From contig JARCMD010000061.1 of assembly GCA_030248885.1 (NCBI GenBank), positions 1-36,102 of the forward strand: a stretch of DNA of 36,102 nucleotides, in the 5' to 3' direction. Shown in pieces: positions 1 through 36,102 of the stretch. The notes under the pieces were generated by a model. The model saw nothing but the letters and a program-made list of their open reading frames with translations, was not told the origin of the DNA and did no database searches. Source of the stretch: Leptolyngbyaceae cyanobacterium MP9P1.79 (GTDB lineage Bacteria > Cyanobacteriota > Cyanobacteriia > JARCMD01). The position numbers and the translations under genes were made by a program. Numbering within the stretch: the first letter of the stretch is position 1; every line of letters begins with the position of its first letter.

Positions 1-127
1 GGCGAAGCATCCGGCAGACAGAGCCTTGAATCGACCAGAAGGTCATTGCCCGGATGCTAAGTGCAAAGCACACGCTACGCGAACGCCCTTCCGGTGCCTA
101 GTATAAACTTTTCTAGAAATCTCCTAA
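1..127. repeat. Hairpin repeat, copy 1 (loop inverted), left end cut by window
   Basis: Begins with GGCGAAGCATCCGG (1-14), a 35-nt loop (15-49), then the start of the complementary arm CCGGATGCT (50-58). The arm is interrupted by about 25 nt containing CACGCTACGCGAACG. A 44-bp tail follows (84-127, containing CCTTCCGGTGCCTAGTATAA). The tail matches 8533-8576 with one mismatch. The loop matches the reverse complement of the loop of copy 2 at 30 of 35 positions. It lies just past the rel stop codon and may shape the 3' end of that transcript. Confidence 0.85.
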
Positions 128-144
128 ATTCATAATCCTTAGTA

Positions 145-2391
145 TTACTCCTCAAACTGAGTCACGCGACGGAGGTTGAGGACATCGCTGAGCTTTCTGA
201 CCTGACTGAAAACCCGATCGAGTTGTTGGTGGTCGCAGATATCGATCCCCAAATTGATCACAGCAGTTTGATCCGGGTAAGTTTTCACATTGGCTTGGCG
301 CACATTAACGGCGCTATCACTGAGGCGGGACAAAATATCTTTGAGAATCCCGACACGATCGATCGTTTCAATCAGAATTTCGACGGGATAGGTTTGGGGG
401 CGGCCGTCTTGACGAATGTGAGGATTCCAACTGACAGGCACCAACCGATCGCCCGCCACCTGCTCCACATTCTGGCAACCCTGTTGATGAATTGAAATGC
501 CGCGATTACTGCGAGTCACCACCCCAATAATCGGTTCACCAGGCACCGCGCAACAACAGCCTGCAAGGTGATACAGCAACCCTTCCACCCCTAAAATCGG
601 CGACTTTCCAGGCGTGGGGGCGGGACGGCTAGCAGGCAACAGCAGGGGAACGACCGTGCCAGATTCAGCCGTTTCCTTCGCCTTCACCACATCGCGCAGG
701 CGGTTCAGCACCACTGTCACCGTCACTTCGCCATAGCCCAAGGCGGCTAGCAAATCATCGACACTGTGGTAGTTACATCGCTCTGCCACCGCCCGAATTG
801 GCTCCGACTTCAGGAACGCTTCAAAGCCAGATTTGCCGATTTCCCGCTCTAGCATTTCTCGCCCTCTTGCGAGATTTTCGTCGCGGTGCGATCGTTTATA
901 CCATTGGCGAATGCGGTTTCTCGCTCCGCCCGTCATCACAAAATTCAGCCAATCCAAATTGGGGTGGGAATGCTTGTGGGTAATAATTTCCACAATATCG
1001 CCATTGCGGAGGGGCGTATCCAAACTCACCATGCGGCCATTGACCTTGGCTCCCGCGCAATGGTTGCCCACCTCGGTGTGGATGCGATAGGCAAAGTCCA
1101 CAGGAGTCGATCGGGGGCTGAGGGGCACCACATCTCCCCCCGGCGTAAAGACATAAACTTCCCCTTCAAACAAGTTTTCCCGAATGCTTTCCAGATACTC
1201 CTGCGCGTCCTTCAGGTCATATTGCCAGTCCAGTAATTGTCGCAACCAGGTAAACTTTTCGTCTGTAGAAGACATCTGGGTGTTGCTAGACCCCCCCGTC
1301 TCCTTATATTTCCAGTGGGCAGCGATCCCGTACTCTGCGACGTGGTGCATTTCCAGGGTGCGGATTTGCACTTCCATCGGCCGGCCTGTCAATCCCAGAA
1401 CGATCGTATGAAGAGATTGATAGCGGTTGGGTTTGGGAAGACCGATGTAATCCTTGAAGCGACCCGGCAGAGGGCGGAAGACATCATGCACAACCGCAAG
1501 GGCGCGATAACAATCATCATTGGAATGGACAATAATCCGAATGGCGGCAATATCGAAGATTTCATGGAATTCCTTTTGCTGCCGCTGCATCTTCTCGCAA
1601 ATGCCGTAGAGATGTTTGGGGCGACCACTGACATCGGTGTAGCGGATGCCAATTTGGTTTAATCGTTCTCGCAGCATCTCCGCTGCTTTGGCTAATATTT
1701 CTTCGCGATCGGTGCGTTTCTCAGCCACCAAGCCCTGGATTTCGCGGTAGGACTCTGGCTCCAAGTATTTGAACGCCAAATCTTCCAATTCCCATTTGAA
1801 GCGTCCGATCCCCAGCCGATTCGCTAGGGGAGCAAAGATGTCTCGCGTTTCCTGGGCAATGGCCCGGCGTTTTTCTTCGGATAAATGCTCCAGCGTTCGC
1901 ATGTTATGCAGGCGATCGGCCAACTTCACCACAATGACGCGAATATCCTGAGCCATAGCCAAAAACATGCGCCGGAAGTTCTCTGCTTGGCGCTCAGTTT
2001 TGCTGGAAAAGTTAAACTTGGAGAGCTTCGTCACCCCTTCCACCAGCAGCCGCACTTCAGGGCCAAAACGCTGTTCCAGTTCATCGGCCGTCACTGCCGT
2101 ATCTTCCACCACATCATGGAGAAACCCCGCCGCAATCATGGCACTGCCGCCCCCCAAGTCTCGCAGCAGTCCCGCCACAGCTACGGGGTGCATAATGTAT
2201 GGCTCGCCTGAAGCCCGATTTTGCCCCTCGTGTAGATTGTAAGCGAACTCAAAGGCGCGACAGATTAAGTCGTTATCAGTGGGCAGTGGAGTGTTCGATT
2301 TAGAATCAGGCGATCGGCGCTCAATCAAACAGTCCTGAAGCCAGTCGGGGATCGTGAAACTCGGTTGGTAGATGGGAGCCGCTACGTTCAT
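145..2391 (-). CDS. rel: Bifunctional (p)ppGpp synthetase/hydrolase, Rel/SpoT family
   Basis: Long RelA/SpoT homologue (748 aa) that makes and degrades the alarmone (p)ppGpp from GTP/GDP and ATP in the cytoplasm; in cyanobacteria it is normally the main stringent-response enzyme. The hydrolase HD domain shows H92-D93 in FLHDVVEDT and ADRLHNMRT near 158-166. The synthetase domain has GRFKDYIGLPKPNRYQSLHT at about 310-329; the RFKD form is typical of bifunctional enzymes. A TGS domain lies at about 410-470, a Cys-rich segment (AGCCCAVPGEPI, about 610-621) follows, and an ACT domain covers about 669-745. I chose the ATG giving MNVAAPIYQP; the frame stays open 22 codons upstream, but that extension is low-complexity (MIFIFSIFSESS) and overlaps AT-rich leader. 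Length and domain order are normal, and both active sites look intact. Confidence 0.96.
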   Translation of the reverse strand: MNVAAPIYQPSFTIPDWLQDCLIERRSPDSKSNTPLPTDNDLICRAFEFAYNLHEGQNRASGEPYIMHPVAVAGLLRDLGGGSAMIAAGFLHDVVEDTAVTADELEQRFGPEVRLLVEGVTKLSKFNFSSKTERQAENFRRMFLAMAQDIRVIVVKLADRLHNMRTLEHLSEEKRRAIAQETRDIFAPLANRLGIGRFKWELEDLAFKYLEPESYREIQGLVAEKRTDREEILAKAAEMLRERLNQIGIRYTDVSGRPKHLYGICEKMQRQQKEFHEIFDIAAIRIIVHSNDDCYRALAVVHDVFRPLPGRFKDYIGLPKPNRYQSLHTIVLGLTGRPMEVQIRTLEMHHVAEYGIAAHWKYKETGGSSNTQMSSTDEKFTWLRQLLDWQYDLKDAQEYLESIRENLFEGEVYVFTPGGDVVPLSPRSTPVDFAYRIHTEVGNHCAGAKVNGRMVSLDTPLRNGDIVEIITHKHSHPNLDWLNFVMTGGARNRIRQWYKRSHRDENLARGREMLEREIGKSGFEAFLKSEPIRAVAERCNYHSVDDLLAALGYGEVTVTVVLNRLRDVVKAKETAESGTVVPLLLPASRPAPTPGKSPILGVEGLLYHLAGCCCAVPGEPIIGVVTRSNRGISIHQQGCQNVEQVAGDRLVPVSWNPHIRQDGRPQTYPVEILIETIDRVGILKDILSRLSDSAVNVRQANVKTYPDQTAVINLGIDICDHQQLDRVFSQVRKLSDVLNLRRVTQFEE

Positions 2392-2447
2392 GCTACAGAG
2401 GGTGGAAAGGTTTGAGGACAGGGATGATTCAGAAAATATAGAAAATA

Positions 2448-2630
2448 TAAATATCAAAAATATAAATAGTAGGTGATGTGCAACTTAAAGTCTGCCCTCA
2501 TCCCCCAGCCCCTTCTCTCAATAGGGGAGAAGGGGAGCCGATCCAGGTCTTAGCCCCTCTCCCAGCAGGGGAGAGGGGGTTGGAGTGAGGGCGGTTCGGG
2601 AAAGTTGCACATTGCCTAAATATCAAAAAT
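2448..2630. mobile_element. 137-bp MITE-like element flanked by 14-bp direct repeats
   Basis: Terminal inverted repeats ATGTGCAACTT (2476-2486) and AAGTTGCACAT (2602-2612) bound a 137-bp unit with no coding capacity. Inside, CCCTCATCCCCCAGCCCC pairs roughly with GGGGTTGGAGTGAGGG. Within that are two smaller hairpins (CCCCTTCTC/GAGAAGGGG and CCCCTCTCC/GGGAGAGGGG), so a single strand folds into a cloverleaf. The sequence TAAATATCAAAAAT occurs at 2448-2461 and again at 2617-2630, like a target duplication, though both lie in AT-rich DNA and not directly at the repeat ends. The CCCTCATCCCCCAGCCCCTT core is a common cyanobacterial repeat type. Confidence 0.75.
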
Positions 2631-3153
2631 TAAATATCAGAAATGACAATGGAGCCAAATGAGTGGCTTGGCTCCATTGCCGATCGGTTTTAAGAGTGTG
2701 AAGAAAAGAGTGTGAAAAAAAGGTTCTGCGCGGGTGTCGATTCGCTTAGGGCTGATTCTACTGGATTTAGTGTGCTAAAGGATACTAAAAATTCAAGAAT
2801 ACTGGGAATTCGATCGCCGAATCATCCAGGTAAGATGCTGGAGATACTGTAGGTGGTTCAATCATGAACTAGCGTCTCTTGAGAGTTTTGCGGCTAGCTT
2901 AGGATTAATTTGTGGGTGGATCAGTCACGAAGGAGATGATCTTCGATCGCCACTGGTGCCTAGAAATCTGAAATCAGGCGAAATTGCCTTGCTTCTGAGA
3001 GAGTGGGAGTTATATCCCTATTCCTTCATGATACCCATTAGTAAATCTTAGTGTCTTTAAATTTACAAAACCCTCCTAAAGGGTGATTGGTGATGGGGAG
3101 ATGGGAGAGTGCGACGATAGGAATAGAACATAAGAACTTTGTGAAACCAGAGC
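2613..3153. other. Gene-free spacer between rel and the WD40 gene
   Basis: No convincing gene in 541 nt. It holds a hairpin with a perfect 12-bp stem (CAATGGAGCCAA at 2647-2658 pairing with TTGGCTCCATTG at 2668-2679). A short direct repeat AGAGTGTGAA(G/A)AAAA follows around 2693-2720, and a small ACCCT/AGGGT hairpin lies near 3069-3083. The rel and WD40 promoters should lie here, but I cannot place either with confidence. No clear Shine-Dalgarno precedes the WD40 start codon. Confidence 0.5.
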
Positions 3154-4359
3154 ATGACGAATTCTTCCTATCCCAAACGCTATCCCCAACGCGATGATGC
3201 CATCTTGGGCGGGCAAGCGGTTGCTCCGATCGGCGGCGCTGTCTTGGGGGGATTGGCGGGAGTTCAGGCGAGAGTGCATAGTCCCCTCGTCAGTCAACGC
3301 GTCAGGGCGCTGTCCGAAGCCCTGAAATATGGTGAGGCAGGGTTGGACGTGATTATCAATGCCGTGCGAGTCCAAGGGGGACGATCGCAGCGACGGGCTT
3401 ATTTTTTACTGCGGAACCAAGCCCATCCCAAAGCCAAGCAAGTCTTACAGGACATCAGCCCTTTTACTCTGTTCAATGCCAACAACACAGGGGCAGTGCT
3501 GAACAAGGTGTTCTGTCTTGCCATCAGTCCCGATGGACAAACTCTAATTAGTGGAGGCAGTGGAGCGCGACAAAATAGTGGGATTCGCATGTGGAACCTG
3601 GAAACGGGGCGACGATCGACCCTAGTAAAATCTGGTGCTACCCGATCGATCGCCCTCAGTGCCAATGGTCAGACCCTCATCACCGGTGGATTGAATGGCG
3701 CGGTGCAGGTGTGGGATTTATCCACAGGAGCATCAATTTCCACGTTGCAGGGGCATGGCGGTGAGGTGTTGTCGATCGCCCTGAGTCCCGATGGCGAAAC
3801 CCTGGCCACCAGCGGCAACAGTTGGGATCAGACGATCAGAATTTGGCACCTGCCAACGGGAGAACTGCGCCACACCTTGCGGGGCTATGGAGGCGAAATC
3901 GCCGCTGTAGTCATTGATCCCAGCGGTGAAACCTTGGTCAGTAGCAGCCACGACCACACCATTCGCCTGTGGAATCCGCGCACAGGTGAGCAACTCACTC
4001 AGCTTTTTGGGCATACTGCTTCAGTTAACTGCCTTGCCCTCAGTGCCGATGGCCGTACCCTGATCAGTGGCAGCTATGACAGTACCCTCAAATTTTGGGA
4101 TCTGCACACAGGGCGGCTGTTGCGAACCAATGCGGGCCAGAGTCGTGGGGTGACGGCGTTGACCGTGAGTCCAGAGGGATGGATTGCCAGTGGCAGCCAC
4201 GATCGCACGATCAAACTCTGGGATCGCACGGGAGCGCTCTTGTCCACCTTAGAAGGACACACAGGCACAATTTTTGCCCTAGCGTTTGTACCAGACAGTC
4301 AGATGTTAGTCAGTTGCAGTGCCGATCGCACCCTGCGATTATGGACACTACCAGAATAA
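3154..4359 (+). CDS. WD40 beta-propeller protein with N-terminal LGG/HEAT-like module
   Basis: 401 aa, predicted soluble, no signal peptide. Residues about 14-100 form a module starting DDAILGGQAVAPIGGAVLGG, then LAGVQARV and a HEAT-like helical pair (ALSEALKYGEAGLDVIINAV). The same kind of module starts the next gene. From about residue 113 there are seven WD40 units, each with a phrase like LAISPDGQTLISGG and a terminal (I/L)(R/K)(M/L/F)W, for example TIRLWNPRTGEQ and TLKFWDLHTGRL. Seven blades make one closed propeller. Such proteins are usually binding scaffolds; no catalytic residues are visible. It is followed after 79 nt by the GUN4-domain gene on the same strand, probably co-transcribed. 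Partner and process are unknown. Confidence 0.93.
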   Translation: MTNSSYPKRYPQRDDAILGGQAVAPIGGAVLGGLAGVQARVHSPLVSQRVRALSEALKYGEAGLDVIINAVRVQGGRSQRRAYFLLRNQAHPKAKQVLQDISPFTLFNANNTGAVLNKVFCLAISPDGQTLISGGSGARQNSGIRMWNLETGRRSTLVKSGATRSIALSANGQTLITGGLNGAVQVWDLSTGASISTLQGHGGEVLSIALSPDGETLATSGNSWDQTIRIWHLPTGELRHTLRGYGGEIAAVVIDPSGETLVSSSHDHTIRLWNPRTGEQLTQLFGHTASVNCLALSADGRTLISGSYDSTLKFWDLHTGRLLRTNAGQSRGVTALTVSPEGWIASGSHDRTIKLWDRTGALLSTLEGHTGTIFALAFVPDSQMLVSCSADRTLRLWTLPE

Positions 4360-4363
4360 TTCT

Positions 4364-4438
4364 CTTCCACCCTTCCACCCTTCACCCTCCACCCCTTCCA
4401 CCCTTCACCCTTCCACCCTTCCACCCTTCCACCCTTCC
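4364..4438 (+). repeat. Tandem octamer repeat TTCCACCC between two genes
   Basis: Runs from just after the WD40 stop (4359) to the base before the downstream ATG. The unit is TTCCACCC (4365-4372, 4373-4380, 4396-4403, 4411-4418, 4419-4426, 4427-4434), with seven-base variants TTCACCC at 4381-4387 and 4404-4410. The mRNA here is almost all pyrimidine and C-rich, with no purine-rich ribosome-binding site. This is a short tandemly repeated sequence of the kind common in filamentous cyanobacteria, and its copy number is likely to vary between strains. Confidence 0.9.
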
Positions 4439-5410
4439 ATGTCCCACGATTCACCCCAACCCGATGATGTCGTTCTAGGAGGACGCGCCCCTGCTCCCGT
4501 CGATGGCGTGATCTTGGGAGGATTGGCCGGGGTGAAGCGCCGTCTGGCTAGCGTCGATGAATCGATTCAGTTGGCGGCTTTGGCTGATGCTATGAAATAC
4601 GGAGATGCCGGGATCGATTTGGTAATTGACGCGCTCACCGATCCCTCAGAGCGGGTGTGGAAGAAAGCGGATAATCTGCTGCGATCGATCGATACCCCTG
4701 AAGTCAAGGAGGCATTGAGCCTATCGGAAATGCGGGCGCTAGCTGGGGTGAAGCGTCGGCTAGCCAACCCAAATGAAGACTTGAGAATTAGCGCCCTTTC
4801 GGAAGCCATGAAGCACGGCCCTGAAGGAATTGGTGTCGTCATCGCGGCTCTGAGAGATCCGTCAGAGCGGGTTTGGAAAACGGCCAATGCCCTGCTGCGG
4901 ACGGTGCCCGATCCCAGAGTAAAACAGGTATTGGCGCTGTTCTCGGCAGTGGGGATCAAATACACGGGGTTATCAGAATTACTGGCGGCGGGATGCTGGC
5001 TGGAAGCAGATTTCCAGACAAAGGAGGCTCTATACCAGATCTTTGGTCTTAACCCGCTACAGCAGTTTCGGGAGGCTTTAGTTGACAGATTGCCCTGTGA
5101 AGATTTGCAGATTATCGATCGCCTCTGGATGAAGCATAGTCATGGGCGGTTTGGCTTTAGTGTGCAAAAGGCAATCTGGAGCCAGTGTGCTGCCAGTCGT
5201 TGGGAAAAGGCGGAGGCGTGGATTCTGTTTGGCGATCGGGTGGGGTGGCGATCGAATTTGCCCTGGAATCAAAATCATTGGAAGCAGCAGGATGAAATTA
5301 CCTTCAACCTCCACGCACCTGCGGGTCATTTGCCCTATTTGGGCGACACCTTTGGCATCTTTACGATCGAAGCACTCTCAGCCCGACTGACAGCATGTGG
5401 AATTCATTAA
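4439..5410 (+). CDS. GUN4-domain protein with duplicated N-terminal HEAT-like module
   Basis: 323 aa from the ATG giving MSHDSPQPDD. The frame is open upstream to a GTG at 4319, but that would only translate the tandem repeat. The N-terminus has VVLGGRAPAP...VILGG as in the WD40 neighbour, then two copies of one ~66-aa unit (about 29-95 and 101-167), both starting LAGVKRRLA and containing AMK(Y/H)G and PSERVWK. Residues about 173-305 are a GUN4 domain: PCEDLQIIDRLWMKHSHGRF, then FGFSVQKAIW, FGDRVGWR and LHAPAGHLP. GUN4 proteins bind protoporphyrin IX and Mg-protoporphyrin and, in the canonical form, stimulate Mg-chelatase. This protein lies outside any chlorophyll operon, and the HEAT-like front suggests a paralogue with a regulatory or scaffold role (inference). 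Start choice is supported by alignment with the WD40 N-terminus, not by a ribosome-binding site. Confidence 0.9.
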   Translation: MSHDSPQPDDVVLGGRAPAPVDGVILGGLAGVKRRLASVDESIQLAALADAMKYGDAGIDLVIDALTDPSERVWKKADNLLRSIDTPEVKEALSLSEMRALAGVKRRLANPNEDLRISALSEAMKHGPEGIGVVIAALRDPSERVWKTANALLRTVPDPRVKQVLALFSAVGIKYTGLSELLAAGCWLEADFQTKEALYQIFGLNPLQQFREALVDRLPCEDLQIIDRLWMKHSHGRFGFSVQKAIWSQCAASRWEKAEAWILFGDRVGWRSNLPWNQNHWKQQDEITFNLHAPAGHLPYLGDTFGIFTIEALSARLTACGIH

Positions 5411-5574
5411 AGGATTTGCAGGTTGATAGCCTACCCGATCACATTTCAACTCAATCCCCAACCTCGATCGGTAATCCTGACCTACCAATTACCCCAACTT
5501 CGTACTATTCAAAATGACTAGCATCCATGACAATAGCTATTAACGGTTGACCCTTCACTGCTAGCCAAACTGCT

Positions 5575-7320
5575 ATGACGCTGCGTTCTTTCTTTAAAGT
5601 CTTAATTGCTGGCACCTTGGCGCTGCTGTTGGTTGGAGTGGGCGGATTTTCCTGGATTACCGCCAATAATCCCCTAAAGCTCTTAAGCAGAGCATCTCAG
5701 GCAAACCCGATCGCCGCCATGTTTGTCTCAAAGCAGGCAACGGTTATGGTGTCGCTGCTGGTCAACCCCGATCGCCTGGAACAGTTTCGGCAAATCATGG
5801 CTCCCCCAGGCAAACGGCGACAGTCGCGGGCAGAAGTGGAGCAACTCAAGCAGAGTTTGTTGCTCACCACCGATTTAGATTATCGGCGTGATATTCAGCC
5901 CTGGCTGGGGGATGAAGTGACTCTAGCGGTGACGACTCCTGACATCGATCGCAATGATGCCAACGGTCAACAGCCTGGTTATTTGGTGGCAGCAGCGACC
6001 CGTGACCCCGATCGCGCCAAGGAGTTTTTGCAATTGTTTTGGCAGCGGCGATCGATCGCTGGGGCAGAGTTGACCTTTGAGCAATACAAGGGTGCGCAGT
6101 TAATCTCTAGCAAGGCGACCCAAGTGCCGGGTGGCAAAGCTGAAGCAACCAGTGAGACGCGCTATCCGGCTGCCTTTGCCACTGCTGTCGTGGGCGATCG
6201 ATTCCTGCTCTTTGCCAACCACCCCAAAGTTTTGCGCGATGCTATCAACAATGTGCAAGCCAGTGACCTGAACTTGACCAGTTCCAGCGTTTACCAACGA
6301 TCGCTACAGCAGGTGGTCAATAACCGCATCGGTTTCGTTTTCCTCAATCTTTCGCAGCCCATGCCAAACGGGGATCAGCCTGTTAATCCAGTTAAATCTG
6401 CTTATGAAGGATTAGCCGTGGGATTGTCCCTAAGCCGTGAAGGATTATTGGCAGACTCCGCCCTCCTCACCGCAGCTAATCAGCCGATCGCAGCAGCTAC
6501 AACGCTTGCAAATACTCCCCTAGCTCAACCGCTTCAAGCCTTGCAGTATCTCCCCACCGGAACTCCTCTAGCCCTTACCGGAGTGGATTTGAGCCATTGG
6601 AGCAACTCATCAGCCGATCCCAGCACTGCTTTCCTGCTCCAATGGATTAAACCCTCGATCGCTGCTCTCCAGACTCAGTGGGGCATTGACTTATCCCAGG
6701 ATGTCTTCAGTTGGGTGAATGGAGAATACGCCTTGGGAACGATCGTCACCAGTAACCCATCTAACCTTGGCACGCTGGATCAGTCCCCTCCCCTCAAAAC
6801 CGATTGGGTATTTGTTGTAGAACGTTCTCCTGAAGCGGTGGAGGGGATCGCCCATTTGGATGCGATCGGCACCCAACAGGGTTTGAGCATCGGCACCCTT
6901 CCCATTGGCAACCAGCAGGTGTCTGCCTGGACACGGCTCCAAGCCCCAGCAGCTTCTGCCACTCTCAACGCTCAAGTTCAGGCAGTGCATACAACCGTCG
7001 GCAACTACGAGGTGTTTGCCACATCCGTCGCGGCGATGGAAACAGCCTTGCAAGCAACACAAACCCCCTTAGGAAGCAGTGCCGCCTTTCAAGCAGCCAT
7101 GGCTCCCCTCCCCAAATCTGGTCAAGGCTACCTCTACTTGAATTGGCAGACGAGTCAACCCCTGCTGGAACAGCAATTCCCCTTCCTGAAATTAGTGGAA
7201 CTGGCGGGGCAGCCGCTGTTCACCCATCTCCGATCGCTCACCCTCACGCGCTACGACACCACCCCCACTGTCCAACGCGACAAGCTCTTCGTTCGCCTGG
7301 GATCATTCCCCCAAGGCTGA
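5575..7320 (+). CDS. DUF3352 family membrane-anchored protein
   Basis: 581 aa. One N-terminal hydrophobic segment (about 9-30, FKVLIAGTLALLLVGVGGF) should anchor it in the cytoplasmic or thylakoid membrane, with the rest probably outside the cytoplasm. No lipobox cysteine and no signal-peptidase site is evident. The body matches the cyanobacterial DUF3352 pattern: FVSKQATVMVSLLVNPDRLE near 50-70, YRRDIQPWLGDEVTLAVTTP, a middle part with AAATRDPDRAKEFLQLFW, and LYLNWQTSQPLLEQQFPFLK near the end. No function is established for the family and no catalytic motif is visible. It starts 164 nt after the GUN4-domain gene on the same strand. It converges on the permease gene with only 14 nt between stops and no obvious terminator. 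Confidence 0.88.
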   Translation: MTLRSFFKVLIAGTLALLLVGVGGFSWITANNPLKLLSRASQANPIAAMFVSKQATVMVSLLVNPDRLEQFRQIMAPPGKRRQSRAEVEQLKQSLLLTTDLDYRRDIQPWLGDEVTLAVTTPDIDRNDANGQQPGYLVAAATRDPDRAKEFLQLFWQRRSIAGAELTFEQYKGAQLISSKATQVPGGKAEATSETRYPAAFATAVVGDRFLLFANHPKVLRDAINNVQASDLNLTSSSVYQRSLQQVVNNRIGFVFLNLSQPMPNGDQPVNPVKSAYEGLAVGLSLSREGLLADSALLTAANQPIAAATTLANTPLAQPLQALQYLPTGTPLALTGVDLSHWSNSSADPSTAFLLQWIKPSIAALQTQWGIDLSQDVFSWVNGEYALGTIVTSNPSNLGTLDQSPPLKTDWVFVVERSPEAVEGIAHLDAIGTQQGLSIGTLPIGNQQVSAWTRLQAPAASATLNAQVQAVHTTVGNYEVFATSVAAMETALQATQTPLGSSAAFQAAMAPLPKSGQGYLYLNWQTSQPLLEQQFPFLKLVELAGQPLFTHLRSLTLTRYDTTPTVQRDKLFVRLGSFPQG

Positions 7321-7334
7321 AGTGAGGGATTTAG

Positions 7335-8384
7335 TTAATACCGAATTCGGGGATCAACGTAGGCATTCAAAATATCGATCGCAATACTGGCAACAACAAC
7401 GATCGCCGCAAAAAATACCACAATTCCCTGCACCGTTGGGTAGTCCCGCAGGGCAATGGCTTCGTATAGCCGATTCGCCAACCCAGACCAGGAAAACGTC
7501 ACCTCAGTTAAAATTGCCCCACCCAACAGCGCCGCGAAGGTCAGTCCCAGCACCGTGATGACTGGAATCAAAGCATTCTTTAGAGCATGGGCGAATAAAA
7601 TTCGAGTTTCTGAAATGCCCCGCGCCCGTGCTGCTTCGACATAATCCGCCTTGAGAGTTTGCTTTAAATTGACCCGCACCATCCGCTCAAAAATGCCGCT
7701 AAGGAGAATGCCCAATGTCAAACTGGGTAGGGCTAAATAGTGCAGGGCAGTCAAGAAGCCACCCAAGTCACCACTGAGTAAGCTGTCTACGGTGTAAAGC
7801 CCAGTGCTGTAGAGCCGATCGCCCACCTGTAGCCCATCGGGGATCGAGCGATTGATGGGAAAGCGTGTCCCCAGAGGAAACCAGCGGAGTTGTACCGCAA
7901 ACACCAATTGCAGCAGCATTCCCAACCAGAACAACGGAATTGCATAGGTAATGATGCCAAATAAGCGACCGCCGACATCAAACACAGTCCCCGGACGGGA
8001 GGCGGAAAGAATCCCCACACTCACCCCCACCAGGAGCGCGATCGTCATACTGAAAACTGCCAACTCCACGGTTGCAGGAAAATATTGCTGAATAATCTCC
8101 CAGACTTTTTGTCCTCGGCTGGTGAGAGAGGTGCCCAAATCCAGACTCAGTAACTGATGTAGGTAATGCAGATATTGCCGCCATAGGGGATCTGCCAACC
8201 CCAGTTGCAATCGCAGTGCCACCTTTGCACTCTCTGGGGCCCGTGGCCCCAAAATCACATCCACCGGGTCGCCCGGTGTCGCCCTCAACAACAAAAACAC
8301 AACAGATGTAATAACCCACAACATCAGCGGAGCCAACAAGAGCCGCATAAAAATGTAGTAACGAAGGGCGCTGGAACGAGACAT
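7335..8384 (-). CDS. ABC transporter permease, DppB/OppB type
   Basis: Inner-membrane permease (349 aa) of the dipeptide/oligopeptide/nickel ABC importer family. The N-terminus LLAPLMLWVITSVVFLLLRATPGDPVD is split by its first membrane helix and followed by LGLADPLWRQYLHYLHQLLS and DLGTSLTSR, all typical of the first permease of such systems. The conserved EAA loop is seen as YVEAARARGISETRILFAHA. About six hydrophobic segments are visible. The ATG for MSRSSALRYY was chosen; the frame is open 36 codons upstream, but those codons run into the hairpin repeat at 8469-8576. No partner permease, ATPase or binding protein is in the window, so the substrate cannot be named; scattered orphan Opp/Dpp permeases are common in cyanobacteria. 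Confidence 0.9.
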   Translation of the reverse strand: MSRSSALRYYIFMRLLLAPLMLWVITSVVFLLLRATPGDPVDVILGPRAPESAKVALRLQLGLADPLWRQYLHYLHQLLSLDLGTSLTSRGQKVWEIIQQYFPATVELAVFSMTIALLVGVSVGILSASRPGTVFDVGGRLFGIITYAIPLFWLGMLLQLVFAVQLRWFPLGTRFPINRSIPDGLQVGDRLYSTGLYTVDSLLSGDLGGFLTALHYLALPSLTLGILLSGIFERMVRVNLKQTLKADYVEAARARGISETRILFAHALKNALIPVITVLGLTFAALLGGAILTEVTFSWSGLANRLYEAIALRDYPTVQGIVVFFAAIVVVASIAIDILNAYVDPRIRY

Positions 8385-8739
8385 AAAATCAATAGCTAAC
8401 GAGCAAACTAGACTAGCATCCCTTGCAAAAAAGCTGCTAAGGAGATTTCCGAGAAAGATGTTACCCATGTAGGGGCGAAGCATCCGGGCCATGACCTTCT
8501 GGTTGATTCAAGGGCTTGTCTGCCGGATGCTTCGCCCTTCCGGTGCCTGGTATAAACTTTTCTAGAAATCTCCTAATGACTCACGAGGGAATGTTTCGCT
8601 GTGTAGGGGTAAAATTTCCTCGAAAATTTCCGTACCTTCAATTGAGTGCGAAAATGGGTATTATCAAAACCCGCCCGATCGCCCTCGACAACATACTTTT
8701 GCCACCAGGGATACCAGACAAAACCAGTCTCATTCCACC
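8385..8739. other. Gene-free spacer holding a hairpin repeat
   Basis: The 355 nt between the permease start and the DUF928 stop hold hairpin repeat copy 2 (8469-8576) and otherwise nothing I recognise. An open frame at 8516-8800 on the plus strand starts inside the repeat and overlaps the DUF928 gene, so it is unlikely to be a gene. The permease promoter should lie between 8385 and about 8468. Confidence 0.5.
8469..8576. repeat. Hairpin repeat, copy 2
   Basis: Perfect 14-bp inverted repeats GGCGAAGCATCCGG (8474-8487) and CCGGATGCTTCGCC (8523-8536) surround a 35-nt loop (8488-8522). The repeat is preceded by GTAGG, and the tail at 8533-8576 ends TCTAGAAATCTCCTAA. The tail is the same as in copy 1 at 84-127, but the loop is in the opposite orientation. 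The GTAGGGGCGAAGCAT motif is a frequent cyanobacterial dispersed repeat. Confidence 0.88.
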
Positions 8740-9549
8740 CTACTTGCCCTTGCGTGGCAAAGTCCTAGTCGCTGGAGGTGGAGTAGGCACTACCTCCTGA
8801 CTAGGCGGTTGCAACTGCTCCTGAGATAACCCTGCCTGGGACAGAAACGCAATGATATCAGCGGTAATTCCTTCATCGGCTGGGTTAGCAGCACGAGCCG
8901 TCCCAAAGGTCGCCAAAGCATCGTACCAGAACCCATACTGAGCATAGACCACAGCCCGGGCCCGCTCTGAAGCTGCTACCTTTAGTTGCCGAATCGTTGG
9001 TGCAGATGGGGTGACTCGCTCAACCCACGACTGAATGTAGGGACGCTCCAGGTAAGGGTCAGCCGCATTACACACCAGACTCACCGCCCAGCGATATTTT
9101 TTGCCGATCGCCAACTCCGGCTGCTCCTCCGGCAACTGAAATTGCACAATCCCTTGCTGCTGGATGTCCACCCGTTGGACAAATAGCGGTTCTGCAATTC
9201 CCGGCACTGTCAAAGCAAACTCCACAGGCACCGTAGGCATTTCAGACATATACCAAAAGAACACAGGACGACCCGCCGCAGTTTGTCCAATGTGATCCTT
9301 CGGTACTAAAAGTTTAATGGGCAGTGCTTGGGGGAAGGCATCTTTGGCATTGGGATCAGTTTGGCAGCCCTGCAACTTACCCGTGCGGACTCCCTGAGTA
9401 GGAGTTATGCCCTTGGGAGGCACATAGCTGGAATTGGGTCGCGCCACCGCTAGCAATGTCTGGCTCAGCGGTGCAGAATTCATGGCACTAGGAAGCGAGT
9501 TAAAACTATACAGGTGGGCGATCGTCACTGCCATCAACACATAATTCAT
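8740..9549 (-). CDS. DUF928 family protein, probably exported
   Basis: 269 aa. The N-terminus (MNYVLMAVTIAHLYSFNSLP) is moderately hydrophobic and may be an export signal, though the cleavage site is not clear. The DUF928 core runs from about 90 to 235: FFWYMSEMPTVPVEFAL, EEQPELAIGKKYRWAVSLVC, IRQLKVAASERARAVVYAQY and GFWYDALATFGTARAANP. The family is largely cyanobacterial and its biochemical role is unknown. The protein ends in a Pro/Thr/Arg-rich tail. It lies 54 nt downstream of hisD on the same strand and could share its transcript; nothing links it to histidine synthesis. Confidence 0.87.
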   Translation of the reverse strand: MNYVLMAVTIAHLYSFNSLPSAMNSAPLSQTLLAVARPNSSYVPPKGITPTQGVRTGKLQGCQTDPNAKDAFPQALPIKLLVPKDHIGQTAAGRPVFFWYMSEMPTVPVEFALTVPGIAEPLFVQRVDIQQQGIVQFQLPEEQPELAIGKKYRWAVSLVCNAADPYLERPYIQSWVERVTPSAPTIRQLKVAASERARAVVYAQYGFWYDALATFGTARAANPADEGITADIIAFLSQAGLSQEQLQPPSQEVVPTPPPATRTLPRKGK

Positions 9550-9603
9550 TATCCCTCTCCCTACGCTTCACAACCAGAATAAAGCAACAGGGACTCACCC
9601 GCT

Positions 9604-10917
9604 TCAAGGTTCCAAGTTTAAATTACTTTGGTTCCGCAACCGGACTGAATCAGCGTGGGATGGCAATCCCTCTGCCTGAGCTAAAATATCGATCGCCCCA
9701 GCAACTTTGCTCAATGCAGTGGGTGAATAGTGAATCAAGCTGGAATGTTTCATAAACGTTTCCACCCCCAAAGCCGAAGCGTAGCGGGCTGAACCTGACG
9801 TGGGTAGCGTGTGATTTGGCCCCGCCAGATAATCTCCGATCGCCTCTGGCGTTGAGCAGCCTAGAAAAATGGCTCCGGCGTGACGAATTTTTTCCAACAA
9901 TCCCCAGGGATCAGCTACTTCCAATTCCAAATGCTCTGGGGCAAACTCATTAGACAATTCCGCTGCCGTTGCCAGGGAATCGACCACCACAATCAACCCA
10001 TAGTGGGCGATCGATTTCTCAGTCAACGTGCGCCGGGGATGATCAACCAATTGCTGCTCTACTTCAGCCAACACCTTACGGGCAATCACCGAATCATTCG
10101 TGAGCAAAATTGCCGCCGCCATTGGGTCATGTTCCGCTTGGGCCAGCAAGTCTGCTGCCACATGGGTGGGATTAGCACTGGCATCGGCAATGATTAGTAC
10201 CTCCGAGGGCCCCGCGAGGGAATCGATCCCCACCGTCCCAAACACCAATTTCTTCGCCAACGTCACATAAATATTGCCAGGGCCCGTAATCACGTCCACC
10301 TTGGGAATGGTCTCGGTTCCATAGGCTAGGGCAGCGATCGCCTGCGCCCCACCCACTCGATAAATTTCCTCAACTCCCGCTTCCTGCGCTGCCACAAGTA
10401 CGGCAGGATTCACCGTTTTTTCGGGCCCCGGAGGCGTGACCATGACGATGCGCGGCACCTTAGCCACCTTGGCAGGAATCGCATTCATCAGCACTGTGCT
10501 GGGGTAAGCCGCCCGTCCGCCTGGAATGTACAGCCCAGCCCGGTCTACAGGGGTGTAACGCTTGCCCAGCACTACGTCATCTTCACCAAACTGCACCCAA
10601 CTCTTGGGGACACGCTGGCGGTGGAATGCTTCAATTTTTTGGCACGCTAACTGAATCGCGTTTAGTAAATCTTTGGAGACCTGCTGATAGGCTGCATCTA
10701 GCTCAGAGCCACTGACCCGCAAGTCCTCCGCCCTCAAAGTTTGTTGGTCAAACTCTGCCGTGTAGTGCAAAACAGCCCGATCGCCTTGGCGCTTAACGGT
10801 TTGAAGCACTTCTCGCACCGTTGCTTCCTTGTGGACAACCTGGTCGTCATGAGTCCGATCGCAGATGCGTCGCAGTTCCGCTTGGGCTTCAGCTTGCTGA
10901 GTGATAATTCGCAGCAT
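9604..10917 (-). CDS. hisD: Histidinol dehydrogenase
   Basis: Catalyses the last two steps of histidine synthesis, oxidising L-histidinol to L-histidine with two NAD+ in the cytoplasm. 437 aa from the ATG giving MLRIITQQAE, the usual length; a start 13 codons further up would add residues the family lacks. Zinc ligands expected from the family are present: Q260 and H263 in LLAQAEHD, D362 in IGDYLAGPNHT and H421 in GLPSHADS. The general-base pair is E328-H329 in NEFAPEHLEL. VITGPGNIYVTLAKK and SLAGPSEVLIIAD are also conserved. It is divergent from rpsT across a 282-nt spacer; other his genes are not in the window, as usual in cyanobacteria. Confidence 0.97.
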   Translation of the reverse strand: MLRIITQQAEAQAELRRICDRTHDDQVVHKEATVREVLQTVKRQGDRAVLHYTAEFDQQTLRAEDLRVSGSELDAAYQQVSKDLLNAIQLACQKIEAFHRQRVPKSWVQFGEDDVVLGKRYTPVDRAGLYIPGGRAAYPSTVLMNAIPAKVAKVPRIVMVTPPGPEKTVNPAVLVAAQEAGVEEIYRVGGAQAIAALAYGTETIPKVDVITGPGNIYVTLAKKLVFGTVGIDSLAGPSEVLIIADASANPTHVAADLLAQAEHDPMAAAILLTNDSVIARKVLAEVEQQLVDHPRRTLTEKSIAHYGLIVVVDSLATAAELSNEFAPEHLELEVADPWGLLEKIRHAGAIFLGCSTPEAIGDYLAGPNHTLPTSGSARYASALGVETFMKHSSLIHYSPTALSKVAGAIDILAQAEGLPSHADSVRLRNQSNLNLEP

Positions 10918-11126
10918 GGAGTCGAAATGCCTGATCGTGAAGAGGGAATTGCCCATTCCGAGGACAGACGGTCTAGAACTTAAGGCTTCTAATCTAGCTG
11001 TTTCAGCCTAGCTGCCCGTACTCGTCACTCTAGCTTAACCTGGATTTTTCTAGGATTGGGAGGGCCAGGGGATAGATGATAAATTCTGGTCACTTATTAC
11101 GATTTTGAAAAACCCCGCAAAATTTT

Positions 11127-11156
11127 TTGGTAATTTCGCCATTCCTTCTGTACAAT
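11127..11156 (+). promoter_or_regulatory. Candidate sigma-70 promoter for rpsT
   Basis: TTGGTA (11127-11132) and TACAAT (11151-11156) are 18 nt apart. They match the -35 and -10 consensus at 4 of 6 and 5 of 6 positions. Transcription would start near 11163, leaving a leader of about 37 nt before the GTG. Assigned by consensus only. Confidence 0.45.
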
Positions 11157-11199
11157 TGGAGACTGCCTAACTTATATACAGTGTTGTAGTAGAAGAATC

Positions 11200-11577
11200 G
11201 TGGGAAATATTAAGTCAGCGATCAAGCGCGCTCAGGTTTCAGAAAGAAATCGGCTGCGGAACAAAGCTTATAAGTCAGCCGTTAGAACTTTGATGAAGAA
11301 ATGTCTAGTTGCTGTGGACAGCTTCGGGGCTGACCCAGCACCAGAGAAAATGCAAGAGGTTCAGCGTCATTTAGCTAATGCCTATAGCAAAATTGATAAG
11401 GCGGTCAAGCGGGGAGTCCTTCACCCCAATACAGGCGGGCGCAAAAAATCTCGCTTGGCGAGGGCACTCAAGCGCTACGATCCGGCTCCCACAACCGCAA
11501 CGGCTCCAGTTACAGAAGCCGCAGTCCTTGCGTCTCCAGAAGCTGATCCTGAAGCCCCACCCGTTCCCACTGAATAG
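11200..11577 (+). CDS. rpsT: 30S ribosomal protein S20, with extended C-terminus
   Basis: Small basic protein that binds 16S rRNA in the 30S subunit. The core is clear: [20 protein letters not shown] at 3-22, then TLMKKC, and [20 protein letters not shown] followed by SRLARAL. The start is GTG, with a modest purine stretch AGAAGA just upstream; S20 normally begins M-A-N-I-K, so MGNIK fits. The protein is 125 aa, longer than typical S20 of about 90-100 aa, because of a Pro/Ala/Thr/Glu-rich tail ([20 protein letters not shown] and onward) after the conserved core. It is first in the rpsT-tatD-rpoB series, with tatD starting 70 nt downstream. Confidence 0.95.
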
Positions 11578-11647
11578 TTAGAAAAGCTCCAGCCTGCCCT
11601 TCCGCCAACCAAACTCTTGTTTCTGATCCGTTCTTGGTTAGACGTTT

Positions 11648-12442
11648 ATGCAGTTGATTGATACCCATGTCCACATCAACTTTGATGTCTTTCAGCCAGA
11701 GTTGGAAGCCGTTGCTCAGCGCTGGCGAGAGGCTGGGGTCGTGCGGTTGGTGCATTCCTGCGTTGAACCCTCAGAGTTTGGTGGCATCCAGTCCCTAGCC
11801 GATCGGTTTTCCGAATTGTCCTTCGCTGTGGGTCTGCATCCGCTAGATGCCGACAAATGGACGGATGAGTCTGCCAACCAGATTTTGTCCTTGGCAAAGT
11901 CCGACAACCGAGTCGTGGCGATCGGGGAAACAGGCTTGGACTTTTACAAGGCTGATAATCAACGGCAACAGGAACAGGCATTCGGCGGTCAACTGACGAT
12001 CGCTCACCAGCTAGGGCTACCAGTGATTATCCACTGTCGAGATGCAGCCGCTGCCATGTGGGACTTTTTACAAAGGTTCGCCCAAGAGCATAGGATTTCT
12101 GCTTTCAAAGGAGTGATGCATTGCTGGGGCGGCACCCCCGAAGAAACTCAGTGGTTTCTCGATCTGGGCTTCTACATTAGTTTCAGCGGGACGGTGACCT
12201 TCAAGAATGCCACCACCATTCAAGCCTCTGCCCAAATGGTGCCGATCGATCGCCTCCTCGTGGAAACAGACTGTCCATTTCTGGCTCCCGTCCCCAAACG
12301 TGGAGAACGCCGAAATGAACCTGCCTACGTGCGCTATGTGGCCGATCGCGTTGCCCAACTCCGCGAGATTTCCCTCGATACCCTCGCCGACGCAACAACG
12401 CAAAACGCCAATCGCCTCTTCCAATTTCTGGACGTAGTTTAA
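11648..12442 (+). CDS. tatD: TatD family metal-dependent hydrolase (DNase-like)
   Basis: 264-aa TIM-barrel hydrolase of the TatD/YcfH family; characterised members are metal-dependent 3'-5' exonucleases acting on DNA or RNA. Metal-site residues are all visible: H7 and H9 in DTHVHIN, E94 in [11 protein letters not shown]129 in [10 protein letters not shown]158 in GVMHCWGG and D208 in [10 protein letters not shown]. Length is normal and the protein is cytoplasmic. The ATG at the start has only a weak ribosome-binding site. It sits between rpsT and rpoB, the conserved cyanobacterial position; the role there is not explained by the family. A separate rpoB promoter lies in the following spacer. 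Confidence 0.94.
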
Positions 12443-12854
12443 AGGGCTAAAGCTCACTGAAACCTCTTGAATGAGTGGTTTCGAGTCATCAACTCTTCAA
12501 TGAGTGCCAGTGACGTGCCTGAAAATGCACAAATTGGCTTCGTTTTCAACTTGCTTAACATAACTTGTTGAGGAAGTCATCCCAGACCCATTTACATACG
12601 TCATAATGTATAGGAATGTATAGGAGCTTGAATCAAAAAGTCCATATTGGGTTACGCCTACGAGTTGCTCTTCCCCTCAATACATCCCAAATTTGCTCAC
12701 CCCCTTTGCCCAATCTTTGCCTTGAAACTCTGAATTTTTAGATCGAGTCCTTCTGAAGGGCTTGCTTTTCTGTTGACATATTTTTGTGAATCGACTATAC
12801 TTCGGAACTCGCGCTGGGCGTGACTCCGAGAAGACGTATGACTAGAGGAGACGC
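12443..12854 (+). other. tatD-rpoB spacer (412 nt)
   Basis: No gene. It holds an imperfect hairpin right after tatD (AAACC...GGTTT, about 12460-12482) without a T-run. A perfect 10-bp tandem repeat AATGTATAGG follows (12605-12614 and 12615-12624), then the rpoB promoter and ribosome-binding site. The tandem decamer could be a regulator site, but nothing else supports that. Confidence 0.5.
12773..12801 (+). promoter_or_regulatory. rpoB promoter, near-consensus sigma-70
   Basis: TTGACA (12773-12778), a 17-nt spacer, and TATACT (12796-12801) match the -35 and -10 consensus at 6 of 6 and 5 of 6 positions. The expected start is near 12808, giving a leader of about 47 nt. A strong ribosome-binding site, AGAGGAGA (12844-12851), sits three nt before the rpoB ATG. 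This is the strongest promoter-like sequence I see in the window and should drive rpoB-rpoC1-rpoC2. Confidence 0.82.
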
Positions 12855-15800
12855 ATGATTAATCTGACCCATACTGCACCCGCTTTCACGTTACCAGACC
12901 TAGTGGAAATTCAGCGGGCGAGTTTCCGTTGGTTCCTAGAAGAAGGGCTGATTGAAGAACTGGAGAGCTTTTCGCCGATTACCGACTACACCGGCAAGTT
13001 AGAGCTTCACTTCTTAGGCAGCAACTACAAACTCAAGCGTCCTAAATACGACGTGGATGAATCCAAGCGGCGGGATGGCACCTATGCTGTACAAATGTAT
13101 GTTCCCACTCGGCTCATTAATAAGGAGAGTGGCGAGATCAAGGAACAAGAGGTGTTCATTGGCGACCTGCCGTTGATGACCGATCGCGGTACTTTCATCA
13201 TCAACGGCGCAGAACGGGTCATCGTCAACCAGATCGTGCGGAGTCCTGGCGTATACTACAAGTCCGAAACCGACAAAAACGGTCGTCGCACCTACAACGC
13301 TAGCCTCATTCCCAACCGGGGAGCATGGCTGAAGTTTGAAACCGACAAAAATGACTTGGTGTGGGTTCGGATTGATAAAACACGCAAGCTGTCTGCCCAA
13401 GTGCTGTTGAAGTCTCTGGGCCTAACGGATAACGAAATTTTTGATGCCTTGCGTCACCCCGAATACTTCCAGAAGACGATCGAAAAAGAAGGGCAGTTTA
13501 CCGAAGAAGAAGCCCTAATGGAGCTTTACCGCAAGCTGCGTCCTGGTGAGCCTCCCACGGTTTCCGGGGGTCAGCAGTTGTTGGATTCTCGCTTCTTTGA
13601 CCCCAAACGTTATGACTTGGGACGGGTGGGCCGCTACAAGCTGAACAAGAAGCTGCGGCTGACTGTGCCTGAGGCAACGCGAGTGCTGACGGCTCAAGAC
13701 ATTTTGGCGGCGATCGACTACCTAATTAACCTGGAATTTGACATCGGCAACATCGATGACATTGATCACTTGGGCAATCGTCGTGTGCGGTCTGTGGGTG
13801 AATTGCTCCAGAACCAAGTGCGGGTTGGTCTCAATCGCCTAGAGCGGATTATTCGAGAACGGATGACGGTTTCTGATTCTGATTCTTTGACCCCAGCTTC
13901 TTTGGTGAACCCGAAGCCCTTGGTTGCAGCGATTAAGGAATTCTTTGGCTCCTCCCAACTGTCCCAGTTTATGGATCAAACCAATCCTCTGGCAGAGTTG
14001 ACCCACAAGCGCCGCTTAAGTGCCCTTGGCCCGGGCGGTTTAACCCGTGAACGCGCTGGCTTTGCGGTGCGGGATATTCACCCCTCTCACTACGGACGCA
14101 TTTGCCCGATCGAAACTCCTGAAGGCCCGAACGCTGGACTCATTGGCTCTTTGGCCACCCATGCTCGCGTCAACTCCTACGGCTTTGTGGAAACTCCTTA
14201 CTACTTCGTGGAAAATGGGCGCGTTCTGAAAGACCAAGTGCCGGTTTACATGACCGCCGATGAAGAAGATGACCTCCGGGTGGCTCCAGGAGATCTGTCG
14301 ATGGATGAGAACGGTTACATTTTGGGCAATTCCGTGCCCGTCCGTTATCGCCAGGATTTCACCACTACGACTCCTGATCAGGTGGATTGCGTGGCGGTTT
14401 CTCCTGTGCAGATCATCTCAGTGGCTGCGTCGCTGATTCCGTTCTTGGAGCATGATGACGCAAACCGTGCCCTCATGGGATCAAACATGCAACGGCAGGC
14501 GGTTCCCCTCTTGCGCCCAGAGCGGCCCTTGGTGGGAACTGGCTTGGAAGCGCAAGCAGCCCGTGACTCTGGAATGGTAGTCGTGTCCCGCACCGATGGC
14601 GAAGTGACCTATGTGGCTGCCGATCGCATCCGGGTGAGGGAAAACCCCCAAGGACGGGAAATTGAATACACGTTGCAGAAATACCAGCGCTCTAATCAAG
14701 ACACCTGCTTAAACCAGCGGCCGATCGTGTTTGTGGGCGATCGGGTGGTGGCAGGTCAAATCCTGGCCGATGGTTCTGCCACGGAAGGGGGAGAACTGGC
14801 CCTGGGACAAAATGTCCTCGTGGTCTACATGCCGTGGGAAGGCTACAACTACGAAGATGCCATCTTGATCAGCGAACGCTTGGTCTACGACGACATTTAC
14901 ACCTCAATCCACGTTGAAAAATACGAAATTGAGGCTCGGCAAACCAAACTTGGACCTGAAGAAATCACCCGTGAAATTCCCAACGTCGGTGAAGATTCCC
15001 TCCGGCAATTGGATGAGGAAGGGATTATTCGCGTCGGAGCTTGGGTAGATGCAGGGGATATTCTCGTCGGGAAGGTGACTCCCAAGGGTGAGTCAGACCA
15101 ACCTCCAGAAGAAAAACTGTTGCGCGCCATTTTTGGTGAAAAAGCCAGAGATGTCCGCGACAACTCCCTGCGAGTACCCAACGGTGAGAAGGGGCGTGTG
15201 GTAGATGTGCGCCGCTTTACCCGCGAACAGGGAGATGAATTGCCTCCGGGTGCCAACATGGTCGTTCGCATCTATGTGGCTCAAAAGCGCAAAATCCAGG
15301 TGGGCGACAAAATGGCGGGTCGCCACGGTAACAAAGGCATCATCTCGCGTATTCTGTCGCCAGAAGATATGCCCTACTTGCCCGATGGCACCCCTGTCGA
15401 TATTGTCCTCAATCCCTTGGGAGTTCCTTCCCGGATGAATGTGGGACAGGTGTTCGAGTGTCTTTTGGCGTGGGCTGGCGAGAACATGGATCTGCGCTTC
15501 AAAATCATTCCCTTTGATGAGATGCACGGATCAGAAAAATCTCGGGAAACCGTCCACGGTAAGTTGCTGGAAGCCCGCGAAATCATGGATAAGGAGTGGC
15601 TCTTCAATCCAGATAATCCAGGCAAGATTCAGGTATTTGATGGACGAACTGGGGAGCCATTCGATCGCCCTGTCACGGTGGGCAAAGCCTACATGCTGAA
15701 ACTGGTGCATCTTGTTGACGATAAGATTCACGCCCGTTCCACTGGCCCTTACTCCCTGGTGACTCAACAACCCTTGGGTGGCAAGGCTCAGCAGGGCGGT

Positions 15801-16157
15801 CAGCGGTTTGGTGAAATGGAGGTGTGGGCCTTGGAGGCGTTTGGAGCCGCCTACACCTTGCAGGAGTTGCTCACGGTCAAGTCCGATGACATGCAGGGAC
15901 GCAATGAAGCGCTCAATGCGATCGTCAAGGGCAAGTCCATTCCCCGTCCCGGTACGCCTGAATCCTTTAAGGTGCTGATGCGAGAGTTGCAGTCCCTCTG
16001 TTTGGACGTTGCGGTTCACAAAGTCGAAACGAAGGAGGATGGCATGAACAAGGATGTCGAAGTTGACTTGATGGCGGATGTCAGTAGCCGTCGCGCTCCC
16101 TCCCGCCCCACCTATGAATCGATTTCGAGAGATGAGTTTGTTGAGGAAGAGGACTAG
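12855..16157 (+). CDS. rpoB: RNA polymerase beta subunit
   Basis: Catalytic-core subunit of RNA polymerase (1100 aa, usual cyanobacterial length). It forms one side of the DNA cleft and contributes to the active centre and the rifamycin pocket. The rifampicin region is near residues 362-440: [40 protein letters not shown] and [20 protein letters not shown]. The lysine-bearing stretch [12 protein letters not shown] and the clamp region [20 protein letters not shown] near the C-terminus are intact. The tail (DEFVEEED) is acidic. The rifampicin-pocket residues look like the sensitive type (S at SSQLSQF, H at THKRRLSAL). It is followed by rpoC1 after 185 nt and preceded by its own promoter. Confidence 0.98.
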
Positions 16158-16265
16158 GGGTCTGTTAAGTATTACTTTTTGCGTCGAAATCAGTAAGGTA
16201 GCGATTACCTTGCTGATGCCAAACTCATTAATCAAACACTGACAAACCACTAGAGTTTGCGATCG

Positions 16266-16292
16266 AGGCTGGGGAACCCCCTTCCCTAGCCT
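16266..16292 (+). other. Hairpin in the rpoB-rpoC1 spacer
   Basis: AGGCTGGGGAA (16266-16276) pairs with TTCCCTAGCCT (16282-16292) over 11 positions with one G-U, closing a five-C loop. There is no T-run directly after, so it is not a classical terminator. It could be an mRNA processing or stability site between the two coding regions. The rpoC1 ribosome-binding site AAGGA lies downstream at 16328-16332. Confidence 0.6.
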
Positions 16293-16342
16293 GTCCCCCA
16301 CCTCAATTTATTTTTGCCACACTGCATAAGGAAATTTGCGCG

Positions 16343-18232
16343 ATGCCTAAGCTAGAACAGCGGTTTGACTATGTCAAGATTGGTCTCGCCTCACCAGAGC
16401 GGATTCGTCAGTGGGGAGAGCGGACATTACCCAACGGGCAAGTGGTGGGTGAAGTCACCAAACCGGAGACGATCAACTACCGGACGTTGAAGCCAGAAAT
16501 GGATGGGCTTTTCTGCGAACGGATTTTTGGCCCCGCCAAGGATTGGGAATGTCATTGCGGTAAATACAAGCGAGTGCGCCATCGCGGGATCGTTTGTGAG
16601 CGTTGCGGCGTGGAAGTCACCGAGTCACGGGTGCGCCGCCACCGCATGGGCTACATCAAACTGGCGGCTCCCGTCGCCCACGTTTGGTATCTCAAAGGGA
16701 TTCCCAGTTATATGGCGATTCTCCTAGATATGCCGTTGCGGGATGTAGAACAGATCGTCTATTTCAATGCCTATGTAGTGTTAAATGCAGGCAATGCGGA
16801 AAACTTAACCTACAAGCAACTGCTGACGGAAGACCAATGGATTGAGATTGAAGACCAAATCTACAGTGAGGACTCCCAACTGACTGGAGTCGAGGTGGGG
16901 ATTGGAGCGGAGGCTTTGCAGCGCTTGCTCCAAGACATTGATTTGGGCAAAGAGACAGAGCAACTGCGGGAGGAAATCGCTACTTCCAAGGGTCAGAAAC
17001 GCGCCAAGTTAATTAAGCGGTTACGGGTTGTAGACAACTTTATTGCGACTGGCTCCAATCCTGATTGGATGGTCTTGTCCGTCGTGCCCGTGATTCCCCC
17101 CGATTTGCGCCCCATGGTGCAGTTGGATGGGGGACGCTTTGCCACCTCTGACTTGAATGACCTCTATCGCCGCGTCATTAACCGCAACAATCGCCTGGCC
17201 CGCCTCCAGGAGATTTTGGCTCCTGAAATCATCGTGCGGAACGAGAAGCGGATGTTGCAAGAAGCGGTGGATGCGCTGATTGATAATGGCCGTCGCGGTC
17301 GTACCGTGGTGGGTGCCAACAATCGGCCTCTGAAGTCGCTCTCAGACATTATTGAGGGGAAGCAGGGACGATTCCGGCAGAACTTGCTGGGTAAGCGGGT
17401 TGACTATTCGGGACGATCGGTCATTGTGGTGGGTCCCAAGCTCAAGATCCATCAGTGTGGTTTGCCGAGGGAAATGGCGATCGAACTCTTCCAACCGTTC
17501 GTGATTCACCGCCTGATTCGGCAAGGGTTGGTCAACAACATCAAAGCTGCCAAGAAGTTGATTCAACGGGGCGATCCCAGCGTTTGGGAAGTGTTGCAGG
17601 ATGTGATTGAGGGACACCCCGTCATGCTCAACCGCGCTCCTACCCTGCATCGATTGGGGATTCAAGCCTTTGAACCCATTCTGGTGGATGGACGCGCGAT
17701 TCAACTGCATCCCCTCGTATGTCCGGCGTTCAACGCTGACTTCGACGGTGACCAGATGGCGGTTCATGTCCCCCTCTCCATAGAATCTCAAGCAGAAGCC
17801 CGGTTGCTGATGCTGGCTTCCAACAATATCATGTCTCCAGCCACGGGTCGCCCGATTATTACACCTAGTCAAGATATGGTTTTGGGTTGTTACTACTTAA
17901 CGACTGAAAATCTACTGGGTCAAAATGGGGCGGGAACCTACTTTGGTCATATGGATGACGTGATCATCGCCTATGAGCAAAAGCAGGTCGATCTCCATGC
18001 TTACATCTGGGTGCGCTTTGATGGGGAGGTAGAGTCGGATGAGCCAGAGGCAGAGCCAGAGGTGCTAGCCGCGCCAGAAAGCACAACCCGGATTTATTCT
18101 GGGGTGCGATCGGGGAATCCCTTGCGTCGTGTGAGAGAGGATGCCGAGGGGAACCTCATCACGCAATACATTCGCACCACACCGGGTCGAATCATTTATA
18201 ACCGGACGATTCTCCAAGCGTTAGTGGGTTGA
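16343..18232 (+). CDS. rpoC1: RNA polymerase gamma subunit (N-terminal part of beta-prime)
   Basis: In cyanobacteria beta-prime is split; RpoC1 is its N-terminal part and carries the catalytic metal site. 629 aa, normal length. The N-terminal zinc site is C70, C72, C85 and C88 (ECHCGKYK...GIVCERCG). The double-psi barrel holds [17 protein letters not shown] at about 462-478, whose three aspartates bind the catalytic Mg2+. [20 protein letters not shown] and [19 protein letters not shown] are also conserved. The ATG has AAGGA ten nt upstream. rpoC2 follows after 78 nt; that gap contains a terminator-like hairpin. Confidence 0.98.
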
Positions 18233-18248
18233 CGTGAAAAAGATGGAA

Positions 18249-18286
18249 GGTGTAGGGGCGAAATACTCGTCTCTACACCCTTTTTT
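18249..18286 (+). terminator. Intrinsic-terminator-like hairpin between rpoC1 and rpoC2
   Basis: GGTGTAGGGGCGA (18249-18261) pairs with TCGTCTCTACACC (18267-18279): 13 pairs, two of them G-U, around the loop AATAC. One C and six Ts (18281-18286) follow. By sequence it has every part of a rho-independent terminator on the transcribed strand. It begins 16 nt after the rpoC1 stop and ends 24 nt before the rpoC2 ATG. The arm GTAGGGGCGA is the start of the dispersed repeat seen at 8469, suggesting a repeat-derived hairpin. Confidence 0.75.
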
Positions 18287-18310
18287 CTCAGTATTTGCAG
18301 GGACTTAGCA

Positions 18311-21300
18311 ATGGAACAGAGAGCCATGATGACAGACCAGTTGACCAAGCAGCCCGATAAAGCTATTTTTCGTAATCGCGTGATTGATAAGGGTCAGCTT
18401 AAAAAGTTGATCTCCTGGGCATTTACCCGCTACGGGACTGCCCGCACTGCTCAGATGGCAGATTTGCTCAAGGATTTAGGCTTCCGTTATGCCACGAAAG
18501 CCGGGGTTTCCATTAGTGTGGATGACCTCCAGATTCCAGCCAAAAAGCAGGAATTATTGCGTGGCGCTGAGGAAGAGATTAAGGCGACAGAAATGCGCTA
18601 TACCCGTGGCGAAATTACCGAAGTGGAGCGCTTCCAAAAGGTGATTGACACCTGGAATAGCACGAGCGAGGAACTGAAGGATGAAGTGGTGCGCCACTTT
18701 AGAGCCAATGACCCGCTGAACTCTGTCTACATGATGGCATTTTCTGGGGCACGGGGAAATATTTCCCAGGTGCGTCAGTTGGTGGGAATGCGGGGTTTGA
18801 TGGCGAATCCCCAGGGTGAAATTATTGACTTGCCCATTAAAACAAATTTCCGTGAAGGATTAACTGTCACCGAGTATATTATTTCCTCCTACGGTGCCCG
18901 GAAGGGACTCGTAGACACGGCGCTACGGACGGCTGACTCTGGGTATTTGACACGTCGCTTGGTGGATGTATCCCAGGATGTGATTATTCGCGAGTTGGAC
19001 TGTGGCACGTTGCGGGGTATTCCCGCTCGGAGCATGATGGACGACGATCGCGTCCTGATTGCCCTCAAAGATCGGTTGCTGGGACGGGTGCTATCGGAAG
19101 TTGCCCTCCACCCCCAAACCGGAGAAGTGGTTGTAGCGCGTAATCAGGACATTTCCGATGAGTTGGCCAATGCCATTGCCAAGGCAGGAATTGATCAAGT
19201 GATGGTTCGATCGCCCCTAACCTGCGAAGCGGCGCGATCGGTTTGCCAACACTGCTACGGCTGGAGCCTGGCCCACGCCCACATGGTAGACATGGGGGAA
19301 GCGGTGGGGATCATTGCTGCACAGTCGATCGGAGAACCTGGAACCCAGTTGACGATGCGGACGTTCCACACTGGCGGGGTGTTCACGGGAGAACTGGCCC
19401 GTCAAGAACGGGCGAAGTACGATGGAGTGATTCGCTATGCCAAAAAAGGTATCCGATCGCGCCCCTTCCGCACCCGCCACGGGGAAGATGCCCAGGTGAT
19501 GGAATCAAACGCTGAGATTAATCTAGAGTCTAGCGATCGGAAGGAAGCCTTCTCCATCTCCCAAGGTTCGATTCTGTTTGTGCAGAATGGGGAGCGGGTG
19601 AAAAAAGACCAGATTCTCGCCGAGGTGCCTTTGGCAGGACGGACTCGTCGCACCACGGAGAAAGCAACCAAGGACGTGGCTACGGACTTGGCAGGCGAAG
19701 TTATGTTTGCTGATATCATTCCTGAAGAGAAGAAAGACCGTCAAGGCAACACCACTCGGATTGCCCAGCGGGGCGGACTGGTGTGGATTCTTTCTGGCGA
19801 GGTCTACAATCTGCTTCCCGGTGCAGAACCGACGGTGAAGAATGGCGATCAGGTAGAAGCGGGGAGCGTCTTAGCGGAAACCAAACTGGTCACTGAGCAT
19901 GGTGGCGTAGTGCGTCTGAGCCAAGAAAATACCAGCGGTGCCGCTCTGTCTGAGACGGGCAAAGGGGGACGGGAGATTGAAATCATCACGGCCTCGGTGA
20001 TCCTCGACCAGGCGAAAGTCCATGTCGAAAGTCATCAGGGACGGGATCAGTACATTGTTGAAACGACCAATAATCAGCGCTTTTTCCTCAAAACCACCCC
20101 TGGCACGAAGGTGATCAACAATCAAGTGATTGCCGAACTAGACGACCACAGCTACCACACCCAAAGTGGCGGCATCATCAAGTACTCAGGCGTGGAAGTG
20201 TCCAAAAAGGGCAAGGCGAAGCAGGGGTATGAAGTGGTGCAAGGCGGCACGCTGCTGTGGATTCCTGAAGAGGCCCACGAGGTCAACAAGGATATTTCCT
20301 TGCTCTTAGTCGAGGATGGTCAGTACGTGGAAGCGGGTACTGAAGTGGTGAAGGATATCTTCTGTCAAAGCAATGGCATTGTGGAAGTGATCCAGAAAAA
20401 TGACATTCTCCGGGAGATTGTGGTGAAGCCTGGGGATCTGCACATGATCGATGGGCCACCTGGCGACGGCATCACGAAGGAGGGTAGTTTGTTCAATCCT
20501 GGACAGGAAGTTCTGCCTGGCTTGGTTCCGAGTGAACTGCGCTTTGTGGAATATGTGGAAACTCCCGAAGGGCCAGCCGTCCTGTTGCGCCCTGTGACAG
20601 AGTTTACTGTTCCTGACGAACCCCCGGCTCCCAGTCAGGAATCAACCAGTGAGTCGATCGGCCGCGCCATTAAGCTCCGAGCTGTCCAACGCCTGTCCTA
20701 CAAGGATGGGGAACGGGTGAAATCCGTGGAGGGGTTGGAACTGCTGCGGACACAACTGGTGCTGGAAATCGATCGCGAAGCTCCTCAATTGGCTGCCGAT
20801 ATTGAATTGGTGCCCGATGAAACGGAGGAGGGCATTATGCGCTTGCAACTGGTGATTTTGGAGTCGTTGGTGATTCGGCGCGACATTGCCGCAGACACCA
20901 CCCAGGGCAGCACCCACACCCGTTTGCTGGTGAGCGATGGGGAACAAATTGAACCCGGTGCCGTGGTCGCGCGGACTGAGATTCAATGCAAGGAAGCCGG
21001 AGAAGTCCGGGGAGTCCGGGATGAGAATGAAGCGGTGCGCCGAATTCTGGTGGTCACCAAAGCTGACCAAATGACGATCGAAACCCGCAGAAAGACTCCA
21101 ACCGTCAAGGTGGGCGATCTGGTCGTGGCAGGGAAGGATACGATCGCCTCGGATATGCTGGCTCCTGAATCGGGGCAGGTTGTAGAAGTGGGCGACAACT
21201 CTGTGTTAATGCGGGTTGCCCGTCCCTATCGGGTTTCTCCTGGCGCTGTGTTGCACATCGACAACAGCGACCTCGTGCAGCGGGGTGACCACTTAGTGCT

Positions 21301-22402
21301 ACTGGTGTTTGAGCGGACGAAGACCGGAGATATCATCCAGGGTTTGCCCCGGATTGAAGAACTGCTGGAAGCCCGGAAACCCAAGGAAGCCTGTGTGCTA
21401 GCTGAGCGGCCAGGTGTCGTGCAGGTGGTCTATGGCGATGACGACTCTGTAGAGGTGAAGGTGATTGAATCCGACGGGGTGATCACCGAGTACTCACTAA
21501 ATTCTGGACAGAATTTGATTGTCTCTGACGGTCAGGAGGTCGAAGCTGCCGAAGCGTTGACTGACGGCCCCTCAAATCCCCACGAAATCTTGGAAATCTT
21601 CTTCAAAGTGAACCGAGAAACGCTAGGGGTGCATGATGCGTCGTTGGTGAGCTTGCAGAAGGTACAAACTTTCTTGGTGAATGAGGTGCAATCGGTGTAC
21701 CAATCCCAGGGGGTCGATATTTCCGACAAACACATTGAAGTGATTGTGCGGCAGATGACTTCTAAGGCGCGGGTGGATGATGGAGGCGACACCACGATGC
21801 TGCCGGGGGAACTGGTGGAAATCTATCAGGTGCAACGGTTTAATGAAACCATCTCGATTACCGGGGGCGCTCCGGCTGAGTACACGCCAGTGATGCTGGG
21901 AATTACGAAGGCTTCGTTGAACACCGATAGCTTTATTTCAGCCGCCAGTTTCCAAGAAACAACGCGGGTGCTGACGGAGGCAGCGATCGAAGGCAAGTCC
22001 GATTGGTTGCGCGGTCTAAAGGAAAACGTGATCATCGGTCGCCTGATTCCAGCAGGGACTGGCTTCAATGCTTACGAGGAAGCCAATACTCCCGATGTTG
22101 ATCTCTCCTACGAAGGAACAGGAATGTTCGATGAGGAAGGTGACCTGAGTGATGTGGTGTTGGACGATCGCACTGCCCGCAGCTATGGCTTAGAGAACTT
22201 CGACGATCGCCCTGGTTTCGCCATTGTGAAGGAGGAGCCTGTGGACATCCCCGCAGCAGCTATCATTCTGGATGACGACGAACTGATTGACGATGGCTTC
22301 GGCACTCATGACAATGTAGTAGACGACGTGGTAGACGACGTAGTAGACGACGAAGACGACGACGCGGATGATGACGACATCGACGAGGACGAAGACGAGT
22401 AA
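18311..22402 (+). CDS. rpoC2: RNA polymerase beta-prime subunit (C-terminal part), with large SI3 insertion
   Basis: C-terminal part of split beta-prime, 1363 aa. The start ATG has AGGGA at 18299-18303, seven nt upstream. The bridge helix region [20 protein letters not shown] is near 152-171, followed by [20 protein letters not shown]. The second zinc site is spread over ELDCGTLRG and [11 protein letters not shown]. The trigger-loop motif [18 protein letters not shown] lies near 338-355. Immediately after it a large insertion of about 650 aa, the cyanobacterial SI3 with sandwich-barrel repeats, runs to [20 protein letters not shown] near residue 1006. The conserved C-terminal end ([20 protein letters not shown]) is followed by an unusually acidic tail of about 60 residues. 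The gene ends at a strong terminator. Confidence 0.98.
22316..22399 (+). repeat. GTAGACGAC-type repeats encoding the acidic RpoC2 tail
   Basis: The last codons of rpoC2 consist of repeated GTAGACGAC/GTGGTAGACGAC units, then mostly GAC, GAT and GAG codons. They encode [12 protein letters not shown] followed by a nearly pure Asp/Glu run. The repeat is in frame and lies downstream of the conserved polymerase core, so unit number could change without harming the core. Confidence 0.85.
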
Positions 22403-22422
22403 CCTCGAAGTCAACCTCTAAT

Positions 22423-22462
22423 AAAAAAGGGTTCCATCTCAGAAGAGACAGAACCCTTTTTT
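22423..22462 (+). terminator. Rho-independent terminator after rpoC2
   Basis: AAAAAAGGGTTC (22423-22434) pairs perfectly with GAACCCTTTTTT (22451-22462). An inner CATCTC/GAGACA extends the stem, and the 3' strand is a T-run. It lies 21 nt after the rpoC2 stop and closes the rpoB-rpoC1-rpoC2 transcript. The A-run on the other side allows function in both directions. Confidence 0.93.
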
Positions 22463-22496
22463 CTTGGTTACACCAGGACTACAGCATTTTAAGCGG

Positions 22497-22916
22497 ATGC
22501 CTGCTAGAGATATTTATCACAACGTTGTCAAAACCGCTCTAGTCAAAGATGGCTGGACGGTTACTCATGATCCTTTCAGAATTCGTCTTGCTAAAAATAA
22601 AAACTTATTTGTTGACTTGGGGGCAGAACGGCTGATTGCTGCCGAGTGAGGGTTAGAGAAAATCGCTGTGGAAATCAAGAGCTTTACTCGCGAATCCGAT
22701 ATGAAAGATTTAGAGGAAGCGTTGGGGCAGTTTGTTTTGTATGCACGTCTACTAATTCGCCATGCGCCTGAACGTACCCTCTATCTTGCAGTATCAGAAG
22801 AATTCCGAAGAAGTGTATTTGAAGAAGAAGCGGGTCAAGTTTTGATTGAAGATGGATTGATTCGACTCATGACATTTGAACCTAAAGAGGAGATTATTGT
22901 CCGATGGATTCCCTAG
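22497..22916 (+). pseudogene. xisH: xisH-like gene interrupted by an in-frame TGA
   Basis: Encodes MPARDIYHNVVKTALVKDGW, then VTHDPFRIRLAKNKNLFVDL and GAERLIAAE, then TGA at 22647-22649 (codon 51). The same frame continues G-L-E-KIAVEIKSFTRESDMKDLEE and ends KEEIIVRWIP, exactly as an intact XisH of about 139 aa would. Family members have a basic or similar residue where the stop is, so a CGA-to-TGA change is the simplest explanation. XisH was named as a factor controlling fdxN-element excision in Anabaena; its fold is, to my knowledge, endonuclease-like. The stop falls between the conserved Asp (VDLGAE) and the ExK (VEIKS) that would form such a site. The frame overlaps xisI by 13 nt. A sequencing error is the main alternative. 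Confidence 0.85.
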
Positions 22917-23242
22917 AAATAACCTATCAGACGATCGTGGAAAAAGTTTTGCATGAGTATGCAGAATACTTACGTCAGGATAGTAATGTACAAATCGAAT
23001 TAGTATTCGATCGACCGCATGATCACTATCTACTAGTTGAAACGGGTTGGCAGAATAGCGATCGGGTTTATGGCACACTGCTTCACATTGACATCATTGA
23101 CCACAAACTCTGGATTCAGCACGATGGCACAGAAGATGGAATCGTCAATGACCTGGTTGCCGCAGGTGTTCCAAAACAATCTATTGTCCTAGCATTTAGG
23201 TCGATCGAGCGGCGCAAGCTGACAGAATTTGCTGTCTCCTAA
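22904..23242 (+). CDS. xisI: XisI family protein
   Basis: 112 aa, intact and of normal length. Recognised by YQTIVEKVLHEYAEYL near the start, then VFDRPHDHYLLVETGWQ, VYGTLLHIDIIDHKLWIQHD and the closing VPKQSIVLAFRSIERRKLTE, all typical of XisI. It is the usual second gene of xisH-xisI pairs, which are widespread and mobile in cyanobacteria far beyond fdxN elements; a function for most pairs is not established. Its ATG lies inside the end of xisH, so translation is probably coupled; with xisH broken upstream, coupling would depend on re-initiation. No fdxN element or site-specific recombinase is present nearby. Confidence 0.92.
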   Translation: MDSLEITYQTIVEKVLHEYAEYLRQDSNVQIELVFDRPHDHYLLVETGWQNSDRVYGTLLHIDIIDHKLWIQHDGTEDGIVNDLVAAGVPKQSIVLAFRSIERRKLTEFAVS

Positions 23243-23391
23243 ATTAGCTACAGAGAGGTCAACCGATCGATATTTTTGAGTATGTATATTCTATTTGAAA
23301 CAAGTATTATTAGCTTTATCTCAACCTGCATCAATCACCTTAAATGCACTAACTCACGATCGAGCTTTCCGACTTATCTCCATCACCATTA

Positions 23392-24246
23392 ATGCCTAAA
23401 ACGATCGCCAAACCGGGTTACAAATCCCAGGCAGCAGACACCAGTATTGATGCAGACCTTCAGCAATTTAGCTTGTTGCGAAAGTGGAGCTTGGGCGATC
23501 GGTTGCAATTGAGCGCCAAACTTAGCCGCCACCTTAGAGCTTTGTGTTTAGCAGGCATCAAACAGCGGTGCCCCACAGGTTCAGCGTTGGAACGTCGCAC
23601 CCAGTTCGATCGGGCAGTGTTGGCAGAAAAACTTCACCCAGGCTTTAGACCCAAACTAGTTGATGAAACGATGTGGATTCAGGATTCCATAGAACTAGCA
23701 GAGCAGCTTCACTCGATTCTGGAAGCGAACGCAATTCCTTACTACGTGGGGGGCGGGGTTGCAAGCTCAGCCCACGGTGAACCACGGGCGACACGGGATT
23801 TAGACCTAATTGTGCAGATTCAGCCAGAGGCATTGAGTGTGCTAGTGGAGATTTTGGAAGTTCATCATTTTTATTGCCCAGAAGGGGCCGTTGAAGAGAT
23901 TAAGCAGGGCAGAAGCAGGATGTTGAATATCACCAACATCGAAACCTCAGCCAATGCAGACCTATTCATCATGGATGTGTCTCCCTTTGCCCAGTCGCAA
24001 ATGGCCCGCCGATCGCTCATTTCGGTAGATGGAACCCACCAATTTTGGATATGCAGTGCCGAAGACACAGTGCTGCAAAAATTACTCTGGCGACGTAGCA
24101 GTCAATCGGAGCAGCAATGGCGGGATGTGTTGGGCGTATTAAAGGTGCAGGTTGACCATTTAGATTACAGCTATCTCGCGGAGTGGGCTGAGCAATTGGG
24201 CATTCTCGATGTCCTCTCTCAAGCATTTGTAGCAGCAGGGGTTTAA
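23392..24246 (+). CDS. Nucleotidyltransferase-fold protein, function unknown
   Basis: 284 aa. An N-terminal helical part (about 23-90, KWSLGDRLQLSAKLSRHLRA) precedes a nucleotidyltransferase-like domain with IPYYVGGGVASSAHGEPRAT at 116-135 followed by RDLDLIV. The GG and DxD elements are those used for metal-nucleotide binding in DNA polymerase beta-type transferases. Further on are ADLFIMDV, perhaps the third carboxylate, and CSAEDTVLQKLLWRRSS. The layout resembles AbiEii/MenA-like and DUF6036-like proteins, often partners of a small antitoxin-type gene. Here no partner is adjacent: xisI ends 149 nt upstream, and ppk1 is convergent with a single base between stop codons. Cytoplasmic. Substrate unknown; the family-level call is firmer than any role. 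Confidence 0.72.
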   Translation: MPKTIAKPGYKSQAADTSIDADLQQFSLLRKWSLGDRLQLSAKLSRHLRALCLAGIKQRCPTGSALERRTQFDRAVLAEKLHPGFRPKLVDETMWIQDSIELAEQLHSILEANAIPYYVGGGVASSAHGEPRATRDLDLIVQIQPEALSVLVEILEVHHFYCPEGAVEEIKQGRSRMLNITNIETSANADLFIMDVSPFAQSQMARRSLISVDGTHQFWICSAEDTVLQKLLWRRSSQSEQQWRDVLGVLKVQVDHLDYSYLAEWAEQLGILDVLSQAFVAAGV

Positions 24247-24247
24247 C

Positions 24248-26401
24248 CTAATTCGATCGCAGTGCTGTTTCCATCAGAATCGCCTGACCACTCACAGCAG
24301 GACAATTCTCCCCAGGGTGTCGCTGAATATAACTGCCATCGGCTTGGAGATCCCAGGCGTACCGATTGTCTCCCATCATGATCCCCAGAATTTCTTGTAA
24401 GTCCTTAGCCAGTCCTGGATCTTCAATGGGGATCACCGCTTCCACCCGGCGATCGAGATTGCGGGTCATCCAATCTGCACTACCAATAAACACCTCTTCC
24501 TGACCTTGGTTGTGGAAATAGAAAATTCGCGAGTGTTCCAAAAAGCGGCCAACGATACTGACGACCCGAATCGTTTCGCTAACGTCAGGCACTCCAGGAC
24601 GCAGGCAACAAATCCCGCGCACAATCAAGTCAATCACCACGCCAGCTTGGGATGCTTCATAAAGCGCCGCAATAATCTGGGGATCAACTAGGGCGTTCAT
24701 CTTAGCCACAATCCGTCCTGAGGAACCTTGCCGGGCATGATCCACTTCGCGCTGAATTAGGGCAAGAATTCGATCGCGGAGATTCACTGGTGCCACCAGC
24801 AATTTCCGGTAGGACTGTTGCCGGGAGTAACCTGTTAAATAATTGAACAGATCGGTCAAATCTGCTCCCAACTCTTCACGGCAACTCAAGATGCCAACAT
24901 CTGTATAAAATCGGGCGGTTTTGGAATTGTAGTTGCCGGTGCCAACATGGACGTAGCGGCGAATCTGCTTACCCTCCCGGCGCACAACCAACGTGATTTT
25001 GGTGTGTGTCTTGAGTCCAACCAGTCCATAAACCACATGCACGCCCACTTTCTCTAATTTCCGGGCCCAGTTGATATTATTCTCTTCATCAAAGCGCGCT
25101 TTTAATTCCACCAATGCTGCCACCTGTTTGCCATTTTCCGCAGCCGTGATCAGAGCATTCAAAATTGGTGAGTCTCCCGATGTGCGATACAGAGTCATTT
25201 TGATGGCTAAGACATCTGGGTCACTCGCCGCATGAATGATAAAGCGTTGTACTGAGGCGGAGAAAGATTGGTAAGGGTGGTGCAGCAGGACATCTTGCTT
25301 GCGGATAATTGAGAAAAAGTCCTCTTCATCATCAGCAGGAGTTCCCGCTCTTTCACTGACTCGCCGCAACTGTGGAGGGACGACGGGAGTCCAAGGAGCA
25401 TCCTTTAAATCCGGCAAGGGCAAATCGAGCAAGGACATTAGGTCTCCCAGTCCCAATATGCCATCAACTTCGTACACATCCCGTTCCCCAAGCTCTAGCT
25501 CCCGTCTGAGCATTTCCCGCACTGGGGCAGGCATGGAAGCTTGCACTTCCATCCGCACCACAGACCCCCCGAAACGGCGCTTGCGGAGTTCTTGTTCGAT
25601 CGCCCGCATCAGGTCGCCCGCTTCGTCTTCTTCCAGTTCTAGGTCAGCGTTGCGGGTGATCCGAAAGGGGTAGTACTCCTGGATATTCATTCCAGGGAAG
25701 AGAAATTCTAAGTTGTGGGCGATCGTCTGCTCCAAGGGCACCCCTACCCATACCGCAGGACTATCGGTGTCTTTGGGTGTGGGGCTGCCCATTTCTAGAG
25801 GCAAGGGTAAAAACCGGGGCAGCAGCTTCGGCACCTTGACCCGCGCAAAATGCTCTTCTTCCGTCTCAGCATCCTTCACCACCACGGCTAAGTTAAGGCT
25901 GAGGTTGGAAATGTAGGGAAAGGGATGACCGGGATCAACAGCCAAAGGCGTAAGTACGGGGAAAATTTGGGACTCGAAATATTGTTGTAGGTAAAGCCGT
26001 TGTTCCTGGTTCAGGTCGATGTAGTCGAGGATATGAATCCCGCGATCGGTGAGCAACGGGCGAATCACTTGCTCAAAATGTTGGTGCTGTTGCGCGACTA
26101 AGGGCGATAGTTTTTGACCGATTAAGTCCAACTGTTCCTGGGGAGTGCGCCCGTCAGGGGTAAGCTGGCTGACGTTTGCAGCTAATTGTTCCTTGATGGC
26201 AGCAACCCGCACCATAAAGTATTCGTCCAGGTTAGAGCTAAAAATACCCAAGAATTTGAGCCGTTCCAGTAATGGAGTGCGGGGGTCTAACGCCTCATGC
26301 AAAACCCGATAGTTAAACTCCAGCCAACTTCCTTCCCGACTGAAATAATACTGGGGATCACTCAGGCTAATTGAATTCGTGGTTTTCTTGGTTCTAGGCA
26401 T
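24248..26401 (-). CDS. ppk1: Polyphosphate kinase 1
   Basis: Makes long-chain polyphosphate from the gamma-phosphate of ATP, reversibly. 717 aa, normal length. The autophosphorylated histidine is H466 in GLKTHTKITLVVRRE and the second essential one is H623 in LEHSRIFYFHN; their 157-residue spacing equals that of the E. coli enzyme (435 and 592). SREGSWLEFNYRVLHEA opens the N-domain, DPDVLAIKMTLYRTSGDSPI and RRYVHVGTGNYN the catalytic C1 domain. The start MPRTKKTTN is the only sensible one. It lies downstream of sodB on the same strand, but two hairpins between them make independent transcription likely. It converges with the nucleotidyltransferase-fold gene with one base between stops. Confidence 0.97.
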   Translation of the reverse strand: MPRTKKTTNSISLSDPQYYFSREGSWLEFNYRVLHEALDPRTPLLERLKFLGIFSSNLDEYFMVRVAAIKEQLAANVSQLTPDGRTPQEQLDLIGQKLSPLVAQQHQHFEQVIRPLLTDRGIHILDYIDLNQEQRLYLQQYFESQIFPVLTPLAVDPGHPFPYISNLSLNLAVVVKDAETEEEHFARVKVPKLLPRFLPLPLEMGSPTPKDTDSPAVWVGVPLEQTIAHNLEFLFPGMNIQEYYPFRITRNADLELEEDEAGDLMRAIEQELRKRRFGGSVVRMEVQASMPAPVREMLRRELELGERDVYEVDGILGLGDLMSLLDLPLPDLKDAPWTPVVPPQLRRVSERAGTPADDEEDFFSIIRKQDVLLHHPYQSFSASVQRFIIHAASDPDVLAIKMTLYRTSGDSPILNALITAAENGKQVAALVELKARFDEENNINWARKLEKVGVHVVYGLVGLKTHTKITLVVRREGKQIRRYVHVGTGNYNSKTARFYTDVGILSCREELGADLTDLFNYLTGYSRQQSYRKLLVAPVNLRDRILALIQREVDHARQGSSGRIVAKMNALVDPQIIAALYEASQAGVVIDLIVRGICCLRPGVPDVSETIRVVSIVGRFLEHSRIFYFHNQGQEEVFIGSADWMTRNLDRRVEAVIPIEDPGLAKDLQEILGIMMGDNRYAWDLQADGSYIQRHPGENCPAVSGQAILMETALRSN

Positions 26402-26578
26402 GGCTTTAGGTTAGGGCAGCACAGCATTAACGAATCGGATCTGAAACCGGGACAAAAAGTCAGGGTGTGGCTCGGTAGGACATATTTGTAGCAGCATACC
26501 CCTCTACCGTGCTTAAAAGATGGTAGTACAGGATACATAGCCTCGGTCTCAATATTGCTTTGCCGATAAAATTCGCAT

Positions 26579-26616
26579 AAAAAACAGCCACGATCGCCCG
26601 ATCGCAGCTGTTTTTT
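26579..26616 (-). terminator. Symmetrical terminator-like hairpin upstream of ppk1
   Basis: AAAAAACAGC (26579-26588) pairs with GCTGTTTTTT (26607-26616). The loop contains two CGATCG palindromes (26591-26596 and 26599-26604) that extend the fold. T-runs are at the 3' side in both directions, so it could act on either strand; with only leftward genes nearby it would be a back-up stop after sodB. Confidence 0.7.
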
Positions 26617-26659
26617 ACGGAAATAAAAGTTCAACAGGACTTCTGCACAGACTTGTAAA

Positions 26660-26681
26660 ACAAGGGGCTTAAGCCCCTTGT
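26660..26681 (-). terminator. sodB terminator, perfect palindrome
   Basis: A perfect 22-bp palindrome, ACAAGGGGCTTAAGCCCC plus TTGT, lies 24 nt past the sodB stop. On the minus strand it is followed by TTTTAC, giving a GC-rich stem and short T-run. The CAAGGGGCTTAAGCCCCTTG core also occurs as a dispersed repeat type in cyanobacteria. Confidence 0.75.
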
Positions 26682-26705
26682 TAGCGTGAAGTAACTTGAA
26701 ACAAC

Positions 26706-27305
26706 TTAGGCGGCCGCTAGATTTTGGGCGGCAAAGTCCCAGTTCACCATATGGTCAAGGAAGGCTTGAGCAAAGTCAGGACGACGATTCTGGTAATCGA
26801 GGTAGTAGGCATGTTCCCACACATCCATCGTCAGCAAAGCCTTTTGTCCGTGGGCGATCGGGTTTTCAGCGTTGGAGGTTTTGGTGACCTTCAGGGTGCC
26901 GTTGTCCAAAATCAGCCAAGCCCAACCACTGCCAAACTGAGTTACCCCAGCATTTTTGAATTCTTCTTTGAACTTCTCAAAACTGCCGAACGCTGTGTTG
27001 ATCAAATCTGCGATCGGCCCTGTCGGAGTGCCACCACCACTGGGCTTCATGCTGTTCCAATAAAAGGTATGGTTCCAAACCTGAGCCGCGTTGTTAAACA
27101 CACCCGCTTTGGCTGGATCTTTAAAGGTTGCTTGAATTACTTCTTCCAGTGATTTATCTGCTAACTCCGTATCCTGAACCATTTTATTGAGGTTCGTCAC
27201 ATAGCCAGCGTGGTGCTTGTCGTGGTGAAATTCAAAGGTTTGTGGCGACATAAATGGCACGAGGGCATTGTAGTCGTAGGGTAAAGCAGTAAGTTCAAAT
27301 GCCAT
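26706..27305 (-). CDS. sodB: Iron superoxide dismutase
   Basis: Cytoplasmic enzyme that converts superoxide to oxygen and hydrogen peroxide. 199 aa, full length, no export signal. Metal ligands: H27 (FEFHHDKHH), H79 (WNHTFYW), D161 and H165 (TMDVWEHAYY). The outer-sphere glutamine at position 75 in AAQVWNHTFYWNSM marks the iron type; manganese enzymes carry it in another place. GSGWAWLIL and PIAHGQKALLTMDVWEHAYY are further family marks. An AGAGAGGA ribosome-binding site precedes the ATG on the minus strand. Followed by a palindromic terminator; the next gene upstream is divergent. Confidence 0.97.
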   Translation of the reverse strand: MAFELTALPYDYNALVPFMSPQTFEFHHDKHHAGYVTNLNKMVQDTELADKSLEEVIQATFKDPAKAGVFNNAAQVWNHTFYWNSMKPSGGGTPTGPIADLINTAFGSFEKFKEEFKNAGVTQFGSGWAWLILDNGTLKVTKTSNAENPIAHGQKALLTMDVWEHAYYLDYQNRRPDFAQAFLDHMVNWDFAAQNLAAA

Positions 27306-27531
27306 TGAATGAAATCCTCTCTAATTGCTTGGAGTCTGGTTATTGGGACGTACTTAGCGAAACAGCTAAACCTATTGACGAAATATATCTTTACAACTGG
27401 ATCTTATCTCAAAAGCTGACTGTAGCAACACATACGGATTCATCAGTATCACTCTCTAGAGGAATGGAACGGCCCTTAAGGTGGCACCATAATATAGAGC
27501 AACTGTAAATATTTAAGTATCTGGAACTTAT

Positions 27532-28542
27532 ATGACTCGCTCAGCTTGCTTAATTTTCAACCCAGTTGCCGGACAGGGAAATCCAGAAGTAGACCTGGAA
27601 AGAATTAAAACCCTTTTGGAGCCTACGATCGCCCTTGATATTCACATGACAACGGAAGAAATAGATGCTGATCACCTCGCCCGTGAAGCCGTGAAACGGG
27701 GTGTGGAAGCCATCATTGCCTCTGGAGGCGATGGCACCCTGTCAGCCACCGCCGCCGCTTTGGTTGGCACTAATATTCCCTTTGGGGTCATTTCCCGTGG
27801 AACCGCGAACGCCTTTGCCAATGCCTTGGGCATTCCTGACACGATCGACGCAGCCTGTCAGGTTATTCTTCAAGGCAAAACTCAGGTGGTTGATGCCGCC
27901 TACTGCAATGGCAAACCAATGATTCTCTTGGCAGGGATTGGGTTTGAGGCAGAGGCCGTGGAGCAAGCGAGCCGCGAGTCAAAAAATCGCTTTGGCATGT
28001 TGGCCTATATTTTGGCAGGGGTGAGGCAACTGCAAAACTTGCAGACCTTTGAAGCCGAGATTGAGACAGAGGACAAGATTATTAGCGTGACAGCTACGGC
28101 AGTGACGATCGCCAATGCGGCTCCAAATACTTCAATTTTGGCTCAGGGGCCAGCGGGGGTTGTGTTTGATGATGGAGTTTTGGATGTCACGATCGTGGCT
28201 CCGGCAAATGTGGCAGGGGCGATCGCCGCCTCCTACAACTTGCTCAGAACGGCCTTCAGCGGGTTGGCCAGCCAACGGGATGACATTGGTTATCTGCGGG
28301 CGAAAAGTATTAAGGTCAAAACTGAGCCGCCGCAAAAAGTGGTGCTGGATGGCGAGATTATCGGGACAACTCCGATCGAGATAGAGTGCGTACCCGGTGG
28401 ATTGACCGTGTTCGTTCCTACCGCTGAGGAAGAGGAAGAGGCTCTGTTGGAAAAGCTGGAAGGTCTACCTAACTTGGTCATTGAAGACAAAGTGATGAAG
28501 GCAAAGCCTGAAATTGAGGCTGAAGTCCTTATGGCTGGATAA
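27532..28542 (+). CDS. Diacylglycerol kinase family lipid kinase (YegS/DgkB-like)
   Basis: 336-aa soluble lipid kinase homologue. It shows FNPVAGQGNP at 9-18, the nucleotide-binding GGDGTLSATAAAL at 65-77, and PFGVISRGTANAFANALGIP near 84-103. A C-terminal beta-sandwich part ends around VVLDGEIIGTTPIEIECVPG. Families with this core phosphorylate diacylglycerol, sphingosine-like bases or phosphatidylglycerol; the sequence does not tell which. The GTANAFANALGIP wording and length are typical of cyanobacterial YegS/BmrU members. The C-terminal 50 residues are acidic and outside the core. It is divergent from sodB and converges with the DUF1003 gene with 19 nt between stops. Confidence 0.93.
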   Translation: MTRSACLIFNPVAGQGNPEVDLERIKTLLEPTIALDIHMTTEEIDADHLAREAVKRGVEAIIASGGDGTLSATAAALVGTNIPFGVISRGTANAFANALGIPDTIDAACQVILQGKTQVVDAAYCNGKPMILLAGIGFEAEAVEQASRESKNRFGMLAYILAGVRQLQNLQTFEAEIETEDKIISVTATAVTIANAAPNTSILAQGPAGVVFDDGVLDVTIVAPANVAGAIAASYNLLRTAFSGLASQRDDIGYLRAKSIKVKTEPPQKVVLDGEIIGTTPIEIECVPGGLTVFVPTAEEEEEALLEKLEGLPNLVIEDKVMKAKPEIEAEVLMAG

Positions 28543-28561
28543 TAAGCCCTAAACTCCCTTC

Positions 28562-29485
28562 CTACAAATCAGTTTCGCCCTGAAAGGGTTTACTCAACAG
28601 ATCTTTGAAAACTTCTTTGGCTGAAGCATCTTTGGAGCTTATTTCTCCTTGAGACTTAAGTTGTGGCTCTGTTTGACGTAGACGCTCCTCCATCTCATTC
28701 CGTAGCGCTTGCACTTCTTGGAGAATCATCTCGATCGTCACCTCATTTTTGAGGTTGACCTTGTAATCTGCCTCCGCACGGGCGCGGTCTCGGAGTCCTT
28801 CCCGATTCTGGCTCATCACAATCAACGGCCCTTGCAACGCCACCAATACCGCCAAAATCAGGTTAAAGAAGACATAAGGATAGGGATCAAAGGGATTGCC
28901 CAATAGATGTAGGGAATTGACGATCATCCACGTCACAGTCGATCCCAGGAGAATAATAATAAACGCCCAACTGCCATTGAGTTCAGCCACTTTATCGGCG
29001 ATTCGATCGCTCCACGTCAGCGATCGTTCTATTTCCTCATCGACGTTTTTAGAAGTCCGTTGCGAAAGCAGGATATTTGTTTCCCGCAACCGCTCCGACA
29101 TCGTGTGCAAAATTGCCAAAGCAGCGCGGGGCTGCAACCCAATGTAGGTCAGCAGCATATCTCGTGTTAGCTCCAGCAGATCCACATCGGTCACTGCGCG
29201 GGCACTGGCACTGCGCGGCTTGTCATCCACCAACGCCAACTCGCCAAAATACTCGCCCTGAGTCAAATCTTTGAGTGAAATCAGCCGGGATGCCTCTCCA
29301 GGCATGAAAATATTCACATGCCCCTTGACCACAATGTACATCGTGGTGCCGATATCACCTTGCTTGAAAATAATCTGACCCGCTTCGTATCTGTGTAAGC
29401 TGACTGTCCGAGCCAGGGTATTGAGATCTGGACCACTCAACCCTTTGAACAGGTCTATGCTCTGCAAAAGTGTGGCTCTGCTCAT
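28562..29485 (-). CDS. Cyclic-nucleotide-binding domain plus DUF1003 membrane protein
   Basis: 307 aa from the ATG giving MSRATLLQSI; the open frame upstream adds 24 residues that do not look conserved. Residues 10-120 form a cNMP-binding domain (FKGLSGPDLNTLAR, YEAGQIIFKQGDIGTTMYIV, and the phosphate-binding cassette FGELALVDDKPRSASARA at 80-97). The R and E of the cassette are present, so nucleotide binding is plausible. DUF1003 follows: SDRIADKVAELNGSWAFIII and NPFDPYPYVFFNLILAVLVA with two membrane helices (about 173-195 and 203-225), then IVMSQNREGLRDRARAEADY. A helical cytoplasmic tail of about 55 residues is likely a coiled coil. DUF1003 proteins have no settled function; this architecture suggests a cAMP-sensing membrane protein (inference). 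Confidence 0.92.
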   Translation of the reverse strand: MSRATLLQSIDLFKGLSGPDLNTLARTVSLHRYEAGQIIFKQGDIGTTMYIVVKGHVNIFMPGEASRLISLKDLTQGEYFGELALVDDKPRSASARAVTDVDLLELTRDMLLTYIGLQPRAALAILHTMSERLRETNILLSQRTSKNVDEEIERSLTWSDRIADKVAELNGSWAFIIILLGSTVTWMIVNSLHLLGNPFDPYPYVFFNLILAVLVALQGPLIVMSQNREGLRDRARAEADYKVNLKNEVTIEMILQEVQALRNEMEERLRQTEPQLKSQGEISSKDASAKEVFKDLLSKPFQGETDL

Positions 29486-30369
29486 GAAGTTGCCAGTGGA
29501 GTTAGGAAGGACATCACAGAGAAACCAGCCATCTAATGGAGTAGCCCCGCTACCCACAACGGTTCAGATAAAATCTTGAGACATCCGATCGATGGGATAC
29601 CCGATCGAGGGGATGGGAGGGTCGCAATCCCACAGAGTCCCAGGAGAATCGATCGCACATTGCTCTCGTTGACAAAGCCAAGGCTACATTATCCCATCCC
29701 AAGACTGGGTTTGGAAGAAACTCTTGAAGTCCTAAAGGATTGACAGTCCCAACTTGTTGCTGACAAGAGTTGCTGACAAGAGTAGCCTCTGACACTCGTT
29801 TTGCCTGCTAAAGAAACCCCAGAATGTCCAAGGGGCTGGAAACGCGATCGACGATTTTAGTGATCTATTGTCTCTACAGTTCAAAACTGGGGCGGGAGTT
29901 TTATGCAGGTAATTCAGTCACCTCTTAGCGACAGTATTCTCTAAAAACACCTTAATCTATTTCCCAAGACTGATGCCTAAGGGGAGGCATGATTCAGTCA
30001 TTATTGATCCATCCATGATGTTAGTTGTGGGCGATCGTCTTCATCATCAATTCAGCTATTTTCATGTGACACTTCGAGAACAGACCCTAGTCTTACCAAG
30101 AGCTTGAATCCAAACGTTAAAACTAGGATATAGCAAGAGGGATTTGAGCTTACCTGTCATGGAGTTCCTTACCTCTAAGCTAGTTATAAGACTGCTCAAC
30201 TGTCATGTAGCTGTGAAATAATAGGATTGAGATTCTAAAAACTCTTACTTCAAACTATTAGCGTTTTACAGTTGTAATTGACCTATCTTCTTTGGAACTT
30301 TTCATATTATTCCTCCGACTTTTAAGGTAGGAAGCTAACAGTAAACCCGACTCATTGAGGACAATGAAA
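29486..30369. other. Long gene-free stretch (884 nt)
   Basis: I find no convincing gene. The only frame of note (29550-29795, minus) has no family-like sequence and no ribosome-binding site. There is a perfect 13-bp tandem repeat, TTGCTGACAAGAG at 29757-29769 and 29770-29782. A weak inverted repeat CCTAGTCTT...AAAACTAGG lies near 30088-30128. AT-rich DNA upstream of 30355 should hold the promoter of the barrel-protein gene. A small RNA is possible but unsupported. Confidence 0.5.
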
Positions 30370-30894
30370 ATGAAATCTCTTAATCTACTTGCAGTTTCTG
30401 CTTTAGCAACTCTCACCCTGGTATCCGGCTTAATCTCTGCCAAATCTGCCTCTGCCCAACCCGCTGGGTTTGACGGGAGTTATGTTGGGGCTGGGGTTTC
30501 GGCTGGGGCAACCAGTGGCGGACAGGGCAACGACCCAGCGGCATTTGGTGGCAACATTCAGGGGCGGTTTGCCATTCCTCAAAGCCCAGTTTCGGTGCGG
30601 GGTGCCGTCCTTTGGACAGACCAAACCAGCGCCATTATGCCTATGCTCTCCTACGACGTACCTGTCAGCAATAACGCAAATGTGTACGTTGGTGGTGGCT
30701 ACTCCTTCGTTGAATCTCCCGGCAAAAACACTCCCCTAGGAAACCGCAATTCCGTGGTCTTGACCGTTGGGGCAGAAGCCGAAGTTGTCAAAGATGTGGT
30801 GGTCTATGGCGATACGAAATTTGGGATTAATGCCTACCAAAATAGCCCTGCTTCTGCCCTGAGCTTCCAAGCGGGTGTAGGTTATCGCTTCTAA
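30370..30894 (+). CDS. Small outer-membrane beta-barrel protein, secreted
   Basis: 174 aa from the ATG at 30370. GAGGA at 30357-30361 is eight nt from this ATG but only two from the ATG at 30364, so the later start is preferred. A clear signal peptide (LNLLAVSALATLTLVSGLIS) ends at SASA before QPAGFDG. The mature part is rich in alternating polar/hydrophobic strands and glycine: GSYVGAGVSAGATSGG, IQGRFAIPQSPVSVRGAVLW, VYVGGGYSFV, VVVYGDTKFGINAY. It ends in AGVGYRF; a final phenylalanine is the usual outer-membrane assembly signal. About eight strands would suit an OmpA/OmpW-size barrel. The family is seen in cyanobacteria without a defined role. Confidence 0.82.
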   Translation: MKSLNLLAVSALATLTLVSGLISAKSASAQPAGFDGSYVGAGVSAGATSGGQGNDPAAFGGNIQGRFAIPQSPVSVRGAVLWTDQTSAIMPMLSYDVPVSNNANVYVGGGYSFVESPGKNTPLGNRNSVVLTVGAEAEVVKDVVVYGDTKFGINAYQNSPASALSFQAGVGYRF

Positions 30895-30936
30895 TGGTGC
30901 AAGACAACGGTTGCCAAACAAACGTCGCGAAACAAA

Positions 30937-30966
30937 GTGCCAAGCGATCGGCCGATCGCTTGGCAC
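30937..30966. other. 30-bp perfect palindrome between the barrel gene and hemB
   Basis: GTGCCAAGCGATCGG (30937-30951) is followed directly by its exact complement to 30966, giving a 13-bp stem with a four-base loop. The centre is built from two overlapping CGATCG-type words. An A-run (30969-30974) follows on the plus strand, which gives a T-run before, not after, the hairpin on the minus strand. It lies 43 nt after the barrel gene and could protect or end that transcript, but the T-run is missing on the plus side. Confidence 0.7.
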
Positions 30967-30995
30967 CCAAAAAATTCCTCGACAAATCTCTACCC

Positions 30996-31035
30996 CCTAA
31001 AACCTCTTGTAACGTGAGTTACAGGAGGTTTTAGG
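30996..31035 (-). terminator. Long hairpin spanning the hemB stop codon
   Basis: CCTAAAACCTCTTGTAAC (30996-31013) pairs with GTTACAGGAGGTTTTAGG (31018-31035) over 18 positions with one G-U, around GTGA. The hemB stop codon (31031-31033) lies inside the stem. There is no T-run on the minus strand after it, so it is a terminator-like or RNA-stability element and not a textbook terminator. Confidence 0.65.
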
Positions 31036-32014
31036 TATTGAGCCAACGGGCAGCATCTTTGGCGTAATAGGTGAGAATCAAATCGGCTCCAGCCCGCTTA
31101 AACCCAGTCAGGGTTTCCATCACCACGCGCTCTTCGTCGATCCAGCCATTCAGGGCAGCAGCCTTGATCATGGCGTATTCTCCAGAGACGTTGTAAGCAG
31201 CAACGGGCAGATTTGTGGCTTCTTTCACCCGCCAAATGATATCCATGTAGGCGAGGGCAGGCTTGACCATGAGCATATCTGCGCCCTCAGCCATGTCGAT
31301 CGCGATCTCCTTCAGGGCTTCTCGACCGTTGGCGGGGTCCATCTGGTAGGTGCGCCGATCGCCAAATTGGGGGGTAGAATCGGCGGCATCGCGGAAGGGG
31401 CCGTAGTAGGCAGAAGCATACTTAGCGGCATAGGACAAAATGGGAGTATCTTCGTAGCCTGCTTCATCTAGACCCGCTCTAATCGCTTGCACAAACCCAT
31501 CCATCATCCCTGATGGCGCGATAATGTCGGCTCCGGCTTTCACCTGGGAAACCGCTGTTTTTTTGAGCAATTCTAAGGTGGGATCATTGAGGACACGTCC
31601 GGTCAAATCTCCCACTTGCAAGTAGCCGCAATGCCCGTGGGAGGTGTACTCGCAGAGGCACGTATCGGCGATGATGATCAGGTCAGGAACCGCTTCCTTT
31701 ACAGCGGTGGCAGCGGTTTGCACAATGCCGTGATCATGCCAAGCGCCCGTTGCGTCAGTATCCTTGGTATCGGGAATGCCAAACAAAATAATGGCAGGAA
31801 TGCCGAGGTTGTAGACTTCTTTCGCTTCTTCAACAATTTTATCCACGGAAAGCTGATAGACCCCTGGCATCGATCGCACTTCCTGGGAAAATCCGGTGCC
31901 GGGAACCGCAAATAGGGGATAAATTAAATCATTGGTCGTTAAAATCGTCTCTCGCACCATGCGGCGGAGTTGGGGATGGTTGCGGAGACGGCGGGGACGT
32001 TGGGTAGGAAACAT
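31031..32014 (-). CDS. hemB: Porphobilinogen synthase (delta-aminolevulinate dehydratase)
   Basis: Joins two 5-aminolevulinate molecules into porphobilinogen, feeding haem, chlorophyll and bilin synthesis; cytoplasmic, usually an octamer. 327 aa, normal length. Catalytic lysines are K198 ([17 protein letters not shown]) and K251 ([14 protein letters not shown]). The metal-site segment [15 protein letters not shown] has C119, C121 and C129, the zinc-type cysteines, and not the Asp-rich magnesium type of plants. [13 protein letters not shown] and [11 protein letters not shown] are conserved. Stand-alone gene, divergent from the methyltransferase gene 156 nt away. The GUN4-domain gene of the same pathway area is 26 kb off and not part of an operon. 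Confidence 0.97.
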
Positions 32015-32170
32015 GGAGCTTACAGGATTTTTTATCAGTTTAGGACGGGTTGGGAGTCCAAAACTCGCTCCTTAAGTAACGTTCTGTGTAGTGGTTTTTA
32101 TAGAAGCACGATTTTTGCTGTCGGTATAAGGCTATTAACTGAATCATTGGCATTCCGCTGAAAAATCACC

Positions 32171-33037
32171 ATGTTAGAAGAACTGGAATTATTATTGATT
32201 GAAAGTCTGGATGCTGCTGTACCGTGCCGGGTGTGCGGCGGGATGTCCTTGCCTAAATTTTCGCAACTTGTACTCGATCGTATAGAGGCCCACTATTACG
32301 AATGCTTAGAGTGTCAGACCCTACAGGTGATCAATCCAGACTGGCTAAATCAGGTTTATGTGCAGGATGATGCTGGGATTAGTGACTTGGATTTGGAGTT
32401 GGTACAGCGTTGTCTACAGCTTCGTCATCTGATACTAAATTGTTTTCAAGCTGGATTATTTCCTGGTCGCCGGGCGCTCGATTACGGAGCAGGTTCAGCC
32501 CTACTGGTTCGCTTACTACGAGATATAGGATTGGATGCTTATGGCTATGAACCCTATGTCAATCCGCTACATGCCCGCTCTTTTATGGTGTCAGACTTGG
32601 CTCCTCCTCCCTACGATTTGATTACAATGATTGAAGTTGTGGAGCATTTGGTGAACCCACAGGAGGTCTTGACCCAAGTTTCAGAGCTACTCTCACCAGG
32701 AGGCACCATTTTAATTTCAACAAGCCGCTACGATCCAGAGCGCCACGATCACACTTGGGCCTATCTTTGCCCAGCTATTGGTCAACACATTACATTTTAC
32801 ACCGATACAGCTTTTAAGTACCTAGCCGATAAATTGGGGCTGTCGCTCAGGTTCTTGAATGGTGGCTTGTGTCTGCTGACTAGCCGATCTTCCTCAGAGC
32901 AGTATCAGAGCTATTTGCAACAAGCAGTTCAAACCTATACTGAACAATGTCAAATTCTGGATCAAATGGGGTTAGGTTATGACTATTCCTACGCCGGGGC
33001 TGATGAAGAGCAAGTTCGGCAAAATTTGTTCTCGTAG
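32171..33037 (+). CDS. SAM-dependent methyltransferase with N-terminal Cys4 segment
   Basis: 288 aa. The N-terminus has two CxxC pairs (C19/C22 in PCRVCGG and C45/C48 in YECLECQTLQV), likely a small zinc ribbon, as in several sugar and natural-product C-methyltransferases. The class I fold follows: motif I ALDYGAGSALLVRLL (102-116), the acidic residue at GYEPYVNPL, DLITMIEVVEHLVNPQEVLT (149-168) and LSPGGTILISTSRYDP. DHTWAYLCPAIGQHITFYTD resembles the substrate side of that group. Substrate not identifiable; the target could be a sugar nucleotide or lipid-linked sugar (inference). No sugar-biosynthesis genes are adjacent. The next gene starts 149 nt later on the same strand. Confidence 0.85.
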   Translation: MLEELELLLIESLDAAVPCRVCGGMSLPKFSQLVLDRIEAHYYECLECQTLQVINPDWLNQVYVQDDAGISDLDLELVQRCLQLRHLILNCFQAGLFPGRRALDYGAGSALLVRLLRDIGLDAYGYEPYVNPLHARSFMVSDLAPPPYDLITMIEVVEHLVNPQEVLTQVSELLSPGGTILISTSRYDPERHDHTWAYLCPAIGQHITFYTDTAFKYLADKLGLSLRFLNGGLCLLTSRSSSEQYQSYLQQAVQTYTEQCQILDQMGLGYDYSYAGADEEQVRQNLFS

Positions 33038-33185
33038 ACAAAGGCGTGGTTTGTCTACCCTTGTTCACAGAGGTTGCGGATTTTGCGGAGTGCAACTCCA
33101 ATGAAAATCACCTTAGTAGGTATAAGTAAACTGGATTTTAGGATAGGGGCACAAATTTTTAAGCCTAAGTTTTAAGTAAGATTCC

Positions 33186-33854
33186 ATGAATCAAATTGGA
33201 TTCAATTTAGTCGCGATCGGCATTTTTTCAGTTACATTTTTCAGTTTGCTCGGCCCGTGGCTGCATATCTCGCCCGTGATTCCTGCTGTCACAACCTTTG
33301 CTGCGTTGGGATTGCTAACTCTCGATACCCTGACATGGCGGGGACAGGGCAGAGTTCTCCTACTAGACTGGTTTGCCCAGCAAGATAGCAGCCATCGGCA
33401 ACGGGTGCTGCACCACGAAGCCGGACATTTTCTCGTTGCCTACTTACTAGAAATTCCAGTCACAGGATATACTCTGACCGCTTGGGATGCCCTGCAACAG
33501 CGTCAGACTGGACAAGGCGGAGTCAGCTTCGACTGCCAGGATTTGGACACAGAACTTCAGCAGGGTACCCTTTCCGCTCGGCTTCTAGACCGTTACTGTA
33601 CGGTGTGGATGGCAGGTGTGGCAGCAGAAACTCTGATTTACGGAAGTGCTGAAGGGGGAGGGGACGATCGCCAGAAATTTCAAACTCTGTGGCAGCAGTT
33701 GCAGCGTCCCTTTGCAGAATGCCAACAAAAGCAACGTGAGTCAGTGTTGAAAGCGCAGGAATCGCTACGTGAGCATCAACCAGCTTACGAAGCTCTCGTT
33801 AAAGCAATGGGGCAAAGGCTAGAGGTATCTGAGTGTCTTAAAGCGATTCATTAA
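33186..33854 (+). CDS. Stand-alone M41-like (FtsH-type) membrane zinc protease domain
   Basis: 222 aa. Two hydrophobic segments near the start (about 8-24 and 33-50) should place it in the membrane. After RVLLLDWFAQQDSSHRQRVL comes HHEAGHFLVAYLLEIPVTGY, with zinc ligands H77 and H81 and catalytic E78 (HEAGH). In FtsH the third ligand is an aspartate after a GG/AAE region; here MAGVAAETLIYGSAEGGGDD gives candidates D160/D161. The AAA+ ATPase part of FtsH is entirely absent: only about 55 residues precede the HEAGH helix beyond the membrane part. So it could be an ATP-independent peptidase or a partner of other FtsH subunits. Related cyanobacterial proteins are annotated as peptidase M41 or ATP-dependent zinc protease-like. 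Substrate unknown. Confidence 0.85.
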   Translation: MNQIGFNLVAIGIFSVTFFSLLGPWLHISPVIPAVTTFAALGLLTLDTLTWRGQGRVLLLDWFAQQDSSHRQRVLHHEAGHFLVAYLLEIPVTGYTLTAWDALQQRQTGQGGVSFDCQDLDTELQQGTLSARLLDRYCTVWMAGVAAETLIYGSAEGGGDDRQKFQTLWQQLQRPFAECQQKQRESVLKAQESLREHQPAYEALVKAMGQRLEVSECLKAIH

Positions 33855-33988
33855 CACTTATAAACTTCCAACTAAAAACTATCGTGAAGCTTTTTAGGGA
33901 CGAGGCATCAAGATCAGGTTTCTTGAAATCATCAAAAAATTGTTTGCTGAATGCTTTGCCCCTATGTGTAGCTTGGCAACCAATACCT

Positions 33989-34417
33989 TTAATCGCCACC
34001 TACGTTGATATCAGTGCCGTGAATTTGGGCCCCAGTCAGGTTAACCTTGGCTAGCACTGCCCCCGCCACATCTGCATGATAGATCTGCGCTTGGCTGAAA
34101 TTGACGCTGGTGAGATTCGCGTTTGTCAGACTAGCATTGGTGACCAAGGCTCCAGTTAAGTTGGCTCCTCGGAGATTCGCCCCGGTTAGATCTGCGCCTT
34201 CTAGGTTGGCGTTGGTGAGAATGGCTTGCTGCAAGTTGGCTCCCCGGAGGTCAGCCCCTAGCAGGTGGGCAGCGCTCAAGTTGGCTCCAGACAGATCACA
34301 TCCTGCACAGGCTCCGGTTGACAGCAATTGCTTAATGTGGGCGGGGTTTGCTGCCATTGCTGGAATGGCTAGCGTGGTTGTGGTGATTAGGGTGACGATC
34401 GCAAAAATTCTTTTCAT
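33989..34417 (-). CDS. Secreted pentapeptide-repeat protein
   Basis: 142 aa from the ATG giving MKRIFAIVTL, which has GGAGGGA directly upstream; an earlier ATG would lengthen it by eight residues only. Signal peptide: basic start, hydrophobic ITTTTLAIPAMA, cleavage likely after AMAA. After HIKQLLSTGACAGCDLSGAN the rest is pentapeptide repeats of the A(D/N)LxG type: LLGADLRGANLQQAILTNAN, LEGADLTGANLRGANLTGAL, ending NVGGD. About 18 repeats would build a right-handed square helix roughly four to five coils long. Small periplasmic or lumenal versions like this are common in cyanobacteria; function unknown. The CAGC pair before the repeats is typical of this group. Confidence 0.93.
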   Translation of the reverse strand: MKRIFAIVTLITTTTLAIPAMAANPAHIKQLLSTGACAGCDLSGANLSAAHLLGADLRGANLQQAILTNANLEGADLTGANLRGANLTGALVTNASLTNANLTSVNFSQAQIYHADVAGAVLAKVNLTGAQIHGTDINVGGD

Positions 34418-34582
34418 ACGTCCCTCCAAGGGAGTTAGCAAACAATTCAGGTGCTTCTATGGACTAGCTTGCCTCAGCGAAAGTCTTTTTTCCTCATGCA
34501 ACAGGAGGATTTCCGTTGAGGGATTGACTTGGCGCGGAATGCTTTCTCTAGCTACAATTTGCCCTCTGCTAATTTCGGCGCG

Positions 34583-35731
34583 CTAAGTTCGATCGTCTAC
34601 CACAAAAAATAGCCTACCCAGCCCATACAGTACTGTTGCTCGATAGCGATAAAGCAGCAGGGTCAAAATAGGCACAACGAAACAACACGCCATGAACCAG
34701 CCTGCGACGACTGATAGATCAACCCGCAGATACTCAACGGCAATTCGCACAAAATCATTATCTAAGAGTCCGCCTTTGCCTTCTTCGTAATACTCCCGGA
34801 AGTCGGGATCGTAGATGAGTTGATAGGAAAATTTGATGTCGTAGGCGATGAAAAATAGCCCCAACATGGCATAAAGTGGGCGTTCTAACCCATAGCGACA
34901 CCCGTAGCCACTGATAGCCCTATAGATAAAAACAATGGCAAACAGTAGCTCAAACCCATGACCCATAGAAATAAACAGAATTTCATGGAGAGCGGTGAAG
35001 GCACAGAAACTGTAGATAACAATGACAGCTAATAAAAATCTTAAGAATAAATAATTGTGACGGTAGTAGTAGTAGGCAAAACCAAATGCTCCGTAGGCGA
35101 GCAAAATAATAAGGTTGGAGCGTTCCATTTGCATCGTGACACCCCCACCATAGATAAAGTCAAAGGAGGGAATGGCGGGGTAACCGAAGATCCACGAAAA
35201 AAATGTGTGTCCCAGTTCGTGAACGATCGTTTTCAAAGGTTGCAACAGAAAGGCAGGTTGGCGGAGGGCAAAAATTAGAACTGTGAGAAAAAGTCCTGCA
35301 CCTAGAGCCTTCCAGCCTTCTGCATCAATTTTTTGCACCGCCCGTTTGGGTGAACTATCTTCCACAATGACGATCGGAGTCGCAGGGTTGTAATGAGATT
35401 TAGGTGTTGGATAGGATGAGGAAATCGCATCAACGATCGCTATATCAAAGTCCTCCGTCCAATCAGGGAAATCTTCACCCTGCCGAATGGCAAACAGACT
35501 AACCGAGGTAATGGATTTGGGCTGTAAACGGGCAAGCTCAGCTTTTACCAACGCCGTGGAGGTGGCTTGGTGGGGAGTATCCAGGGACTCCAACATGACT
35601 TGTAGACAAGCTCCCTGACGGGTTGCCTTAGCCAAAATGCCTTGGGATTGCAGCCTCCGGTTAAGTAGGTGGACGATCGCCTCTGGATTGCCTTGTCTGG
35701 CTTGCTCCAGCAGATTGGGCTGAGTCATCAA
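34583..35731 (-). CDS. Multi-pass membrane protein with HELGH zinc-peptidase motif
   Basis: 382 aa. Residues about 5-100 are a soluble N-domain (LLEQARQGNPEAIVHLLNRR, ACLQVMLES, FPDWTEDFDIAIV) of a type that recurs at the front of varied cyanobacterial membrane proteins. A linker follows, then from about 140 several membrane helices. The second hydrophobic region holds IVHELGHTFFSWIFGYPAIP, with H171, E172 and H175 arranged as in metallopeptidases, then SFDFIYGGGVTMQ. Four or more further helices follow (NLIILLAYGAFGFAYYYYRH, FLLAVIVIYSFCAFTALHEI, AIVFIYRAISG, ending VPILTLLLYRYR). The FGYP/GGG context suggests an M50-like site, but no second metal motif of the LDG type is evident. Activity is unproven. 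Confidence 0.8.
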   Translation of the reverse strand: MMTQPNLLEQARQGNPEAIVHLLNRRLQSQGILAKATRQGACLQVMLESLDTPHQATSTALVKAELARLQPKSITSVSLFAIRQGEDFPDWTEDFDIAIVDAISSSYPTPKSHYNPATPIVIVEDSSPKRAVQKIDAEGWKALGAGLFLTVLIFALRQPAFLLQPLKTIVHELGHTFFSWIFGYPAIPSFDFIYGGGVTMQMERSNLIILLAYGAFGFAYYYYRHNYLFLRFLLAVIVIYSFCAFTALHEILFISMGHGFELLFAIVFIYRAISGYGCRYGLERPLYAMLGLFFIAYDIKFSYQLIYDPDFREYYEEGKGGLLDNDFVRIAVEYLRVDLSVVAGWFMACCFVVPILTLLLYRYRATVLYGLGRLFFVVDDRT

Positions 35732-36102
35732 AACACCTCATTTAGATAAATGGAAGGGGCTAAATAAAAACGATCGCCCTCAATGAAAAACGATCGTCCT
35801 ATCACCCTAATTCTTCCCATCTAATCAGAGTTTGAGATCCCTGGCTAATCCATCGCCTCCCCTACTGACGCACTAATCACAACAATTTGCACGTCTAGTA
35901 GTCTGTCAATCATTAATTAACGTGTAGCTGAAAGCTGGGTGGTTAGTGGGAGTTAAATTTTGAGAGTCTTCGACCCCTCAAAATTTTCTTGACAGAACAC
36001 TAATTAGTAGTCTGTCAATCATTAATTGACGGGTAGCTGAAAGCCGGGAGGTTAGTTGGAGTTAAATTTTGAGGGTCTTCGACCCCTCAAAATTTTCTTG
36101 AC
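35732..36102. other. Gene-free end of the window
   Basis: After about 160 nt with only scattered CGATCG words and no clear promoter, two tandem copies of a 109-110 bp inverted-repeat element run to the window edge. No coding frame of interest. Confidence 0.6.
35895..36102. mobile_element. Tandem pair of ~109-bp MITE-like elements, second cut by window
   Basis: Copy 1 covers 35895-36002 and copy 2 starts at 36005. Each begins TAGTAGTCTGTCAATCATTA; copy 1 ends TTGACAGAACACTA, whose complement TAGTGTTCTGTCAA matches the start at 12 of 14 positions. The ends are thus inverted repeats bounded by TA, as with IS630/mariner-type insertions. Inside is a hairpin AAATTTTGAG/CTCAAAATTT (35955-35964 with 35977-35986; again from 36064). 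The copies differ at several bases and by one G. No transposase is encoded. Confidence 0.8.

Follow-up and report, generated by a model that had tools for sequence, protein, structure and literature searches.

A widespread N-terminal LGG/HEAT-like domain of cyanobacteria as the probable docking element of a previously undescribed modular system

Introduction

Effector-associated domains (EADs) are features of conflict systems with a chaperone or GTPase core; copies of the domain are fused to the core, and copies on adjacent genes are closest relatives of each other (Kaur et al. 2020, PMC7159879). Canonical Ycf46, an AAA+ protein, and Ycf35, a DUF1257 protein, occur in cyanobacteria and in red-algal plastids, and an ARM-like domain, GUN4_N (PF16416), precedes the GUN4 core of Gun4. 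The STM4011-STM4015 radical-SAM cluster (NCBIfam) includes the STM4015 family of leucine-rich repeat (LRR) proteins.

Here, we describe a domain of about 90-100 amino acids, the adaptor, that begins two neighbouring proteins encoded in a 36,102-nucleotide contig (the window; JARCMD010000061.1) of Leptolyngbyaceae cyanobacterium MP9P1.79. Like an EAD, the adaptor is a small non-enzymatic domain on varied, often side-by-side-encoded proteins, is present as several paralogs per genome with an NTP-driven chaperone core close by, and is fused to parts that include GUN4, FGE-type and repeat domains. A search of a literature library found nothing describing this system or the Ycf46 and DUF1257 paralogs, Ycf46B and DUF1257-B, that are linked to it. 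These paralogs belong to the same AAA+ and DUF1257 families as canonical Ycf46 and Ycf35 but are additional to them, and Ycf46B is missing from nearly all genomes that have no adaptor. We present evidence that the adaptor is probably the docking piece of a modular system, with an ATP-driven, chaperone-like gene set as the candidate partner.

Results

Two neighbouring proteins of the window share an N-terminal domain

The N-termini of the WD40 protein (MTNSSYPKRYPQRDDAILGGQAVAPIGGAVLGGLAGV...ALKYG) and the GUN4 protein (MSHDSPQPDDVVLGGRAPAPVDGVILGGLAGV...AMKYG) align over 89 residues without gaps, with 45% identity and 70% positives (BLASTP, E 2e-24), a likeness that, judged from the alignment, is far above chance. 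The initial annotation had read D-D-x-x-LGG-x-A-x-AP...LGGLAGV and a helical unit in both proteins, and the alignment confirms this pattern (DDxxLGGxAxAP...LGGLAGV). It had also described the unit as doubled in the GUN4 protein; a second BLASTP alignment, to that protein's other helical unit (E 3e-14), upholds the doubling of the helical part, but the second copy is without the D-x-x-LGG tail. No copies besides these three units occur in the window's genome.

In AlphaFold2 (AF2) models, the helices of the adaptor are predicted at residues 33-41, 46-73, 76-87 and 92-100 of the WD40 protein (mean pLDDT 89.7) and at residues 28-36, 41-67, 71-82, 87-108 and onward in the GUN4 protein. The tail bearing the first motif is predicted to be disordered in the WD40 protein too, where pLDDT falls below 50 at residues 17-22. 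The C-terminal part of the GUN4 protein is predicted to adopt the Gun4 fold (Foldseek to 1z3x, E 5.9e-9, probability 1.00). The protein is not its genome's best match to Gun4 proper, the Mg-chelatase cofactor; that match is C26:12579, at 218 bits versus 115 for the window protein. A start at GTG 4319 was rejected for the GUN4 gene in favour of ATG 4439, because most of the 40 extra residues derive from the CTTCCACC DNA repeat (Table 1).

Table 1. Features of the two adaptor genes and the region between them (positions in the window)
Feature	Position	Strand	Basis or remark
WD40 protein, 401 aa: N-terminal LGG/HEAT-like adaptor and WD40 propeller	3154..4359	+	ORF; WD40 Pfam matches; AF2
WD40 protein, first motif DDAILGG, residues 14-20	3193..3213	+	sequence
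WD40 protein, second motif VLGGLAGV, residues 30-37	3241..3264	+	directly ahead of/into first helix (33-41)
WD40 protein, HEAT-like helical unit of adaptor, residues 33-100	3250..3453	+	AF2 helices; no Pfam match
WD40 beta-propeller, residues 108-398	3475..4347	+	Pfam and AF2
Intergenic CTTCCACC tandem repeat, 9.8 copies of 8 bp	4364..4439	+	translated only with start GTG 4319
GUN4 protein, 323 aa from ATG 4439	4439..5410	+	ORF; AF2 mean pLDDT 86.3
GUN4 protein, first motif DDVVLGG, residues 9-15	4463..4483	+	predicted disordered; pLDDT <50 at residues 12-15
GUN4 protein, second motif ILGGLAGV, residues 25-32	4511..4534	+	directly ahead of/into first helix; AF2
GUN4 protein, HEAT-like unit 1, residues 29-95	4523..4723	+	alignment; AF2; GUN4_N match below threshold
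GUN4 protein, HEAT-like unit 2, residues 101-167, without LGG tail	4739..4939	+	alignment; HEAT_2 match below threshold
GUN4 domain PF05419	4946..5377	+	113-115 bits vs cut-off 29.2; Foldseek to Gun4 1z3x

The adaptor combines two LGG motifs with a HEAT-like unit

The N-terminus of the WD40 protein lies outside every Pfam and NCBIfam model and has no HEAT_2 (PF13646) match even at E<=10. The N-terminus of the GUN4 protein scores 26.0 bits against HEAT_2 and 21.2 bits against GUN4_N, below the curated cut-offs of 27.7 and 24.3. Among 70 adaptors, 27 match HEAT_2 and 19 match GUN4_N at E<=0.01 (best GUN4_N match 6e-8), and stacked helix pairs, a feature of HEAT repeats, are present in both AF2 models. 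The matches to GUN4_N make a shared origin of that domain and the adaptor's HEAT-like unit plausible; the adaptor differs in its additional LGG tail, and only a minority of adaptors are fused to GUN4.

Such sub-threshold matches and helical pairs would also be found if the adaptor were simply a HEAT/GUN4_N-like repeat that had spread through local duplication and possessed no partner of its own, with its co-occurrence with other genes reflecting shared ancestry. We consider this very unlikely, in view of the conservation and phylogeny of the domain. Across 121 adaptors the first motif is conserved at D 100%, L 91%, G 99% and G 92%, and the LGG of the second at 95-100%; the motifs are conserved at least as strongly as the helices, and the first lies outside them. 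In 163 of 187 proteins the motif span equals 19 residues, despite the predicted disorder of the tail. The LGG part can be set apart from a plain HEAT repeat, as the initial annotation had supposed, and a profile of the domain matches both window proteins and hundreds of others.

The adaptor tree likewise gives no support for recent duplication between neighbours. Adaptors group by the type of C-terminal part that they carry (28 changes, against 98-113 in shuffles), and those of neighbouring genes are 1.2-1.9 apart. Recent local duplication between the two window genes, whose adaptors are 1.6 apart, was rejected on the same grounds.

Adaptors are fused to many unrelated domains

In a survey of the class, the adaptor was convincing in 64 of 242 cyanobacterial genomes; eight weak hits (G024, G050, G052, G093, G155, G196, G206 and G224), probably HEAT-only matches, were excluded before the association tests. 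Contigs were scanned with a profile made from a close set of 12 adaptors. On 213 distinct proteins the domain, nearly always N-terminal, is joined to at least ten unrelated C-terminal kinds, which include WD40, STM4015-type LRR, FGE-sulfatase, GUN4, pentapeptide, LRV, TPR, PspA, LamG, receiver and unknown domains. The domain and these many fusions were observed directly. Most of the attached parts are domains for binding or scaffolding, and the label "effectors" in the initial annotation was a guess. The adaptor can also be internal, as REC-adaptor-REC (L150) and REC-adaptor (L158), and it is therefore a domain rather than a cleaved leader peptide of the double-glycine/RiPP type, which was rejected.

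Six cyanobacterial plasmids, one of them conjugative, encode the adaptor; when the full WD40 protein was compared with plasmids by tblastn, propellers were matched and the adaptor was not. No relative of the adaptor was found in IMG/VR or in phage records, and a mobile phage module was rejected on this basis. PADLOC, which covers known anti-phage defence systems, returned generic matches only: the AAA+ protein matched IetA, the propeller matched HEAT-ARM_XIII, and the GUN4 domain matched the end region of PD-T4-6.

Adaptor genes often form tandem arrays with differing C-terminal parts, and the window's order, in which a GUN4 gene comes after a WD40 gene on one strand, is seen again in L048 and L051-L056. 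This arrangement is consistent with homotypic coupling as proposed for EADs, in which the adaptors of neighbours would bind each other, the WD40 and GUN4 proteins would form a complex and the chaperones would only set a threshold; EAD systems also pair chaperone cores with shared small domains (PMC7159879). We regard such coupling as doubtful. The AAA+, DUF1257, Hsp70 and GrpE-like models match not one of the 286 adaptor ORFs, so that no core fusion was found, and the grouping by C-terminal type means that adaptors of neighbours are not closest relatives. Strict membership in the EADs was rejected, as these are two of their defining features. The adaptor differs further in its core, which is Ycf46-like AAA+/DUF1257/GrpE-like/Hsp70-like rather than MoxR-vWA or GAP1, in that no caspase, peptidase or TIR fusions were seen, and in having no Pfam match.

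Presence of the adaptor tracks a chaperone-like gene set

Candidate partners were picked from neighbourhood counts and comprise a Ycf46-like AAA+ ATPase (Ycf46B), a DUF1257 (Ycf35-like) protein, an Hsp70-like protein (Hsp70B) and a GrpE-like companion. Across the 242 genomes, adaptor and Ycf46B are both present in 62 and both absent in 177, with the adaptor alone in 2 and Ycf46B alone in 1 (Fisher 3e-54); for Hsp70B the corresponding counts are 61, 176, 3 and 2 (Fisher 6e-51). These plain Fisher values are too extreme, because genomes that share a clade do not count as independent, and 20 of the 64 adaptor genomes belong to one genus. The bit-score cut-offs (at least 800 for Ycf46B and at least 530 for Hsp70B) were chosen after viewing the gaps in the score lists, and they carry some ascertainment bias because the profiles were drawn mainly from adaptor-adjacent copies. 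The match between adaptor and Ycf46B also holds inside six families in which presence varies, with one exception (G155), and in all six genera in which it varies, which argues against a plain repeat distributed by shared ancestry. The two genomes with an adaptor and no intact Ycf46B, G009 and G225, are draft assemblies.

By contrast, DUF1257 in general is present in 241 of 242 genomes; at least three copies are found in 51 of 64 adaptor genomes versus 23 of 170 others. The linkage between the adaptor and the chaperone set is thus strongly supported. The initial annotation had suggested a single common partner, an idea that fits the near confinement of Ycf46B and Hsp70B to adaptor genomes and the frequent position of their genes next to adaptors.

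Machine genes adjoin adaptor genes of many types

The neighbourhood, like the co-occurrence, is a direct observation. Within three genes of adaptor genes, DUF1257 is found in 26 loci, a Ycf46-like AAA+ gene in 16 and the Hsp70 family in 18. DUF1257 adjoins adaptors of seven different C-terminal types, a further point against the plain repeat, and, in 35 adaptor genomes compared by hand, lies within 5 kb of an adaptor in 13 genomes from seven families. The L058 array unites the whole set: an AAA+ gene, a pentapeptide adaptor, DUF1257, a second pentapeptide adaptor, a GrpE-like gene and Hsp70, in this order. The four-gene core is found without an adaptor alongside in G013 and G046. Many genomes have the machine genes at a distance from the adaptor genes. 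The window's genome is one of these: Ycf46B and DUF1257-B are on contig C119 and Hsp70B on C182, and at another locus (L238) a further Ycf46-like gene adjoins a further DUF1257 gene.

The STM4011-STM4015 cluster sits within several adaptor arrays, and STM4015-family LRR proteins are among the commonest C-terminal parts. In L040-L045, STM4014, STM4013, STM4012 and STM4011 have adaptor genes around them, and the local STM4015-type LRR proteins bear the adaptor, an arrangement in which the LGG tail could be a leader or substrate of the STM4011-STM4014 radical-SAM/ATP-grasp enzymes. That role is extremely improbable: the radical-SAM protein STM4011 exceeds its cut-off in only 13 of 242 genomes, 8 of which are adaptor genomes, and falls under it in the other 56 of 64 adaptor genomes, including that of the window; internal adaptors also speak against it. 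The cluster was rejected as a general partner.

Discussion

F-box proteins and similar eukaryotic substrate receptors join a short N-terminal docking domain to interchangeable WD40, LRR or other heads that serve one machine. The layout of adaptor proteins resembles theirs by analogy only, with no sequence relation claimed and no ubiquitin ligase. We give an even chance to the reading in which the adaptor is a modular docking domain tied to an AAA+/DUF1257/Hsp70-like machine and the C-terminal parts are interchangeable recognition heads. The docking domain would consist of a mostly disordered D-x-V-L-G-G tail, a V-L-G-G at a near-fixed distance and a short HEAT-like unit resembling GUN4_N, and would belong functionally to an ATP-driven machine of Ycf46B, DUF1257, Hsp70-like and GrpE-like proteins. 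We infer that adaptor proteins dock on this machine through the LGG tail and HEAT-like unit, and it is likewise by inference that we propose a direction of action and a biological task: variable heads (WD40, LRR, pentapeptide, FGE/lectin-like, GUN4, TPR and others) would pick the ligand or target of the machine. In the window, the two heads would be a propeller that binds protein and a domain that binds tetrapyrroles. Tentatively, and with less confidence than in docking itself, the system may be a prokaryotic counterpart of substrate receptors, with one docking box and many heads, in which each new head fusion would widen the targets or signals of the machine.

It is our guess, from the types of domain, that the C-terminal domains act as recognition heads and are neither clients nor outputs. 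The opposite direction of action, which we think somewhat unlikely, would make the LGG tail a tag by which the machine engages, unfolds, remodels or folds adaptor proteins, with the C-terminal domains as its clients. A first motif in a predicted disordered N-terminal tail is of the type that AAA+ machines are able to grip, genes for GrpE-like and Hsp70-like proteins accompany the AAA+ gene, and the attached domains are mostly repeat or scaffold folds that may need help. However, with its folded HEAT-like unit and the near-fixed spacing of its two motifs, the adaptor exceeds the needs of a simple tag; it is sometimes internal, and GUN4 and receiver domains are compact, with no special folding need known.

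A domain absent from Pfam and NCBIfam proves widespread and promiscuous, and it is tied to a specific set of chaperone-like genes within a single bacterial phylum. If the docking reading is true, it would provide a role for extra Ycf46, Ycf35 (DUF1257) and Hsp70-like paralogs of so far unassigned purpose and would account for the many WD40, LRR, GUN4 and FGE-sulfatase proteins that are encoded side by side in cyanobacteria. A vague class of "WD40 repeat proteins" would become a system that can be tested, for which a candidate machine is named, and the tetrapyrrole-binding domain of the window would be connected to an AAA+/DUF1257/Hsp70-like machine.

Shared N-terminal adaptor of the WD40 and GUN4 proteins

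The WD40 protein (401 amino acids) and its neighbour, the GUN4 protein, have similar openings (DDAILGGQAVAPIGGAVLGGLAGV and DDVVLGGRAPAPVDGVILGGLAGV, respectively), followed by a helical unit that bears ALKYG in the former and AMKYG in the latter. Pairwise alignment of the two N-termini yielded 45% identity over 89 amino acids with zero gaps (E 2e-24), confirming the common domain, here called the adaptor, that the initial annotation had proposed. The unit had also been described as present twice in the GUN4 protein; a second helical unit is indeed found at residues 101-167, and it lacks the LGG part. An ATG was chosen as the GUN4 start, since what the longer reading frame adds upstream derives mostly from a CTTCCACC tandem repeat, 9.8 copies of which fill the intergenic gap. 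The other window genes, where checked, are housekeeping genes (rpoB, rpoC1, rpoC2, hisD, ppk, DUF3352 and, on the opposite strand, RelA/SpoT). No further adaptor copy was found in the window genome (4.9 Mb, 552 contigs), the assembly of which is approximately 89% complete. This genome carries seven GUN4 domains, in proteins of varied length (open frames of 149-568 amino acids), and one of the seven scores as Gun4 proper.

The N-terminus of the WD40 protein matches no Pfam or NCBIfam model, and the GUN4 protein scores below the cut-offs of both HEAT_2 (26.0 bits, cut-off 27.7) and GUN4_N (21.2 bits, cut-off 24.3). At E<=0.01, 27 adaptors from a diverse set of 70 match HEAT_2, and 19 match GUN4_N. 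These matches indicate a HEAT/ARM-like nature for the helical part and perhaps common descent with GUN4_N; the LGG part is an addition to it. Across 121 adaptors the motif aspartate is invariant and LGG is conserved at 91/99/92% in the first motif and 95/100/100% in the second, and both motifs together span 19 residues in 163 of 187 proteins. In AlphaFold2 models of the two window proteins (mean pLDDT 86 and 90), the first motif lies in a low-confidence tail and the second at the start of helix 1. That an unfolded tail should keep invariant residues at a fixed spacing suggests a motif that would fold upon a partner.

Distribution, fusions and arrays

A class-wide search found adaptor matches in 72 of 242 genomes, 64 after removal of 8 weak ones. 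A scan of 84,980 species recovered 136 relatives, and each of the top 78 loci comes from a cyanobacterium, the genera including Microcoleus, Nostoc, Calothrix, Pseudanabaena, Leptolyngbya and Coleofasciculus. None was found in viral contigs or phage records. The adaptor is present on six plasmids, and modules can move, since the conjugative plasmid pNe_3 of Nostoc edaphicum carries a GUN4 adaptor gene with a SUMF1/FGE-type gene after it.

In most proteins, 5-20 residues separate the start from the motif. The C-terminal parts of 213 distinct proteins, grouped by single-linkage BLAST with Pfam searches of representatives, comprise WD40 (68), STM4015-type LRR (39), FGE-sulfatase (32), GUN4 (25), an acidic family with no Pfam match (21), pentapeptide (8), HEAT-like (5) and LRV (3), with single cases of TPR, receiver, LamG, PspA and others. 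At two loci the adaptor sits behind a receiver domain; these receiver-adaptor(-receiver) fusions occur shortly after an Hsp70-like gene and could possibly provide phosphorylation input to the system.

Arrays at a single locus reach ten adaptor genes (L040). An STM4011-STM4014 cluster lies inside this array and those of L041, L042, L043 and L045, and the STM4015-family LRR proteins there carry the adaptor at their N-termini. The acidic proteins (270-350 amino acids; GDxIYxVYxSxxxYDDxYY...) form tandem runs of up to six members at L040, L041, L042, L044 and L045; the C-terminal domain of the members tested has no Pfam or NCBIfam match. A 797-residue protein, FHA-type by eye, adjoins FGE-type adaptor genes in Microcoleus-related genomes.

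The WD40-then-GUN4 order recurs at L048 and L051-L056, and related pairs are found in Nostoc. The adaptor tree tracks C-terminal type (28 changes versus 98-113 with shuffled labels), and the nearest relatives on it are not the partners within a pair. This topology indicates that the pair is old, and it rules out a fresh duplication as its origin.

Coordinates of features discussed in the text
Feature	Sequence	Position
WD40 gene	window	3154-4359
Intergenic tandem repeat	window	4364-4439
GUN4 gene start (ATG)	window	4439
GUN4 domain	window	4946-5377
Gun4-proper domain	window genome, C26	12579
STM4014 (ATP-grasp), STM4013, STM4012, STM4011 (radical SAM)	L040 (G072:C16)	7381-12502
Tandem acidic adaptor proteins	L040	12525-17875
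797-aa FHA-type protein	L060	76-2466
797-aa FHA-type protein	L130	7960-10350
797-aa FHA-type protein	L135	7963-10353
Receiver fusion	L150	5521-6762
Receiver fusion	L158	1697-2443
GUN4 adaptor and SUMF1/FGE-type genes	pNe_3 (L250)	5995-7825

Candidate partner genes

Genes up to three positions away from an adaptor gene include a DUF1257 (Ycf35-like) gene at 26 loci, an Hsp70-family gene at 18, a Ycf46-like AAA+ ATPase at 16 and a GrpE-like coiled-coil protein at 11. The adaptors neighbouring DUF1257 cover seven C-terminal types. Of 35 adaptor genomes compared, 13, from seven families, have DUF1257 at most 5 kb away from an adaptor gene, against a rough chance expectation below 1% per adaptor gene. 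At L058 the genes run in one direction as AAA+, pentapeptide adaptor, DUF1257, pentapeptide adaptor, GrpE-like and Hsp70. The four core genes form a unit, since they are grouped, with no adaptor gene among them, in two genomes (G013 and G046). In the window genome the adaptor-linked paralogs Ycf46B and DUF1257-B are adjacent (C119), and Hsp70B is on C182. The AAA+ alignment retains GIQGTGKS and a CVLWIDEID-type Walker B motif.

Profiles built from adaptor-linked AAA+ and Hsp70 proteins gave separated score groups across the 242 genomes (Ycf46B, at least 807 bits, then 717; Hsp70B, at least 537, then 451). Adaptor and Ycf46B occur together in 62 genomes, adaptor only in 2, Ycf46B only in 1 and neither in 177 (Fisher 3e-54); the corresponding counts for Hsp70B are 61, 3, 2 and 176 (Fisher 6e-51), both values being overstated because the genomes are related. 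The two adaptor-only genomes are G009 and G225, the latter having a Ycf46B copy with stops, and the Ycf46B-only genome, G155, has a weak adaptor match. Within six variable families (f11, f14, f16, f17, f24 and f32) Ycf46B is found in all adaptor genomes and is missing from all adaptor-less ones but G155; in six genera (g14, g17, g35, g70, g84 and g85) the match is free of exceptions. Three or more DUF1257 copies occur in 51 of 64 adaptor genomes versus 23 of 170 without the adaptor. By contrast, DUF1257 overall is present in 241 of 242 genomes, and STM4011 in only 13, eight of them adaptor genomes.

Relation to known systems and proposed role

Effector-associated domains (EADs) belong to chaperone- or GTPase-cored conflict systems (PMC7159879). 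Their logic resembles that of the adaptor; however, two traits that define EADs are missing, as we found no adaptor copy on a core component and neighbouring copies are not close kin. The adaptor is therefore not classed as an EAD, although it may work in an EAD-like manner. PADLOC returned generic matches only. One of these pairs the window GUN4 domain with the C-terminal region of the PD-T4-6 model (E 8e-34), suggesting that this defence profile includes a GUN4-like region. We found no description of the adaptor domain or the Ycf46B set in a mainly open-access literature with few preprints. The general kind, a small domain common to varied proteins together with a chaperone core, is already known; parts of this system are, as far as could be checked, previously undescribed.

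The earlier proposal that the adaptor recruits effectors to a common partner is supported in part, neighbourhood and co-occurrence now naming a candidate machine. Two close rivals read the adaptor proteins as clients of that machine, or have the adaptors bind one another. The best-supported reading of the observed domain, fusions, neighbourhood, co-occurrence and predicted shape is that the adaptor would dock onto an AAA+/DUF1257/GrpE-like/Hsp70-like machine, which, judging from its AAA+ and Hsp70 families, would remodel by ATP, and that the C-terminal parts would act as interchangeable recognition heads.
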